The notes under the pieces were generated by a model. The model was not told the origin of the DNA, made no database searches, and was given only the letters and a program-made list of their open reading frames with translations. Below are positions 1 through 64,000 of a stretch of DNA of 64,000 nucleotides, piece by piece (positions within the stretch are counted from its first letter, which is position 1; the number at the start of each line of letters is the position of its first letter). Made by a program: the position numbers and the translations under genes. This DNA comes from Pseudomonadota bacterium (GTDB taxonomy: Bacteria; Pseudomonadota; Alphaproteobacteria; Acetobacterales; Acetobacteraceae): positions 1 through 64,000 of the forward strand of contig JAJZFA010000043.1 in NCBI GenBank assembly GCA_021805565.1, in the 5' to 3' direction.

Positions 1-141
1 GGTTGCGCGGATCAACCAACGCCACGAACGCAGACGCGGTGCCATTGACTCCCGCTTCCGCACTCAGCGACGGGAGGCGCCCTCATGATCGAGCAAAAAA
101 CATGCCAAGTAATTCGACTCTGTCAAATTAAGGAGGACGCC

Positions 142-1560
142 ATGACCAATACCGTCATCGCCACGGCTAAGCCCGCACCAAACAACGCTTCGGCCCGGAC
201 CGAAGCGGAGGCGATCGCCGATTTCGCCCTCGGGCTGGATCTCGGCAGCGTCCCGCCCGCTGTCGCCGAACTCGCCAAAGAGCACCTGCTCGATGCGCTC
301 GGCATCGCGCTCGCTTCCTCCACCTGGGATTTCGGCCGGATCGTGCTGAATGGCGTGCGGGAGTTGGGCGAGGGCACGAAGGCGACGGCCATCGGCAGCG
401 GCGCCAAACTGCCGCCCGCTTCGGCGGCCCTGGTGAACGGCGTGCTCGCTCACGGCCTCGATTTCGACGACACCCATATCGGCGCGATCTACCACGCCAG
501 CGCGCACGCTTTGGCCGCCTGCCTTGCCGCGGGCGAAGCGAGCCGGGCAACCGGGCGGGAGGTGCTGACCGCCTTTATCGCCGCCATCGAAGTGGGCTGC
601 CGTATCGCCATGGTCGGCGCGGGCGAGTTCCATGAACGCGGCTTCCACCCCACCGCGGTGTGCGGCGCCTTCGCTTGCACCGCCGGTGCCGGCCGGCTGA
701 TGGGCGCCACCCGCGAGCAGATGGTTTGGGCACTGGGCCTGGGCGGCAGCCAGGCCGCGGGCATCCTGGAACAGAACGGCTCGTGGTTGAAGCGTTTCGG
801 ACCGGGATGGGCGGCGCACTCGGCCTTGTCGGCTTTGGCACTGGGCCGGGCCGGGTTCCTCGGGCCGGTCACGGTACTGGAAGGTTCGCGCGGCTTCTAT
901 GCGACGCACCTCGGCAAGGTTCCGGGCGGTGCCGCGCTGCCAAGCTTCGAACTCGGTTCGGCCTGGTTCACGTCCAGCATCGCGCTCAAACCCTACCCGT
1001 GCTGTCACTATATCCATGCCTTCGCCGATGCGGCGCTGGAATTGCGCGACCGGTTCAGCCTGGATGACGTGGACCGCATCGAATGTCTGCTCAAACTGTC
1101 TTTGCATAAAAGCGTGGCGGAGCCGCGGGACTGGCGCATACGACCGCGCTCCGCATATGAGGCCCTGTTCAGCGTGCCGTTCGTCGTCGCGACTGCCCTG
1201 CAAAAGGGACGGGTGGACTTGGCGGCTTTTCACGATGAGCCGCTGAACGACCCGGCGCTGATGGCGCTTACGGCCAAGACCTTCGTCCTCGACGACCCGC
1301 ACAGCGATTACCCGCTGCATTTTCCTGGCGAGGTTATCGTTTACCTGCGCGACGGAAATACGCTCCGTTGCCGCAAGCCGGCCAGCTACGGCTCGCCCGA
1401 TCGTCCTATGGCGCGCGATGCCGTGGTGGCGAAGTTTATGGGCAATGCCACCCGCGCCATCGAACCGGCGGCGGCGGAGCACGTCGCGAAAGCCGTGCTG
1501 GCGCTGGACACCGCGCCATCGCTGGATGAGTTAATCGGTTTGTGTATCGCACCTGCCTGA
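142..1560 (+). CDS. MmgE/PrpD family protein
   Basis: 472-residue protein of the MmgE/PrpD fold (2-methylcitrate dehydratase, iminodisuccinate epimerase and cis-aconitate decarboxylase relatives). The family motif HGLDFDDTH lies near residues 104-112 and a KPYPCCHYIHA segment near 282. The length is normal for the family. The start at 142 is chosen because AAGGAGG sits seven bases upstream; an in-frame ATG at 85 has no such site. The substrate cannot be told from sequence. A LysR regulator follows on the same strand, which suggests an accessory catabolic role, probably on a carboxylic acid. The frame ending at base 88 stays open to the window edge and may be the tail of an upstream gene, but 29 codons are too few to identify it. 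Confidence 0.9.
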   Translation: MTNTVIATAKPAPNNASARTEAEAIADFALGLDLGSVPPAVAELAKEHLLDALGIALASSTWDFGRIVLNGVRELGEGTKATAIGSGAKLPPASAALVNGVLAHGLDFDDTHIGAIYHASAHALAACLAAGEASRATGREVLTAFIAAIEVGCRIAMVGAGEFHERGFHPTAVCGAFACTAGAGRLMGATREQMVWALGLGGSQAAGILEQNGSWLKRFGPGWAAHSALSALALGRAGFLGPVTVLEGSRGFYATHLGKVPGGAALPSFELGSAWFTSSIALKPYPCCHYIHAFADAALELRDRFSLDDVDRIECLLKLSLHKSVAEPRDWRIRPRSAYEALFSVPFVVATALQKGRVDLAAFHDEPLNDPALMALTAKTFVLDDPHSDYPLHFPGEVIVYLRDGNTLRCRKPASYGSPDRPMARDAVVAKFMGNATRAIEPAAAEHVAKAVLALDTAPSLDELIGLCIAPA

Positions 1561-1951
1561 CAGGACCGGGCTGGCTCGGTGCGGCGTCCGATGGATCGTC
1601 CGCGCCCGCCGTCCCCGTCGCCGTGGGAACGATCCGGCCGCTGGGCTTGAACAGCACGTAGTCCGAATACGCGGGCAGGGTAGCGAAACCGAGGCCGCAC
1701 AACCGCGAAGGACTCCGGCGGCATGGCGCCGGGCGGTTGGCCGAAAGCCTGTCCCTGACGCCGCGCGGTTACGAACCCGCACATCTGGCGATCCGGCGTC
1801 TTTTCATTCGCTACGACTTTATCGCACAGGCCGGACGAGCGCCCTTCTGGATCGTGAGACTTGCATTGCCGCGCCCGCGCGCCTGGCGGATAGTAGGCGC
1901 TCCGGGCACGATAGAGGCTCAGGATGGGGAAGCAACCGGACAGGCGATGCC
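1561..1951. other. intergenic region, possible decayed LysR fragment
   Basis: 391 bases without a convincing gene. On the minus strand around 1600-1702 a short open stretch reads CGLGFATLPAY then SGRIVP, which resembles the C-terminal part of a LysR effector domain (aGlGia-lP ... GrLv). It has no flanking domain and is best taken as a possible remnant. The promoter of the downstream LysR gene must also lie here, but no clear -35/-10 pair was seen. Confidence 0.3.
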
Positions 1952-2896
1952 ATGAATGCGCGAATCAACATTGGCCCCGCCGAGTTGGAAACGTTTTTGG
2001 TCATCGCCGAACTGGGCAGTTTCAGCAAAGCGGCGGATCGCCTTGCGCTGGCCCAGCCGTCGATCAGCAATCGCGTCCAGCGCCTCGAGCGCGCCATGCG
2101 GACGCGTCTGTTCGAACGCACCTCGCGCGCGGTCACCCTGACGCCGGCCGGCGAAAGGCTCCGCATCCGGGTTGGACCGCTGATCCAGCAACTCCGGGAG
2201 GCGATCGATGAATTCGGCGCCGACGCCGACGCCCGCAACCATTCGGTGGTCGTTGCGACGACCCCGATGCTCGCGACGGTGCTGCTGCCGTCCATTATCA
2301 ATCGGTTCGCGAACCGGAACCCCTCGATTTACGTGGAACTTGAGGACAAGGTCACGCCCCAGCTCGCATCCGACATACGCTCGGGGCGGGTGGACTTTGC
2401 TGTTGTCGCGCAACGGCCGCCCATGGAAGGCATCGAGTTCGAGATGGTCGCGGCGGATCGCCTGATGGTGGTGGGGCCTCGTGGACACGAGGCGCTCGCA
2501 GGCGGTTCCGTTCCGCTCGAGCAACTGGCCAGGCATCCGTTTCTGCTGCTGGCCGCTTACAAGGCCCTGATCGGCCCCTTGGCGGATAAGGCCGCGGGGC
2601 AAGGTCTCAACCTGTCTCCCGTCCGCACGGTTACGAACGTATCCACCCTGCTTGGCCTCGTATCGGCCGGACTCGGCCTTACGCTGCTTCCGGGTCTCGT
2701 GCTGCGGATCGGCGGCCTGATCGACGAGTCCCGCTTGGACATTGTCGCGCTGGAAGGTGCTGTGCTTACCCGCGACTGGGGCATAGCATCGCTTGCCGGG
2801 CACGACTGGTCCCCTGCCGCGAAAGCGTTCGCCGCCTCGCTGCGGGCGGCGCTGCGTGCCCACTCCGCCGACGGCCCCATCCAACCGGTTGTTTGA
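1952..2896 (+). CDS. LysR-type transcriptional regulator
   Basis: 314-residue LysR family activator or repressor. An N-terminal winged helix-turn-helix (about residues 9-68, with the typical ELGSFSKAADRLALAQPSIS pattern) is followed by a periplasmic-binding-protein-like effector domain (about 95-300). The C-terminal GLGLTLLPG motif is characteristic. The length is standard. It lies downstream of the PrpD-like gene in the same orientation, with decayed catabolic genes on its other side, so its original targets may be partly gone. The effector is unknown. Confidence 0.93.
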   Translation: MNARINIGPAELETFLVIAELGSFSKAADRLALAQPSISNRVQRLERAMRTRLFERTSRAVTLTPAGERLRIRVGPLIQQLREAIDEFGADADARNHSVVVATTPMLATVLLPSIINRFANRNPSIYVELEDKVTPQLASDIRSGRVDFAVVAQRPPMEGIEFEMVAADRLMVVGPRGHEALAGGSVPLEQLARHPFLLLAAYKALIGPLADKAAGQGLNLSPVRTVTNVSTLLGLVSAGLGLTLLPGLVLRIGGLIDESRLDIVALEGAVLTRDWGIASLAGHDWSPAAKAFAASLRAALRAHSADGPIQPVV

Positions 2897-2985
2897 ACCG
2901 GTCGCCGACGTCCATCGCATTTGCCGGTCGGGGACGGGCGGATAGCGGTCGGGCGCTTGGTCCGGTTTCGCCGACTTTCCTACTG

Positions 2986-3135
2986 TCAGATCATAAACAG
3001 CCGTGCGACGGCGATGGCGAACAAGCGTGGCCGGGCCACTGCATAGCCGATGGTTGCGTATGGCGGCAAAGCCCCGGTCATGCCCAGCACCAGACATCTG
3101 ACGGCGAGCAACATCGTCAGAATTGCCAGTAAAGA
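2986..3135 (-). pseudogene. fragment of MHS-type MFS permease
   Basis: On the minus strand a hydrophobic stretch of about 50 residues contains LPPYATIGYA, close to the lPtYatIGiaaP motif between helices of metabolite:H+ symporters (ProP/KgtP/ShiA type MFS). No start, no other transporter segments and no continuation are present, so it would be a decayed fragment. The assignment rests on one motif. Together with the hydratase remnant at 3200-3406 it suggests a collapsed aromatic-acid or carboxylate catabolic locus. The rest of 2897-3614 shows nothing else recognisable. Confidence 0.3.
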
Positions 3136-3199
3136 ACTTAAATTTTTGACCTGCGCGCACGCTTCGCGGCTGTAAAAGCGAAAGACGAACACTAAAAAG

Positions 3200-3406
3200 G
3201 CCCGGAACCGGCGACTCGGTTCTGGGCAATCCGCTGCTGTCTGTCGTCTGGCTGGCGAAGAAGCTGGGCGCATTTGGCCACAGTTGAAGGCCGGCGAGAT
3301 TGTCCTGACCGGATCGTTCACACGGCAGTTTCCAATCCGGCCGGGCGACACCGTAGAAACGCGATTTACCGGCATCGGGGCAGTAACAACGGCGATGACG
3401 CAATAG
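3200..3406 (+). pseudogene. 3' remnant of 2-keto-4-pentenoate hydratase (MhpD-like)
   Basis: Two adjacent plus-strand frames together read the C-terminus of the MhpD/FAH-like hydratase family: SVLGNPLLSVVWLAKKLGAF in one frame, then LKAGEIVLTGSFTRQF and RPGDTVETRF in the next, ending at TAG 3404-3406. A single missing base just after GGCCACAG (near 3264) explains the shift, since restoring it gives an uninterrupted ...GHSLKAGE... Everything 5' of about 3200 is absent, so the gene is both truncated and frameshifted. The intact enzyme hydrates 2-oxopent-4-enoate in meta-cleavage pathways. Confidence 0.7.
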
Positions 3407-3614
3407 TGCGATCCCCGTCTCTGTCGTGACCGTGACAAGCCGGGAATGGCTGCACACGCTCGTTTCGCACGGCGAAAGACGGCGCGGCGGGGCATACTTC
3501 GCCCGTTACATCCGGTCGCGGTTTTACGTAACGATGCCGCCGGCCAGCCGGCTTGCTCGGTTACCTCGTGCATCGCGACGGTACCGTTCAACGCGCAACA
3601 AGGGTCCGGCGCTT

Positions 3615-4604
3615 TCAAGCGTCGATCAAGGCGTGCGTATCCTGTTCCGCCCAGATCAGCGTCGCGGGGGCACCCGGTTCGGTTGGCTCGCGGTAAAACA
3701 CCTGGTCCGGGACCAGCGCCGATACCTCATCGCCGGAGTCGGTTTTAAGCGCGACGCGGACCATGGCGCCCTGATACTCCACGGCGATCACCTGGCCATT
3801 CACATGCGGCCCGTCCCCGGCCGGACCCAGCCGGCAGCGGTCGGCCCGGACGGCGACCGGCCCGCGCGCGATGTTCAACACGTTATGGCTGCCGATGAAG
3901 CGGGCAATGAACGGGCTGACCGGCCGCTCGAACACCTCGCGCGGGTGCGCGGCCTGACGGATATGTCCATCCTGCATCACCACCATCAGATCGGCCAGCG
4001 CCATCGCCTCATCCTGGCTGTGGGTGACGTGGATGAAGGTAATGCCGAGTTCGCGTTGCAGGCGCTTCAGTTCCTCCCGCACCTTGATGCGCAGGAACGG
4101 ATCCAGCGCCGACAGCGGTTCGTCCAGCAGCAACACGCGCGGCCGGTTGATCAGGGCGCGGGCCAGGGCGATGCGCTGTTGCTGGCCGCCGGACAACTGC
4201 GCCGGCAAGCGTCCGGCGTAGTCCGTCATATGCACCAGCGCCAGATAGTCGCGCGCCCGCGCATGTCGTTCAGGCTTCGCGACGCCGCGCATTTTCAGGC
4301 TGAAGGCAACGTTGTCGAGGCAGGACATATGCGGAAACAGCGCATAGCTTTGGAACATCATCGCCGTGCCGCGCTTGATCGGCGGCAGGTCGGATACGTT
4401 TGCGCCATGGATCAGGATATCGCCCTCGGAGGCCGGCTCGTGGCCGGCGATCATCCGCAGCGTCGTGGTCTTGCCGCAGCCGCTGGGGCCGAGCAGGCAG
4501 CAATAGGTGCCGCGCGGGATGCGGAGGGAGATGGCATCGACCGCCAACGTGGTTCCGTAACGCTTGGAAACCGAGACCAGTTCGACATCGTATCTGCTAT
4601 CCAT
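3615..4604 (-). CDS. ABC transporter ATP-binding protein (PotA/FbpC-like)
   Basis: 329-residue ATPase of the spermidine/putrescine-iron-thiosulfate importer class. Walker A GPSGCGKT is at residues 39-46, LSGGQ at 137-141, Walker B VLLLDEP at 157-163 and the H-loop His at 195, followed by a C-terminal TOBE-like domain from about 270. The start at 4604 gives the usual short N-terminus; the longer open frame upstream encodes a low-complexity leader without family resemblance. It lies 200 bases downstream of rutA on the same strand. No permease or substrate-binding protein is nearby, so it must pair with components encoded elsewhere or be a leftover. The substrate is unknown. Confidence 0.9.
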   Translation of the reverse strand: MDSRYDVELVSVSKRYGTTLAVDAISLRIPRGTYCCLLGPSGCGKTTTLRMIAGHEPASEGDILIHGANVSDLPPIKRGTAMMFQSYALFPHMSCLDNVAFSLKMRGVAKPERHARARDYLALVHMTDYAGRLPAQLSGGQQQRIALARALINRPRVLLLDEPLSALDPFLRIKVREELKRLQRELGITFIHVTHSQDEAMALADLMVVMQDGHIRQAAHPREVFERPVSPFIARFIGSHNVLNIARGPVAVRADRCRLGPAGDGPHVNGQVIAVEYQGAMVRVALKTDSGDEVSALVPDQVFYREPTEPGAPATLIWAEQDTHALIDA

Positions 4605-4806
4605 GATGCAGCCTTTTGTGTGTTTGCCCGCGCCGTTCCGGCAATAGCCCCGGCACACGGACAGGCGCAAACGATAATCGCGAGAAACGAAACCGCACGT
4701 TCGTACGAATCTATAGCGTAGTGTCGGTGCGGCGGATGGGCAAATCAATGCATGGATGGTGTCCCAATCGACCCCGGAGGTTTCGCGTTGCGGCAGCCGG
4801 GACCGG

Positions 4807-5889
4807 TCATGCGGCCATCCCGGCTTGGTCGCGGGAGCGCATAAGCGGCATGATCCGGGTACCGAACTGCTCCATACCGACAATAAAATCGTCGAACGTC
4901 ATCATGACGCCGCGTACACCCGGCACCGCGGCGAGTTCATCCAGCATCCGGGCGACGTTGGCGTAGGACCCAACCAACACCCCCTGATTGGTCGGCAGTT
5001 TATCCGTTCCCAGCAGCCGCCGCCGGTTCGGTTGAGCATAAATGTCTGTGCTTGGATCGTCCGCCGCCTGTTCGTCGCGATAAGCAAGCGCCTCGATATC
5101 GGCGCCGGCCTTGTAATGGTCCCATTTTGCATCCGCGGCCTGGTCGGTTTCATCGGCGATAATCATGATCAGGATCAGCGCTCCGCAATCGCGCCCCGTC
5201 GCCTTGGTCGCTTCCACCAACCGAGCCACGCTCGGTGCCACGGCGGTGGGTGCGTTGTAGCCGAACGCCGCACAGAAGTTATAGTCCGCGTACTGCGCGG
5301 CGAATTTCGTCCCGGCATCGCTCTGCGCGGCGCAAATGATGGGAATTTTACTGGTTGGCATCGGCAGGCAGCGGCAATCGTCCATCTTGAAAAAATCGCC
5401 CTTGAAGTCCGACTGTCCGGTCGCCCACAATTCGTTCATGATCGTGACGTATTCGGCGCAATAGTCGTAGCGGCGCTTGTAGTGCTCCGAACCCGGCCAT
5501 ATCCCCATCTGGGTATATTCTCGCCGCTGCCAGCCAGAGATGATGTTCACGCCGAACCGGCCGTGGGAGATACTGTCGATGGTCACCGCCATGCGTGCGG
5601 CGATCGGTGGCGGCATGGTCAGCACCGCGCACGTGGCGAACAGTTTTATTTTCGTGGTCGTCGCGGCCAGGCCGGCCATCAGGGTGAAAGATTCCAGATT
5701 GTAGTCCCAGAACCGCGACGGCCCCCCGAAACCGTGCAGTTTGATCATCGACAACGCGAAGTCGAACCCAAATCGTTCCGCCTTGTCGAGCACCGCCTTA
5801 TTCAGATCGTAGGTCGGTTTGTATTGCGGCGAGGTGGTGGAAATCAGCCAGCCGTTGTTGCCGATGGGTATGAAGACACCAAGCTGCAT
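4807..5889 (-). CDS. rutA: pyrimidine oxygenase RutA
   Basis: 360-residue flavin-dependent monooxygenase of the luciferase-like superfamily. It follows RutA almost end to end: N-terminus [14 protein letters not shown], then [49 protein letters not shown] and [14 protein letters not shown]. In the Rut pathway RutA uses FMNH2 and O2 to open the uracil ring between N3 and C4. No rutB-F, rutG or rutR is in the window, so it is an orphan here; related pyrimidine or amide monooxygenases cannot be excluded. It is divergent from the flavoprotein at 6248, and the shared upstream region contains paired inverted half-sites (6068-6150). Confidence 0.85.
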
Positions 5890-6067
5890 GGGGACGATTC
5901 CAGATCAGGCGTTGGTGTACGACAAATGCGGGCAAACGAATCCGGCTTCTAAACCGTGGGTGATTTGCAGCGCCCTTGCCGTGTCCAATGTCATCGTTCC
6001 GGTGCCCTTGGCTCGTAGCGAAGCTAACATGAGGAAGTTAGCGCCAATGGGATAATGTTGCAACGCA

Positions 6068-6150
6068 ATATGACTAAATTTCAGCCGAAATCATGGAGAT
6101 GAATAAGACCGAACAAATTTTCCTTTGTATTGATTATTCATTAGTCATAT
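6068..6150. promoter_or_regulatory. paired inverted half-sites in divergent promoter region
   Basis: In the 358-base divergent spacer between rutA (minus) and the flavoprotein gene (plus), the decamer ATATGACTAA at 6068-6077 recurs exactly as its reverse complement TTAGTCATAT at 6141-6150, with 63 bases between. The segment is markedly AT-rich compared with the surroundings. Two identical inverted half-sites flanking a promoter region fit a regulator that binds as separate dimers or loops DNA. The regulator is unknown. The remainder of 5890-6247 shows no gene. Confidence 0.45.
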
Positions 6151-6247
6151 ATGCTCATGGAATAGGCATATTCCGAGGCGTGCAGCGCACTCGCGGATCG
6201 CCGCGTTCGTGGTAAAACGCCACAACGTAACGAATGGACAATTCAAG

Positions 6248-7510
6248 ATGACGGTTCTTATTGCCGGCGGCGGCATCGCCGGGCTGACGGCGGCGCTCAG
6301 CCTGCACCAAACCGGCGTCGATTGCCGCGTGTTCGAAAGCGTGTCCGGCATTAAGCCGCTGGGTGTCGGCATCAATCTGCTACCGCACGCCGTCCGGGAA
6401 CTATTCGAACTCGGGCTACAGGACGCGCTGACGGCAACCGCAATTCCGACAGCGGAACTGGCCTACTTCAACAAGCTCGGTCAGTGCATCTGGTCGGAGG
6501 CGCGCGGTCGCGACGCGGGCTATAACTGGCCGCAATTCTCCATCCATCGCGGCGAACTGCACCTGATCCTGTTGCGGGCCGTCCGCGAACGTCTCGGCGC
6601 GGATCGCATTCTTACCGGCCATCATCTGGCGGGATGGGAGGAGACCGGGGGCGGCGTGCGCGCGCGTTTCATCGACCGGCAAACCGGCGCGACACTGGCG
6701 GATGCCGAAGGTGCGCTGCTGATCGGCGCGGACGGCATTCATTCCGCTGTCCGGCAGGCGCTGTATCCCGATGAGGGACCGCCGGTCTGGAACGGTGCCA
6801 TCCTGTGGCGCGGGACAACGCGCGCCGAACCGTTCCTGACAGGACGGTCTATGATCATGGCGGGGCACGAGTTTCAGAAATTCGTCGCCTATCCGATCTC
6901 GCGCGCCGCATCGGAGCAGGGAGAGGCGGAGATCAACTGGATCGCCGAGAGAAAATTCCAGCCCGGTCAGTCATGGCGGCGGGAAGATTGGAACCGCGCT
7001 GGCAATCTGGACGATTTCCTGCCCCAGTTCGCCGATTGGCGGTTCGGCTGGCTGGACGTGCCGAAGCTGATTCGGGCGGCGGGACCGTGCTTTGAATATC
7101 CGATGGTGGACCGCGATCCGCTGGACCGCTGGAGCTTCGGGCGGGTCACGCTGATGGGCGACGCGGCGCATCCGATGTATCCGATCGGCTCGAACGGTGC
7201 ATCCCAGGGGATTCTGGATGCGCGCGTGCTGGCCCGCGAAATTCGCCGAGCGGGTGCGACACCGGCGGCGCTGACGGCGTATGAGGCCGAACGGCGTCCG
7301 GCAACCGGAAAGATCGTGCTGGCGAACCGGGCGAACGGGCCGGAACAGGTGATGCAACTGGTCGAACAGCGCGCGCCGAACGGGTTTGACCGGATCGAGG
7401 ACGTGCTGACTCCGGCGGAACTTGAGGGCACCGCCGCCGAATACAAGCGGATCGCCGGATTCGACAGGGACGCGCTGAATGCGCGCGGGGCGATTGTCGG
7501 ACCGGTCTGA
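6248..7510 (+). CDS. FAD-dependent monooxygenase (PhzS-like)
   Basis: 420-residue class A flavoprotein monooxygenase. The dinucleotide-binding GGGIAG lies at residues 7-12 with a Glu-ending beta strand (RVFES), a DG motif (LIGADGIHS) mid-protein and the FAD ribityl motif GDAAHPM near 303-309, followed by GSNGASQGI. The order and length match the PhzS / 3-hydroxybenzoate-6-hydroxylase group, which adds a hydroxyl to aromatic rings using NAD(P)H and O2. The start at 6248 places the FAD fold at the N-terminus as usual; the in-frame ATG at 6209 adds 13 residues without family support. The substrate is unknown. It is divergent from rutA. Confidence 0.88.
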
Positions 7511-7581
7511 CCGAACCCGGTCGAACAACCCGCGCCGGATTGCCCGAACGGCACCGCCGAGCGTGCGATGGGGCGTTCTGG

Positions 7582-8051
7582 GCCGGTCTCGACGATGGCG
7601 GAATGATGCGTGACACGATCGAGCAGGGCCGAGGTCATCTTCGGATCGCCGAACACGTTCGGCCTTTCGCCAAAAGCGAGATTTGTGGCGACGATCGCCG
7701 ACGTGCGTTCGTAGGGGCGGCTGACCACGTGGAACAGACGTTGGCCGCCAGTCTGTGCGAAGGGCGGATAGCCAAATTCATTGAGGATGTTTGAACCGCG
7801 GAGAGCAGGTTAGCGTCGAGGCGTAAGAGATTATCGGCGAGCCGTCCCCGGCGGCCGGACCGTCCTTCGGCCTCGAGCCGGTTGCCCGGATCGACGGTGT
7901 TGAAGAACTGGCCGCGTGCCCCGGCGCGGATGCAACTCCGCGCGATTGCCATCGCCAGATGCGTCTTGCCGGTGCCGGTCCCGCCGATCAGGGCGACATT
8001 CCGCTGCTGAGCGATGAAGCCGCCGCCGACGAGATCGCACGCCGTCGCGAA
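7582..8051 (-). pseudogene. istB: IS21-family IstB pseudogene
   Basis: Minus-strand remnant of the IS21 helper ATPase IstB. One frame carries GFIAQQRNVALIGGTGTGKT (Walker A) and RLEAEGRSGRRGRLADNLLR. After a frameshift near 7795 another frame carries [20 protein letters not shown] and [20 protein letters not shown], ending with the usual [16 protein letters not shown]. The Walker B aspartate is changed (LNEFGY in place of LDELGY). The N-terminus is missing and no istA is present, so the element is dead. The flanks 7511-7581 and 8052-8399 hold nothing else recognisable. Confidence 0.8.
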
Positions 8052-8399
8052 GCGATCCCCCGGCGGGAAATGCCGCGGAGCGGCATACGTTCCCGTTCCA
8101 GGGGTCGCCAACCGCATGCCGGTAAGAGCTGAACCGTGTCCGCGGGTCAGCCTTCAGGAAATGGGCATAGCGGGCATGCAAACCAAGCAACGCCGCGGCC
8201 ATCGGTTACTGTCAGCCGGCCCTGCATCGATTGTCTCCGACGATACTGCACTGGCACGAACCACACGCCTTTCAAGCGTTTAGCCAAACGCCGGATTTTC
8301 GGTCGCGCGCAGGCTTTTCCGCAGTCTGCCGGTGGCCCTTTGACAGCCAGCGATATCTCCGTCTAACCACGCGGAAGGCGACAACGCACGGGGTCCGGG

Positions 8400-8747
8400 A
8401 TGAGCGGAATGACTGACGTGACTGCGTTCAATCCTCATAAAGAGGAAGACGAGGGCTATATCGCCGCCGGGACGGGACAAAGCCTGTCGGAGAATCCATA
8501 TCCCCGTGGGACGATCCGGTTCGAGGAATGGCGGCGCGGCTGGCAAACCCGGCACGATGCTATTCGCATGGAAGGCGGAGACGGTTATCTTGCCGCACAA
8601 GCGGGTCAGGCGCGATCCGAGAACCCGTTTCCGCGCGGTACGATCCGTTTCGAGGAATGGCGCTGCGGCTGGCAAACCCGGCACGACGAAATGCGGCGTG
8701 CCCAAAGACTCGCGGAAACCGACAATGGGTGTGTGTCGTCTGGCTAG
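8400..8747 (+). CDS. tandem Rmf-like (ribosome modulation factor) domain protein
   Basis: 115-residue protein built from two copies of a module of about 40 residues. Copy 1 is GYIAAGTGQSLSENPYPRGT plus IRFEEWRRGWQTRHD (about residues 19-53). Copy 2 is GYLAAQAGQARSENPFPRGT plus IRFEEWRCGWQTRHD (about 61-95). The pattern G-x2-A-x3-G-x5-NPYP-x-GT-x5-W-x2-GW matches ribosome modulation factor and Rmf/CrpP-like proteins, which bind the ribosome or small targets as single modules of about 55 residues. The duplication is also visible in DNA. The start is 8400 or 8409. A strong hairpin follows at 8796. Whether it hibernates ribosomes is inference. Confidence 0.72.
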   Translation: MSGMTDVTAFNPHKEEDEGYIAAGTGQSLSENPYPRGTIRFEEWRRGWQTRHDAIRMEGGDGYLAAQAGQARSENPFPRGTIRFEEWRCGWQTRHDEMRRAQRLAETDNGCVSSG

Positions 8748-8795
8748 CGCGTCACCGGATCGTTCCGGCGACTTCGCTATGCCTGGTGCCCCGTC

Positions 8796-8829
8796 CGCCG
8801 CCGGGACACCGGCCGGTGTCCCGGCGGCG
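8796..8829 (+). terminator. perfect 15-bp hairpin downstream of the Rmf-like gene
   Basis: A perfect 34-base palindrome has 15-base arms (8796-8810 and 8815-8829) around GGCC, almost all G+C. It lies 49 bases after the Rmf-like stop codon. No T-run follows, so it may act as a 3' stabiliser or a weak or bidirectional terminator. Confidence 0.5.
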
Positions 8830-8891
8830 TGGCTAAGGGCATGCCCAACAATTATCGCTTCGGATTGCAGTGTCGGGTATGCCCTAAGCTT

Positions 8892-8950
8892 ATGTTTTGC
8901 ACGGCAACTTTGCTGGCGTGCTGACGCACTTATTTGCCAGCGTTGCCTAA
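8892..8950. repeat. 59-bp dispersed nested-palindrome repeat, copy A
   Basis: This 59-base block matches 61891-61949 at 56 of 59 positions. It folds into a nested structure: GGCAAC...GTTGCC enclosing GCTGGC...GCCAGC enclosing GTGC-TGAC-GCAC. It sits in a 480-base gene-free stretch (8748-9227) that otherwise shows only the hairpin at 8796. Two copies 53 kb apart in intergenic positions suggest a REP/MITE-like family. Confidence 0.7.
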
Positions 8951-9227
8951 GACAGGGACATGACCGGCTTTCGTCGTCAGGCCGACCGCGTGGGATCGCC
9001 TTCCGTGCCATGCGATGAGACATGACTTCCTGGGGATTCAGACCCCAGGACGCGAAACGATATTTTCGTCACGCGGTTGGCGCCGTCGCAGCGGTCGGGG
9101 ACGCCAGCCCGGTGGACCGGCGTTGCCTGAAAGAGCGTCCGCGCTATAACCCCGCCACCGCAACCCGGTAACCTAACCGGCACGGTTAGCGCGATAAAAG
9201 CCGGGTGGGGCATTAGCGGGGTCATCC

Positions 9228-10259
9228 ATGCGTCAGTCTATCGAACTCGGTCTCGACACGTTTGGCGACGTTACCGCCGGTGCCGATGGGCGCTTGCTGT
9301 CGCATGCACAGGTCATCCGGAATGTCATCGAGGAGGCGGTTCTCGCCGACCGGATCGGTATCGACTTCTTCGGCGTGGGGGAACACCATCGAGCGGATTT
9401 CGCGATCTCGGCGCCGGAGGTGGTATTGGCGGCGATCGCGGGACGCACCAGCCGCATCCGTCTCGGTTCGGCCGTGACGGTGCTTAGCTCGGACGATCCG
9501 ATCCGGGTATTTCAGCGGTTTGCGACCGTGGACGCAGCGTCGAATGGGCGGGCAGAGGTCATCCTCGGCCGCGGCTCGTTTACCGAGTCATTCCCCCTGT
9601 TCGGCTTTGAACTCTCTCAGTACCAGGATCTGTTCGAGGAAAAACTCGATCTCTTTGCGGCGCTGATTGGCGGCGGCGCCATTACCTGGCGGGGCAAGAT
9701 GCGGCCGCCCTTGACGGACCAGCTTGTGTTCCCGCCGATCGAGACCGGATCGCTGAAGACCTGGATCGGCGTCGGCGGCAGCCCGGACTCGGTCGTGCGT
9801 GCAGCCAGGTACAACTTGCCGCTGATGCTCGCCATTATTGGCGGCGACCCGAAGCGGTTCCAGCCCTATGCCGAACTGTACCACCGCGCTTTTCAACAGC
9901 TTGGACGGCCGGTGCCGCCGATCGGCGTTCACTCGCCTGGTTATGTGGCGGACACCGACGGGCAGGCGCGGGAGGACCTCTGGCTGGATTACAAGGGGAT
10001 GCGCGACCGCATTGGCGCCGAACGCGGCTGGCCGCCGATGGCGCGGGCGGAGTTCGATCAGGAAGCCGATCGAGGGTCTCTCTACGTCGGATCGCCGCTG
10101 ACGGTCGCACGCAAGATCGCCGCGACAGCGAAGGCGCTGGGCCTTGCGCGGTTCGATATGAAATATAGCGCGGGGACGCTGCCGCACGAAAAACTGATGC
10201 GCGGCATCGAACTGTACGGCAGTCAGGTGATCCCGCTGGTGCGCGAGATCCTCGGCTAA
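9228..10259 (+). CDS. LLM-class flavin-dependent oxidoreductase
   Basis: 343-residue luciferase-like monooxygenase. Typical features are GIDFFGVGEHHRADFAIS near residues 44-62, SAVTVLSSDDPIRVFQRFAT, then GRAEVILGRGSF and the C-terminal GSPLTVARKIAA. These match the FMN-dependent family often annotated as alkanal or nitrilotriacetate monooxygenase-like; the substrate is not predictable. It stands alone between the repeat-containing gap and miaB, with no operon partner visible. Confidence 0.88.
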   Translation: MRQSIELGLDTFGDVTAGADGRLLSHAQVIRNVIEEAVLADRIGIDFFGVGEHHRADFAISAPEVVLAAIAGRTSRIRLGSAVTVLSSDDPIRVFQRFATVDAASNGRAEVILGRGSFTESFPLFGFELSQYQDLFEEKLDLFAALIGGGAITWRGKMRPPLTDQLVFPPIETGSLKTWIGVGGSPDSVVRAARYNLPLMLAIIGGDPKRFQPYAELYHRAFQQLGRPVPPIGVHSPGYVADTDGQAREDLWLDYKGMRDRIGAERGWPPMARAEFDQEADRGSLYVGSPLTVARKIAATAKALGLARFDMKYSAGTLPHEKLMRGIELYGSQVIPLVREILG

Positions 10260-10469
10260 TGGGGTCTGCCCGCCGCGCCGGAAGGTTTATCCATGAATCC
10301 TGCGTGACGGGGCAAAGCGTCATTGACACGAACCGGCCCGGTACTGCCACACTGCACTAGTCCAAGGAGGCAACCCCGCGCTGTCGCGCTTGACCACGCT
10401 GTTCCGCCCGGCCATTTCTCCCGCTCCCCGCGCCGGAACGGTTCGGCGGGGTTGTGCGGAGCCTCCTCC

Positions 10470-11816
10470 ATGATCCCAACCAAGCGCCTGCATGTCATCA
10501 CCTGGGGTTGCCAGATGAACGTGTATGACAGCGGCCGGATGGCGGATGTCCTGGCGCCGCTTGGCTACGGACCCACGTCCGAACCGGATGGTGCCGACAT
10601 GGTAATCCTTAATACGTGCCATATCCGCGACAAGGCGTCGGAGAAGGTCTTCTCGGAACTGGGGCGTCTGAGGCTACTGAAGGAAGCGTCCGGCAATCGC
10701 ATGGTCCTGGCCGTGGCCGGCTGCGTCGCGCAAGCGGAAGGCGCGGAAATCCTGGCTCGGGCGCCGTATGTGGATATTGTGCTGGGGCCGCAAACGTATC
10801 ACCGGCTGCCTGAAATGGTGGCGCGGGCCGCGCGCGCCGGCAACAAGGTGATCGAAACCGATTTCCCGCCGGAGGACAAATTCGACCACCTGCCGGACAG
10901 CGCCACCCCGCAAGGGGTCACCGCGTTCCTGACCATCCAGGAAGGCTGCGACAAATTCTGTAGCTTTTGCGTTGTGCCCTACACCCGCGGTGCCGAACAA
11001 AGCCGTTCCGCCGCCGCCATTCTGCGCGAAGCCGCCCATCTTGTCGGTCAAGGCGCCCGCGAGATCACCCTGCTGGGGCAAAACGTCAACGCATGGCATG
11101 GGGAGGCGCCAGACGGCTCTATCTGGGGGCTCGGGAGGCTGCTGCGGGAACTGGCCGATGTCCCGGATCTGTTGCGCCTGCGCTATGCCACGTCGCATCC
11201 GCGCGACATGACGGACGATCTGATCGGTGCCCATCGCGACATTCCGGCGCTGATGCCGTTCCTTCATCTACCGGTCCAGTCGGGGTCCGATCGCATCCTT
11301 GCGGCGATGAACCGCAAGCACACGGCGGACGACTTCCGGCGTATCGTGGATCGGCTTCGCGATGCCCGGCCCGGTCTGGCCCTGTCGTCCGATTTCATCG
11401 TCGGCCACCCAGGCGAAACCGAGGCCGATTTCGAAGCGACGATGACGCTGGTGCGCGACATCGGTTTCGCCATGGCGTACAGCTTTAAGTATTCGTCCCG
11501 TCCCGGCACCCCGGCGGCTGGCGCGCCGGGTCAGGTTTCCGAGGCCGGCAAAGACCAGCGTCTGCAAGCGTTGCAAGCGCTGCTGCGCGATCAGCAGACC
11601 GCGTTCAACGCCGGGTGCACCGGGCTTGACCTGCCGGTGCTGTTCACCGGACCCGGACGGCATCCCGGTCAGATCGCCGGGCGGTCGCCATTTCTGCAAC
11701 CCGTCCACCTTTCAGGCAATGCCAGCCTGATCGGCACCGAAGCGATGGTGCGAATCGTCGCGAACCATCCAAACTCACTCGCGGGAACCCTTGTCCAGGA
11801 GAGACGATCAGCTTGA
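10470..11816 (+). CDS. miaB: tRNA-2-methylthio-N6-dimethylallyladenosine synthase MiaB
   Basis: 448-residue radical-SAM methylthiotransferase that converts i6A37 to ms2i6A37 in tRNAs. The N-terminal UPF0004 domain supplies three cluster cysteines (C14, C50, C85). The radical SAM motif CDKFCSFC gives C160, C164 and C167, and a TRAM-type domain closes the protein (about 380-445). The start at 10470 is chosen since the family begins just before the WGCQMN motif; an upstream in-frame ATG adds a non-conserved leader. Its stop overlaps the phoH start by four bases, giving the conserved miaB-phoH-ybeY-corC order. Confidence 0.96.
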
Positions 11817-12856
11817 CACACCTCGCCGCCGTCCAGGCACCGACTGCCCCCGCCCCATCGGGCGGCAAGGCCATCACCCTCCAGTTCAATAACAACACCC
11901 TGCTGTCGTTGTTACTGGGGGACCACGACCGGCACCTCGTCCGGATCGAGCAGGCGCTGGGGGTTCGCCTGTCGTGTCGCGGCAACCGGGTGGCCATTGC
12001 GGGGGATGCCTCGCGGGTCGATCTGGCGCAGGGAGTGCTTCGCGGATTGTGGCGGCGGCTGGAAAAAGGGGAAAGCGTCGGACGCGCCGAAATCGAGGCG
12101 GCCATCCGTTTGTCGGATGCTGAAAACGACCCAAGGCTGCCTTTGTCCGATCTGCCGGCGATCCGCACCCGCCGCGGGGCCGTCGCCGCCCGCAGCCCTG
12201 GTCAGGTCGCCTATATGGAATCGCTGGCCAATCATGAAATGGTCTTCGGGGTCGGCCCGGCCGGCACCGGCAAGACGTATCTCGCGGTCGCGCAAGCGGT
12301 GGCCATGTTGCAGGCCGGCAAGGTCGATCGCATCGTGCTGTCCCGCCCGGCGGTGGAGGCGGGCGAGCGCCTGGGGTTTCTGCCCGGCGACATGAAAGAA
12401 AAAATCGATCCCTATTTGCGGCCGTTATACGACGCGCTGCACGACATGATGCCGGCCGATCAGGTGATTCGCCGCATGACCAATGGCGAAATCGAGGTTG
12501 CTCCGCTGGCGTTCATGCGCGGGCGCACCCTGGCGCATTGCTATGCCATCCTGGACGAAGCGCAGAACACCACCCCCATGCAGATGAAGATGTTCCTGAC
12601 CCGGATGGGCGAAGGCACCCGCATGGTTGTCACCGGCGACCTGAGTCAGGTCGATCTGCCGAACGGCGTGCGATCCGGACTGCGCGACGCCTTGGATACC
12701 GTCGAGGGCATCCAGGGTATCGGTGTTGTTCGCTTCGAGCAGCGCGACGTGGTGCGCCATCCCCTGGTGGCGCGCATCGTCGGTGCTTATGACCAACGCG
12801 ATGCGGCGCTGGGAGACGCGCGCCGGGAACGCGAGCGTCCGGAAACCGGAGGCTGA
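11813..12856 (+). CDS. phoH: PhoH-like ATPase
   Basis: 347-residue PhoH/YbeZ protein. The N-terminal KH-like segment (about 20-110) is followed by the ATPase with Walker A GPAGTGKT at residues 148-155 and Walker B AILDEAQ near 245-251. The start is TTG at 11813, overlapping the miaB stop (TTGA) with AGGAGAG upstream; no better ATG exists. The C-terminal core ([15 protein letters not shown]) is intact, so the island that follows inserted behind the gene. PhoH/YbeZ partners the ybeY RNase, which here has been pushed 4 kb downstream. Confidence 0.94.
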
Positions 12857-12863
12857 CGAGATT

Positions 12864-13655
12864 TTGGGCAGTTTCTCGGACAACCGGACCCACAAGTGTG
12901 GCGACTGCCGCAAGCGCTTCTCCGTTAAGGTCGGGACGATCTTCGAGGATACGAAGTTGCCGCTGCGCAAGTGGTTCATGGCGATTTGGATGGTGACGTG
13001 TCACACGAAGGGTATCGCTTCTACCCAACTGGCCAAAGGCCTTAAGATCACGCAGAAATCGGCTTGGTTCGTTCTGCATCGGCTGCGTCGCGCGGCCCGC
13101 ACGAAGTCGATTGCCAAGCCGCTTGAGGGCATGGTCGAAGCCGACGAAACCTATATAGGCGGCAGAGAGAAGAACCGGGACTCTGATAAAAGGACGCCCG
13201 GCAGCCGAGGCGGCGCTAACAAGGCGGCCGTCATCAGCATCATGGAGCGTGACGGCGGGTTGCAGGCGAAAGCGGTTCCGACCACCACGGCCATGGTGCC
13301 GCATGCCGAACTGGACACAAACGTGGCACCGGGCGCGCACGTGATGACCGATGAGCATCCCGGCTATCTCAACATCGGCCAAAAATTCTACCATCGCATG
13401 GTCAACTACTTAATCGGCGAGTCTTTGAAGCACCACTTTATCCACACGAACGGCCTTGAGAATGCGTGGAGCCTGTTCAAGCGAAAGGTGTATGGCATCC
13501 ACCATTGGATGAGCGGCCAGCACCTGGATCGCTACCTGGCCGAGTTCATGTTCCGTTATAATCGCCGGGCTATGGGCGAGAACAGCCGAGCGAACGCGCT
13601 GCTTGGGCAGATCGAAGGGCGGCTGACCTGTAAGGGGCTGATCGCCCGTGGTTGA
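12864..13655 (+). pseudogene. IS1595-family transposase, N-terminally truncated
   Basis: DDE transposase of the IS1595 (ISXO2-like) family. Only the second zinc-ribbon CxxC (CGDC) remains, followed by FSVKVGTIFEDTKLPLRKW, the helix-turn-helix region, then VEADETYIGG (first Asp), VMTDEHPGY (second Asp) and the C-terminal ENAWSLFKRKVYGIHHW with LAEFMFRYNRR. The first CxxC and start are missing: the frame runs back into phoH sequence. A TTG at 12864 with GGAGG upstream could still allow translation of about 263 residues. The catalytic core looks intact. The stop overlaps the next gene's GTG. Confidence 0.8.
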
Positions 13656-14703
13656 GAAGCGGGAGCCGCCCTTTAAGCTGGACATGCCTTTCTCTGAGGC
13701 GCTGGCCAGGTTCGCCCAGACCAAGCCAGAAGAAATCAATATTAGCGCCAATAAAATCATGGCACTAGCGCCGAAAATGGCATCAAAGGAAATCAGTCGA
13801 AAAGGCCCCAAAGGTGGCCTTATTCCCCTCATTGAAAAGGACGTCGGCGGCATCGGGATGGGCGTCCTTTCGGATGGGACGCCTTATCTCAATCAGAGGG
13901 GGCTTGGTGCGCTCTGTGGTGTGATGAACGCCCATATCGGCAGCATCGGCGCTCAGTGGGCCGAACCGATTCAAAAGCCTCGAATAAGCCTTGTAAAAAA
14001 CGTTCTAACCAAGGCCGGATTCGCAATCCCGACCGCTCCGCACATTGAAATTATCCACACCGGACGCACTCATTTTTGTTATCCAGCCGAAATTTGCCTG
14101 GCCGTCTTAGAGTACTATGCGTTCGACGCTGGCCCTAATCGCCAGCCTGAGGCGAGGGACAATTTTCGCCTGCTGGCGGGTTCTAAACTTCGCGAGCTGA
14201 TTTTCAGCGAACTGGGCTATGACCCATCGGGCAAGGACCCGAGGCGATTCGAAAAGTGGCACGAGCGGATTGCCTACAATTACCAATCGGCCCCGAAAGG
14301 GTATTTTGACGTGTTCAACGAAGCGCACACGATCGTTTATGAGCTTGTTCAAGCGGGCGCGCCCATCGGAGACAATATAGTTGTCGATATTTCCATCGGA
14401 AAGACTTGGGCCGGTTTCTGGTCTGACAATTATTTCGATGCCGAATACGGCAAGAGAAAAAAATGGCCGCATCGCTATCCTGATAGCCACCCCCAGGCCA
14501 CGTCCAATCCTCAGGACTCTTGGTGTTACCCGTTGTCTGCCCTCGGACACTATCGCGAGTGGCTACAGGACACTTACATCGAAGGCGGTAAGTTCGCTCA
14601 TTATCTCAAGGGCAAGGTAGCTCGGGGCGAGCTATCCCCTTCAGTAGCGCAGTTAGCCATTAGTATTATCGTTCCGCCGCAAATCGAAGGGCCAACGTGT
14701 TAG
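13648..14703 (+). CDS. BstA/P63C-like protein, candidate phage-defence factor
   Basis: 351-residue protein starting at GTG 13648, overlapping the transposase stop. Residues 1-30 (PPFKLDMPFSEALARFAQTK) resemble short proteins that I recall following IS1595 transposases. From about 60 it reads GVLSDGTPYLNQRGLGALCG, later AEICLAVLEYYAF, KGYFDVFNE, then VVDISIGKTWAGFW and YPLSALGHYREWLQDTYI. This layout recalls phage-encoded P63C / BstA-type proteins; BstA mediates abortive infection. The match is from memory of motif order and not proven. Codon choice is less GC-biased than the neighbours, suggesting recent acquisition. No other function is evident. Confidence 0.55.
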   Translation: MVEKREPPFKLDMPFSEALARFAQTKPEEINISANKIMALAPKMASKEISRKGPKGGLIPLIEKDVGGIGMGVLSDGTPYLNQRGLGALCGVMNAHIGSIGAQWAEPIQKPRISLVKNVLTKAGFAIPTAPHIEIIHTGRTHFCYPAEICLAVLEYYAFDAGPNRQPEARDNFRLLAGSKLRELIFSELGYDPSGKDPRRFEKWHERIAYNYQSAPKGYFDVFNEAHTIVYELVQAGAPIGDNIVVDISIGKTWAGFWSDNYFDAEYGKRKKWPHRYPDSHPQATSNPQDSWCYPLSALGHYREWLQDTYIEGGKFAHYLKGKVARGELSPSVAQLAISIIVPPQIEGPTC

Positions 14704-14763
14704 TTATGCTCAACGCCCTCTACCACGGCGACAATTCCGGCGTGCTGCGATGAGGTTATTTGC

Positions 14764-16488
14764 GTGACGATTCGCAAACTATACTTTGGCGACAACGCAG
14801 TTGTCATGGCGAAGCATGTAGATCACGGCACAGTCGATCTAGTGTATCTTGATCCACCCTTTAATTCCGCGGCTGATTACAATCTTTTATTCAAGGAAGG
14901 TGGGTTGAGTCCTGACGAGGCGCAGATGCACGCCTTCAAGGATACGTGGATTTGGGACACGTCGGCAGCCGAGGCCTACCACGACATCCAGAACCTCGAT
15001 AATGATCGCCTCATCGAGCTGGTCAACGCGCTTAAGACCGCGTTTGGGCAGACGCCCATGATGGCCTACCTTGTCCACATGGCGTTGCGGCTCGCCATGA
15101 TCCACAAGAAGCTGAAAGCAACCGGGTCCCTGTATTTGCACTGCGATCCGAAGGCGTCGCACTACCTCAAGATGATCCTCGATACGATCTTTGGCCCCAC
15201 GATGTTCCGGAGCGAGATCATTTGGAGACGAACAGGAGCGCACAACAAGGCGCAACGATGGGCGCCCGTGCATGATGTGATCCTGTTCTACACCAGGTCC
15301 GATTCCTACACGTGGAACAAGCCCAAGCAGCCCTACATGTCCGGGCACGTGAAGGAACACTTCAAGCCGGATGGCAAGGGCGGTTGGCGCACCAATTATT
15401 ACGGCAACGTCCTGACGGGTTCCGGCACCCGCACCGGGTTTTCCGGCAAACCCTGGAAGGGCATCGACCCCACGCCTAAGGGGAGGCATTGGGCCATTCC
15501 CGGCGAGATTTGGAATGAGGTCGGAGTCGATCCCGAAGGGATGAACCAGCATGAGAAGTTGGATCTTCTCTTTGAACTCGGCTTCATCAAGATTGAGCCG
15601 GGCGCAGCGTGGCCCATCTACGAAATGGCGGTTCGCCCCGGTCAAGGTCCCGCGATGAGCGACATATGGGCTTTCCAGCCTTACACGAACGACACTGTCT
15701 TCGGATCGAAGGCGGGCATCGATGAAGATGTGCGGTGGCTCGGCACCCGCGATCAGGAACGGTTGGGCTACCCGACGCAGAAACCCCTAGGCCTGCTCAA
15801 GCGGATCATCGCGGCGTCGTCCAACAAGGGGGATGTGGTCATGGACCCGTTTTGCGGGTGCGGGACCACGATCGAGGCAGCGGAAACGCTGGGACGACAG
15901 TGGATCGGGATCGACATTTCGCCCTTCGCCATCCAGCTTATCCGGCGCCGCCGGATCGAGGGCGCGTTCCCCTATCTAAAGCTCAACACCGATTATCAAG
16001 TCGATGGCTTCCCCACGTCCATGACCGGCGCCAAGGCGCTTGCCGCGCAGGACAAGAAATCCTTCGAGGTGTGGGCGGTATCCGTGATCGACGGCCTTCC
16101 GAACCCGAAAAAGGGTGCGGACGGCGGCATAGACGGCAAGTTGAAATTCAAGCCGGACGGCAAGATCGCGAAACACGCCGTCGTCTCGGTGAAGGGCGGG
16201 GCGTTGAAGGCCGACGACATACGGTCGCTGATCGCTGTTGCCGACCGCGAGAAGGCGTCATCCATGGGTTTCGGCGTGCTGGTCTGTCTGAACTCGCCGA
16301 CGGCCAAGATGCGCGCGGATGCCACCGGGGCAGGTATCGTCGAATTGGCCGGGGTCAAATACCAAAAGGTGCAATTCCTCACAGTCGAGGAAATTCTCGC
16401 GGGCAAGAAACCCCGCCTGCCCTTCCCGGAGTTGCCTGACATCTTTAAGAAAACCGATGTGGCAGCGGGTGCCGGACTGGACATCTAA
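14764..16488 (+). CDS. site-specific DNA methyltransferase fused to PD-(D/E)XK nuclease domain
   Basis: 574-residue two-domain protein with a GTG start at 14764. Residues 1-400 form a beta-class amino-methyltransferase: motif IV DPPFN near residues 31-35, then much later the SAM-binding motif DPFCGCGTT (about 361-369), the permuted order of N6A/N4C enzymes. Residues 430-560 resemble an Mrr-type nuclease: GADGGIDGK, then HAVVSVKGG, i.e. D...(x)xK with Ser in place of the usual acidic/Gln residue. One chain could thus both modify and cut DNA (type IIG-like), or the nuclease part could be inactive. No separate specificity subunit is present. It is part of the IS1595-linked island. Confidence 0.85.
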   Translation: MTIRKLYFGDNAVVMAKHVDHGTVDLVYLDPPFNSAADYNLLFKEGGLSPDEAQMHAFKDTWIWDTSAAEAYHDIQNLDNDRLIELVNALKTAFGQTPMMAYLVHMALRLAMIHKKLKATGSLYLHCDPKASHYLKMILDTIFGPTMFRSEIIWRRTGAHNKAQRWAPVHDVILFYTRSDSYTWNKPKQPYMSGHVKEHFKPDGKGGWRTNYYGNVLTGSGTRTGFSGKPWKGIDPTPKGRHWAIPGEIWNEVGVDPEGMNQHEKLDLLFELGFIKIEPGAAWPIYEMAVRPGQGPAMSDIWAFQPYTNDTVFGSKAGIDEDVRWLGTRDQERLGYPTQKPLGLLKRIIAASSNKGDVVMDPFCGCGTTIEAAETLGRQWIGIDISPFAIQLIRRRRIEGAFPYLKLNTDYQVDGFPTSMTGAKALAAQDKKSFEVWAVSVIDGLPNPKKGADGGIDGKLKFKPDGKIAKHAVVSVKGGALKADDIRSLIAVADREKASSMGFGVLVCLNSPTAKMRADATGAGIVELAGVKYQKVQFLTVEEILAGKKPRLPFPELPDIFKKTDVAAGAGLDI

Positions 16489-16868
16489 TCCGCTGGGTCA
16501 CACTTGTATAAGTGCCGAATTTTGCATAACCAACGCCTGGACTTATGATCGCAATCGCCAAGAACGGGCTTACGATCGGGACGGATTTTTGTACGCTTGC
16601 CGGTTGTTCCCACAGCACATCGCATTCACCGGCCTGGGGATCGAGAGCGGGCCGGGAGCGCGGTGTAAATGTCGCAATGACCGATTGGCCGATGCCCATG
16701 GGTTAAATCGAGCCTTGGACAGGCGGTCGTGTTGGCCTACCGTAGTGCCATTCCGGGCGCGATCCAGGAAGGGGGAACGGATCGAAGCCTGTTTCCCTCC
16801 ATTTGCCCCTCGCCGACAGACTTTGTTATGGATGCGGACTTCCCCTGGACGTGATACATTGAAGCGCG
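16489..16868. other. gene-free spacer containing the island's right boundary
   Basis: 380 bases with no supported gene. Somewhere here the imported segment must rejoin native sequence upstream of ybeY. The first 60 bases are AT-richer (TTGTATAAGTGCCGAATTTT at about 16504-16523) and could include an element end, but no matching inverted copy was found near 12857. ybeY translation probably now relies on a promoter in this spacer or read-through from the island. Confidence 0.4.
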
Positions 16869-17321
16869 ATGGAACCTCCTAGTACCTGTCCGCCCGGCTC
16901 CGGTGGTTCAACCATCGATGTCGTCGTGGCGGATCCTGCCTGGCATCGATTGATCCCCAACGCCGGAGCGATCGTCCGGCGGGCGGCGCGTGCCGCCGGC
17001 ATGGCCGGAACGGTCGTCCTGTCGTCCGACCAGGTCGTGCGGTCCCTTAACCTGCGGCACCGCGGCAAGAACAAAGCCACCAATGTCCTGACATACGAAC
17101 ATCCAGCGCCGGAAATTATTCTGGCATACGGTGTTGTCCGGGCCGAAGCCGTCGCGCAAGGCCGGCGCCCGGTTCATCACCTCGCTCATCTGGTTGTCCA
17201 CGGTGCCCTGCATCTCGGTGGCGAAGATCACGACCGCGCTGGCGATGCCAGGCGTATGGAAATGGCGGAATCCCGTATTTTGCACCGAATCGGCGTGCCG
17301 AACCCCTGGAAACGCGCATGA
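16869..17321 (+). CDS. ybeY: endoribonuclease YbeY
   Basis: 150-residue zinc-dependent RNase involved in 16S rRNA 3'-end maturation and ribosome quality control. The conserved metal motif is present as [11 protein letters not shown] (about residues 111-121), preceded by [10 protein letters not shown]. It is slightly shorter than many homologues because the loop before IILAYGVV is trimmed. ATG at 16869 has no strong ribosome site. Its stop overlaps the next ATG by four bases, keeping ybeY-corC coupling, while its usual partner phoH is now separated by the island. Confidence 0.93.
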
Positions 17322-18196
17322 GCGGCCAGCCCGCCACGCTGCTGGGTCGTCTCGGCTATCTGCTCGGACGCAAGCAGGCCGAACATTCGTTGCGCGATTC
17401 TATCGCCGAACTGGTGCAGGAAGCCGCCGATGCGCAGCATAATCCGGGCGAGGCACCGGAACTGGACAGGCATGAACGGCTGCTGATCGCCAACGTCTTG
17501 CGCCTGCGGGAAACCACGGCCGACGACGTGATGGTGCCCCGAGCCGACATCGTTGCCATGCGGGCGGACGTGACCCTGGCGCAGGCGATCGAACTAATCC
17601 GCAACGACGGCCATTCCCGCTTGCCCGTGTATCGTGAGCAGTTGGACGATGTGATCGGCATGATCCATATCAAGGACGTGTTCGCTTATGTCGGCAGGCC
17701 GGAAGCATTCGCGCTGGAAGCGATCCTGCGCAAACCCCTGATGGTGGCGCCTCAGTTGCCGGTGCTTGACTTGCTGTTGCAGATGCGGACGCAGCGGATC
17801 CATCTGGCGTTGGTGGTCGATGAATATGGAGGTATCGACGGATTGGTCACGATCGAGGATCTCGTCGAAACGATCACCGGCGACATCGCAGACGAGCACG
17901 ACGATGTCGAGGCACCGATGATCACCGAACGCCCGGATGGAACGATGGACCTGAATGCGCGCATGCCGATCGAGGATTTTGAAACCAAGGTTGGGCAGAT
18001 CCTGACACCGGATGAACGCGACGCCGATATCGACACGGTTGGCGGGCTTGTCTTCACCCTGGCCGGGCGCGTTCCGACGCGCGGGGAGGTGATCAGTCAC
18101 CCGTCAGGCATGGAGTTTCGCGTGTTGGACGCGGATGCGCGACGTATTCGCCGCCTGCGGGCCCGGCGCGCCGATGCTCCGGCAGCGGCCGCATAA
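17318..18196 (+). CDS. CorC/TlyC-type CBS-domain protein
   Basis: 292-residue protein of the hemolysin/CorC family without the DUF21 membrane part: an N-terminal linker, two CBS domains (about 65-190, with [11 protein letters not shown] and [11 protein letters not shown] motifs) and a C-terminal CorC_HlyC domain (about 205-285). E. coli CorC (YbeX) is encoded beside ybeY and is linked to Mg/Co efflux and ribosome assembly. It is translationally coupled to ybeY by an ATGA overlap. It faces the minus-strand regulator gene; the 151-base spacer shows no clear terminator. Confidence 0.92.
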
Positions 18197-18347
18197 CCGG
18201 TCGGCATCGTCGTCCGGCAGGCGGCCGTTCTACCAGCCTGGATGATTCGAACGATCGTTGCCGGGATGGGATTCTGCGGCGATGGCGGCCGGTATCGTCT
18301 CGGTTTTGCGCGCCGCCGCCGGCCTACTTCGGGTATCAGGCCCCAAC

Positions 18348-20348
18348 TTAGCCGCTGAGTGCCGTATTGTCCAGTATCGCGACCTTAAGCCGGGGTGCGC
18401 CGGGCCCGAGGTCGAAAGTGGACTGGGCGATCGCCAGTGCCGTCCCGCTCTCGCGCCAGCCGTGCTCTTCCAGGCCGGCGCGCCGCAGTCCGTCGGCATA
18501 GCGGGCGATATCGGCGGGGCAGGTGAAAGGCGAACGTAACAGCGCTTCTTGCACCGAAAATCCTGGCTCCAGCTCCAGCAACCGCCGCAGTACTTCCTGC
18601 GCCTCTCGGTCGCGGCCTTTCAGACCAAGAGCTGAAAGGTAGCATTTATAGGACGAGGAAAACAACGGGTTGATCTCGGTTGCACGTCGTCCGGCCTCGA
18701 CCGCGTTGGCATAATCGCCCAGCAGCAGGTGCGCGATTGTCAGCGCCTGATCGAAGAAAAAAACATGCGGATCCGAAGGCGACAGCCGGATTGCCTGCAA
18801 GATACGTTTCAGTCCCTCCTCGTGACGTCCTGAATACACGCAGGCGAGGCCGGAAAAACACCACGCGATCGCCAGGTTGGGATTGAGTGCGATCGCCCGG
18901 TCATGCAGGGCGGTGGCCTCTTCCGGGTGCCTGCCCAAAAAGCCGCGCACATGCCCCGCCAATGTCAGCGCGCGCGCATCCCCTGGGTCCAGTGTCACCG
19001 CGCGTTCTGCTAGCCGGATTGCTTCGGCCGACGATTCCGCGGGGTCGGGTGACCAGCCTTGCCCAACATAAAGCAGATTCCAGTAGGCCAGCCATCCATG
19101 CGCCAGGGAACTGGCGGGATCGGATCGCAACGACGCTTCCAAAAGCGTCCGTGCGTCTGAAAAGCTGGCGCGTTCGAGCCGATAGATCGCCGGCAGCGCC
19201 TGTAGCAGCAGGTCCTGAGCGGTCATGTCGCTCAGCTGCGTGCTGGCGGCTCGCCGGCCTTCGTGCTTCATCAACTCAGGATCGACCTGCGCGACGATCG
19301 CCGCCGCCAACTCGTCTTGCATCGATAACGGATCATCGATCGGACGATCGAACCGTCCGGCCCACACAATTTCGCCATCCGTGCGCAAATCGATCAGACG
19401 GACGATAATACGGACCCGTCCTGGCCCGTATTGGATCGTGCCATCCAGAACCATATCCGCTTCTGGCGCCGGCGGGGTATCGCCATGAGCCGCGGCCGGA
19501 TTAGTCGGGCCCGGCGATAGCATGTCGGGCACGCAGGTAATCCAGCGGAAACGCGAAAGCCCGGCATAGATTTCCGATGCGAGCCCAAGGGCCAGACCAT
19601 CGCCTTTGTCCATGCCGATCGCGCGTAACGCTGCCACACGCAGGCGTAAGGCCGGCTTGTCCCGCCGCGGCGCGGCGACCGCCGCTGCGGGGCTGGCCGG
19701 TTCTGGCGGGAAGAGCTGAGCGGGCGCTGTCTGCGCCGAAGGCTTGCCCGCCGAGGCTTGCATCCGGATTCGGCCGATCAGATCCTCGGTCTCGGGCGAC
19801 GGCCGCGTATCCGCGCTTTCCGCCAGAACGCGCCGACAACGCTCATATGAAGACTCTGCCGCGCCATGGTCGCCGCGTTCCGCGTGGCCGCGCATGATCG
19901 CCCGCCAGGCGGCCTCGTGGGTCCGGTCTAGAGCGAGCAATTTCTCGGCGGCCTCGATTGCGGTCGCCGGGCCGTCGCTTTTCGCCAACAGGCCTTCGCC
20001 GATCGTCCGCCCGATCCGCCTGAAGCGGGATCGTTCGTCATCCAGCCAGCGATCGAAGGCGGGATCGAGGCCGTTGAGATCCTCCAGTAACGGATATTCG
20101 AATCGGTCGAAAAATTGGGGTGAAATCGCGACCGGCTGCGCCATGATGAGGGCGTCGATCTCCAGCCCGGCGCCCCGCAGCGATAACTGGTGCCGGTCGG
20201 CAAAGAACAGATGACCCCAGGTGGGGCCCAGTGTGTCCTGAAGTTCGTGGACGCTTTGCCGCAATGAACCGCGCGCTTGTTCCCGTTCCCGCCGGCTCCA
20301 GAGCAGATTGGCCAGGTGCTGCCGCAGAACTGGCTTCGGGCTCGCCAT
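18348..20348 (-). CDS. BTAD-domain regulator with TPR array (N-terminus uncertain)
   Basis: 666 residues from ATG 20348. A BTAD-type alpha-helical repeat (about 1-170, starting inside the winged helix at HLANLLWSRREREQARGSLR) is followed by an adenylate-cyclase-associated beta region (MVLDGTIQYGPGRVRIIVRL, residues 300-370) and six or more TPR repeats to the C-terminus (ALTLAGHVRGFLGRHPEEAT and others). The frame stays open upstream to 20540 and encodes the missing first half of the DNA-binding domain (LRLRLFGHLAVDD, FLPRTRKARALLAIL), but no ATG, GTG or TTG exists there. Either a start codon has been lost, a frameshift separates it from an upstream ATG, or a non-standard start is used. Targets are unknown; the divergent YeiH gene is one candidate. 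Confidence 0.8.
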   Translation of the reverse strand: MASPKPVLRQHLANLLWSRREREQARGSLRQSVHELQDTLGPTWGHLFFADRHQLSLRGAGLEIDALIMAQPVAISPQFFDRFEYPLLEDLNGLDPAFDRWLDDERSRFRRIGRTIGEGLLAKSDGPATAIEAAEKLLALDRTHEAAWRAIMRGHAERGDHGAAESSYERCRRVLAESADTRPSPETEDLIGRIRMQASAGKPSAQTAPAQLFPPEPASPAAAVAAPRRDKPALRLRVAALRAIGMDKGDGLALGLASEIYAGLSRFRWITCVPDMLSPGPTNPAAAHGDTPPAPEADMVLDGTIQYGPGRVRIIVRLIDLRTDGEIVWAGRFDRPIDDPLSMQDELAAAIVAQVDPELMKHEGRRAASTQLSDMTAQDLLLQALPAIYRLERASFSDARTLLEASLRSDPASSLAHGWLAYWNLLYVGQGWSPDPAESSAEAIRLAERAVTLDPGDARALTLAGHVRGFLGRHPEEATALHDRAIALNPNLAIAWCFSGLACVYSGRHEEGLKRILQAIRLSPSDPHVFFFDQALTIAHLLLGDYANAVEAGRRATEINPLFSSSYKCYLSALGLKGRDREAQEVLRRLLELEPGFSVQEALLRSPFTCPADIARYADGLRRAGLEEHGWRESGTALAIAQSTFDLGPGAPRLKVAILDNTALSG

Positions 20349-20786
20349 TGCCAGGATTGCCAGCAGGGCACGTGCTTTGCGGGTACGCGGCAGAAAACTG
20401 CGCCCTTTGGAGTCATCGACGGCCAGATGACCGAACAGCCGCAGCCGGAGGGCGACCGTCCGATCTGGAATCGCCGGTGCATCCTGGGTGTATGAGGCCT
20501 GCCGGAAAATGGCGACTGCCTTTTCAGGCGATGGATGAATTCATAGGATTTTACAACCTGAGCGAGAAGAGCGACTTGTTTAGTACCAAATAAAGTATCA
20601 TTCGGCAATACGTCTCGCGCGGCAACATCACGCAACAGAGAGTGTTGCGCGCCAGAGCCGCTTGCGGCGGAATATCTATCCACGCCGCGCGATGACCGGA
20701 GACCGGTTTCCTCTATCGGTGGCCGGTTCGTGACAGGGACAGGTCATCCACCTACGATCCCATGGCACGCATTGATGGAGAGTGAC

Positions 20787-21839
20787 ATGCTGGTTCACCG
20801 CGGGCTGGTGCCGGCGCAACCCGACAATGCAATGCGGGCATGGATTGGCAATGCCCGCGCGCTTCTTTTGTGTGTCTGTATTGCCGCCGTTGGGGTGGCT
20901 GGCGGTTTTCTTCTGCCCCTGATCGGCGCGCCGTTGATCGCAATCGCCCTGGGGGTCGCGATCGCGAACGCCGCACCGCTGTTCGTCAAAGCGCGAGCGA
21001 CCTCGATATCGCACATCGGCCGGTTTTGCCTGAAAGGCGGCATTGTGCTTCTGGGGGCCAGCCTCGATCTGGGCAATATCGTTCGCACCGGCGCTGGATC
21101 GTTGCCGCTGCTTGCGGCGACCATGGTATCGGGCCTTGTTTGCGCCCTGTGGCTGGGCAAAGGACTAGGCATCGACTGGCGTTTGCGCTGCCTGATCGGG
21201 ATCGGCACCACGATTTGCGGCGGTTCGGCTATCGCCGCGCTCGCGCCGGTCATCCGCGCCAAGGCGGAGGACATCGCCTACTCCATTACAGTGGTCTTCT
21301 TTTTCAATATGGCGGCGGTGGTGTCCTTTCCGGCTCTTGGGCACTTGCTGCACCTGAGCGACAACGGTTTCGGGGTTTGGGCCGGAACCGCGGTAAACGA
21401 TACCTCGGCCGTGGTTGCGGCCGGATTCGCATTCAGCCAGGCCGCCGGAACGATCGCGACCATCGTCAAGCTGACGCGCACCACCTTGATCATTCCTCTG
21501 GTGCTTGGTTTTGGCCTTGTTCTGCCCTTCGTGGTCAGGGATGAAATCATCGCGCGCCAGACGCTGGCCAGACGGGTTTACGATGCGGTGCCGGCTTTCA
21601 TTATCCTGTTCGTGCTCGCCGCGGCCGCGAATACCGCCGGCCTGATGGGTACCCATGCGATGCAGGTGCAGTTGCTGGGGCGGCTGACGATGGTCGTGGC
21701 CCTGGCGGGTGTTGGGCTACAGGGGCATTGGCGCGCCTTCGCCGGCGCCGGCGCGCGGCCGCTGGCGCTGGGCCTCGCGACATGGTTCGTGGTCGCACTA
21801 TCGAGTCTTGCGGTGCAAGCCTTGACACATGTGCTTTAG
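20787..21839 (+). CDS. YeiH-family putative sulfate exporter/permease
   Basis: 350-residue polytopic membrane protein of the UPF0324/YeiH family with about ten hydrophobic helices. Conserved signatures are GRFCLKGGIVLLGASL near residues 80-95, IGIGTTICGGSAIAALAPV (about 137-155) and WAGTAVNDTSAVVAAGFAFS. The start at 20787 is chosen for the GGAG seven bases upstream; ATGs at 20775 and 20730 are alternatives. Homologues are linked to sulfite/taurine metabolism and are often annotated as sulfate exporters, without firm proof. It is divergent from the BTAD regulator, with about 240 bases between. Confidence 0.9.
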   Translation: MLVHRGLVPAQPDNAMRAWIGNARALLLCVCIAAVGVAGGFLLPLIGAPLIAIALGVAIANAAPLFVKARATSISHIGRFCLKGGIVLLGASLDLGNIVRTGAGSLPLLAATMVSGLVCALWLGKGLGIDWRLRCLIGIGTTICGGSAIAALAPVIRAKAEDIAYSITVVFFFNMAAVVSFPALGHLLHLSDNGFGVWAGTAVNDTSAVVAAGFAFSQAAGTIATIVKLTRTTLIIPLVLGFGLVLPFVVRDEIIARQTLARRVYDAVPAFIILFVLAAAANTAGLMGTHAMQVQLLGRLTMVVALAGVGLQGHWRAFAGAGARPLALGLATWFVVALSSLAVQALTHVL

Positions 21840-21922
21840 CACACGCGTTGCCGGGAAATGCCGGCGATCGCCTGGTATCCGGTTCGGAGCCGCGTTCGGT
21901 CGAAAAAGATGATATTTACTTT

Positions 21923-21976
21923 TTTCCTATGTATAGGAAATTATATCTTGACAAAGGTTTATCGTCCGGCTAATTT
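21923..21976 (+). promoter_or_regulatory. sigma-70-type promoter with palindromic operator candidate
   Basis: TTGACA at 21948-21953, a 17-base spacer and TAATTT at 21971-21976 make a near-consensus promoter in an AT-rich island. Immediately upstream, TTTCCTATGTATAGGAAA (21923-21940) is a perfect palindrome with 7-base arms, suitable as an operator or an activator site. Transcription would begin near 21983 and run into the repeat-peptide gene at 22166. The rest of 21840-22165 has no clear gene; an in-frame ATG at 21998 would extend the peptide by 56 residues. Confidence 0.6.
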
Positions 21977-22165
21977 CTGCCTGTCAACGGGATAAGTATG
22001 TCTCGAGACCTGGAGCTTCTGTCCTCCGCCGTAAGTGCGAAGAAGATACGATCTCAAGGTCCGTGTGTATTCAGTCAAAATTATCGGGTTACACTGACCA
22101 GGGCAACCTGCCCCCGGCGCTGTCCGGTTCCCGTTGGCGTGTTTTATCGAACAAGGGAAATTCCA

Positions 22166-22438
22166 ATGTTGTTTTGTGCCAATAGCGCGCTCGCTCTCGT
22201 TACCCCTGCATCCACCGCCGATACCGGCAAGATCGTTCTGGGCGGCGGCTGCCGCGTGCCGGTCAAGACCGCCGACACCGGCAAGATCGTTCTGGGTGGC
22301 GGTTGCCGCCTGCCGGTCAAGACGGCCGACACCGGCAAGATCGTTCTGGGTGGCGGTTGCCGCCTGCCGGTCAAGACGGCCGATACCGGCAAGATCGTTC
22401 TGGGCGGCGGTTGCCGCCTGCCGGTTAAAGCCGGCTGA
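22166..22438 (+). CDS. repeat peptide with four 18-residue Cys-containing units
   Basis: 90-residue protein: a 16-residue head (MLFCANSALALVTPAS), four tandem 18-residue units of the type TADTGKIVLGGGCRLPVK, and the tail AG. Each unit has one Cys following three Gly, one Asp and basic residues at set positions. Among the four 54-base units seven positions vary, six synonymously (the exception being Val/Leu at unit residue 15), which argues for translation and purifying selection. AAGGGAA lies eight bases before the ATG. I do not recognise the family. A multicore ribosomal-peptide precursor or a metal-binding repeat protein are possibilities. No known peptide-modifying enzyme is adjacent. Confidence 0.75.
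   Translation: MLFCANSALALVTPASTADTGKIVLGGGCRVPVKTADTGKIVLGGGCRLPVKTADTGKIVLGGGCRLPVKTADTGKIVLGGGCRLPVKAG
22214..22429 (+). repeat. four tandem 54-bp in-frame repeats
   Basis: Units 22214-22267, 22268-22321, 22322-22375 and 22376-22429 abut exactly. Units 2 and 3 differ at a single base; units 1 and 4 are the most divergent. Copy number could change by slippage or recombination without breaking the reading frame. Confidence 0.95.
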
Positions 22439-22765
22439 TCCACAACACCGACTGTGCACGATTAGCCACCGAAGGCTGGGCCGGCTGGTTGAATGGCCGA
22501 TCCGATACCGTCTTCCGAGCATTGTTAAGCCTGACATAAAGCAGCGGGTCGAATCCAGTTTCGGTGATCTGGACCATCCGCCGACGCGGATGGCGTTTCA
22601 GGCGCCGGAATCGGAGTTCGGTTCTAGATATATGGCTTGGTTGCCGGCCCCGGCCGGCCGCTTCATGCCCCTGATTCCGTCAGTCGTGCCGCCGAATAAT
22701 GTACGGCCGCGCGGCTGACGGTTGGGCCCACGATCCACTCATTGTTGTTGTAAAGGTACGTCGGT
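22439..22765. other. 327-base spacer between repeat-peptide gene and DUF6065-like gene
   Basis: No supported gene. It has no obvious terminator, so the repeat-peptide transcript may continue into the downstream pair; a separate promoter could not be excluded. A short GCCGGCCCCGGCCGGC palindrome lies near 22645-22660. Confidence 0.4.
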
Positions 22766-23569
22766 ATGTCCGGTCTTCAGGATACGCTCGTTCGCTTTCA
22801 TCGACTAACCAGCCGGGGCCGGGCGCCGATGCGTGCCGAACGATCCGCGATGGGAACGCTGCCGGTGCGGGCCGTCCGCTATTGCGAGGCGTTGACCAGC
22901 GCGACGGCTTTCGGTTGGTGGCTGTTTCCGCCGATCGATCTGGAGGTATTGTGGGATGGCAGCGATGTCTTCTGGCGTTGCGATGAGGCGCCGGACTGGA
23001 TGCCGCTGCAAACCGCGGCGCAGTTGCCCGGCTACAGCGATGAATTCGACCGGTTCGCGCCTGCCGCGTTGAAGGGGTGCTCGCCCCCGTTCCTGACCGC
23101 GCTTCCAGAGCCGGGAACCCTGCAGATATGGACAGGGCTGATCGCCCAGACGGCGCCTGACTGGCACCTTTTGGTTCGCGCACCGGTCAATTTGCCGCAG
23201 ACTGGCGGAATTTGTCTTTTTGAGGGGATCGTCGAAACGGACCGCTGGTTTGGACCGCTTTTCACGAACCTGCGGTTCACCCGTAGCCACATGCCAATTC
23301 GCCTGCGATCCGACTACCCGCTGATCCAAGTCCAACCCGTGCCTCGCGCCATATACAGCAACGACACGCTCGGTCGCATGGACGCCGGGTCGGAGCTGGC
23401 CGATCTGACCGCCGCCGATTGGAACGCTTACGATGCCGCGATTGCCGAACCGAACAGCCGTCCGAACCGCGCTTTCGGTGCTTACGCGACAGCCGCACGG
23501 AAAAAGCGGCATCAATGTCCGGTCCACCTCGATGCGGGCGACGCGGCCGATAGAGGGGGTACGATATGA
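22766..23569 (+). CDS. DUF6065-like protein of unknown function
   Basis: 267-residue soluble protein without signal peptide or membrane segment. Segments such as CEALTSATAFGWWLFPPIDL (about residues 33-52) and LFTNLRFTRSHMPIRLRSDY (about 159-178), plus LIQVQPVPRAIY, fit a family I recall as DUF6065 (proteins that begin with a leucine-rich NANA-H-GWE type region). That assignment is tentative. It has no catalytic signature I can name. Position is informative: downstream of the repeat peptide and overlapping the next gene by four bases (ATGA). AAGG precedes the ATG at a usable distance. Confidence 0.6.
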   Translation: MSGLQDTLVRFHRLTSRGRAPMRAERSAMGTLPVRAVRYCEALTSATAFGWWLFPPIDLEVLWDGSDVFWRCDEAPDWMPLQTAAQLPGYSDEFDRFAPAALKGCSPPFLTALPEPGTLQIWTGLIAQTAPDWHLLVRAPVNLPQTGGICLFEGIVETDRWFGPLFTNLRFTRSHMPIRLRSDYPLIQVQPVPRAIYSNDTLGRMDAGSELADLTAADWNAYDAAIAEPNSRPNRAFGAYATAARKKRHQCPVHLDAGDAADRGGTI

Positions 23570-23778
23570 CGCGCGCTCGTGCCCTGGAACTCGTCGCCTC
23601 GCTTTTTGGACTGACCGGCATGTATCTGGGGTCTTCCACGCCATCCGGCGCCTTATGCTATGCGGTGGCCATCCCGTGCCTGATTGGCTGCATGGCGATC
23701 CGGCGGGTATGGGGGCTGCTGCCGCTGAACGTCGCACAAGCCGTTGTCATAGCGATCAATCTTATTCGTGCGCTTTAA
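23566..23778 (+). CDS. small membrane protein, about three helices
   Basis: 70-residue hydrophobic protein with three likely membrane helices (about residues 9-25, 28-45 and 50-68). It resembles the short PnuC/YgjV-like single-unit membrane proteins in general character only. The start overlaps the preceding stop as ATGA, so it is almost certainly co-translated with the DUF6065-like protein. It may anchor or export something for that locus; this is inference from context. Confidence 0.65.
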   Translation: MTRARALELVASLFGLTGMYLGSSTPSGALCYAVAIPCLIGCMAIRRVWGLLPLNVAQAVVIAINLIRAL

Positions 23779-23863
23779 CACGCCTGCACGCAGCCGCGGG
23801 TTCGCGTGCTGACCGCGCGGCATGGTCCGACAAGCCGGCACGCGAGACCGGCGGTTGCCGGTG

Positions 23864-24334
23864 TCAGATCGGCACAAGGCGCATGCACCCGGACCGGCGG
23901 CCAGCGCCAAACAGAAACGCGACAAGCTGACCGGCCAGCGGAAAGCCGCTGGTGCGTGCGACCGAGGTCATGCCGCACAAATCCTGTAATGCGTCGGCCG
24001 CGCCCATCAGGACCGGGTCGCCATTCGTGAGCAACATCGTGGGCAGATCGCGGTTATACCGGGCAATGATCTTCATGACGTGAAAGCCGTCCTGTTCATC
24101 GCCTTCCATGTCGGTAATCACCGCCATCGGGTTATGCGATTGCAAAACCAGCCGGAGATCGGCCGATGCCGATGCCATTTCCATCCGCAGCTCCAGAAAT
24201 TCGCAAACCGGTGCGAGCTTTTCGATGGTGCATGGATCGTCGCTGACAATAAGGACGATGCCTTGGTCCGCGGCAGTCATGCTGCCCGGAAAGTTCAAAT
24301 CCCGGCTCAGTATGCTGGATGACATCATATTCAT
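23864..24334 (-). CDS. receiver-domain-like protein (degenerate CheY fold)
   Basis: 156-residue single-domain protein. It shows response-regulator spacing: acidic VLIVSDDP near residues 26-33, a putative phospho-acceptor in AVITDMEGDEQDGFHVMKII (about 70-89), then PTMLLTNGD. The switch region reads MTSVARTSGFP, without the usual KPF lysine, so classical phosphorylation may be lost or altered. No output domain or cognate kinase is nearby. It faces the small membrane protein gene; 23779-23863 between them is empty. Confidence 0.65.
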   Translation of the reverse strand: MNMMSSSILSRDLNFPGSMTAADQGIVLIVSDDPCTIEKLAPVCEFLELRMEMASASADLRLVLQSHNPMAVITDMEGDEQDGFHVMKIIARYNRDLPTMLLTNGDPVLMGAADALQDLCGMTSVARTSGFPLAGQLVAFLFGAGRRSGCMRLVPI

Positions 24335-24514
24335 GGCTTTTCTGCCTTCTGGGAACGAGCCCGGCGTTTAGCAAGGCTGACGATCGCAGCGTGTCGAAAT
24401 GCCGTAAACGATGAAAGCCACGAAACAATTAGTTGCGCGTTTTGTTTCGGGATTTTTCCGTGAAATACCGTTAATGTCTAATGTTGCCTGCTCCGGCGGT
24501 CATCGGCGACCCGA

Positions 24515-25294
24515 TCAAGGGGTGATCGCTTCGTCCGGAAACGCCCCCCAGAACTGTCCGCGCCGCAAGTATCCGCGATACGATCCAGCTTGCACGTTGC
24601 ACCAGCCGGTCCCCGTGGGGCATGAGCGGATGCGCCCGATCACACCGGGCTTGAGGATGGCAATCGCCGCGGCGGTGTCGCTGGGATCGGATCGAAGCGT
24701 CGCATCGGTATTCTGGACGATGAAACTACGCCGGCCGGTCAGCGTTGCCTGATTGACCCATCCCTGAATCCCGTCGGCATCGCGTACCCAGCGCCAGACA
24801 TCGAACTCCCGCTCGATTTCAACCGGCAGGTCGCGTCGCTTATATACCCAGTCGATCCGGTAACGCGTGCCCGGCCCGGCTCGCATGTTGACGTCGTCCG
24901 ACCGCAGCGAGGCAAAGCGCGGCAGCTTCGCGGCCACGCCCTCGGGCTTTTCCGGATCGGTCAGCTTCTCCGCCTGCGCCGCCTTGGCCTCGGCTGGTGC
25001 CCCGGTTTGTGCGGCGATCGGTGGCGTGACAGCCGCGGGCGGTTGAACAGCGGCGGCGACCGGCTTTTGCGGATGGGTCGGGCCATGCGGTGGAACCACC
25101 GGCGGCTTGCTGGAACCGGTCTTGTGGACGGCCACCCTAGGCGCTGCGACGGGCGGTTTCACCGGCTGTGCATGCGACGGTGCGGACGGCACTTGCAGCG
25201 TCCCGGCCGGTGGGGACGTTTGCGCGCGCGCCACGCCGGCAGCAACCGCGAGACACCACATCAAATTTAGGGAATACCGGGCGGCGGAACGCAT
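24515..25294 (-). CDS. secreted SH3b-domain protein
   Basis: 259-residue exported protein. It has a signal peptide at residues 1-24 (ending ...VARAQ), a long Pro/Ala-rich linker (about 25-120), then a bacterial SH3 region from about 128 with the signature VNMRAGPGTRYRIDWVYKRR, WRWVRDADGIQGWVN and a second SH3-like half ending at WGAFPDEAITP. Such proteins act in the periplasm, often binding peptidoglycan. Length and layout match alphaproteobacterial SH3 proteins. It stands alone, separated from the next minus-strand gene by two strong hairpins. Confidence 0.88.
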   Translation of the reverse strand: MRSAARYSLNLMWCLAVAAGVARAQTSPPAGTLQVPSAPSHAQPVKPPVAAPRVAVHKTGSSKPPVVPPHGPTHPQKPVAAAVQPPAAVTPPIAAQTGAPAEAKAAQAEKLTDPEKPEGVAAKLPRFASLRSDDVNMRAGPGTRYRIDWVYKRRDLPVEIEREFDVWRWVRDADGIQGWVNQATLTGRRSFIVQNTDATLRSDPSDTAAAIAILKPGVIGRIRSCPTGTGWCNVQAGSYRGYLRRGQFWGAFPDEAITP

Positions 25295-25349
25295 CAGTTA
25301 TCCCTTTCAGGGCCTGCCGAACCGAATGGGGGCTGGCATGCCCATGACT

Positions 25350-25402
25350 GATACCAACCGGCGGAAAGGATGACCTTTCCATCCTTTCCGCCGGTTGGTA
25401 TC
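25350..25402. terminator. perfect 23-bp hairpin
   Basis: Arms 25350-25372 and 25380-25402 are exact reverse complements (23 of 23), with a 7-base loop. It lies downstream of the DsrE gene and upstream of the SH3b gene, both minus strand. Such a long perfect stem exceeds an ordinary terminator and could also be a decayed element end or a small palindromic repeat. Confidence 0.5.
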
Positions 25403-25456
25403 GCGCGCCGGGTTGGAGGGCGGCGGCGCGCCAAAAAAAGACCGATACCGAGCCGC

Positions 25457-25481
25457 GCGGACCCATTCTTCATGGGTCCGC
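25457..25481 (-). terminator. 10-bp hairpin after the DsrE gene
   Basis: Arms 25457-25466 and 25472-25481 pair perfectly around a 5-base loop, 18 bases past the DsrE-family stop codon. No T-run follows in the minus direction. It probably ends or stabilises the moeB-dsrE transcript. Confidence 0.45.
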
Positions 25482-25498
25482 CTTTAAGCGGGTTGGTA

Positions 25499-25906
25499 TT
25501 AGATCGTGACAATCTGTCCAGCCCCGATCCCGGCAAGAAAGGTTACGATTCCCGCTACCTCCACATCGGGGAGTAGCAGCGAAGCCTCGATCCCCTCGGC
25601 CCGAAGGCCGGCCTCGCACGCAATCATCCTGACACTCATCTCCTGACAGGCATCGCGCAGCGTATCCAAGCCGGCAACGCCACGGTCCTGGATCGTCGCG
25701 TCCCTTGCCGCACCGGACAAGCCAGTCCAGTCCCGGCATAGCGCGAGGCAGCCCTGGTTGGTGGCGAACAGCACAACACTACGGCCCAGCGCCGCCGCAG
25801 CGGACGCAACCACGAACGCGTAATGCGCCCGGTCATGCGATCCCGACAGCAGAAGCACACCCAGCGCCGGATCAGATGGCACAGCCCGGTCCTTCCGGAA
25901 CGCCAT
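25499..25906 (-). CDS. DsrE/DsrF-like family protein
   Basis: 135-residue protein of the DsrE/F/H-like fold. It has LGVLLLSGSHDRAHYAFVVA near residues 15-34, SVVLFATNQG, and a Cys in IACEAGLRAEGI at the position where sulfur-carrying family members have their cysteine. It overlaps the 3' end of the MoeB-like gene by 35 bases on the same strand, so the two are co-transcribed. The pairing with an E1-like enzyme suggests a role in sulfur transfer to a carrier or cofactor; this is inference. Confidence 0.8.
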   Translation of the reverse strand: MAFRKDRAVPSDPALGVLLLSGSHDRAHYAFVVASAAAALGRSVVLFATNQGCLALCRDWTGLSGAARDATIQDRGVAGLDTLRDACQEMSVRMIACEAGLRAEGIEASLLLPDVEVAGIVTFLAGIGAGQIVTI

Positions 25907-26690
25907 GGGCGCTCAGGTCGTGGATCGTCGCGTCCGGGCCGCACAGCGCACAAGCCGGATCGGGACGCAGCTTAATGGTGCGGAAGCGTGCATCCAGCGC
26001 ATCCCAGATCAGCACGCGGCCGGACAGCGTTTCGCCGATTTCGAGGATTTCCTTTAGTACCTCGGTTGCCTGCAAGGTTCCCATCACGCCGGTCACGGCG
26101 CCCAAAACGCCGGCCTCGCTGCAACTGGGGACAAGACCGGGCGGGGGCGCTTCGGCATACAGGCATCGGTAGCAAGGCCCGCCCCGATGCGGCTTGAACA
26201 CCGAAAGCTGTCCGTCGAACCGCAACACCGCGGCCGACACCAATGTCCGCTTCGCCAGGGCGCAGGCGTCGGCGATCAAAAAGCGAGTCGCGAAATTGTC
26301 GCTGCCATCGCAGACGATGTCGTACCGGCCGATCAGGTCCAACGCGTTGAACGCGGTCAGCCGGGTTTCATATACTTCCACAGTCACGCCGGGGTTAATC
26401 GCCTTGGCCGCCAGAGCAGCCGAGGCGACCTTGGCCACGCCAATCCGGCCGGTGGTATGGGCGATCTGCCGTTGCAGGTTGGACAGATCGACGACGTCGT
26501 CGTCGATCGCACCGAGTGTTCCGACCCCTGCCGCGGCCAGATACAGCATCAGCGGAGAACCCAGCCCGCCGGCGCCGATGACCAGCACGCGGGCGGCCCG
26601 CAATCTGGCCTGGCCGATGCCGCCGACTTCCCGCAACAGGATGTGGCGGGAATACCGTTGGATTTCGTCTTCCGTAAAATCGAGGTCCAT
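25872..26690 (-). CDS. moeB: MoeB/ThiF-family adenylyltransferase
   Basis: 272-residue E1-like enzyme. The ATP-binding GAGGLG lies at residues 39-44, with an LQRQIAHTT motif near 74 and a structural zinc site from CYRC (about 171-174) and CALC near the C-terminus. It follows MoeB/HesA family order and length without a rhodanese domain. MoeB adenylates the MoaD C-terminus for molybdopterin synthesis; ThiF-like use in thiamine synthesis is an alternative. It is followed in operon by a DsrE-like protein and is divergent from queC with a 44-base gap. Confidence 0.85.
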   Translation of the reverse strand: MDLDFTEDEIQRYSRHILLREVGGIGQARLRAARVLVIGAGGLGSPLMLYLAAAGVGTLGAIDDDVVDLSNLQRQIAHTTGRIGVAKVASAALAAKAINPGVTVEVYETRLTAFNALDLIGRYDIVCDGSDNFATRFLIADACALAKRTLVSAAVLRFDGQLSVFKPHRGGPCYRCLYAEAPPPGLVPSCSEAGVLGAVTGVMGTLQATEVLKEILEIGETLSGRVLIWDALDARFRTIKLRPDPACALCGPDATIHDLSAHGVPEGPGCAI

Positions 26691-26734
26691 GATTGATATG
26701 ATAAGGTGAAACGCTACCGGATGACAGGGGACCG

Positions 26735-27466
26735 ATGACGCAGCCCGGACAGACCGAGGACGCCGCCCTGGTGCTGTTCTCCGGCGGTCAGGATTCCACC
26801 ACCTGCCTGGCGTGGGCGCTGGCGCGCTACAGCCGCGTCGAAACCGTTGGCTTTCGCTATGGACAGCGACACGCGGTGGAGATGGACTGCCGTGAGCCTG
26901 TTCGCGAGGCGCTGGCGTCCGGGCGTCTTGGCATGGATCACATTGTCGATCTGACCGAAACCATCGCCGGTCTGGGACACACGGCGATGACGGCGGATAT
27001 CGCGATCGAGACGGATCGCGACGGCCTGCCCACCACGTTCGTACCCGGCCGTAACCTGCTGTTTCTGACCTGCGCCGCCGCTATCGCCTACCGACGCGGC
27101 CTGCGTCGCATTGTGGCGGGGGTGTGCGAGACGGATTTTTCCGGTTACCCCGATTGCCGGGACGACACGGTCAAGGCAATGCAACTCGCACTGAACCTGG
27201 GAATGCAGCGCCGTTTCATCCTGGAAACGCCGTTGATGTGGCTGGACAAGGCGGCGACCTGGGCGCTGGCGTCCGATCTGGGCGGACAAAAATTTGTAGA
27301 TGTCATACGCGAGCAGACCCATACCTGTTATCTGGGAAACCGGAGTCTGTGCCATACCTGGGGCTTTGGCTGCGGAACCTGTCCTGCCTGCCAGTTGCGC
27401 GCCGGGGGCTGGGAACGCTGGACCGAAGCCGCCGGGTGCGCCGATCCGGAGCGGGTGCTTTGTTGA
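26735..27466 (+). CDS. queC: 7-cyano-7-deazaguanine synthase QueC
   Basis: 243-residue PP-loop ATPase converting 7-carboxy-7-deazaguanine to preQ0 for queuosine and archaeosine-type modification. The P-loop SGGQDSTT lies at residues 16-23. The zinc-binding C-terminal cysteines appear as TCYLG...[14 protein letters not shown] (about 199-221). [12 protein letters not shown] is the family substrate-site segment. ATG at 26735 is preceded by a modest GGGGA. Other queuosine genes are not in the window. Twelve bases separate it from the next gene. Confidence 0.95.
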
Positions 27467-27478
27467 GGAGATTATCCG

Positions 27479-28090
27479 ATGAAGACGCTTTTCGTTGCCA
27501 CGATTCTAGCCCTTGCCGCCGTAGCGCCAGGCTTGGCCGCGCAGACGGTTTCGCTGCATGTCCGCACGGCCGGCGACCTCGCCGATCTTTGCGGCGCTAA
27601 CCCGAGGGAGCCGGCAGCGGACGCAAAGATCAATTTTTGCGACGGCTATTCCCAGGGCGTGGTCAACCTGGAACTTCAGCACAGCGGCGACAAGAAGCCG
27701 TTCTGCTTTCCGTCGCCGCCTCCATCGCGGAACTCCACATTGGGCGAGTTCGTCAACTGGGTGCGTGCCATTCCGGATCGTCGCGGACTGCCCGCGGCCG
27801 AGGGGCTGTTCAAGTTCCTCGGCGAACGCTTTCCCTGCAAGTACCGCCGCTCGCGGAAATCGGCCGGACTCTGGCCTTGCCCGCCGTCACGAAGGGGGGC
27901 GCGAAAGGGCCGCTTGGATATCGGTCGCTTCCGATGGCGGCGCCGGGCATGCCGGCGCGGGTATTGCCGATGCTGCCCTAACCCCAGCCACGCGCGAGCT
28001 TTCGCACGGCGGTCGAGGCGTTCCGCTTGCCTTCCCCGGTATAATCTTCGTGCCAGTCCTCGATTTTCGCCGGGTCGTAGAGATAGTTGA
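27479..28090 (+). CDS. Rap1a/Tai-like periplasmic protein, 3' end disrupted
   Basis: The first 120 codons encode a signal peptide (residues 1-21, ending LAAQT) and a Rap1a/Tai-type domain: AGDLADLCGANPREPAADAK, FCDGYSQGVVN, then LFKFLGERFPCK. Four cysteines could form the two disulfides known in Tai4-like immunity proteins. Family members usually end near FPCK. Here the frame runs on for 80 Arg-rich residues into the convergent malonyl-CoA decarboxylase gene. A shift to the neighbouring frame at that point gives a GC3-rich tail ending at 27981, so a frameshift or stop loss is likely. Confidence 0.65.
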   Translation: MKTLFVATILALAAVAPGLAAQTVSLHVRTAGDLADLCGANPREPAADAKINFCDGYSQGVVNLELQHSGDKKPFCFPSPPPSRNSTLGEFVNWVRAIPDRRGLPAAEGLFKFLGERFPCKYRRSRKSAGLWPCPPSRRGARKGRLDIGRFRWRRRACRRGYCRCCPNPSHARAFARRSRRSACLPRYNLRASPRFSPGRRDS

Positions 28091-29363
28091 CCATTAAGGT
28101 CGCGCTCTCTTTCGCACCCTTCGCCGACGTGTCGCCGCCCATGTTCAATCGCTCCACCCTGGCGCCATTGGACAGATGGAAATGAGCGACCGGGTCTTTG
28201 GCCCGTTTGCCGTTCGCCTCCGCGACCAAATAGCGCGCGGCCAGCCGCACCAGGGCCGGTTCGGCGGCCTTGCGCAGCGCCGCATCGCGCCACCAGTGAT
28301 GCTTGCCCAGAATCCCCGCCAGCGCCGCATGTCCGGTATCGGCGGGTAACGCAGATGTCAGGCTGGACGATTCCTCATCGCTGAGCAGTTTCGCGTCGTC
28401 TTTTGCCAGCAGCGGGTCCAGCCAGCGGCGGAAGCCCGGAATGGGCGACAAGGTGGCGAACGTTTTGAGGTTACGAAACTCCGCCGACAGTTCTTCCACC
28501 ACGCGCTTGATCAGGAAATTGCCGAAGCTGATCCCCGCAAGCCCCGGCTGGCAGTTGCTGATCGAGTAGAAAATCGCGGTATCCGCGTGTGACGTATCCT
28601 GCACCGGCGCTTTTTCGTCCAGCAGATCCTGCACACTGCCGGCCATACCCTTCACCAGCGCGACCTCCACGAAGATCAACGGCTCGCCGGGCATACGCGG
28701 ATGAAAGAACGCATAGCAGCGGCGGTCGGAATCGAGCCGGTTCTTCAGGTCGCGCCACGACCGGATGGCATGCACCGCCTCATAATCCACCAGTTTTTCC
28801 AGCAGCGCGGCGGGGCTGTTCCAGTCGATCCGTTGCAGTTCCAGAAAGCCGATATCGAACCACGCCGCCAGCAGGCCGCGCAGATCGGCGTCCAACGCGG
28901 TCAGTAGTTTATCGCTGCCGCGCATCTTCAATAGCGTACCGCGCAGATCGACCAGGAATTTCCGTCCGTCTGGGATAGACGTGAACTGCGTCAGCAGCTT
29001 CAGCCGGGGCGGTTCCAGCGCTCGGCGAAGGGCGGCTTTCGCGTTGGCGCGTTCGGCCGGATCGCCGGCGGCCTGCACGGTGGCATAAGCGGCGGCGACT
29101 GCATCGAGATCCGAGTCGAAACCCGCCAGGGTCAGCAGAAATGCCTTCCGGCCGGCTTCATCCAGCGACAGGAAGGTCTGTGCCAGCTTAGCCGCCCGGT
29201 TGCGGGCGCTGATTTCGCCGCCCCGCCCCGCCAGGCACGCTTGCATCTGCGCTTCCAGGGTTTCGTCGCCCTCGCCGGAAACGCCTGACGCCATGTCGCG
29301 CCAGACCCCGGAAATGCGCCGGATGGCACGATCGAACAAACCGGTGGAAACTGAATCGCTCAT
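27978..29363 (-). CDS. malonyl-CoA decarboxylase
   Basis: 461-residue enzyme converting malonyl-CoA to acetyl-CoA and CO2. An N-terminal four-helix region (about 60-150) precedes the GNAT-like catalytic part with FATLSPIPGFRRWL (catalytic Ser, near residue 307) and AHFHLSNGARVERLN (catalytic His, near 409). MVNYLYD closes the conserved core. The position usually held by Trp after the HLxNGA motif is Met here. The length is normal. It may serve malonate use or fatty-acid turnover; no matABC genes lie nearby. ATG at 29363, 61 bases from the Nnr stop. Confidence 0.93.
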   Translation of the reverse strand: MSDSVSTGLFDRAIRRISGVWRDMASGVSGEGDETLEAQMQACLAGRGGEISARNRAAKLAQTFLSLDEAGRKAFLLTLAGFDSDLDAVAAAYATVQAAGDPAERANAKAALRRALEPPRLKLLTQFTSIPDGRKFLVDLRGTLLKMRGSDKLLTALDADLRGLLAAWFDIGFLELQRIDWNSPAALLEKLVDYEAVHAIRSWRDLKNRLDSDRRCYAFFHPRMPGEPLIFVEVALVKGMAGSVQDLLDEKAPVQDTSHADTAIFYSISNCQPGLAGISFGNFLIKRVVEELSAEFRNLKTFATLSPIPGFRRWLDPLLAKDDAKLLSDEESSSLTSALPADTGHAALAGILGKHHWWRDAALRKAAEPALVRLAARYLVAEANGKRAKDPVAHFHLSNGARVERLNMGGDTSAKGAKESATLMVNYLYDPAKIEDWHEDYTGEGKRNASTAVRKLARGWG

Positions 29364-29424
29364 ACGGGCCTCGTTCGGGCTTCGGTGCGGCGATTATAGA
29401 CCGGATGAGGGAAAAAGGTGCGTG

Positions 29425-30867
29425 TCATGTTTCGGCGAGGACACGCCGGATGGCCGGCAACAGATCTTCCACGACCAGTCCGGGTCCGGCCAGCGCGGCG
29501 GCGCGCCCATGCAAATATGCGCCGGCCGCGGCGGCTTCCCATGGCGGCATGCCCTGCGCCAGAAGGCCGCCGATCATGCCCGACAAAACGTCGCCGGCCC
29601 CCGCCGTCGCCAGCCAGGGCGGCGCCGACACATTGATCGCGGCCCGGCCGTCCGGCGCGGCGACGATCGTATCGGCCCCTTTCAGCAGCACCACAGCGCC
29701 GGTTCGCGCCGCCGCCGCCCGCGCGGCGGATAACCGGTCCGGTTCGGACGCACCGAAAACACGGGCGAATTCCCCGGCGTGAGGCGTCAGCACGGCGGCG
29801 CCCCGCAAGGCGTCCGGTTCGCCGGCAAAGGCCGAAAACACATCGGCATCGCCAACCACGATCCGGTTGGCGGCAATCAGGGCGGGAAACGACGCGCGGG
29901 CATCGTCCGTGCCCAGACCGGGTCCGCACACCCAGACCTTGCGCCGGTCGTCGCCTAAAAGCGCACCGATGGACGCTTCGCTGACCAGCACGCCCGGCTC
30001 CCCGGTTCGGTACGTTCCGGCCGAACCGCGAGCGGCAATCGTCACCATCCCGGCACCGGTCCGGCGGGCCGCTTCGGCGGCAAGCCGAGCGGCCCCCGTC
30101 ATGGCGGCACCGCCGATGACCGTAACGTGACCGCGCGTGTATTTATGCGAGTCGGCCGTCACCGTGGGCAAACGCCACAAGCCCGGCAGATTGACAAAGG
30201 CCTGGGGGGCGATCGCGTCCAAAACGGCGTCCGGAATACCGATATCGGCCAGTTCGATGTGTCCGCACAGGTCCCGGCCGGGCAGCAACAAATGGCCGGG
30301 TTTCAAACGGAAAAATGTCACCGTCAGTTCGGCGGCCGGGGCATATCCGGCGGTCAGGCCGGTGGCACCGTCCAACCCCGACGGAACATCGATCGCGACA
30401 ATCCGCCTCGCCGCCTTCAGCGTGGCCGCCACCACGCCGTCCAGCGGCCGGGACAAGCCGGCACCGAACACCGCGTCGACAACGACATCGGCGCGGGCCG
30501 CTTCGTCCGGCACGAAGGGCACGGTTGGCCCAAACCAAAGACCGGCGGCACCGGCCGCGCCGGAACCGGGCCGGGGCGGCGCCAGCGCGGCAAGCCGCAC
30601 CGGCCAGCCATCTTGAGCCAGCAGCCGAGCGGCGACATACCCGTCGCCTCCGTTATTGCCGGGACCGGCCAGCACCAGAACCCGGCCCCGCCCCACCCGC
30701 CGTCCCATCGCTCGGGCAACAGCCCGTCCCGCCGCGTACATCAGGGCCGGACCGGACTGCCCAAGCTGTGCGGCCGCCATGTCCGCCCGGCCCATTTCGA
30801 CCGGTGTCAACAAGGCGGAACGACCGCGAAGGCGTCCGATCGAGCCGGAATCGAAGAATGACGACAT
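29425..30867 (-). CDS. nnr: bifunctional NAD(P)H-hydrate epimerase/dehydratase Nnr
   Basis: 480-residue repair enzyme. The N-terminal YjeF_N epimerase (about 1-205, GRVLVLAGPGNNGGDGYVAA) equilibrates R/S hydrates. The C-terminal ribokinase-like ADP-dependent dehydratase (about 215-478, with GAGDVLSGMIGGLLAQG near the end) restores NAD(P)H. The start is placed at 30867 because GGAGG lies nine bases upstream and MSSFFD begins the conserved region; a longer frame runs on to 31119 without support. Divergent from the TfoX-like gene. Confidence 0.95.
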   Translation of the reverse strand: MSSFFDSGSIGRLRGRSALLTPVEMGRADMAAAQLGQSGPALMYAAGRAVARAMGRRVGRGRVLVLAGPGNNGGDGYVAARLLAQDGWPVRLAALAPPRPGSGAAGAAGLWFGPTVPFVPDEAARADVVVDAVFGAGLSRPLDGVVAATLKAARRIVAIDVPSGLDGATGLTAGYAPAAELTVTFFRLKPGHLLLPGRDLCGHIELADIGIPDAVLDAIAPQAFVNLPGLWRLPTVTADSHKYTRGHVTVIGGAAMTGAARLAAEAARRTGAGMVTIAARGSAGTYRTGEPGVLVSEASIGALLGDDRRKVWVCGPGLGTDDARASFPALIAANRIVVGDADVFSAFAGEPDALRGAAVLTPHAGEFARVFGASEPDRLSAARAAAARTGAVVLLKGADTIVAAPDGRAAINVSAPPWLATAGAGDVLSGMIGGLLAQGMPPWEAAAAGAYLHGRAAALAGPGLVVEDLLPAIRRVLAET

Positions 30868-30939
30868 CGTTACGATCCTCCGGTCGCCGCCCGGGCAATG
30901 CGGTTGGAACCCGCCAATCGCTCGTATAACCTGCGCCTC

Positions 30940-31314
30940 ATGCGCGAACCCGACAAACTCACGCCCTACGTTGTCGAACTCCTCGCCTCGTTCGGCCCCG
31001 TTTCCGTTCGGCGGATGTTCAGCGGCTCCGGCCTGTTCCTGAACGGGCTCATGTTCGGCCTGATTATCCGCGACGAGCTTTACCTGAAAGTCGGCGACAC
31101 GAACCGAGCGGCGTTTCAAGCCGCGGGCGAAGCACCATTTACCTATGAGACAAAGAACGGCACCAACACGATTACTTCATTCTGGCGCTGCCCGCCTGAA
31201 TTGCTGGACGATGCGGAGACATTCCAATCCTGGGCACGCCAGGCATTCGCCGCGGCGACCGCAGCCGCCCGCGCCAAACCGAAGCCGCCGCGCAAACAAC
31301 CTCGCGCGCCATAA
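30940..31314 (+). CDS. TfoX/Sxy N-terminal domain protein
   Basis: 124-residue protein with the TfoX_N domain: LTPYVVELLASFGPVSVRRM at residues 6-25, FSGSGLFLNGLMFGLI and LYLKVGDTNRAAFQ. It has a Lys/Pro-rich tail. TfoX/Sxy acts as a CRP co-activator for competence genes in gammaproteobacteria; short alphaproteobacterial forms have no established role. ATG 30940 is preferred over 30898 because the family starts at MREPD. Convergent with the OYE gene, nine bases apart. Confidence 0.88.
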   Translation: MREPDKLTPYVVELLASFGPVSVRRMFSGSGLFLNGLMFGLIIRDELYLKVGDTNRAAFQAAGEAPFTYETKNGTNTITSFWRCPPELLDDAETFQSWARQAFAAATAAARAKPKPPRKQPRAP

Positions 31315-31323
31315 CCGCCGCCG

Positions 31324-32463
31324 CTACTGGCCTACCGGCACCGGCGGCCAGCCCAGCGATCCCTCGGGGCCGGGCCGGTTACGCAGCCACCACGACCAAT
31401 CCTGGGGGATCAAGGAAAACGGATCATTGTGCGCCAGTTCGCGCGCGGCCCAGACCGGCCAATGCGGATTTGCCAAAGCCGGGCGGCCCAGAAACACCAG
31501 ATCGATCAGTTCCTGGCGAATCACCCGGTCGGCCACGGCCGGCAGCCCCAAATTCCAACTGACCGCCACCGGAATCCCCACCTCGCGCCGCACGCGGGCG
31601 CCGCGTTCCACCATGAACGCGACATCGTTGAACGGCACGTCCTTCACGTCGTCGGTATTCATGCCCAGGCTTAGATCGGCCAAATCCAGCCCGTGTTCCT
31701 TCAAGACCCCGACCGCCCAAACGGCATCGTCGAACTGGACCCCGGCCTCATTGAAATCGTCCGAACCCAAACGCATCGTCAACGGCAGCCGCTCTGGCCA
31801 CACCGCCCGCACCGCGTCGAGCGCCTCCCGGTGAAACCGCAACCGGTTTTCCAGGCTACCGCCGTATGCGTCCGTGCGCCGGTTAGCCAGCGGCGAGAAG
31901 AAACTCGCACCCAGGTAACCGTGCGCGAAATGCATCTCCAGCCACTCGAATCCGGCGTCCAGCGCCCGTTGCGCGGCACTGGCATAGCTGCGATGGATCT
32001 CGTGAATTTCGTCCACCGTCAGCGCCTGGACAGGAAATGTATAGCGCCCGCCGTAAGAAATCGCCGACGGGGCGCGAACCTGCCAGCCGTCGGGATGATC
32101 GGGCGGCAGTTGGCGCTTGCCCTCCCACGGCTTTAATTCGCTGCCCTTGCGGCCCGTGTGACCCAGCTGAATCGCCGGCACCGCGCCCATATCCTTGATA
32201 ATCGCGGTCACCCGCGACAGGCCCTCGATCTGCGAATCGTCGTAAATGCCGGCGCAATGCGTGCCGGTGCGGCCATCCGGCGTAATCGCGATCTGTTCGG
32301 GAAACACCAGCCCAAAGCCGCCGGCTGCCCGCGACCCCATCAGCATGACATGGAAATCGCCCATTTTCCCATCGGCCGACCGGTACATTGTCATCGGAGA
32401 CATGGCTATCCGGTTACGCAGCGTGACGCCTTTGAGCGTGTAGGGGCTGAAAAGATCGGGCAT
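31324..32463 (-). CDS. NADH:flavin oxidoreductase, old yellow enzyme family
   Basis: 379-residue FMN-binding TIM-barrel reductase of the YqjM-like class. It carries LFSPYTLKGVTLRNRIAMSP at residues 3-22, then HFAHGYLGASFFSPLANRRT and DAYGGSLENRLRF (about 170-205), and DLVFLGRPALANPHWP near 340. These enzymes reduce activated C=C bonds in enones with NAD(P)H. The start at 32463 gives the family N-terminus with AGGA upstream; the frame extends 15 codons further. The physiological substrate is unknown. Confidence 0.92.
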   Translation of the reverse strand: MPDLFSPYTLKGVTLRNRIAMSPMTMYRSADGKMGDFHVMLMGSRAAGGFGLVFPEQIAITPDGRTGTHCAGIYDDSQIEGLSRVTAIIKDMGAVPAIQLGHTGRKGSELKPWEGKRQLPPDHPDGWQVRAPSAISYGGRYTFPVQALTVDEIHEIHRSYASAAQRALDAGFEWLEMHFAHGYLGASFFSPLANRRTDAYGGSLENRLRFHREALDAVRAVWPERLPLTMRLGSDDFNEAGVQFDDAVWAVGVLKEHGLDLADLSLGMNTDDVKDVPFNDVAFMVERGARVRREVGIPVAVSWNLGLPAVADRVIRQELIDLVFLGRPALANPHWPVWAARELAHNDPFSLIPQDWSWWLRNRPGPEGSLGWPPVPVGQ

Positions 32464-32599
32464 CGGGATCCTGAACGTGAGGCCTTCCGGCCTGAAAATA
32501 CCGAGCAATATCCATGCCGGTCTCGCTGAGATCGTCCGGCGGCCCGTGGCAGGCGAGGCCGGAACGCGCCGATGCGACCGACGCTACCGTGGCCGCGCG

Positions 32600-33112
32600 T
32601 CAGACCGCTGGCGTCAGCGCGTACGCCCGTTCCACCGGTTCGGGGGCATTGGAGATCGCCCGCAGATAGCTACGCGCCGTGGTGTCCGGTTCTCGCTTGC
32701 CGGTTTCCCAGTTCCGCAGGGTTTCGACCTCCAGCCCGTAGCGAATGGCGAACTGTTCGCGGGTGAGTCGCAAACGTTCGCGCAGTTCGCGGACATCGAT
32801 CGTCAGGTCTGGCTGCAGCCGGGTCGCTTCGATCCCGGCTTTCGTCAGGTCGTCGGTCAGCGCCGCGATGTCTTCCACCATCGGCAGTTCGACGAAGATA
32901 CGGCCTTTTTCCAGCAGCGATTCAACCGTACGTTTAGCGCGCAGCATCGACAGGCCCCGGCGGGCCAGCGCGTGCGTGGCATCGATCGACCGCGGCCGGG
33001 TCCCGCCCAGCGCCAGACGCAGCACGAACACGGCGGGCGAACCGGATGTCGCGCGGCCGATGTCCCGGATTGGCCCCAGTCGAGCGAACCGCTCCTTCAA
33101 TGACGAGTCCAT
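32600..33112 (-). CDS. XRE-type helix-turn-helix protein
   Basis: 170-residue protein with a C-terminal XRE helix-turn-helix at about 110-160 (LRERLRLTREQFAIRYGLEV, then TLRNWETGKREPDTTARSYL). The N-terminal 100 residues contain HALARRGLSMLRAKRTVESL and VELPMVEDIAALTDDL, unlike known toxin domains. It resembles NadS/HigA-type antitoxin regulators, but no toxin gene precedes it. It overlaps the next upstream gene on the same strand by 179 bases, an unusually long overlap. Confidence 0.8.
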   Translation of the reverse strand: MDSSLKERFARLGPIRDIGRATSGSPAVFVLRLALGGTRPRSIDATHALARRGLSMLRAKRTVESLLEKGRIFVELPMVEDIAALTDDLTKAGIEATRLQPDLTIDVRELRERLRLTREQFAIRYGLEVETLRNWETGKREPDTTARSYLRAISNAPEPVERAYALTPAV

Positions 33113-33365
33113 CTAAATCCATTCCTTCCATCATCGCCCGCGCGATGACCATGAGATTACCCGGACCGACAGCGTTGGCGGCGGAGTCCTGCGCATGCAG
33201 GCCCGTCAGCACCAGTGTCGTCCCCAGCATCGCCGGCTGCGCCATAAACGTCAGAGAGCCGATCGGCGTAAAAATCCGCATCGTCACGACGGGATCGTCG
33301 GTCATGTCGTCCACGAAGTCGAACGACACATCCTCGATCCGCCACAGGGTCATAGAGTGGGCCAT
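32934..33365 (-). CDS. conserved hypothetical protein, C-terminus possibly frameshifted
   Basis: 143 residues from ATG 33365. The first 95 or so look like a compact domain (IEDVSFDFVDDMTDDPVV, TFMAQPAMLGTTLVLTGLHA, MEGMDLDGLVIEGAVRSTGA). After GANPGHRP the sequence turns into an Arg-rich tail lying over the start of the XRE gene. That tail looks like out-of-frame translation, so the true stop may have been lost or shifted. I do not recognise the family. ATG 33353 is an alternative start. Confidence 0.5.
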   Translation of the reverse strand: MAHSMTLWRIEDVSFDFVDDMTDDPVVTMRIFTPIGSLTFMAQPAMLGTTLVLTGLHAQDSAANAVGPGNLMVIARAMMEGMDLDGLVIEGAVRSTGANPGHRPRDIRFARRVRAASGAGRDPAAVDRCHARAGPPGPVDAAR

Positions 33366-33396
33366 TGGCACAGTAATTTCAAGCCTGAAAATTCCA

Positions 33397-34554
33397 TCAT
33401 GTCAGATGCGCCTGCCCCAACCACTCTTCGCTTTGCATCTCATCCAGGCGCGAGGCCGTCCGCTCGAACATTTTCGCATTTTCGCCGCGCTGGTAAATCC
33501 GGTCGGGCGTCGCATCGGCCGAGGCGATCAGTTTCACCCGCTGATCGTACAGCGTATCCACCAGGACAATGAACCGCCGGGCCTGATCGTAGTTGTCGGG
33601 GGACAGGCGAGGGATGCCGTCCAGGATCAGCGTATGAAATTGCGTGGCGATCGCCAGATAATCGCCGGCTCCCAGGGCGGTGTTGCACAGGCTGTCGAAG
33701 TCGAAGCGGGCGACGCCATCCGCCGCCTGGGGCACCGTCAGGTCGCGGCCCATGATTGTCAGGGTCACCGGCCGGATTGCCGAACCGCCCGTCAGCCGCA
33801 GGAATGCCTTGTCCAGTTCTTGCCGGGACATCGCGTCCACCGGCACTTGCCATGTCCGCAGGCCGCGCATTCTTTCGCGCCGGTAATCGCGGCCGCCGTT
33901 CATGACCAGCAATTCCAGCCGTTGCTCGATCAGCGCGATGAACGGCAGGAACGCATCGCGGCCCGGCTGGCCTTTGAACAAATCGTCCGGAGCGGTGTTG
34001 GACGTGGTCACCACCACGACGCCCCGTTCGAACAGCGCCTGGAACAACCGCCCCAGGATCATCGCGTCGGCGATGTCGTTGACCTGGAATTCGTCGAAGC
34101 ACAGCAGCGCGGCCTCGGCGGCAACCTGATCGGCCAGCGGCGGGATGGGATCGGCCACGTCCGGATGCGCCTGCTTATAGGCGTGGATGCGCGCGTGGAT
34201 GGTCTGAATGAAGCGGTGGAAGTGGATGCGCTGCTTGCGCGCGACGGCGGCGGTGTCGAAGAACAGGTCCATCAGCATGGATTTGCCGCGTCCGACCTCC
34301 CCAACCAGATACAGGCCGGTCGGCACGTATTCCTCGGCATGGTGCCGGCGCAGCAGGCGCGCAAAGAAGCCGGCGCCGGACTCGGGCATCGGCTTGGGGT
34401 CGTAATCGCGCAGCCGTTCCCACAAATCCTGCAGACGCTCGGCCGCCGCCGCCTGCGCCGGGTCGGCCGCCAGCGCGCCGCTGGCGATCATGGCCTGGTA
34501 GGCCAGCAGCGGGCCGGTTTGTGGGGGAGGGGCGGGGCTGTCCATGACGTGCAT
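33397..34554 (-). CDS. zapE: cell division protein ZapE (AFG1-like ATPase)
   Basis: 385-residue P-loop ATPase. Walker A GEVGRGKS lies near residues 84-91, Walker B ALLCFDEFQV near 150-159, followed by ADAMILGRLFQALFERGVVV and TTSNTAPDDLF. ZapE interacts with the Z-ring and is related to the mitochondrial AFG1/LACE1 chaperone-like ATPases. Full length for the family. ATG 34554 or 34545. Divergent from the fusion gene at 34602, with only 47 bases between. Confidence 0.93.
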   Translation of the reverse strand: MHVMDSPAPPPQTGPLLAYQAMIASGALAADPAQAAAAERLQDLWERLRDYDPKPMPESGAGFFARLLRRHHAEEYVPTGLYLVGEVGRGKSMLMDLFFDTAAVARKQRIHFHRFIQTIHARIHAYKQAHPDVADPIPPLADQVAAEAALLCFDEFQVNDIADAMILGRLFQALFERGVVVVTTSNTAPDDLFKGQPGRDAFLPFIALIEQRLELLVMNGGRDYRRERMRGLRTWQVPVDAMSRQELDKAFLRLTGGSAIRPVTLTIMGRDLTVPQAADGVARFDFDSLCNTALGAGDYLAIATQFHTLILDGIPRLSPDNYDQARRFIVLVDTLYDQRVKLIASADATPDRIYQRGENAKMFERTASRLDEMQSEEWLGQAHLT

Positions 34555-34601
34555 GCGGGAGATAGCGTGTAGCGTGGCCTGCGCCTAGACTTTCCCACAT
34601 C

Positions 34602-36437
34602 ATGACAACACCGGTCCTTCCCCCGATCCTGCCCGCCGTTATCGGTTTAGTGCGACAGGCCGGCGTTTGGCTTGCCGCCGAGTTCGCCCGTCCGGACGGG
34701 CCGCGATTCAGCGACGGCGATACGTCGCCGATCGACACCGAGATCGAACTGTTTCTGCGCGAACATCTGACGGCGCTGCTGCCTGCGCGGTTTGTCGGTG
34801 AGGAGGAAGGCGTGCTGGCGGCCGAGGCGAACGGCTATTGCTGGGTCGTCGATCCGCACGACGGCACACGCGCCTTCCTCGAAGGCCGCCGGGGCAGCGC
34901 CATATCGGTCGGGTTGCTGCGCCACGGCATTCCGGTGCTGGGTGTCGTCCATGCGCCAACCAGTCCGGATCGCGGCCCCGATATGATCGCCTGGGCCGAG
35001 GGGGAGCGCCTTTCCCGCAACGGCGCACCGGTGGACATCGACCTGAGCCGCCGCGCGCTCACCGCCGCCGATACGGTGTTGCTGAATCACGGTGCCGGCC
35101 AGCGTCCGGTCTGGAGCGGCACCGCCTGCGCTCCCGCCCGCTTCATGCCGCTGCCGTCCATCGCCTATCGCCTCGCGCGCGTCGCCGTCGGCGACGGCAT
35201 TGCCACGGTTACGCTGCGGCCGGTCAATGCCCATGACATTGCCGCCGGCCATGCGTTGCTGACCGCCGCGGGCGGCGTGCTGGTAGCGGAAGACGGCCGG
35301 CCGGTGACGTATGGCGAGGATGGGGACAGTCGCCCGTCCGCCTGCTTCGGCGGCGCGCCCGCCGCGGTCGCCGCGTTGCGGGGGCGCACATGGCGCGGCA
35401 GTACCGAACCGCGCCGCTCCGAACGGGTTTCGTTGACGTGGCCGCGCATCGCGGAAGGCCGGCGGTTAGACCGGGCGCTGGGTTGCATGCTGGGACTGGT
35501 TATTGGCGACGCGCTGGGGTCGCAGGTCGAATTCCAGTCCCGGACCGCGATTGCGGCGATCTATCCCGATGGCGTGGGCGATCTGGCGGATAGCCCGGTG
35601 TGGAACACACTGGCGGGCCAGCCGACCGACGATTCGGAACTCGGCCTGACCTTGGCGCGCAGCCTGGTGCGAACCGGCCGATACGACAGCGAAGACGCCG
35701 CCGCCGCGTATGGGCGGTGGTATGCCGGTGACCCGTTCGACTGCGGGCAAGCGACCGCCCTCGCGTTCGGGGCGGCGGCCGCGGTTCGGACGGGGAAGGC
35801 GCGGGCGGCGCACAGCGCGGCGAGCAAGACGACGCAGGCCAACGGATCGTTGATGCGAATAGCACCCATCGGTGTCTGGGCGTCCGGCCCAGACGAAGCC
35901 GCCGCGGTTGCCGCCGAGGATTCGGCGCTGTCGCATCCCCATCCGGTTTGCCGCACCGCCTGTGCCGCTTTCGCCGCCGCTATTTCGGTGGCGCTGGCGG
36001 GCGCCGACCGGTCCGGCATGATGGAAACCGCGCTGCGTGTCGCCGATGCGGCCGGAGCGGAGGCGTCGCCAGTTGCCGCCTGCCTGCGTCTGGCCGTGGC
36101 GGGGACGGCACCGGAGGACTACCAGCATCAAATGGGTTGGGTGCTGATTGCCTTGCAAAATGCCTTCTTCCACCTGGCGGCCGGAACCGCTGTGGAACCG
36201 GCACTGATCCAAACCGTGGGGCAGGGCGGGGATACCGACACCAACGCCGCCATCGCCGGGGCGCTGCTGGGGGCGGCGGACGGCCGGGCGTCGCTGCCCG
36301 TACGGTGGGTTTTGCCGGTGCTGACCTGCCGTCCCGATCCGGGGGTGCGCGCGGCGCGGCCCAGACCCGATGAATACTGGCCGGACGATATCCTCGACCT
36401 GACCGAGGCTTTGCTGCTATGCCGGGCGCCGTCATGA
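34602..36437 (+). CDS. inositol-monophosphatase-like / ADP-ribosylglycohydrolase fusion
   Basis: 611-residue two-domain protein. Residues 1-260 form an inositol-monophosphatase-type phosphatase: DTEIELFLREHL, FVGEEEGV (metal Glu) and the WVVDPHDGTRAFLEG motif (about 82-96), then the second-site motif VNAHDIAAGHALL near 209. Residues 288-600 form an ADP-ribosylglycohydrolase: GCMLGLVIGDALGSQVEF (about 292-309), QPTDDSELGLTLARSL with the metal-binding TDDSE, and the C-terminal GQGGDTDTNAAIAGALLGA. Both active sites look intact. The fusion links removal of phosphate and ADP-ribose chemistry. A 2OG oxygenase is translationally coupled (ATGA). Confidence 0.92.
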   Translation: MTTPVLPPILPAVIGLVRQAGVWLAAEFARPDGPRFSDGDTSPIDTEIELFLREHLTALLPARFVGEEEGVLAAEANGYCWVVDPHDGTRAFLEGRRGSAISVGLLRHGIPVLGVVHAPTSPDRGPDMIAWAEGERLSRNGAPVDIDLSRRALTAADTVLLNHGAGQRPVWSGTACAPARFMPLPSIAYRLARVAVGDGIATVTLRPVNAHDIAAGHALLTAAGGVLVAEDGRPVTYGEDGDSRPSACFGGAPAAVAALRGRTWRGSTEPRRSERVSLTWPRIAEGRRLDRALGCMLGLVIGDALGSQVEFQSRTAIAAIYPDGVGDLADSPVWNTLAGQPTDDSELGLTLARSLVRTGRYDSEDAAAAYGRWYAGDPFDCGQATALAFGAAAAVRTGKARAAHSAASKTTQANGSLMRIAPIGVWASGPDEAAAVAAEDSALSHPHPVCRTACAAFAAAISVALAGADRSGMMETALRVADAAGAEASPVAACLRLAVAGTAPEDYQHQMGWVLIALQNAFFHLAAGTAVEPALIQTVGQGGDTDTNAAIAGALLGAADGRASLPVRWVLPVLTCRPDPGVRAARPRPDEYWPDDILDLTEALLLCRAPS

Positions 36438-37066
36438 TTGCACTCGATTTCCCCAGGCTGGTCGCAACACCGGTCGCGACCGACCCCTTTCCCCACGTGG
36501 TGGTGCCGGACTTCGTGCCGCTTGCCAGCCTGGACGCGGTGCTGGCCGATCTGCCCAAACTGGGCAAGCGCGGGTCCTTCCCCGCCGATGCCGTCCGGCT
36601 CGGTCCTGCAGCCAAGGCGCTGATGGACGCGATGGAAGGGCCGGAGCTGCGCGGCGCGATCGAACAGATATTCGGCCTGGACCTGACCGGATCGCCCACC
36701 ATGGTTACGCTGCGGGGCTGGACCAGCGAGCGGGACGGGCGGATCCATTGCGATTCGCTGGCCAAGCGGGTGACGGTGCTGCTGTATCTCAACAGGCAGA
36801 CCGAGGCATGGACCCGTCAGGAAGGCTGTCTGCGCCTGCTGCGCGGACCGGGCGATCTGGACGATTTTGCCGTTGAAGTGCCGCCGGTGAACGGCACGCT
36901 GCTGGTGTTTCCCAACGGCCCAACCACTTGGCACGGACACCGCCAGTTCGTTGGACAGCGTTACGGCGTGCAGCTCAATTACATGACGACCGACGACAAA
37001 GCGCGTAGCGAAATGCGCCGCCACCGGATTTCCGCGTTCGTGAAGCGGCTGACGCGGGCGGCCTGA
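36434..37066 (+). CDS. 2OG-Fe(II) oxygenase family protein
   Basis: 210-residue double-stranded beta-helix dioxygenase. The iron ligands appear as HCD (in GRIHCDSLAKRVTVLLYLN, about residues 98-116) and the distal His in TTWHGHRQF (about 166-174), with the 2-oxoglutarate Arg expected in the segment just after (RYGVQLNYM). It is similar to prolyl-hydroxylase-like sugar or protein hydroxylases; the substrate is unknown. The start at 36434 overlaps the fusion gene's stop (ATGA), so the two are made together. Confidence 0.87.
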   Translation: MIALDFPRLVATPVATDPFPHVVVPDFVPLASLDAVLADLPKLGKRGSFPADAVRLGPAAKALMDAMEGPELRGAIEQIFGLDLTGSPTMVTLRGWTSERDGRIHCDSLAKRVTVLLYLNRQTEAWTRQEGCLRLLRGPGDLDDFAVEVPPVNGTLLVFPNGPTTWHGHRQFVGQRYGVQLNYMTTDDKARSEMRRHRISAFVKRLTRAA

Positions 37067-37200
37067 GGCGCGAAAATGACCCGCGCATTGTGTCGGCACC
37101 CGAATCCGGCGGCTGGTTGATTCCTGTCAAAGCTCGTTCGACTCTTATCGCCGATGCTGCCCTGAGGACTAGCGGTCGCCCATACTAACGGCAGTGTCGC

Positions 37201-37232
37201 GGTGCGATCGCTCCGGCCGGAGCGATCGCACC
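37201..37232. terminator. bidirectional hairpin between convergent genes
   Basis: A perfect 32-base palindrome, GGTGCGATCGCTCC-GGCC-GGAGCGATCGCACC, lies between the plus-strand oxygenase gene and the minus-strand glnA stop at 37248. Its GGCC centre matches the hairpin at 8796. It most likely ends both transcripts. Confidence 0.65.
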
Positions 37233-37247
37233 TGACAGTCTAACCGC

Positions 37248-38693
37248 TCAGACCGAGTAGTACATCTCAAACTCGACCGGGTGCGGCGTGTGTTCGAAAC
37301 GATACACCTCGGCCCATTTCAGTTCGATATAGCTTTCGATCTGGTCGGAACTGAACACCCCGCCTTCCAGCAGGAAGTCGTGGTCCGCCGCCAGCGCGCC
37401 CAAAGCTTCGCGCAGGCTGCCGCACACCGTCGGAATGCCCTTCAGTTCGTCCGGCGGCAGGTCGTACAGATCCTTGTCCATCGGGTCACCCGGATGGATT
37501 TTGTTCTTAATCCCGTCCAGCGCCGCCATGGTGATGGCGGAATAAGACAGATACGGGTTGCAGCTTGGGTCGGGGAACCGCACCTCGACGCGCTTCGCCT
37601 TCGGGTTGGTCGTGTACGGAATGCGGCAGGACGCCGACCGGTTCCGAGCCGAGTAAGCCAGCAGCACCGGTGCCTCGAACCCTGGGATCAACCGCTTATA
37701 GCTGTTGGTCGATGGGTTGGAGAACGCGTTGATCGCCTTGGCATGCTTGATGATGCCGCCGATTGCATACAGGCACATCTCCGACAGATCGGCATACCCG
37801 TTGCCGGCAAACAACGGCTTGCCCGCCTTCCAGATCGAGATATGCGTGTGCATGCCCGACCCGTTGTCGCCATAGATCGGCTTCGGCATGAACGTGGCGG
37901 TCTTGCCGTAGCTGTGGGCGACGTTATGGACGCAGTATTTGTAGATCTGCATCTGGTCGGCCATGGTGGTCAGGGAACCGAATTTGGTGCCAAGCTCGTG
38001 CTGCGACTGCGCCACCTCGTGGTGGTGTTTTTCGATCGGCAGGCCCATTTCGCCCATGGTGGACAGCATTTCGGCGCGCAAATCGCTGTCGCCATCGACC
38101 GGCGGCACCGGGAAATACCCGCCCTTGACCGACGGACGGTGGCCCATATTGCCTTCCGGATAGTCCTTCATCGACGAACCCGGCCCCTCGACGCTATCGA
38201 CCTGGAATGTGCCGAAATTGCCGCCGGTGCCGAATTTCACGCTGTCGAAGATGAAGAATTCCGCCTCCGCCCCGATCGACACCGAATCGCCGATGCCGCT
38301 GGATTTGACGTAAGCCTCGCACAACTTGGCGGTCGCCCGCGGATCGCGCGCGTAAAACTGGCCGGTTGACGGTTCGACGATGTCGCAGAACACGATCAGG
38401 CTGGGCTTGGCCGAGAACGGATCCATCACCGCTGTCGATGCATCCGGCATCAGGATCATGTCGCTCTCGTTGATCGCCTTCCACCCGGCGATGGACGAAC
38501 CGTCGAACATGATCCCGTCGCGGAACGCATCCTCGCCCATCGTCGATACGTGCTGGGCGGTGTGCTGCCACTTGCCGCGGGGATCGGTGAACCGGAGGTC
38601 CACATATTCCACGGAATTGTCGCTAAGCATCTGGAGCACCTTGCTCACATCGCCGCTCGGTCCTGCTGGTGCTGCTGCCGGCTTCTTCGCCAT
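37248..38693 (-). CDS. glnA: glutamine synthetase type I
   Basis: 481-residue GS-I catalysing ATP-dependent glutamate + NH3 to glutamine. Signatures include [17 protein letters not shown] (residues 60-80), the ATP-binding region [19 protein letters not shown] (near 265) and the adenylylation motif DLYDLPPDE (Tyr near 400), so activity is probably controlled by GlnE. The start at 38693 is the standard N-terminus; the frame extends upstream without support. It lies 207 bases downstream of glnB on the same strand, the classical alphaproteobacterial glnBA unit. That spacer shows nothing distinct. Confidence 0.97.
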
Positions 38694-38900
38694 CCTGTAT
38701 TCCCCATTGTCTGTCTGATCGCCGCAAAGAACCCGCCCGTCATCGGACGCGGCGGGGCACGGCTGATTATGGCTCCGCACCGCGCGGAACCCCGAAACCC
38801 GATCCTCATTTACACGTACGATATGAGGGCCGGAAGCTGCGTGAAGGTGATATGTGAACGGACTGCTGCTGGCTGGCGAAAGGCGCTGGCAGCGGAAGCC

Positions 38901-39305
<405 letters not shown>

Positions 39306-39330
39306 TCAGCGGCATGAACAGCGCCATAGG

Positions 39331-39349
39331 TTTGCATGTGCCGTGCCAA
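39331..39349 (-). promoter_or_regulatory. sigma-54 (-24/-12) promoter of glnBA
   Basis: On the minus strand TTGGCACGGCACATGCAAA matches TGGCACG-N4-TTGCA with one change (ATGCA) and the exact GG-N10-GC spacing. Transcription would start near 39322, giving a leader of about 83 bases before glnB. No clear NtrC dimer sites were picked out upstream. The rest of 39240-39728 holds no gene and must also contain the suf promoter, which I could not define. Confidence 0.7.
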
Positions 39350-39728
39350 GCGGCAACGGCCAAGGTTGCGTCCAGTTCATCTTATCCACGTTCGCGGCGC
39401 CCGTGGCAAAAAGCCCTACCGGGCGGGGCATCGGTATGGCGACTGCCGCGTATTTGCACAGGCGGAACGGAAGCAAATAGCCTATTTTTTGTGCATTGAA
39501 TGGGGTAAAACTATACGGGTGGTTTGCTGCGATGGATCGCCCTGGGATCAGGCCGTTTCCCGCCGCAATCCGCGGCCCGTCCAGGCTGCCGTCGCCGTGG
39601 GACAACCAAGTGCGCAATTGCCCTGGCGGAACCCCTTGACGCTGCTGCCTGGGTACGCCATTTCCCGATCAATCAGGACCGCAGTGGTCCGGATAACCGG
39701 ATGCGCCGGAAGCGGGGGTTGGCATACC

Positions 39729-40187
39729 ATGCTCAGGCTGTCGAAACTGACGGATTATGCTGTCGTGGTGCTGGTGCGTCTGGCTGGCACGGGCGATGTG
39801 CAGACGTCCCCTGGCATTGCCGCCGCCACGGGCATTCCGGAGCCCACCGTCGCCAAAGTTCTCAAGACACTCACCCTCGGCGATCTCGTATCGTCGCAGC
39901 GGGGGGCCAGAGGCGGCTACCGGCTAAACCGAGCGCTGGAGGACATTCCGATCGCGGATGTGATCGCGGCGATCGATGGGCCGATCGCTCTGACCGCTTG
40001 CGTGGACGGGTCTTCCCTGGGATGCGAATCGCAGGGGTTGTGCGCGATGCGCGGCCGCTGGGATCCGGTGAACGATGCCATTCGCAGGGCACTGACGGCG
40101 ATCACGCTCGCCGACATGCAAAAAGGGCTGCTACCGGCATTCCGCACGCCCTCGCCCGCCGCTCGTCTTCTGTCCGCCGCCGAATAG
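39729..40187 (+). CDS. Rrf2-family regulator of the suf operon
   Basis: 152-residue Rrf2/IscR-type repressor. The winged helix-turn-helix (about residues 1-75, LSKLTDYAVVVLVRLA, GIPEPTVAKVLKTL and RGARGGYRLNR) is followed by the Fe-S ligand region with three cysteines (ACVDGSSLGCESQGLCAMRG, about 94-113). This matches the SUF-linked Rrf2 proteins of alphaproteobacteria that sense cluster status and repress suf. It is the first gene of the cluster, nine bases before sufB. ATG 39729 is the only start that preserves the helix-turn-helix. Confidence 0.92.
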   Translation: MLRLSKLTDYAVVVLVRLAGTGDVQTSPGIAAATGIPEPTVAKVLKTLTLGDLVSSQRGARGGYRLNRALEDIPIADVIAAIDGPIALTACVDGSSLGCESQGLCAMRGRWDPVNDAIRRALTAITLADMQKGLLPAFRTPSPAARLLSAAE

Positions 40188-40196
40188 GATTCTTGA

Positions 40197-41681
40197 ATGG
40201 CCGCTGTTACCGAAACACTTGATACCGTTCAGTCCGTCACGCAGTCCGGCTATAAATGGGGCTTCGAGACGAAGATCGAGATGGACTTCGCGCCGAAAGG
40301 GCTGAACGAAGACATTATTCGGCTGATTTCCGCGCGGAAGGAAGAACCCGCGTGGATGCTGGACTGGCGGCTGAAGGCCTATGCGGCATGGCTGAAAATG
40401 GAAGAACCCGACTGGGCCCGCGTCGATCATCCACCGATCGATTATCAGGATTTGCATTATTACGCCGCGCCGAAAAAGAAACCCGGCCCGAAAAGCCTCG
40501 ACGAGGTCGATCCCGAACTGTTGAAAATGTATGAAAAGCTGGGGATACCGTTGAAAGAACGGGCGATCCTGGCCGGTGTCGATCCCGATACGGTGGAAAA
40601 CACCCAAATCGCGGTGGACGCGGTGTTCGACAGCGTTTCGGTCGCCACCACGTTTCAGGCCACATTGCGCAAGGCGGGTGTGATCTTCTGCCCGATCAGC
40701 GAGGCGGTGCGGGAACATCCCGATCTGGTGCGGCAGTATATCGGTACGGTTGTTCCGGTGGCCGACAACTATTTCGCCGCGCTCAACAGCGCCGTGTTTA
40801 CCGATGGCAGCTTCGTGTTCATCCCCAAGGGCGTCCGCTGCCCGATGGAGCTATCGACGTATTTCCGCATCAACGCCCGCAACACCGGTCAGTTCGAACG
40901 GACCCTGATTATCGCCGAGGCCGGCAGTCATGTCAGCTATTTGGAAGGCTGCACCGCGCCGCAACGCGATGAGAACCAGTTGCACGCCGCGGTCGTCGAA
41001 CTCGTCGCGATGGACGATGCGCGCATCAAATACTCCACGGTGCAGAACTGGTATCCGGGCGATGCCAACGGCAAGGGCGGCATCTACAATTTCGTCACCA
41101 AGCGCGGCGCGTGTCGGGGCGCCCGGTCGCAAATATCGTGGACGCAGGTGGAAACCGGGTCTGCCATTACCTGGAAATATCCGTCTTGCGTCTTGCTGGG
41201 CGAGGACAGCGTCGGCGAATTCTACTCTGTCGCGGTGACCAACAACCATCAGCAAGCCGATACCGGTACGAAGATGATCCATATCGGCAAGGGATCGCGC
41301 AGCACCATTATCGCCAAGGGCATCAGCGCGGGGCAGTCCAGCAATACTTATCGCGGGCTCGTAAGAATGCTGCCCGGTGCGACGAACGCCCGGAACTTCA
41401 CGCAATGCGACAGCCTGCTGATCGGCGACCGCTGCGGCGCGCATACGGTGCCCTATATCGAAAGCCGCAACCCGACGGCGAAGGTGGAGCATGAGGCGAC
41501 AACGTCGAAACTCGCCGACGATCAGTTGTTCTATTGCCGTCAGCGCGGGCTGTCGGAAGAAGACGCGGTTAGCCTGCTGGTCAATGGATTTTGCAAGGAT
41601 GTGTTGAAGCAACTGCCGATGGAGTTCGCCGTGGAGGCGCAAAAACTTCTGGCGGTGTCACTCGAAGGATCGGTGGGATAA
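40197..41681 (+). CDS. sufB: Fe-S cluster assembly protein SufB
   Basis: 494-residue SufB, scaffold subunit of the SufBC2D complex. It carries [20 protein letters not shown] and the core beta-helix with [20 protein letters not shown]. The C-terminal [18 protein letters not shown] and [18 protein letters not shown] contain the conserved Cys and His region. Full length. It is the second gene in an operon reading regulator-sufB-sufC-sufD-sufS-sufU-sufT-sufA with overlaps or short gaps throughout. Confidence 0.97.
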
Positions 41682-41686
41682 ATCGG

Positions 41687-42436
41687 ATGCTGGATATTCG
41701 CGGCCTGGCCGCTTCGATCGCGGATAAACCGATCCTGAACGGGATCGATCTTGTTGTGCCGGACGGCGAGGTTCACGCCGTGATGGGTCCGAACGGGGCG
41801 GGTAAATCCACCCTGGGTTATGTGCTGTCGGGGCGGGAGGATTATCTTGTCACCGCTGGAACGGCCACGTTTGGCGGTGCCGACCTGCTGGCAATGGAAC
41901 CGGAACAACGCGCCGCGGCCGGCGTGTTCCTGGCGTTTCAGGCGCCGGTCGAACTGCCCGGCGTGAACAATGCCAATTTCCTGCGCACCGCGCTGAATGC
42001 GATTCGCCGCGCGCATGGCGAACCGGAACTCGACGCGGTGCAGTTCCTGAAACTGGCCAGGGCCGAGTCCAAACGGCTTTCGATGCCCGAGGACATGCTG
42101 AAACGTAACGTCAATGTCGGCTTTTCCGGCGGCGAGAAAAAGCGCAACGAAGTGCTGCAAATGGCGATCCTGCGGCCGAAGCTGGCGATCCTGGATGAAA
42201 CCGATAGCGGCCTGGACATCGACGCGCTGAAAATCGTCGCGGACGGCGTGAACGCGCTGCGCGGCCCCGCTTTCTCCGCGTTGGTCATTACCCATCACCA
42301 GCGGCTGCTGGATTATCTGGTGCCCAACCGGGTGCATGTGCTGTTGAACGGCCGCATCGTTCGCAGCGGTGGTCCCGATCTCGCCAGGGACCTGGAAAAA
42401 AGCGGCTATGCCGAGCTGATCGCGGAGGCCGCGTGA
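41687..42436 (+). CDS. sufC: Fe-S cluster assembly ATPase SufC
   Basis: 249-residue ABC-type ATPase. It has Walker A GPNGAGKST near residues 34-42, the family signature NVGFSGGEKKRNEVLQMAIL (about 143-162), Walker B LAILDETDSGLDID and the H-loop ITHHQRLLDYL. SufC powers conformational change of SufB-SufD. ATG at 41687, five bases after sufB. It overlaps sufD by four bases (GTGA). Confidence 0.97.
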   Translation: MLDIRGLAASIADKPILNGIDLVVPDGEVHAVMGPNGAGKSTLGYVLSGREDYLVTAGTATFGGADLLAMEPEQRAAAGVFLAFQAPVELPGVNNANFLRTALNAIRRAHGEPELDAVQFLKLARAESKRLSMPEDMLKRNVNVGFSGGEKKRNEVLQMAILRPKLAILDETDSGLDIDALKIVADGVNALRGPAFSALVITHHQRLLDYLVPNRVHVLLNGRIVRSGGPDLARDLEKSGYAELIAEAA

Positions 42437-43683
42437 ATACCGGCGCCGAGGGGTTTCTGGAACGCTATGAGGGGCTGGCCGGACGACTGCCCGGCGATTC
42501 GGCGATGCGCGCCGCCGCCGCCGATGCGTTTCGTCTTGCCGGACTTCCGGGAGGCACACAAAAGCGGCGGATCGAGGCCTGGAAATACACCAGCCTGCGT
42601 CCGGTCGCCGAAGCCGTGTTCCGGCGGGATTCCTACCCCCGGCACGAAGCCGAAACCATCTTGGCTGGTCTGTCCTTGTTGGATTCCCCCCGGGCGGTTT
42701 TTGTGGACGGGGTGTTTCGCGCCGATGTTTCGGGTGGGCTTGCCGGCGGTTTCGCCCGGTTCGCGGACCAACCGGATTTCGGTACGCTGTCCTGGCCGGA
42801 TCGCGAACCGATGGTGGCATTGAACACCATGCTCGCCGCGGACGGCGCCGCGTTTCACGTGCATGCGGGGCATGACGGCGGCGTGGTCCAACTTGTCAGC
42901 ATCATGGCCGGCGAGTCCGACGCGCATCCGCGGCACAGTGTCCGCCTGGACGCGGGCGCCAGCCTGACTTTGGTGGAAATTTCGGCCGGGCAGGGCGCCT
43001 ATCTACTGAACACGGTCGCCGAACTTCATCTCGCACCCGGCGCTCGGTTGACCCACATCCGGCTACAGGACGAAGCCGCCACCGCGTTTCACGTGTCCAC
43101 CACGTATGCGGATATCGGCGCCGGGGCTATATACGACAGCTTCACGCTGACTCTTGGCGGTCGATTGTCGCGGACCGAGGTACACGCGCACCTGACCGGC
43201 GCCGGAGCGACCGCCCATCTGAACGCGGCGCAACTGCTCGGTGGATCGCAGCATGCCGATTTCACCTCGGTCGTCGGCCACACCGCGCCGGGATGCAGTT
43301 CTCGCCAGACCGTGAAGACGGTGCTGGCCGGACGGTCGCGCGGCGTATTCCAGGGCAAGATCGCGGTCGCTCGCGACGCTCAAAAGACCGACGGGTATCA
43401 GATGAATCAGGCCCTGCTGCTGTCGCCGGACGCCGAGATCGATTCCAAGCCGGAACTGGAGATTTTCGCCGACGACGTGAAATGCAGCCACGGCGCCACG
43501 GTCGGGGCGCTGGATGCGGAACAGCTGTTTTACCTCCGCAGCCGTGGCATTCCCGATGCGGAAGCGCGGGCCATCCTGGTGCGGGCGTTCCTGGCGGAAG
43601 CCCTGGACGCGGTGGCCAACGAAACGATTCGCGGTCGGCTGGAAACCGCTGTTGCGCACTGGTGGATGAGGCAGGCAGCATGA
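42433..43683 (+). CDS. sufD: Fe-S cluster assembly protein SufD
   Basis: 416-residue SufD, partner of SufB. It has the same beta-helix fold and the C-terminal motif VKCSHGATVGALDAEQLFYL with RSRGIPDAEARAILVRAFL. It starts with GTG 42433 inside the sufC stop, and its own stop overlaps sufS (ATGA). The N-terminal region (RRIEAWKYTSLRPV) is typical. Confidence 0.95.
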   Translation: MNTGAEGFLERYEGLAGRLPGDSAMRAAAADAFRLAGLPGGTQKRRIEAWKYTSLRPVAEAVFRRDSYPRHEAETILAGLSLLDSPRAVFVDGVFRADVSGGLAGGFARFADQPDFGTLSWPDREPMVALNTMLAADGAAFHVHAGHDGGVVQLVSIMAGESDAHPRHSVRLDAGASLTLVEISAGQGAYLLNTVAELHLAPGARLTHIRLQDEAATAFHVSTTYADIGAGAIYDSFTLTLGGRLSRTEVHAHLTGAGATAHLNAAQLLGGSQHADFTSVVGHTAPGCSSRQTVKTVLAGRSRGVFQGKIAVARDAQKTDGYQMNQALLLSPDAEIDSKPELEIFADDVKCSHGATVGALDAEQLFYLRSRGIPDAEARAILVRAFLAEALDAVANETIRGRLETAVAHWWMRQAA

Positions 43684-44924
43684 ACATCATGACCAATCCA
43701 GCCGCCCTGGATGTGGAACGCATCCGGGGGGATTTCCCCATCCTGACGCAAACGATCCGCGGCAAGCCGCTGGTTTTTCTCGACAGCGCCGCGTCCGCGC
43801 AGAAGCCGCGCGCGGTGATCGACGCGATGGTCCAGGCGATGGAAACGCAATACGCCAACATCCATCGCGGCCTGCACTGGATGAGCGAACGGACCACCGA
43901 GGCCTATGAAGCCGCCCGCGACGCGGCCGCGACGCTGATGAACGCCAACGACCGCTCCGAAATCGTCTTCACAGGCAACAGCACCGGCGCGATCAACCTG
44001 CTGGCGCACAGCTATGGGCGCGGCGTGCTAAAACCCGGTCAAGCGGTGCTGATTTCGGGCATGGAGCACCATTCCAACATCGTTCCGTGGCAGATGCTGC
44101 GCGACGCCAATGGGATCGAACTGCGCATCGCGCCGGTCACCGATGCCGGAGAACTCGACATCGCCGGGTATGAGGCTTTGCTGGAGGACGGCAAGGTCGG
44201 GCTGGTGGCGATAACACACATGTCCAACGTGCTGGGCACCGTCGTACCGGCCGAACGAGTCGTTCAGATCGCTCACGCGCACGGCGCCAAGGTCATGTTC
44301 GACGGGTCGCAGGCCATCGTGCATCGCAAGGTCGATGTCCAGGCGCTTGATTGCGACTTCTATGTCTGGACTGGGCACAAACTGTACGGCCCGACCGGGA
44401 TCGGCGTGCTGTGGGGCAGGCGCGATTTGCTGGAGCGGATGCCGCCGTTCATGGGGGGCGGCGACATGATTTCGTCGGTCGCCTTCGAACAATCCACCTG
44501 GGCCGCCGTGCCGCACAAGTTTGAGGCCGGAACCCCGGCGATCCTGGAAGGCATCGGGCTGAAGGCCGCAATCGATTATGTGCAAACCATCGGCTACGAT
44601 GCCATGACCGCGCACGAGGCGTCGTTGACCGAACACGCGCTGGCGCGCCTGGCGGCGGTCGAGGGATTGCGGGTTGTCGGGCAGGCGCAGGATCGTGGCG
44701 GGGTGATTTCGTTTACGCTCGATAAGGCGCATTCGCACGATGTGGCGACGTTGCTGGATCGGCAGGGCATCGCGGTGCGGGCCGGCCACCACTGCGCCGA
44801 ACCATTGATGCGTCGCTTCGGCCTGGACAGTACCGCTCGGGCCAGTTTTGGGATTTACACCACCCGTGGCGAAATCGATGCGCTGGCGGACGGGCTGCTC
44901 CGGGTGCGGGAGTTCTTTCAGTGA
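43680..44924 (+). CDS. sufS: cysteine desulfurase SufS
   Basis: 414-residue PLP-dependent group II desulfurase. The PLP lysine lies in WTGHKLYGPTGIGVLWG (about residues 229-245) and the sulfur-carrying Cys in VRAGHHCAEPLM (about 361-372). SGMEHHSNIVPWQML is the PLP-stacking His region. It supplies persulfide sulfur, here probably through the downstream SufU-like protein. The usual DGAQ reads DGSQ, a mild change. Coupled to sufD by ATGA and to sufU by GTGA. Confidence 0.95.
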   Translation: MNIMTNPAALDVERIRGDFPILTQTIRGKPLVFLDSAASAQKPRAVIDAMVQAMETQYANIHRGLHWMSERTTEAYEAARDAAATLMNANDRSEIVFTGNSTGAINLLAHSYGRGVLKPGQAVLISGMEHHSNIVPWQMLRDANGIELRIAPVTDAGELDIAGYEALLEDGKVGLVAITHMSNVLGTVVPAERVVQIAHAHGAKVMFDGSQAIVHRKVDVQALDCDFYVWTGHKLYGPTGIGVLWGRRDLLERMPPFMGGGDMISSVAFEQSTWAAVPHKFEAGTPAILEGIGLKAAIDYVQTIGYDAMTAHEASLTEHALARLAAVEGLRVVGQAQDRGGVISFTLDKAHSHDVATLLDRQGIAVRAGHHCAEPLMRRFGLDSTARASFGIYTTRGEIDALADGLLRVREFFQ

Positions 44925-45400
44925 CGGACTCCGACAGCTTCGACGATCTGCGCGACCTGTATCAGGAGGTCATTCTGGATCGCGGGCGCAAGCCGCGTCA
45001 TGCGCGGCGGCTGGAAACCTTCGACGCCACCGCCAAGGGCGACAACCCGATGTGCGGCGACCGGGTTCAGGTCTGGATCGCGCTGGATACCGGTTCTATC
45101 GCTCGGGTTGGCTTCGAGGCGCGCGGCTGCGCGATCAGTGTCGCGTCCGCCGACCTGATGGCCGAAACCGTGCAACACCGCACCGTGGCCGATACGAAGT
45201 CGCTGTTCGAGGCGTTCCGGACCCTGGCCCGCACCGGGGCTTGTCCGGACTGCGCGCCCGGCCTGGCCGAACCGATGGAACAGTTGGCTCCGCTGGCCGG
45301 GGTGCATGAATATCCGTCCCGGGTGAAGTGCGCGACGCTTCCCTGGCATGCCTTGATGGCTGCGCTGGATGGCGCCAAGGAGGCTAGCAGTGAACGATAG
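44921..45400 (+). CDS. sufU: SufU-like sulfur transfer/scaffold protein
   Basis: 159-residue NifU-N/IscU fold protein. It has LYQEVILDRGRKPRHARRLE at residues 12-31, NPMCGDRVQVW with the first Cys, RGCAISVASADLMAE with the second and RVKCATLPWHAL with the third. The GDR (not GDV) and insertion pattern are those of SufU, a zinc-dependent sulfurtransferase that accepts sulfur from SufS. GTG start overlapping the sufS stop. Confidence 0.92.
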   Translation: MTDSDSFDDLRDLYQEVILDRGRKPRHARRLETFDATAKGDNPMCGDRVQVWIALDTGSIARVGFEARGCAISVASADLMAETVQHRTVADTKSLFEAFRTLARTGACPDCAPGLAEPMEQLAPLAGVHEYPSRVKCATLPWHALMAALDGAKEASSER

Positions 45401-45761
45401 TACGCCGCCGACCGCTTGGACTCCCGATGGCGAGATGCCAATGGGCACGCCCGGCGAACTGCCCAGCGAAGACACGCTGATCGAGGCGATCGCCACGGTG
45501 TACGATCCGGAAATTCCGGTGAATATCTATGAACTCGGGCTGATTTATGTAGTTGAGATCGACGACGGCGGCGGCGTGAAAGTGGAAATGACATTGACCG
45601 CGCCGGCGTGTCCAAGCGCTCAGGAACTGCCGGAACAGGTGCAGAGCGCGGTATTGGCGGTGCCCGGCGTCACGTCTTGTCACGTCGAAACCGTGTGGGA
45701 TCCGCCCTGGGATCCGTCTCGCATGACCGAAGAAGCCCGGCTTCAGTTGAATATGTTCTAA
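45390..45761 (+). CDS. sufT: SUF-associated DUF59/MIP18 protein SufT
   Basis: 123-residue protein with the MIP18/DUF59 domain: TVYDPEIPVNIYELGLIY (about residues 36-53), MTLTAPACPSAQELPEQVQS with the conserved Cys, and VWDPPWDPSRMTEEAR near the end. SufT proteins help deliver Fe-S clusters to targets. GTG 45390 is chosen because AAGGAGG lies six bases upstream; it overlaps sufU by 11 bases. Confidence 0.92.
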   Translation: MNDSTPPTAWTPDGEMPMGTPGELPSEDTLIEAIATVYDPEIPVNIYELGLIYVVEIDDGGGVKVEMTLTAPACPSAQELPEQVQSAVLAVPGVTSCHVETVWDPPWDPSRMTEEARLQLNMF

Positions 45762-45784
45762 TTGATCACGAGATAGGTTGGACC

Positions 45785-46153
45785 ATGAGCACCACGACGG
45801 CCATCCCCCGCAAGATACGTGCCCTGCCGCCCCTGATGACGCTGACCGATGCCGCCGCCGACCGGCTGCGCGGGCTTTACGAACGGGGCGAACAAGGCAA
45901 ATTGTTGCGGATCGGGGTCAAGACCAAGGGGTGTTCGGGCATGTCCTACGACATGTCCTGGACCGAGGCTCCCGCACAGACCGATGAGGTTGTGAAGGAC
46001 AAGGATCTGACGGTGTTGGTGGACCGTAAGGCGTCGCTGTTTCTGATCGGTACCGTGATGGATTACGAGGTGAAGAACCTGACGGCTGGGTTTACGTTCA
46101 CCAATCCCAACGAAAAGGGCCGCTGCGGCTGCGGCGAAAGCTTTCACGTCTGA
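45785..46153 (+). CDS. sufA: A-type Fe-S carrier SufA/IscA family
   Basis: 122-residue HesB/IscA protein carrying the three cluster cysteines in KTKGCSGMSYDMSW (about residue 46) and RCGCGESFHV (near the C-terminus). It has a short non-conserved N-terminal extension before LTDAAADRLRGL. Last gene of the suf operon. The 155-base spacer to the next gene shows no clear terminator. Confidence 0.95.
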   Translation: MSTTTAIPRKIRALPPLMTLTDAAADRLRGLYERGEQGKLLRIGVKTKGCSGMSYDMSWTEAPAQTDEVVKDKDLTVLVDRKASLFLIGTVMDYEVKNLTAGFTFTNPNEKGRCGCGESFHV

Positions 46154-46308
46154 GCGTGCGGCACCGCGGCCTGTCGTCGCGCCAAACGACGTTTCCGGAT
46201 CGGGATGTTTCAGCACTCTGGTCTGAAGCCTGAAACCGGGCATACTTCCGAACTTGCGAAAATCCCGGAGGCCGCTTATCGCCCGTGAGACGAAAGCGAG
46301 GCTGACCG

Positions 46309-47592
46309 ATGATCCGTATACTCAAACACGGCGCGACCGAGGCCGAGAAAACCGAAGCCGACCGTAAGGTCCGCCACACAGTGGAAACCATCCTGGAGGA
46401 TATTGGCGCACGCGGCGATACAGCCGTGCGCGAACTGTCAGCGCGGTTCGACAGGTGGGAACCCGCCGCGTTCCGCCTGCGTCCCGACGAAATTCAGTCC
46501 CTGATGGACAGCCTGCCGCGACAGGTCATCGCGGACATAGAATTTGCCCAGGCGCAAATCCGCCGGTTCGCGCAGGCGCAGAGAGACGCGCTGCGGGATA
46601 TCGAGATCGAAACGCTGCCTGGCATCCGGCTGGGGCACAAGAATATTCCGGTCAACAGCGTCGGCTGTTACGTGCCGGGCGGCCGGTATCCGATGGTTGC
46701 ATCCGCACACATGTCGGTACTGACCGCCAAGGTCGCCGGGGTAAAGCGGGTCGCTGCCTGCACACCGCCGCTGAACGGCGTTCCGCCCGCCGCCACGGTC
46801 GCCGCCATGGCGCTCGCCGGCGCCGACGAAATTTACCTGCTGGGTGGCATTCAGGCGGTGGCGGCGATGGGGTTGGGAACCGAAACGATCGCCCAGGTCG
46901 ATATGCTGGTCGGCCCTGGCAACGCCTTTGTCGCCGAAGCCAAGCGGCAACTGTTCGGCCGGGTCGGGATCGATCTTCTGGCCGGCCCGACCGAGACGCT
47001 GATTGTCGCCGACGACACCGCCGACGTGGAAATGTGCGCCACCGACCTGCTGGGTCAGGCGGAACACGGCCCGACATCGCCGGCGGTGCTGTTGACCACA
47101 TCGAAAAAGATCGCCGCCGGAATCCCGGCGGAGATCGAACGCCAGCTTGCCGTGCTGCCCACCGCCGACATCGCCTCCGTCGCATGGCGCGATCATGGCC
47201 AGATCATTTTGTGCGACACCGACGACGAACTGCTTTCCGAGGCCGACCGCATCGCGTCCGAACATGTGCAGGTGCTGACGCGCGACCCGCGCTGGTTCCT
47301 GGATCGCATGACCAATTATGGCGCACTGTTTCTGGGCAAGGAAACCAACGTCGCGTATGGCGACAAGGTGATCGGCACGAACCACACGCTGCCGACGAAG
47401 AAGGCCGCCCGTTACACAGGCGGGCTGTGGGTTGGTAAGTTCCTCAAGACCGTGACGTATCAACAGGTCAGCCCCGAGGCGACAGCGATGATCGGCGCGT
47501 ATTGTTCGCGCCTGTGTGCGATTGAGAACTTCGCGGGGCACAAAGAGCAGGCCGACCTGCGCGTGCGCCGTTACGGCGGCAAGAACGCATAA
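46309..47592 (+). CDS. histidinol dehydrogenase family protein (HpsN-like)
   Basis: 427-residue NAD-dependent alcohol dehydrogenase of the HisD fold. It carries [40 protein letters not shown] and [16 protein letters not shown] with the zinc-site residues, and ends with [13 protein letters not shown]. Wording such as [17 protein letters not shown] and the KTVTYQ tail are closer, as I recall, to sulfopropanediol 3-dehydrogenase (HpsN) and related paralogues than to biosynthetic HisD. No his genes are present. It is followed in the same direction by a CoA-transferase. Confidence 0.85.
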
Positions 47593-47635
47593 CCGCGGTT
47601 CGCTTCGCCGAACGGCGGTGTTACGATACTCAAGG

Positions 47636-48895
47636 ATGAACGGAGAACACGGCAAGATGGATGGTTCGATGACCCCGGCGGCCGGCGGCAAGGGGCTTGC
47701 ACAGACGGCAGGGGCGCTTTCCGGGATCAAGGTGATCGATCTGACCCGCGTTCTGGGTGGTCCGTACTGCACCATGATCCTGTCCGACCACGGCGCCGAT
47801 GTTATCAAGATTGAGCCGCCGCAGGGCGATGAGGTGCGCGACTGGGGCCCCCCGTTCCACGAAGGCGACGCCAGTTATTTCATCGGCGTCAACCGCAACA
47901 AGCGGTCCATCGCGCTCGATCTGAGCAAGCCGGAAGGCAAGGCCGTGCTGCTGCGCCTGTTGGACGGCGCGGATGTCTTGATCGAGAACTTCAAGCCTGG
48001 ATCGATGGAAAAATGGGGGCTGGGGTATCGGGAGGTTCTGTCCAACCGGTTTCCCGGCCTGATCCATTGCCGCGTGTCCGGCTTCGGCGGCGACGGGCCG
48101 CTGGGCGGGTTGCCCGGTTACGATGCCATCCTGCAAGCCATGACCGGCCTGATGAGCGTCAATGGCGACGCCGCCACCGGCCCGATGCGGCTTGGTACCG
48201 CGATGGTCGATATGGGCACCGGCCTGTATTCCGCCGTCGGTATTCTGATGGCGCTGCATGAACGCGGACATTCGGGCCTGGGCCAGTACCTGGACATGAC
48301 GCTGTACGACTGCGGGATGGCGCTGCTGCATCCGCAGGCGGCGAATTACTTCCTGAATGGCAAGCGCCCCACGGGCACCGGCAATCCGCACCCCAATCTG
48401 GTTCCGTACGATAAATACCCAACCAGAACCTGCGAAATTTTCATCGCCAGCGGCAATAACGGGCAATTCCGCAAGTTGTGCGAACTGATCGGCCGGCCGG
48501 ATATGGCCGATGATCCGCGCTTCGCCAACAATGGCGAACGCAACATCAACCGTGTCGCCCTGACCCTGGCGTTGGCCGCGGCGTTCGCGGATCAGGATGG
48601 CAAGGATTTATCGCTGCGGCTGATCCGGGCGGGCGTGCCGGCCGGGCCGGTGCTTTCGGTGGACGAGGCGACGGCGGCGCCGCATACCGAACACCGGGAA
48701 ATGGTGACCGAACTCAGCTGGTACAAGGGCATCGGCACGCCGATCAAATTCAGCCGTACCAAGGGCGGCACACGCCGTCCGCCACCGCGGTTCAACGAAC
48801 ATGGCACCGAGGTGCTCGCCGGCGCTGGATACAGCGAATCGGAGATCGGCGCCTTGACCGAATCCGGCGTTGTGCATGTGAAACGGCGGTTGTAA
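47636..48895 (+). CDS. CaiB/BaiF family CoA-transferase
   Basis: 419-residue type III CoA-transferase. It carries LSGIKVIDLTRVLGGPYCTM near residues 30-49, IKIEPPQGDEVRDWGPPF, NRNKRSIALDLSKPEGKAVL and the catalytic Asp in AMVDMGTGLYSAVGILMAL (about 185-203). It moves CoA between carboxylic acids; the pair is unknown. The start is 47636 or 47657; neither has an ideal ribosome site. Co-directional with the HpsN-like gene 43 bases upstream. Confidence 0.92.
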   Translation: MNGEHGKMDGSMTPAAGGKGLAQTAGALSGIKVIDLTRVLGGPYCTMILSDHGADVIKIEPPQGDEVRDWGPPFHEGDASYFIGVNRNKRSIALDLSKPEGKAVLLRLLDGADVLIENFKPGSMEKWGLGYREVLSNRFPGLIHCRVSGFGGDGPLGGLPGYDAILQAMTGLMSVNGDAATGPMRLGTAMVDMGTGLYSAVGILMALHERGHSGLGQYLDMTLYDCGMALLHPQAANYFLNGKRPTGTGNPHPNLVPYDKYPTRTCEIFIASGNNGQFRKLCELIGRPDMADDPRFANNGERNINRVALTLALAAAFADQDGKDLSLRLIRAGVPAGPVLSVDEATAAPHTEHREMVTELSWYKGIGTPIKFSRTKGGTRRPPPRFNEHGTEVLAGAGYSESEIGALTESGVVHVKRRL

Positions 48896-48906
48896 TCGCT
48901 TTGCCC

Positions 48907-51903
48907 ATGTGGCCGCTCGATCTGCCTGCCCGCGAGGTACTGACACTGCCTGGGGAAACCGTCATTCCCTGGGCGGTGTTCGACTGGCAGTGGTACCTGC
49001 GCACGTATCCGGGCGTGGCCGGACATGGCGCGGAACCGCAGGCCGTTCTCGATTACTATCTGGATGCGGGCCAGACACAGGGGCATTCGCCCAACCGGCT
49101 GTTCGACGAGCAATGGCACCGGCGGATGTATCCGCGCATCGCCGAACGGGTTCTGGCGGGCGAATGGGCGTCGGCCTTCGATGCTTATTGCCGGCGCGGG
49201 GCGCTGGATCGTTCGCCACACTGGTTGTTCGACGAACTGGCCTACCGCGACCGGTATCCAGACCTGACGAACGGGGTTCTCGCGGAATTCGCCCTTTTCA
49301 ACGCCTACGACCATTACCTGCGGCATGGTCAGCAGGAAGATCGCGTCGGGCATCCGTTGTTCGATCCCAGACTATATCTGTCGCACTTCGACCCAGCCGA
49401 CGTTGCCGCCATCCGGGGGCAGGGCGTGTTCCAGCATTACCTCAATCGTATCGAATCGGGAGAACCCGAGCTGCGGACGTCGATTTATTTCGATCCGGTA
49501 TGGTATCTGTCCCGCTATCGCGAAGTCGCCCGATCCGTCGAAGCCGGGCGATGGAAAAGCGCGCTGCACCATTATCTATGTAACGATACGCCGACCGCGT
49601 TCGACCCGCTGGATGGGTTTTCCGAATCCTGGTACCTGCGTCGCGATCCCGGTCTGTGCGATGTCATCGCCGCCGGTGCATTCCGTAATGGATACATGCA
49701 TTTTCTGCGGTTCGGCGCGGCGGAACTGCGCGCACCGTCGGCGATTGTCGATCTCGGCCGTTATGCGGTTCGGCCGACGGTCCGGTTCGATCTGGAACAG
49801 GCGCGCGCGCCCGATGCCTTCGCGCACTGGCTGATGGCCGGCGCACCCGAGGAACTGTCCGGCCAAGCGCCGGAGATCGAAACGATGTCGGCTCGGCATG
49901 GAGAAATTCTCGCGGATTGGTTGGCTATCGCGCTGCTGCCGGTCGCCGGGCGCTTCGGCTATCGTTTCGAGTGCCCTGGCGAGCCGGCGGTCAGCGTGGT
50001 GATGGCGGTGCGGAATGGATTCGCGGCGACGATGGCAACGATCGAATCGTTGCGATCGGGCACCGCATTGGCGATTGAACTGATTATCGTCGATCGCGGA
50101 TCGGGCGATGAAACAAGGTCGATCGGCCAGTACGTGCCGGACGCGCGCATTCTCCGGTTCGAGAGCGACATCGGGTGGTCCCGAGCGGCCGATGCGGGGC
50201 GCCAGCTTGCAACCGCGCCGATGGTTCTGTTTCTGTCGGCCAATGCCCGTATCGCACCTGGATCGGTGGAACGGGCACGTAGCCGGCTCATCGCGGATGC
50301 GTCGGTTGGTGCGGTGGGCGGGCTGATCCTGCAGCCGCACGGCGTCATCGCCGCGGCCGGCGGCATTGTTTGGAACGATGGCGCCATCCATGCATATATG
50401 CATGGCGCATCTCCGCTGGCGCCGGAGGCGAACTTTGTCCGCGCCACCGATTTTTGCCCGCTGGATTTGCTGTTGGTCCGTTCGGCGTTGCTGACGGATA
50501 TCGATGGCCTGGACCACGATTGCGCCGCCGGATACCAAGCGGCCGACCTGTGCCTGCGGATCGCCCAGGCCGGTTTCACCGTGATGTACGATCCGTCCGC
50601 GATGCTGATCCTCGGCGAAACCCCGGAATCCGGCGTTGGCCCCGGAGAGCATTTTCCGCGCAAACATGCCGCGGCCCTGGCCAACCGCTTCGCGCCCGGC
50701 GGTCCGGTGCAAGCGTTCGCTCGTCACGCCGGGGCAAAGCCGCATCGTGTGCTGGTTATCGAAGACACCGTGCCGCTGCGGCGTTCCGGTTCCGGCTTCG
50801 TCCGGTCCAACGACCTGCTCCATATCATGGCAGCCCTGGGTTACGCGGTGACGGTGTTTCCGGTGAACAGGTGCGAACACGACCCGGCCGCCGTATTCGC
50901 CGATATGCCGGACACAGCCGAAGCGATGCACACACTCTCGTTCGGCCAGCTCGCGGCTTTTCTGTCGGGGCGACCCGGATACTACGATACGCTTTGGATC
51001 GCCCGGACCCACAATCTGGCGCGGGTGCATCCGATTCTGTCGCGGCTGATCGAACAGGGCACCCTGACCGCACGCATTATTTTCGATACCGAAGCGGTCA
51101 CACCCGGCCGGGAGGCGATGCAGGCCACCCTGTCCGGCGCATCGTTCGACGTAACGGCCGCCATGCGGGCCATCGCGGACGACGCCCGGATATGCCAACT
51201 CGCGGTCGCGGTAACCCAATCCGAGGCGGAGATGCTGCGACAGCATGGCCTTGCGCACATCGCGGTCATCGGCCACGCGATCGAACCGGCACCCACGGTC
51301 CGGCCGTTCGCGCAACGGGCCGGGATGCTGTTCGTCGGGGCGATCCATACGGCGGATAGCCCTAACCTCGATAGCCTGATCTGGTTCGCCGATGCGGTGC
51401 TGCCCCTGATCGAGGCCGAACTCCGGTGGGAGACAAGGCTGACGATCGCCGGCTATGTTGCCCCGGGCATCGATTTAAGCCGCTTTGCGCATCACCCCCG
51501 GATCACCCTGCGCGGATCGATTCCCGACCTGACCCCACTGTATAACGCCCATCGCGTGTTCGTCGCCCCGACGCGATATGCGGCCGGCGCCCCCTATAAG
51601 GTGTTGGAGGCGGCGTCCCGCGGATTGCCCGTCGTGGCCACCGAGGTGTTGCGCGGGCAATTGGACTGGATGCAGGGCCGGGACATCCTGAGTGCCAGTG
51701 CGGACGATCCGGAGCGGTTCGCGGCCGGGGTGTTGTCGCTGTATCGCGATGAGGCGCTTTGGGGCGCGATTCGTCAGGCTGCTATCGTCCGGCTAGAACA
51801 GGATCATGGCCTGCCGGCGTTGACCCAGGCCGTGGCCGCTGCCGTTAAACCGGCGGAACGGGCCAAGGTGACGCGAATTTCGCCGAGGCGCGGCAAGATG
51901 TGA
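48907..51903 (+). CDS. large two-domain glycosyltransferase with N-terminal repeats
   Basis: 998-residue protein. Residues 15-290 hold five or six degenerate repeats of the form FD-x2-WYL-x2-YP-x4-G-x2-HYL-x-G (for example FDWQWYLRTYPGV, FDEQWHRRMYPRI and FDPVWYLSRYREV). A GT2-like domain follows (about 355-590: VSVVMAVRNGFAATMATIES, LELIIVDRGSGDET-like, MVLFLSANARI), then a GT4-like domain (about 610-970: IFDTEAVTPGRE, MLFVGAIHTADSPN, APTRYAAGAPYKVLEAASRG). It probably makes surface polysaccharide or glycoprotein sugar; donor and acceptor are unknown. ATG 48907 or TTG 48901. Confidence 0.87.
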   Translation: MWPLDLPAREVLTLPGETVIPWAVFDWQWYLRTYPGVAGHGAEPQAVLDYYLDAGQTQGHSPNRLFDEQWHRRMYPRIAERVLAGEWASAFDAYCRRGALDRSPHWLFDELAYRDRYPDLTNGVLAEFALFNAYDHYLRHGQQEDRVGHPLFDPRLYLSHFDPADVAAIRGQGVFQHYLNRIESGEPELRTSIYFDPVWYLSRYREVARSVEAGRWKSALHHYLCNDTPTAFDPLDGFSESWYLRRDPGLCDVIAAGAFRNGYMHFLRFGAAELRAPSAIVDLGRYAVRPTVRFDLEQARAPDAFAHWLMAGAPEELSGQAPEIETMSARHGEILADWLAIALLPVAGRFGYRFECPGEPAVSVVMAVRNGFAATMATIESLRSGTALAIELIIVDRGSGDETRSIGQYVPDARILRFESDIGWSRAADAGRQLATAPMVLFLSANARIAPGSVERARSRLIADASVGAVGGLILQPHGVIAAAGGIVWNDGAIHAYMHGASPLAPEANFVRATDFCPLDLLLVRSALLTDIDGLDHDCAAGYQAADLCLRIAQAGFTVMYDPSAMLILGETPESGVGPGEHFPRKHAAALANRFAPGGPVQAFARHAGAKPHRVLVIEDTVPLRRSGSGFVRSNDLLHIMAALGYAVTVFPVNRCEHDPAAVFADMPDTAEAMHTLSFGQLAAFLSGRPGYYDTLWIARTHNLARVHPILSRLIEQGTLTARIIFDTEAVTPGREAMQATLSGASFDVTAAMRAIADDARICQLAVAVTQSEAEMLRQHGLAHIAVIGHAIEPAPTVRPFAQRAGMLFVGAIHTADSPNLDSLIWFADAVLPLIEAELRWETRLTIAGYVAPGIDLSRFAHHPRITLRGSIPDLTPLYNAHRVFVAPTRYAAGAPYKVLEAASRGLPVVATEVLRGQLDWMQGRDILSASADDPERFAAGVLSLYRDEALWGAIRQAAIVRLEQDHGLPALTQAVAAAVKPAERAKVTRISPRRGKM

Positions 51904-52008
51904 CACTCGGTTAATCGCATTGAATGATAAATAAATAATCCAGTTCTCTATCCAATTTGGAATTATAATAAGTCGGCAGCCCGCTTCCCCAGCGGAACTG
52001 TTTTCTTC

Positions 52009-52048
52009 GGCGACCGGCCTCGCATCCCCCCCGGCGGGGCCGGTCGCC
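52009..52048. terminator. hairpin between convergent glycosyltransferase and MOSC genes
   Basis: Arms GGCGACCGGCC (52009-52019) and GGCCGGTCGCC (52038-52048) pair over 11 bases with an 18-base loop that is itself GC-rich. It lies between a plus-strand and a minus-strand stop codon and can serve both. Upstream, 51905-51990 is distinctly AT-rich. Confidence 0.5.
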
Positions 52049-52062
52049 GGAGCCCCAGAGAG

Positions 52063-52821
52063 CTATGGGTCCAACAATTCCATTGCATCGCCGATCGCCA
52101 GATGGCCACCGCTGGTGACTTCGGCATGCACCCCTAAATCGACATGGCCATACAGCGACCGCAGTTCCGCCACCGGGTCGGCATCCCGCTCGCCCGTGTC
52201 GGGATTAACCTCGGTCGCCGGACAGCGGGTTGTTCCCTTGATCACACGGACCACCGCTCCGCCGATCTGTAGTTCCCGACCGATCCAGTCGCGCTCCGCC
52301 CAGGGCCTGGCGCCACTGAACCAGACGTTCGCCCGAAACCGGCGGCGGTGGCGGCGCGCACCGGCCTTGGTTTCGTAATCGCGCAGGCTGGCCAGATTGT
52401 TCAGGCTGATAACCTTGGTCTTCTGATCGGCGAAGACATGGCCGGGTACGTGGTGAAACCGCGGCTGGCCGCGGGCTTCCTCGCCCATGTAATCGGCCAG
52501 GAACGCCGCCAGCCGAACTTGTCCGTCTGGCGTCATGGCGTTTGCTTCGATGGTGCTGCCGTCCGGCGCCCGGATGCGCAGCATTCTGGACCCCGGATCG
52601 AACACGCTGAACAGCAACGCCGCTCGGGCGTGCTTCATCTGGCAGAAGAAATTCCATTTCGGCAGCCATGCAGGGTTAGCCGGATCGAAGCCCGAATCGC
52701 CGTGGGCCAGCGCGAACGCCCGGTCCCACGGGATGGCGCCGCCAGTTTCGACATCCGCCTGCTCCAGTGCTTCGGCGGTCAAACCCTTGACCGGATAGCG
52801 ATACAGATATTCGATTCGCAT
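52063..52821 (-). CDS. MOSC domain-containing protein
   Basis: 252-residue protein with an N-terminal MOSC_N-like beta barrel (IEYLYRYPVKGLTAEALEQA at residues 2-21) and a MOSC domain (FRANVWFSGARPWAERDWIG and VIKGTTRCPATEVNPDTGE with the conserved Cys, about 165-215). MOSC proteins handle sulfur delivery or Mo-cofactor-dependent N-hydroxylated substrate reduction (mARC/YiiM-like). ATG 52821 begins the family N-terminus. Divergent from clpB. Confidence 0.9.
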   Translation of the reverse strand: MRIEYLYRYPVKGLTAEALEQADVETGGAIPWDRAFALAHGDSGFDPANPAWLPKWNFFCQMKHARAALLFSVFDPGSRMLRIRAPDGSTIEANAMTPDGQVRLAAFLADYMGEEARGQPRFHHVPGHVFADQKTKVISLNNLASLRDYETKAGARRHRRRFRANVWFSGARPWAERDWIGRELQIGGAVVRVIKGTTRCPATEVNPDTGERDADPVAELRSLYGHVDLGVHAEVTSGGHLAIGDAMELLDP

Positions 52822-52832
52822 CGTTCGATCCT

Positions 52833-52861
52833 CTTGAGCGGCCGCCCCCACGGCCCCACCT
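52833..52861 (+). promoter_or_regulatory. sigma-32-like heat-shock promoter of clpB
   Basis: CTTGAG (52833-52838), a 15-base spacer and CCCCACCT (52854-52861) resemble the RpoH consensus CTTGAA-N13-15-CCCCATNT with one change in each half. It ends about 72 bases before the clpB ATG, which fits the usual RpoH control of clpB. Confidence 0.5.
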
Positions 52862-52933
52862 TGGGGGAAAGGCCAGGATTGCCGCCTATCGCAGGGGCAG
52901 GACAGGGCTGTCGCCCGATGAAAGGGACATATC

Positions 52934-55513
52934 ATGGATATTCAGAAATTCACCGAACGGTGCCAAGGGTTTCTTCAGGCCGCCAGCACCATCGCCATAC
53001 GGGAATTCCATCAGCGGATTACCCCGGAACATCTGCTGAAAGCGCTGCTGGACGATGACGAAGGGGCAGCGGCCGGTCTGATCAAGGCCGCTGGCGGCGA
53101 TCCGAAAGCCGCCGCCGCCGCCAACGACGCGGAGGTGGCGCGTCAACCCAAGGTCAGCGGCGGTGGCGCCGGCCAGCCGCAACTGACGCCCGAATTGGTG
53201 CGGGTGCTGGCCGCGGCGGAGCAGACATCGACGCGCGCCGGCGACGAATACGTCGCTCAGGATAGGCTGCTGGTGGCATTGGCGGAGTCTAACACGCCGG
53301 CCGGCCGGGCCTTGAAGGCGGGCGGCATTACGCCGCAATCGCTGGAAAAGACGGTCAACGACGTGCGCAAGGGCCGCAGAGTGACCAGTCCGAACGCGGA
53401 GTCCAACTTCGACGCGCTGAAAAAATACGCCCGCGACGTGACCGCGGTCGCCCGCGAAGGCAAGCTGGACCCGGTGATCGGGCGCGACGAGGAAATTCGC
53501 CGCACCATCCAGGTGCTGGCGCGCCGGACCAAAAACAACCCGGTGCTGATCGGCGAGCCCGGCGTCGGCAAGACCGCCATCGTGGAGGGGCTGGCCCTGC
53601 GCATCGTCAACGGCGACGTGCCGGAGGCGCTGAAAGGCAAACAGCTTTTGTCGCTGGATCTAGGGGCGATGGTCGCCGGATCGAAATACCGCGGCGAATT
53701 CGAGGAGCGGCTGAAAGCCGTGCTGAAAGAGATCGAGGACGCACAAGGTCAGGTGATCCTGTTCATCGACGAGATGCATACGCTGATCGGCGCGGGCAGG
53801 GGGGATGGCGCGATGGATGCGTCCAACCTGATCAAGCCGGAACTGGCGCGCGGCACGCTGCACTGCATCGGCGCCACGACATTGACCGAATACCGCAAGC
53901 ATGTGGAGAAAGACGCGGCGCTGGCTCGCCGGTTTCAGCCGGTGTTCGTGGGCGAACCCACGGTCGAGGATACGATCAGCATTCTGCGCGGTATCAAGGA
54001 AAAATACGAACTTCACCACGGCGTGCGCATCGCCGATGCGGCGCTGGTGGCGGCGGCAAGCTTGTCGAAGCGGTATATTACCGACCGGTTTCTGCCGGAC
54101 AAGGCGATCGATCTGATCGACGAGGCGGCGAGCCGGCTGCGCATGCAGGTGGATTCCAAGCCGGAGGCGCTGGACGAACTCGACCGCCGCGTCATTCAGT
54201 TGAAGATCGAGCGCGAGGCGCTGAAGAAGGAAAGCGATCCCGCGTCGAAGGATCGCCTGGTCAAGCTGGAGAAGGAACTGGCCGATCTGGAAGACCGGTC
54301 CAACGCCATGACCGCGGTCTGGAAAAACGAGAAGCACCAGGTGCAGGAGACGCAGAAGCTGAAGGAACGGCTGGATCAGGCCCGCAGCGAAATGGACGTG
54401 GCGGAGCGGCGCGGCGATCTGGGACGCGCGTCGGAGCTGAAATATGGCGTGATTCCGGGCATCGAGCGCCAGTTGGAACAATCCTCCGACGGCAAGCTGG
54501 TGAACGAAGCGGTGACCGAGGAAGCCATCGCCGGCGTGGTTTCGCGCTGGACCGGCGTGCCGATGGAAAAGATGCTGGAAGGCGAGCGGTCCAAGCTGTT
54601 GCACATGGAGGACACGCTGCGCCAGCGGGTCATCGGCCAGGAAGAAGCCCTGCGCGCGGTTGCCCACGCGGTACGCCGAGCGAGGGCGGGGTTGCAGGAT
54701 CCGAACCGGCCGATCGGGAGTTTTCTGTTTCTTGGACCGACCGGCGTCGGCAAGACCGAACTGACCAAGGCGCTGGCGTCGTTTCTGTTCGACGACGACA
54801 AGGCGATGGTGCGCATCGACATGAGCGAGTTCATGGAGAAACATGCCGTGTCCCGCCTGATCGGTGCGCCGCCGGGCTATGTCGGCTACGATGAGGGTGG
54901 CGTTCTGACGGAAGCGGTGCGGCGGCGACCGTATCAGGTGATCCTGTTCGACGAGGTGGAGAAGGCGCATGAGGATGTGTTCAACATCCTGCTGCAAGTG
55001 CTGGACGACGGGCGGCTGACCGACGGCCAGGGCCGGACGGTGGATTTCAAGAACACGATTATTGTGCTGACGTCCAACCTGGGCAGCGATGTGCTGGCGC
55101 ATCAGAAGGACGGCGAACCGACGGCGATGGTGCAGGGCGAGGTGATGGCGGTGGTGCGCCAGCATTTCCGGCCGGAGTTTTTGAACCGGCTGGATGAGAT
55201 TGTGCTGTTCCGGCGCTTGCAGCGGAGCGACATGGCCGCAATCGTCGATATTCAGTTGGCTGGGCTGTTGGGTTTGCTGGCGGCGCGGAAGATCGGGCTG
55301 GATCTTGACCGGAGTGCCAGGGACTGGCTGGCGGCCGAGGGATACGACAGCACGTATGGCGCGAGGCCGTTGAAGCGGGTGATCCAGCGGTCGTTGCAGA
55401 ACCCGCTGGCCGGGTTGATTCTGGAAGGCGGGATCAAGGAGGGTGAGACGGTTCGGATATCGGCTGGTGCCGGCGGGCTGGCGATCAATGGGCGGCTGGC
55501 CGAAGCGGCTTGA
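52934..55513 (+). CDS. clpB: ATP-dependent disaggregase ClpB
   Basis: 859-residue Hsp100 chaperone that with DnaK resolubilises aggregates. An N domain (residues 1-150) is followed by AAA1 with Walker A GEPGVGKT (about 207-214), a coiled-coil M domain (about 410-525, Lys/Glu-rich), then AAA2 with GPTGVGKT (about 602-609) and the pore loop [13 protein letters not shown]. It ends without the long acidic tail of some homologues. Full length. A sigma-32-like site precedes it and a hairpin follows. Confidence 0.97.
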
Positions 55514-55525
55514 TCGGGGCGGGGG

Positions 55526-55547
55526 ACGCGGGGTTAAAACCCCGCGT
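55526..55547 (+). terminator. clpB terminator hairpin
   Basis: ACGCGGGGTT (55526-55535) and AACCCCGCGT (55538-55547) form a perfect 10-bp stem with a two-base loop 12 bases after the clpB stop, followed by a short T-containing stretch. Confidence 0.6.
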
Positions 55548-55683
55548 TTCCGTGATCGCTCAGCAAATGAAGCAGCAATGGCACTGTTAGCCTGGGGAAC
55601 GGTAGGCAGGCCACTCAGTGATTGGAGAGGTGCTTTAAAACTGCTGCTGTGAATCGTGCATCGGCTGAAACTCGCTACGGAGA

Positions 55684-56460
55684 TTAACCCCGCTTGGCTT
55701 TCTTACCTCTAAAATATCCCAGGCCAGCGAGGCCCCCGCCAAGAATCGCTAACGTTGCCGGCTCCGGTGCCGGCGAATTTGGCGCGTTTGTGTTGATCAT
55801 GAGTTCGTATGCGCCAGGATTTAGTGTACCATTTGAAGCAAATCCACCCACGGCGAATGGCGCCACGCTACCGATTGAATTGAAATCCTTCGTGGTTGGA
55901 ACGGACGCACCGGGTTGCGACCACCACCACTGCGCACTTCCGTAATTACCGGTGATCGGGTTGGTGTTACCAGCCGTGGGGAGGAGCGATGTTTGCGTTC
56001 CTATCCAATAGGAACCCGCGGATAACGATATATTGGTCTTAATAGTGATCAACGAAGACGACAATGATAACGCTGAATCCTGTATGGTTCCAAGCACTGT
56101 GTAATTGGTAAAAGTAGCTAGTTTCCCAGAGGACGTTGATGGATCAGGTATTGTCGAATACGATGGCGATCCGTTAACGTCATGCATCAACACAACCATA
56201 AGAGAGCCCCCATCTAGAGGCGTAGCAGCACTCAGTTGTAAAGAAACAGAATTCAATGTTTGAGCAAAAGATACGGAAAACTGCGAAGCGTTTGGTCCGT
56301 TAGCTGTCGGATCGACCCAATCCCAGCTTGTGTTGGCTGATTGCAGCCCGCCGTTGAAGATGCCCGTTCCCACATTGACGCTGTCGAAAATCGTCGTCGC
56401 GTGTGCCAGTTCAGGGCCCAGTAAGGCAGACACACCTAGGATCAGTGGCAGAAACCTCAT
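55684..56460 (-). CDS. PEP-CTERM sorting domain protein
   Basis: 258-residue exported protein. It has a signal peptide at residues 1-21 (MRFLPLILGVSALLGPELAH), a Ser/Thr/Asn-rich beta domain without recognisable enzyme motif, and a C-terminal sorting signal: APEPATLAILGGGLAGLGYF, then a basic KKAKRG tail. Exosortase would cut and anchor it, usually in exopolysaccharide-producing cells; no exosortase gene is in the window. Lower GC than the flanks. ATG 56460 starts the signal peptide; 56493 is an alternative. Confidence 0.88.
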   Translation of the reverse strand: MRFLPLILGVSALLGPELAHATTIFDSVNVGTGIFNGGLQSANTSWDWVDPTANGPNASQFSVSFAQTLNSVSLQLSAATPLDGGSLMVVLMHDVNGSPSYSTIPDPSTSSGKLATFTNYTVLGTIQDSALSLSSSLITIKTNISLSAGSYWIGTQTSLLPTAGNTNPITGNYGSAQWWWSQPGASVPTTKDFNSIGSVAPFAVGGFASNGTLNPGAYELMINTNAPNSPAPEPATLAILGGGLAGLGYFRGKKAKRG

Positions 56461-56493
56461 CGCAACACGCCTTCCGAACGCTAAATTTAACAA

Positions 56494-56828
56494 AATCGAC
56501 AGCCTTGATTAGACTATAAGCAAACCGCATGCCATGAAATTTTTATCAGTTATATCATAATGTTAAAAATTCTTCGCAATGACCGAGGTACACATGTGTA
56601 AAATTTTCCGACACACTCGCCAACGTAATTCATCGGCTATCGGTTTCGGCAGGTATTCCGGGGACCGCGAGTGAGACGCTACTCGTATCCAACATCTACC
56701 CGCGGCGGATTGCGAATTCGCAATTTTGTTGACGGGATGCGCCCTGCCATAAAAGAAGCAGGTTGCGTTTATTTTGTCGTGCGGCTTATAGTATGGCAAC
56801 GATGCCCCAAATTAGGATGGTGTGAGTT
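56494..56828. other. AT-rich divergent spacer
   Basis: 335 bases between the PEP-CTERM gene (minus) and the Hint-domain gene (plus), markedly AT-rich for this genome. No gene, repeat or clear promoter hexamers were identified, though both promoters should lie here. The segment upstream of 56829 does not encode the passenger domain that Hint domains normally follow. Confidence 0.5.
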
Positions 56829-57878
56829 ATGCGATGTGTAGCTGCTGGTACGAGAATACGCACGCCTTCTGGTGCTGTTTTGGTGGAGGCTGTGCGCGAC
56901 AGCGCTGAGATCGTGATCCTGAGAAATGGGGTCCAGGTCGTTGAGTCCGTCAAATGGGTTGGACATCGCGAAGTAGATATCAAGCGCCACGCCCGTCCAG
57001 AGCAAGCGGCACCTGTAAAAATCCGTGCCGGCGCTATCGCCGAGGGCCAGCCCTCGCGAGACCTGCAGCTTTCTCCTGAACACGCCATTTTTATCGATGG
57101 TGCGCTGATTCAGGCTCGTTCGTTGGTCAACGGCGGGTCAATCACGCAAGAGCGCGGCACCGACAGTGTCACGTATTACCACATCGAACTGGACATGCAC
57201 GGGGCCTTTTTCGCTGAGGACCTGGCCGTTGAAAGCTATCTCGACAACGGGGATCGGTCTTTTTTCGAGACCGAGGATGGCCCGCTCATGCTTCATCCCC
57301 AGATCGCGTCACGGGCCGAATTCGACGTGCGCAAAACCGGGGTGACCTTTGCGCCATTCCTGACCGAGCCTGAAGCAGTCGAACCAACTTGGCGTCGCTT
57401 GTCTGAGCGGTCGAAGCAATTGGGGTATGTGGCGCCTGGTCTGGTCACAACGAATGAGGCGGACCTCCATATCGTGGCGGACGGCCGCATCCTGCGTCCC
57501 ACAGCGGATGGTGACCGGCGCTTCGTGTTTGTATTGCCGGCAGGGGTTGCTTCGGCAACCTTGGTTTCGCGATTTGCCATCCCGCTCGATTTGGCGGCCT
57601 ACGCGGACGATGCCCGCCGGATCGGAATCGCGGTCAGCTCGATCTCGATCGGCAGCCGCAGCCAGGACGTTGTGATTCCGTTCGATTTTCCCACGGATGC
57701 AAACGGTTGGCACGAAGCGGAAACGCTCGGTTCATCCGCATGGCGCTGGACTGACGGTTCGGCGGAACTTCCGCTCGGAGACGTTGATGGAACCGCGGTT
57801 GTTACCGTTGTATGCAGAGGGTCGGATCAATATCCTGTTTACGACGATCGTGCGCGACCATTGCAAAAAGTCGCCTGA
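56829..57878 (+). CDS. stand-alone Hint domain protein
   Basis: 349-residue protein. A Hedgehog/intein (Hint) domain starts almost at once: MRCVAAGTRIRTPSGAVLVE places the nucleophilic Cys at position 3. LQLSPEHAIFIDGALIQARS (about residues 79-98) and YYHIELDMHGAFFAEDLAVE (about 117-136) are the usual later blocks. In related alphaproteobacterial proteins the Hint part follows a secreted N-terminal domain; here none is encoded. The C-terminal third (from about 185) is a beta-rich region of unknown function. A strong terminator follows. Confidence 0.82.
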   Translation: MRCVAAGTRIRTPSGAVLVEAVRDSAEIVILRNGVQVVESVKWVGHREVDIKRHARPEQAAPVKIRAGAIAEGQPSRDLQLSPEHAIFIDGALIQARSLVNGGSITQERGTDSVTYYHIELDMHGAFFAEDLAVESYLDNGDRSFFETEDGPLMLHPQIASRAEFDVRKTGVTFAPFLTEPEAVEPTWRRLSERSKQLGYVAPGLVTTNEADLHIVADGRILRPTADGDRRFVFVLPAGVASATLVSRFAIPLDLAAYADDARRIGIAVSSISIGSRSQDVVIPFDFPTDANGWHEAETLGSSAWRWTDGSAELPLGDVDGTAVVTVVCRGSDQYPVYDDRARPLQKVA

Positions 57879-57916
57879 TTTTTCCGAAAATTGGTTTGAT
57901 CGGTAGGTGGATAAAG

Positions 57917-57947
57917 CGATCCGGACAATGGCCGGATCGTTTTTTTT
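57917..57947 (+). terminator. rho-independent terminator of the Hint gene
   Basis: CGATCCGG (57917-57924), a 7-base loop and CCGGATCG (57932-57939), followed directly by eight T residues (57940-57947). This is the clearest intrinsic terminator in the window. Confidence 0.88.
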
Positions 57948-57959
57948 GGGGAATGCGGA

Positions 57960-58688
57960 ATGGAGAACGCAGTACCAATTACTTTCTGGTGCGTTGGTCT
58001 CTATGCGAGCGGTTCGACCTGGATTTTCAACGCTGCAAAAAAAATAGCCGTGGCGGCTGGAATGAACCCTGGGTTGGTATCTTGCTTTGCAACTAACCGG
58101 CAGGACCTGGTTTTTCCGCGCGGCTCTCGAACCGCCATTGTGAAAACACATGGGTTGCCCGGCGACGTTATCGATTTTCTTGCCGGACAAAGCCGCGCGA
58201 TTTGGCTGTCGGTTCGAGATCCTCGCGATTGCATCGCCTCCTTGATGACCTACCAGGATTGCTCCTTCGATGAAGCCCTGGAAATGACCGAAGATGCGGC
58301 AAAGACCAGTTTGTCGATTATCGAACTTTCGCAAACGATAATATTCCGGTATGAAGACAATTTTTTCGACAAGTCCTCGACCTTGGACGCGATCGCAGCC
58401 AGCATTGGTTGTGGCGTCGCTCCGAACGACAGAGTCAGGATTTTCGCTGAAACGCGGAGATCTGCGATTGAAGCTTTTATCGGTACATTCCCGACGCTTT
58501 CCAGCGTGGTCACCCAACCGGAACCTGGCCATTTGGTGGATACCGACAGCCAATGGCACACTCATCATATAGGGCGAACCGGGGAAGTCGGACGTTGGCG
58601 GAAACTGCTGAGCACCAGCCAAACCCAGATCGTTAATAGGAAATTCGAAGAAACGATGAAAAGATTTAATTACGACATTTTATCATAA
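57960..58688 (+). CDS. sulfotransferase-family protein
   Basis: 242-residue cytosolic protein. The 5'-PAPS-like binding segment GLYASGSTWIFNAAKKIA lies near residues 13-30, TAIVKTHG near 58-65, and the 3'-phosphate motif IWLSVRDPRDCIASLMTYQD at 81-100. The length fits small P-loop sulfotransferases. Acceptor unknown; neighbours (glycosyltransferase, FkbH-ACP) suggest decoration of a surface glycan or lipid, which is inference. ATG 57960 lies just after the terminator; GC content is below the window's average. Confidence 0.75.
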   Translation: MENAVPITFWCVGLYASGSTWIFNAAKKIAVAAGMNPGLVSCFATNRQDLVFPRGSRTAIVKTHGLPGDVIDFLAGQSRAIWLSVRDPRDCIASLMTYQDCSFDEALEMTEDAAKTSLSIIELSQTIIFRYEDNFFDKSSTLDAIAASIGCGVAPNDRVRIFAETRRSAIEAFIGTFPTLSSVVTQPEPGHLVDTDSQWHTHHIGRTGEVGRWRKLLSTSQTQIVNRKFEETMKRFNYDILS

Positions 58689-58727
58689 ATGTAAAATGAC
58701 CACTGCTCCGGAAGAAGGAAATAACAA

Positions 58728-59573
58728 TTGTCAATCCCAGAGCCATTTTATTTAACTTCGGATGTTAAGCAGACACTTGTCGAGGCCGTTGATGCTCTGG
58801 GTCGTGTAGGTCCGCTGCCTGTCGTGGTCGCGTCGAACGACTACGCGCTGTTGCTTGAAAACTGGATAGCCCACATGAAGGCGCTGGGAATCGTCCGGTT
58901 CCTGGTGGTCGCGATGGACGCGGCAATCGCTCATCGGCTGTCGGGGAAAGGGCTCGTATTGGCGCGCGGCCATTTCGATGGCTCCGCGACGGATTTTTGG
59001 CTTCGCCGGATGCTGATTTGGCAATATTTAGTGGAAATCGGAGTCGACATCGTCCAATCCGATATCGACGCAATATGGCTGAAAAATCCGATACCCGAGT
59101 TTTTGGCGAATCAATCTCACGATCTTATATGCAGTCAGGGAACGTTACATCCTTTCGATACCGCCCAATCCTGGGGTTTCGTGATTTGTACTGGTTTCAT
59201 GGCCATCCGTTCGACACCTCCCGCGATCCGGTTTCTCAGCGAATTCCAGGATCGTGCGGCGCAGGTGCTAGAGACCGACGACCAGGATGTCATGAATCAT
59301 ATTTTGTTCGATGCCGGCCTGATATGGGACGCAGCAGGTGCGGAGCCTGAGGTCAATTATATCGACGGATTGAAATTCCACTCATTTCCAACGCCGATCG
59401 CTGGTTTCAGTGCAAGCCTCGGCCTGACGGTCTCTCTGCTTCCACATTCATTGTTTCCCCGGCTTCCGGCATCCGGTCCGGAAGCCTACGTGAAGCACAC
59501 ACTTCGACCGGTGGACGATAGTCTTAGGATAACGGAATTGAAGTCGGTCGGATGTTGGATGCTCGATGAATAG
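58728..59573 (+). CDS. nucleotide-diphospho-sugar transferase-like glycosyltransferase
   Basis: 281-residue protein of the Nucleotid_trans (GT77-like) fold. VVVASNDYALLLENWIAHMK lies at residues 32-51 and the metal/donor motif QSDIDAIWLKNPIP at 104-117. SWGFVICTGFMAIRSTP follows, then DDQDVMNHIL. The start is TTG 58728 with GAAGGAA seven bases upstream; no ATG fits. No signal or membrane segment. Follows the sulfotransferase with a 39-base gap. Confidence 0.8.
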   Translation: MSIPEPFYLTSDVKQTLVEAVDALGRVGPLPVVVASNDYALLLENWIAHMKALGIVRFLVVAMDAAIAHRLSGKGLVLARGHFDGSATDFWLRRMLIWQYLVEIGVDIVQSDIDAIWLKNPIPEFLANQSHDLICSQGTLHPFDTAQSWGFVICTGFMAIRSTPPAIRFLSEFQDRAAQVLETDDQDVMNHILFDAGLIWDAAGAEPEVNYIDGLKFHSFPTPIAGFSASLGLTVSLLPHSLFPRLPASGPEAYVKHTLRPVDDSLRITELKSVGCWMLDE

Positions 59574-59686
59574 CACGTCCAGTGGTCTGGCGCCCGGAAA
59601 GCGATAACGCCCGCACTTTCGGTTTCCAGTTGAATCCAACCCGCGGGCGATGATACCCACCTGCCGCACCGTACAATAGGGCATCT

Positions 59687-61576
59687 ATGACAGACCTCCA
59701 TTGGCTGCCGTCCGGCCCCGCCGACTGGCGCGCGCGCCTCAAGGCCCTGCCCGCCGACCCGTCCACCGCCTGGGACAATGCCGTCGCCCTGGCCAACGCC
59801 CGGCTCAACTTCGTGCTCACCAACGCCCTCGATGAAACCATCCGCCGCATCCTGCCTGCCGGTCCGGAAACCCTACCTACACAGAAAGTGCGCCTCGCCG
59901 TCCTCGGATCCTCCACCCTGACCCACCTTCTGCCGGGCATTCGCGCAGCCGGCCTGCGCCGGGGCATCTGGATCGACACCTATGAAAACGACTACGGCCA
60001 GTATCTGCAGGAACTGACCGACCCGGACTCCGGCCTGCATGCGTTCAGGCCAACCGCCGTCCTGGTCGCCCTGGATGCGTATCATCTGACAGCCGGCGTC
60101 ACCGCCGCCATGGACGCCGAAACCGCCGCCGCCGCCCTGGCCGAACGGCTGGACAGCATCAGGGACGTCTGGCGCCTCGCCCGCGACGCCTTCCGCTGCC
60201 CCGTTCTGCAACAGGCCGTTCTGCCGCTGCACCTGCCCGTCCTCGGCAACAACGAACACCGCCTGTCCGGCTCCAAAGCCGCCTTCGTCGCCCGGCTGAA
60301 CACGGCGATCCGGACCATGGCCGAACAGGACGGAGTCGATATCCTGGCGATCGACGACCGCGCCGCGCGCGACGGCATCGCCAAATGGCATGACACGGCG
60401 TTATGGCACCGCTCCAAGCAGGAAGTTTCGCCCACCGCTGGCCCGTTATACGGCGATCTGGTGGGCCGCTGGCTGGCGGCGAAACAAGGCCGGTCGTTCA
60501 AATGCCTGGTGCTGGACCTGGACAACACGATCTGGGGCGGCGTCATCGGCGACGACGGCCTCGAAGGAATCGCCCTCGGCCAGGGCAGCCCCCTCGGGGA
60601 AGCCTACACCGCATTCCAGGACTACGTGCGCGAACTCAGCCGCCGCGGCGTCATACTGGCCGTCTGTTCCAAAAACGACGAAGCCAACGCGCTGGAGCCA
60701 TTCGAAAAACACCCCGACATGGTGCTGCGGCGCGGCGATATCGCCAGCTTCGTCGCCAACTGGCAGAATAAGGCCGACAATATCCGAACCATCGCGCGGG
60801 ACCTGAATATCGGCCTGGATGCGCTGTGCTTCATCGACGACAACCCGTTCGAACGCAATCTGGTGCGCCAGGAACTGCCCATGGTGGCGGTGCCGGAAGT
60901 GTCCGACGATCCGACCGGATATCCGGTCGCACTGGCCGACGGGGGCTATTTCGAGGGCCTGTCCGTCACCGACGAAGATCGCGAGCGTACTTCGCAGTAT
61001 CAGGGCAACAAGGCCCGCGACGCACTGAAGGCGGCGGTCACCGACCTGCCGTCCTACCTGCGCGGCCTGGACATGCGGTTGGTATGGAAGCGGTTCGACA
61101 AGATCGGATTGCAACGCATCGTGCAACTGATCAACAAATCCAACCAGTTCAACCTGACGACCCGACGCTATACCGACGAAGACATCCTCGCGGTCATGGC
61201 CGACCCCGACGCGTTCGGACTACAGCTTCGCCTGACCGATCGCTTCGGCGATAATGGCATCATCGCCATCGTCATCGGGCGCCTGCTGCCGGACAAAGAC
61301 CTGTACGTCGATACCTGGCTCATGAGCTGCCGCGTCCTCGGCCGTCAGGTCGAACCCACCACCCTCAACCTCATCGCCCAGGAAGCCGCCATGCTCGGGG
61401 CAAGGCGGATCGTGGGCGACTATATCCCCACGAAAAAGAACGCGATGGTGAAGGATCACTATGCCCGTCTGGGCTTTACGGTTATGGAAACCGATGAGGC
61501 GGGCGGAAACCGCAACCTGCTGGATCTGGCGGGTTTCGCGCCCGCCGAAACATTCATTCATGTGATCGAGGGTTAG
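59687..61576 (+). CDS. HAD-IIIC FkbH-like protein
   Basis: 629-residue protein. An N-terminal SGNH-like region (about 60-240, VRLAVLGSSTLTHLLPGIRA) precedes the HAD-IIIC domain with VLDLDNTIWGGVIGDDG (about 273-289) and CFIDDNPFERNLV (about 383-395), and a C-terminal GNAT-like region (about 470-620). FkbH proteins transfer glycerate from 1,3-bisphosphoglycerate to an acyl carrier protein, giving glyceryl-ACP. The ACP gene follows four bases later, supporting that job. The later methoxymalonyl enzymes are absent, so the unit may feed glycerate into a surface polymer or lipid. Confidence 0.9.
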   Translation: MTDLHWLPSGPADWRARLKALPADPSTAWDNAVALANARLNFVLTNALDETIRRILPAGPETLPTQKVRLAVLGSSTLTHLLPGIRAAGLRRGIWIDTYENDYGQYLQELTDPDSGLHAFRPTAVLVALDAYHLTAGVTAAMDAETAAAALAERLDSIRDVWRLARDAFRCPVLQQAVLPLHLPVLGNNEHRLSGSKAAFVARLNTAIRTMAEQDGVDILAIDDRAARDGIAKWHDTALWHRSKQEVSPTAGPLYGDLVGRWLAAKQGRSFKCLVLDLDNTIWGGVIGDDGLEGIALGQGSPLGEAYTAFQDYVRELSRRGVILAVCSKNDEANALEPFEKHPDMVLRRGDIASFVANWQNKADNIRTIARDLNIGLDALCFIDDNPFERNLVRQELPMVAVPEVSDDPTGYPVALADGGYFEGLSVTDEDRERTSQYQGNKARDALKAAVTDLPSYLRGLDMRLVWKRFDKIGLQRIVQLINKSNQFNLTTRRYTDEDILAVMADPDAFGLQLRLTDRFGDNGIIAIVIGRLLPDKDLYVDTWLMSCRVLGRQVEPTTLNLIAQEAAMLGARRIVGDYIPTKKNAMVKDHYARLGFTVMETDEAGGNRNLLDLAGFAPAETFIHVIEG

Positions 61577-61580
61577 GCGG

Positions 61581-61826
61581 ATGGCGACGGAAGCGGAAAT
61601 CTACAGCGCGCTGACGGAAATTTTCCACGACGTGTTCATGCGCGACGATATCGCGCTGTCGCCCGCACTGACCGCGAAAGGGGTGCAGGGCTGGGACAGC
61701 TTCAAGCAGATCGAGATTATCATGGCCTGTGAGGAAAAGTGGGGTATCAAGTTCAATACCCGCGAACTCGATGCGCTGCGGTGCGTCGGCGATCTGGCGA
61801 CGATGCTGGAAAAAAAGGTCGCCTGA
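61581..61826 (+). CDS. acyl carrier protein
   Basis: 81-residue ACP. The phosphopantetheine serine lies in GWDSFKQIEIIMACEE (Ser near residue 39), and the helix pattern is that of small type II carriers. ATG 61581 directly follows the FkbH-like stop with GGCGG upstream, so they are co-translated. It presumably carries the glyceryl group made by FkbH. Confidence 0.92.
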   Translation: MATEAEIYSALTEIFHDVFMRDDIALSPALTAKGVQGWDSFKQIEIIMACEEKWGIKFNTRELDALRCVGDLATMLEKKVA

Positions 61827-61890
61827 CCGCGCTAAGCGGTTACTCGACAATAACCGTTACAAACGGCAGCGCCGAGCAACCCCTTCGCTC

Positions 61891-61949
61891 ATGTTTTGCC
61901 CGGCAACTGTGCTGGCGTGCTGACGCACTTATCTGCCAGCGTTGCCTAA
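61891..61949. repeat. 59-bp dispersed nested-palindrome repeat, copy B
   Basis: Second copy of the block at 8892-8950 (56 of 59 identical). It lies between the ACP gene and the minus-strand permease gene and overlaps the last four bases of that gene, so its hairpin may double as the permease gene's 3' end. The differences fall at single unpaired or loop positions, leaving the nested stems intact. Confidence 0.7.
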
Positions 61950-63115
61950 CCTTCCAGCAGATGCCCAAAGGCGCGTAGCGGCCGTAGATCGTCGCAGACA
62001 ATCTTGGTGATCGCCAGCAGCGGCACGGCCAGGATCGCGCCCGGAATCCCCCACATCCAGTACCAGAAAATCAGCGCTAGGATCAGCGCTACCGGATTCA
62101 AGGTGAAGCGCCGGGCCAATAGCATGGGGGTGACGAACTCGCCTTCGATCAGGTGGATGCCGAAATACAGCCCGACCGGCAGAACCGCCCACCAGGTGAC
62201 ACCCAGCGACAGCACGCTCACCAACAGGAAGATAACGACCCCGGCCATCGCGCCCAGGATCGGGACGAAGTTCAGCACAAGGGCGACCGCACCCCACAGC
62301 ACGGGGTTGGCGACGCCGCATGCCCACATCGCGCAGCCCGTGGCGATGCCCACCACCGCGTTGATGCACGACACCGTCACCAAATAGGCCGATACATCGC
62401 GTTCGATATGCAGCGACAACTCGACGGCCTGACGCTTGTCGCGGAAGCGCGGCAGGATTTCCACCATGCGGCGCAGAAAGGTTTCGCCGGAAACCAGCAG
62501 GTAGAACAGCACCAGCAAAGTCGATAAAATGCCGGACGTGACGGTCGCCGAACTGGACAATACAGCGCCGACCATGCTCATCGGCCGGATCGCCGGTCCC
62601 GCGGCCGCGGGTTCGGCATCGCCGGTCAGGCCCTCGACCTGTTTCAGCATGTGCTGCATCGCGTCGATGGGCGCGTGCAGGAAGCCGAGACCGTCCTTCA
62701 GTTTCGCGAACGCTTCCGGCAATTTGCCCGCCCATGCGGCGGCGGGACCGGCCAACAGGCTGATGGTGCCCCCGAAGGCCGCCAGCACCAGCAGCACCGA
62801 AAGCAAGGCGCCGATGCCGCGCGGTATGCGAATATCTTCTAGCAAACGGACCAGCGGTTGCAGCAGCAGCTTCAGGACGATGGCAAGCACCACGGGCAAT
62901 ACGATTTCGGCGGCGACATACAGCACGGCCATGAAGGCGATCAGGAACAGGCCGCCCAGGAAGATCGTTTTAGGATCGGACGGCAACGGCATCTCGTCGG
63001 CTTCCTCGGCGGCGGGACGGAAGGTTTTCTTCTCCGTCACCGAACCGGAGGTTTGCTCGCGGGTGATGTCGTCCTTGGTTTCGCTCACCGCGACGAATTC
63101 CTGACGGGTTTCCAT
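61946..63115 (-). CDS. AI-2E family transporter (UPF0118)
   Basis: 389-residue membrane protein. A 45-residue polar N-terminus precedes paired helices (about 50-130) and the conserved C-terminal bundle (VSCINAVVGIATGCAMWACG, ALVLNFVPILGAMAGVVIFL, FGIHLIEGEFVTPMLL). Members act as Na+/H+ exchangers or small-molecule exporters; the TqsA link to AI-2 is not general. ATG 63115 gives METRQEF. Stops inside the dispersed repeat. Confidence 0.9.
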   Translation of the reverse strand: METRQEFVAVSETKDDITREQTSGSVTEKKTFRPAAEEADEMPLPSDPKTIFLGGLFLIAFMAVLYVAAEIVLPVVLAIVLKLLLQPLVRLLEDIRIPRGIGALLSVLLVLAAFGGTISLLAGPAAAWAGKLPEAFAKLKDGLGFLHAPIDAMQHMLKQVEGLTGDAEPAAAGPAIRPMSMVGAVLSSSATVTSGILSTLLVLFYLLVSGETFLRRMVEILPRFRDKRQAVELSLHIERDVSAYLVTVSCINAVVGIATGCAMWACGVANPVLWGAVALVLNFVPILGAMAGVVIFLLVSVLSLGVTWWAVLPVGLYFGIHLIEGEFVTPMLLARRFTLNPVALILALIFWYWMWGIPGAILAVPLLAITKIVCDDLRPLRAFGHLLEG

Positions 63116-63156
63116 GGCGATCAGGCGGTCTTCGCTGGTTTCTGCTGGCGTGTCGG

Positions 63157-63777
63157 TCAGACGATCGGTCCCTTGATCTCGCGTGTCAGTTTCTGCCGCA
63201 TGGCTTCGGTGAAATCCTTATAGTCGCGACACGTTACAGCGAAGGCGCCGGCTCCGCCGATCACTTCCCTGGTATAAAATGCCAGCAGGTCCGGTTCCTC
63301 ATGCAGGATGCACAGGCCGTTGATGGTAATATCCGCCGCCACCATCCGGTCGCGCACCGGACCGGGTGCGATGCCGTCGTTGGACCTGCCGTCGCCGATC
63401 ACGTTGACGATGTTTCGCCGGGGGATGGCGGGAACCTTGGCGAGCAGGGTCAAGGACGCCAGCAACGCTTCGCCGATCGCGGTTTGGCCGGCCTTGACGG
63501 TGCGCGGCATGTTGTCCAGCCCGTCCGCGAAGTCAGCCAGATCCGCCGCCGTGGCGATCATGGTCCACCCGGTAACGATGTCCTGCTGGCCGGCTCCGGA
63601 CCACAGCAGCAGCGACAGGATACTGGCCCCGGTCAGCCCGGCTGCAACCGTTGGGTCGCGCAAGGCGGCCGCCATGCCGCCCGCGATCAGCCCGAATTCC
63701 TCATACGTGACGCTGGCCGATCCATCCACCGCCAGTACCATCGCCAGGTCCACATGATCCATTGGTTTGCGCGCCAT
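63157..63777 (-). CDS. DUF1194 (VWA-type) protein
   Basis: 206-residue von Willebrand A-like protein of the DUF1194 family. The MIDAS motif appears as VDGSASVTYEEF (residues 17-28), the later VNVIGDGRSNDG supplies further metal ligands, and the domain ends with DYKDFTEAMRQKLTREI. Many members have a signal peptide; this form starts directly at the domain and appears cytosolic unless translation begins upstream. 41 bases upstream of the permease gene on the same strand, possibly co-transcribed. Function unknown. Confidence 0.85.
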   Translation of the reverse strand: MARKPMDHVDLAMVLAVDGSASVTYEEFGLIAGGMAAALRDPTVAAGLTGASILSLLLWSGAGQQDIVTGWTMIATAADLADFADGLDNMPRTVKAGQTAIGEALLASLTLLAKVPAIPRRNIVNVIGDGRSNDGIAPGPVRDRMVAADITINGLCILHEEPDLLAFYTREVIGGAGAFAVTCRDYKDFTEAMRQKLTREIKGPIV

Positions 63778-64000
63778 CCGGTTTACCGCAACCGACTATG
63801 CCGGAACCCACGCGGTTCGTGGTAGTCCCGGTGCCAGACCGATACTCTGGCGAAAGTCCCACAGCCCATGCGGAACGACCCCGATCGCCGCGGCGACGCT
63901 GAACGCGCACGGGATCGCTGCTGCCGAGACCCTGGTCTCGAACCTGGTAGCGCGGCCAAGCCGAACCATGACGTCCCGCGGCCCGATTGCAAGCCCGCGT
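63778..64000. other. window edge, no assigned gene
   Basis: 223 bases to the window end. Short open frames exist on both strands, but none shows recognisable motifs. A gene running out of the window cannot be excluded. Confidence 0.4.

What the first reader, a model, noticed from the sequence alone, without database searches (positions are those of the whole stretch)
22166..22438. Multi-repeat Cys peptide of unknown type
Four abutting 18-residue units of the type TADTGKIVLGGGCRLPVK sit after a 16-residue head. Seven nucleotide positions vary among the units and six are synonymous, which indicates that the peptide sequence is selected. One Cys per unit after GGG and conserved Asp/Lys/Arg suggest either a multicore ribosomal peptide precursor (each unit a core) or a metal/thiol-binding repeat. 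No standard modifying enzyme is adjacent, so a new class is possible.
Basis: partly seen in the sequence, partly recalled or inferred. Interest (0 to 1): 0.85.

Follow-up and report, generated by a model that had tools for sequence, protein, structure and literature searches.

The report
Multi-copy peptide precursor with partner gene
A small bacterial gene encodes the same short peptide several times over and sits next to a dedicated partner gene of unknown function; the pair recurs in many related bacteria and looks like an undescribed way of making a lineage-specific peptide product, though no product has been shown.

Summary
The repeat is real: a 90-residue ORF with four abutting 18-residue units, seven variable bases, six silent. 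It is not an orphan. The next gene is a DUF6065 protein (PF19541), and the pair is conserved: 67 of 77 related DUF6065 genes have a short ORF upstream with one to many units D-x-G-[KR]-[IV]-x-L-G-G..., including Sneathiella and a Burkholderiaceae MAG; a Rhizobium plasmid has a similar pair. The Cys is not the conserved residue; it sits at the unit's most variable position. In 35 of 41 multi-unit arrays the five core residues are identical in every unit, mostly with different codons, while lineages differ freely (39 of 48 with a looser unit pattern): the mark of a multicore precursor giving one product per lineage. The DUF6065 model matches trimeric dUTPases, but catalytic motifs and C-terminal arm are not retained. 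One distant DUF6065 is fused to PqqD (RiPP recognition domain) beside three small peptide genes and an ABC transporter. A BTAD-TPR regulator lies beside 31 of 41 fully flanked loci; tldD precedes the many-unit arrays. Best reading: RiPP-like multicore precursor with a dUTPase-fold partner, chemistry unknown. No paper in the searched library names DUF6065.

The parts
22166..22438 (+). repeat-peptide gene, 90 aa: 16-residue head, four 18-residue units, Ala-Gly
   Evidence: conserved pairing
22153..22158 (+). probable ribosome-binding site AAGGGA, 7 bases before ATG
   Evidence: read from sequence; inference
22166..22213 (+). 16-residue head MLFCANSALALVTPAS
   Evidence: similar start in relatives L041-L045
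22214..22267 (+). unit 1 TADTGKIVLGGGCRVPVK
22268..22321 (+). unit 2 TADTGKIVLGGGCRLPVK
22322..22375 (+). unit 3 TADTGKIVLGGGCRLPVK
22376..22429 (+). unit 4 TADTGKIVLGGGCRLPVK
22766..23569 (+). paired DUF6065 protein (PF19541), predicted dUTPase-like fold
   Evidence: Pfam E 3.6e-16; model pLDDT 89.9; fold matches
18348..20348 (-). BTAD-TPR transcriptional regulator, recurrent neighbour of the pair (open frame to about 20540)
   Evidence: Pfam; relative found in 31 of 41 loci with full flanks
20730..21839 (+). YeiH-like membrane protein (PF03601), neighbour in part of the lineage
   Evidence: 11 of 41 loci with full flanks
23566..23778 (+). 70-aa small ORF overlapping the DUF6065 stop, not conserved
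23864..24334 (-). receiver-domain-like protein (PF00072 E 1.3e-6, just under its cut-off), neighbour in part of the lineage
   Evidence: 15 of 41 loci with full flanks

Best explanation
The gene encodes a multicore precursor peptide. Each unit consists of a conserved recognition/spacer part (D-x-G-[KR]-[IV]-x-[LF]) and a lineage-specific core (here G-G-G-C-R, probably with L-P). Every unit of one precursor is meant to give the same short product. The adjacent DUF6065 protein, which has a dUTPase-like predicted fold but not the dUTPase catalytic set, is the dedicated partner that binds the unit and most likely modifies or processes it (RiPP-like maturation). Release from the array would be by a housekeeping protease; tldD beside the many-unit arrays makes TldD/E a candidate. 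The BTAD-TPR regulator next to most pairs probably controls the cluster. Shown here: repeat, pairing, selection pattern, fold prediction, neighbours. Inferred: that units are cut apart, that DUF6065 acts on them, the role of TldD/E. Unknown: the chemistry and the target.
For: Pairing: 60 of 77 DUF6065 loci with at least 150 nt upstream match a unit pattern within 900 nt upstream (3 of 80 loci dropped for short upstream), against 0 of 77 on the antisense strand, 0 of 71 downstream and 0 of 59 further upstream; seven more by eye (L051, L052, L067, L077, L116, L119, L120), 67 of 77 in all. Similar pairing in Rhizobium sp. WSM4643 and in four loci of another family (L254-L257). Selection: in 41 multi-unit arrays the core is identical in all units in 35; of 33 arrays whose recognition part varies, 27 keep the core identical and in 26 of those the core codons differ; within arrays core pN 0.019 at pS 0.380, between arrays core pN 0.379; with a looser pattern 39 of 48 arrays have one core (overlapping matches removed by hand). 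Matched types: RLP-type and AP-type units cluster on the DUF6065 tree (14 changes, shuffled mean 28.8, 0 of 200 as low). RiPP link: the DUF6065 protein of L147 carries a C-terminal PqqD domain (E 1.5e-8, above its cut-off) with three small MKKPYVPPM... genes upstream and an ABC transporter gene downstream. tldD directly upstream of many-unit arrays in 12 of 12 fetched contig ends that hold the 5' part of an array. TldD/E removes a RiPP leader (microcin B17; PMC5810440, abstract beginning seen in the listing).
Against: No modification, cleavage or product is shown. DUF6065 resembles no known RiPP enzyme; sequence profiles do not join it to dUTPases (hhalign E 0.21). AlphaFold of a read-through of peptide plus DUF6065 left the peptide part disordered (pLDDT about 30-40; a monomer, so weak). 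The PqqD fusion is in a distant subfamily in which I saw no unit arrays. tldD is the genome's only tldD (the second match is taken as tldE), so its place may be plain synteny; it is not next to the window pair, and tblastn found none in the Elioraea loci. 33 of 74 peptides show only one unit by the pattern, so multiple copies are not essential. Nine of 48 arrays have more than one core, in L081, L113 and L118 clearly different ones, which the stricter pattern had left out. No exporter gene is constant among the neighbours.
Confidence: 0.5

Rival explanations
1. Multivalent binding array: the intact peptide is an intracellular scaffold or ligand whose repeated units each bind one site of a DUF6065 oligomer (dUTPases are trimers, recalled), gathering or regulating it; nothing is cut or modified.
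For: Close pairing; no constant exporter; unit number varies from 1 to at least 19 as expected for valency; a dUTPase-like trimer would offer three equal sites (fold).
Against: The core varies between close relatives while their DUF6065 partners are 76-83% identical to the window's (window GGGCR, L041 GGGIR, L042 GGASR, L045 GGGYR); a motif read by a conserved partner should be conserved between species, not only within one array. Not decisive.
Confidence: 0.22
2. Peptide pheromone: the units are released as a lineage-specific signal that is read by the adjacent BTAD-TPR regulator (TPR-type peptide receptors are known in Firmicutes, recalled), with DUF6065 in production.
For: BTAD-TPR relative beside 31 of 41 fully flanked loci (one of them, L120, only 28% identical) although the genome holds only five BTAD matches; one core within, different cores between lineages; TPR repeats in the regulator.
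Against: BTAD regulators often are pathway regulators without a peptide ligand (recalled); no secretion or uptake path identified; the fully flanked Elioraea, Sneathiella and Rhodopila globiformis loci show no such neighbour.
Confidence: 0.15
3. In-trans arm: the unit replaces the missing Gly-rich C-terminal arm (motif V) of a dUTPase-like enzyme and completes its active site.
For: None of 60 DUF6065 sequences has a motif-V-like stretch, the modelled C-terminus is helical, and the unit D....R-[LM]-G-G-[GF] resembles the dUTPase end L-D-x-T-A-R-G-A-G-G-F-G-S-T-G.
Against: The resemblance is short and was not tested statistically; the aromatic position is free (C, A, I, S, W); Sneathiella cores (GNMSPAF) do not fit; no docking in the read-through model.
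Confidence: 0.05
4. Cys-rich metal- or thiol-binding repeat.
For: One Cys per unit in the window; some other lineages also have Cys near there (L051, L052, L053, L070, L076, L079, L090).
Against: Position 10 differs in 86% of comparisons between peptides and the sister species has Ile.
Confidence: 0.03

Closest known systems
Multicore RiPP precursors (cyanobactin, graspetide and similar; recalled)
   Same: Small gene, repeated units, constant recognition part, core mostly identical within a precursor and variable between lineages; partner gene adjacent; PqqD fusion in a distant relative of the partner
   Different: No known RiPP enzyme recognised in the neighbourhood; the partner has a dUTPase-like predicted fold, for which the searches found no RiPP paper; no modification shown
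Trimeric dUTPase (PF00692)
   Same: Predicted fold of DUF6065 (VIA Z 11.9, 121 residues aligned, rmsd 4.7)
   Different: Catalytic Asp aligns with Glu157, motif-2 Ser with a residue that is mostly Ala (tentative alignment), no motif-V-like stretch in 60 sequences; the genome has a separate real dUTPase
PF19541 DUF6065, classical members (Sinorhizobium, Caulobacter and others)
   Same: Same Pfam family (60 of 60 sequences of alignment A2 match; profile comparison E 8.5e-16)
   Different: None of the 28 classical loci examined showed a unit array upstream; in Sinorhizobium medicae the gene follows an autotransporter gene
TldD/TldE-matured peptides such as microcin B17
   Same: tldD immediately upstream of the many-unit arrays
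   Different: tldD is the only copy of the genome; no thiazole/oxazole enzymes recognised beside it; not beside the window pair

Membership tests
PF19541 DUF6065 (partner protein) | Pfam match above gathering score | tested here: met
   59.8 bits against cut-off 26.6; 60 of 60 aligned relatives match at E 0.01 or better
RiPP | Genetically encoded precursor with core under selection | tested here: met
RiPP | Known class-defining modification enzyme adjacent | tested here: not met
   window neighbours scanned by Pfam and partly NCBIfam, recurrent neighbours by clustering: none recognised; most neighbours of relatives were not scanned one by one
RiPP | RiPP recognition element (PqqD-like) in the system | tested here: inconclusive
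   present as a fusion in the distant DUF6065 of L147; absent from the window DUF6065
RiPP | Post-translational modification and cleavage of the precursor | not testable with these tools
   needs mass spectrometry
Trimeric dUTPase | dUTPase fold | tested here: met
   all 50 listed Foldseek rows are dUTPases or dUTPase complexes by title, best E 9.0e-6; Z 11.9; predicted model only
Trimeric dUTPase | Sequence-profile similarity to PF00692 | tested here: inconclusive
   hhalign E 0.21, probability 0.3%
Trimeric dUTPase | Catalytic motifs including Gly-rich C-terminal arm | tested here: not met
   no motif-V-like stretch in 60 of 60 sequences; position aligned with the motif-2 Ser is Ala in 48 of 60; that alignment is tentative
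Metal- or thiol-binding Cys repeat | Conserved Cys in each unit | tested here: not met
Anti-phage defence system | Match to PADLOC models | tested here: not met
   no match for peptide or DUF6065; the BTAD-TPR protein matches one TPR model at 1.7e-5

The most novel reading that the evidence does not exclude
An undescribed class of ribosomal peptide product in Alphaproteobacteria: a dUTPase-fold protein matures every unit of a multicopy precursor into one lineage-specific short peptide, which is perceived by the neighbouring BTAD-TPR regulator, i.e. a peptide-based communication system in Gram-negative bacteria with a maturase fold new to peptide biosynthesis.
Probability: 0.2. Interest if true: 0.93.

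Novelty: new variant of a known kind. Interest (0 to 1): 0.75.

Why it matters
A Pfam family for which the searched library holds no paper gets a closely paired peptide partner, a predicted fold and a testable role. If DUF6065 modifies the units, the dUTPase fold enters peptide biosynthesis; if the product is a signal, it opens peptide communication in a group where acyl-homoserine lactones are the textbook answer (recalled). It is not a rarity: the DUF6065 gene is in 33 of 33 genomes of the window's genus, in 26 of them with two or more matches, and unit-like sequence in 30 of 33. Cultured carriers appear among the record titles (Rhodopila globiformis DSM 161, Acidisphaera sp. S103, Elioraea tepidiphila DSM 17972, Sneathiella glossodoripedis JCM 23214).

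Tried and rejected
Cys/metal-binding repeat: rejected for the family. RNA element: Rfam gave only three matches at E 0.16-1, far below gathering scores. Chance pattern: the unit regex was written after seeing the first relatives, so its 60 of 77 is not blind, but the same regex gave 0 in three control regions; the seven loci added by eye have no such control, and L120 has a single weak unit. Known RiPP or lasso precursor: the NCBIfam matches of the peptides, Porphobil_deamC and phrog_14967 have 0 stretches that pass on their own and were taken as repeat artefacts; so was the match of the C29 peptide to the J25 lasso model (E 5e-5). Defence system: no. Phage origin: no phage record matched, although 15 of the 16 viral-collection loci that were put into the neighbour comparison carry a terminase gene beside the pair. 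Peptide docking by AlphaFold read-through: peptide disordered, weak because the peptide would meet a trimer. Sequence proof of dUTPase homology: failed. Ten of 77 loci have no recognised unit (L058, L062, L080, L092, L097, L102, L107, L108, L109, L111); three of them (L080, L107, L109) have under 215 nt upstream. The core comparison used 41 of 74 arrays and only units that fit its pattern; the looser recount gave 52 arrays, from which I removed by hand four single-unit peptides counted twice (L063, L124, L125, L127) and false second matches in L069, L098 and L100, leaving 39 of 48 with one core. Arrays are related by descent, so these are not independent events. The BTAD count includes one weak hit (L120, 28%). 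L244 looks like L147 at its C-terminus, but the stretch I scanned was cut before that end, so its PqqD part is untested.

Full report
Observation. The window ORF 22166-22438 (+) is a 90-residue protein: a 16-residue head, four abutting 18-residue units and Ala-Gly. Seven of 54 positions vary among the units and six changes are silent.

Partner. The next gene on the strand, 22766-23569, matches Pfam DUF6065 (PF19541, E 3.6e-16, cut-off passed). A search of the own genome with the peptide found a second array on contig C29; it is an ORF with 14 complete units of the type ADASKVRMGGFAPTLAT, followed by a second DUF6065 gene. Of 150 genomes drawn from the same family 52 have a DUF6065 match, and 33 of 33 genomes of the genus do, 26 of them with two or more matches. 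Reading upstream of these genes gave a unit-bearing short ORF in most of the 28 loci printed.

How close the pairing is. A scan of a species-level genome collection found 238 relatives and kept the best 80, mostly Acetobacteraceae and neighbours. Of the 77 with at least 150 nt upstream, 60 match a unit pattern within 900 nt upstream. The same pattern matches 0 of 77 antisense regions, 0 of 71 downstream regions and 0 of 59 regions further upstream. Seven more have a unit that the pattern missed (L051, L052, L067, L077, L116, L119, L120), so 67 of 77; these seven were found by eye, without a control. The pattern was made after seeing relatives, which is why the controls matter. Twelve unit matches in the genus that lay on a contig without a DUF6065 match were fetched: all twelve run into the contig end, as expected if the array broke the assembly.

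Reach. PF19541 itself is found in 19 of 299 genomes drawn from the phylum and 27 of 248 of one other family; most of these are classical members without unit arrays. But Rhizobium sp. WSM4643 has, on a plasmid, an 83-residue peptide with three units F-x-D-[DA]-G-x-V-H-I-A-N-K-S-P-x-F ending 16 bases before its DUF6065 gene. In the other family, L254 and L255 have three units of D-x-[GA]-K-V-R-[ILM]-G-T-[ML]-S-P-x-[FL], and L256 and L257 two to three units with GKVQLGDAAPAF or the like. Sneathiella glossodoripedis has at least five units with V-x-L-G-N-M-S-P-[AV]-F. The common element is roughly [KR]-[IV]-x-[LIMF]-[GA], with exceptions at the first place.

What is conserved in the unit. Over 74 peptides, counting each peptide once: Asp at position 0 in nearly all, Gly at +2 in 88%, Lys or Arg at +3 in 97%, Ile or Val at +4, Arg at +5 in 72%. 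The pattern used to find the units limits positions 0, 2, 3, 4, 6, 7 and 8, so only +1, +5 and +9 onward are free of it. Position +10, the Cys of the window, is the most variable: it differs in 86% of comparisons between peptides but in 2% of comparisons within an array. The closest relatives have Ile, Ser, Tyr or Phe there.

The telling pattern. Arrays with two or more complete units number 41. The core (positions 7-11) is identical in all units in 35 of 41. In 33 arrays the units differ in the part before the core; 27 of these keep the core identical, and in 26 of the 27 the core is nevertheless written with different codons. Weighted by array, the core has pN 0.019 against pS 0.380 within arrays, while the preceding part has pN 0.153 at pS 0.339; between arrays the core is as variable (pN 0.379) as the preceding part (0.357). 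Recent duplication or gene conversion would also lower pS; pS is not low. Of the six exceptions three are Lys/Arg/Asn exchanges at the last core position. That pattern leaves out diverged units; a looser recount gives 39 of 48 arrays with a single core (overlapping matches removed by hand), and among the nine others L081, L113 and L118 have clearly different cores. So selection tends to keep the core the same in every unit of one precursor and lets it change between lineages, which is what a multicore precursor with a single defined product would show. Arrays are related by descent, so these are not independent counts.

Two types and their partners. RLP-type units (as in the window) and AP-type units (as on C29) fall on different parts of the DUF6065 tree (14 label changes, shuffled mean 28.8, 0 of 200 shuffles as low). 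Neither type is a single clean clade by that test. The closest DUF6065 relatives of the window (76-83% identity) already carry different cores: GGGIR, GGASR, GAGYR, GGGFR, GGGYR against GGGCR.

What DUF6065 is. AlphaFold with 60 sequences gives pLDDT 89.9, pTM 0.82. All 50 listed Foldseek matches in the PDB are dUTPases or dUTPase complexes by title, best E 9.0e-6; the structural aligner gives Z 11.9 for the first two rows over 121 and 127 residues, rmsd 4.7 and 5.0. In the viral library the best matches are unnamed phage proteins, then dUTPases. Sequence profiles do not prove the relation (hhalign E 0.21), though the weak alignment is in register with the dUTPase motifs: catalytic Asp against Glu157 (Glu in 58 of 60), motif-2 Ser against a residue that is Ala in 48 of 60. 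No motif-V-like arm was found in the 60 sequences, and the genome has a real dUTPase elsewhere. Cys40, Arg138, Asn142 and Asp159 are the same in 60 of 60. I read this as a dUTPase-like fold put to another use.

RiPP links. In L147 the DUF6065 protein continues into a PqqD domain (E 1.5e-8, above cut-off). PqqD-like domains are the recognition elements of many RiPP enzymes (recalled). Upstream lie three small genes MKKPYVPPM..., downstream an ABC transporter with ATPase and membrane parts. L244, from the same genus, looks alike, its C-terminal part untested. An MFS-type gene follows DUF6065 in the own C29 locus and in Rhizobium. AP-type many-unit arrays have tldD immediately upstream on the same strand: 12 of 12 fetched array 5' ends, and L008, L098/L214, L213/L215, L222, L224, L113, L117; none was found in the Elioraea loci. 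TldD/E removes the leader of microcin B17 (PMC5810440; abstract beginning seen in the listing). The genome has two family matches, taken as one tldD and one tldE, so position alone is modest evidence.

Regulator. A relative of the window's BTAD-TPR protein lies beside 31 of 41 loci with about 5 kb on both sides (one of them weak, L120); YeiH in 11, the receiver-like protein in 15, the 70-aa ORF in 3. The own genome has five BTAD matches in 4.49 Mb, so this is far above chance (inference).

Function. I favour a RiPP-like multicore precursor matured by DUF6065. Steps shown: pairing, core selection, fold prediction, neighbours. Steps inferred: contact, modification, cleavage. A multivalent scaffold is the main rival; the fast change of the core between species whose DUF6065 is similar speaks against it but does not exclude it. 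A read-through model of peptide plus DUF6065 left the peptide disordered, which is weak evidence because a trimer could not be modelled.

Literature. Full-text searches for DUF6065 and PF19541 found no paper; dUTPase with RiPP and precursor peptide found one unrelated paper; a search on dUTPase, unknown domains, peptide repeats and Acetobacteraceae found none; the listings of other searches showed nothing on this pair in titles and abstract beginnings, which is all I saw. No paper was opened. The library lacks most subscription journals.

Verdict. New variant of a known kind (multicore precursor) with an unprecedented partner as far as these searches show; interest 0.75.

Noticed in passing
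L007, L055, L061, L067, L121-L134 (about +1.5 to +5.3 kb from DUF6065): A phage terminase large subunit gene, in 17 of 18 cases with a portal gene, sits downstream of DUF6065 in 18 of 96 loci, 15 of them from the viral collection: a recurrent prophage or gene-transfer-agent-like neighbour of this locus.
   Followed up: partly
L234:7199-10318 and upstream small ORFs (G239): Small cluster of three MKKPYVPPM... peptide genes (37, 37 and 52 aa, the last ending in 15 prolines), DUF6065-PqqD fusion and ABC transporter; a candidate RiPP cluster of its own.
   Followed up: partly
L266:3439-6720 (Sinorhizobium medicae plasmid): A classical DUF6065 gene starts 9 bases after an autotransporter gene whose passenger part ends in a long proline run.
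   Followed up: no
G000:C29 about 61980-62736 and relatives: Many-unit AP-type arrays (up to 19 units counted) break assemblies, so unit numbers there are lower bounds.
   Followed up: yes
L117: Record titled Solirubrobacterales (Actinomycetota) carries an Acetobacteraceae-like pair with tldD; probably a mislabelled or chimeric bin.
   Followed up: no
window 23566-23778 (+): 70-aa ORF overlaps the DUF6065 stop by four bases, suggesting coupled translation, but a relative was found in only 3 of 41 fully flanked loci.
   Followed up: partly
L105 (same place as L030): Diverged pair (units ADPNTVRIGAGLKGLP) whose DUF6065 match runs past an in-frame stop near its end, with an MFS-like gene downstream by eye.
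   Followed up: no
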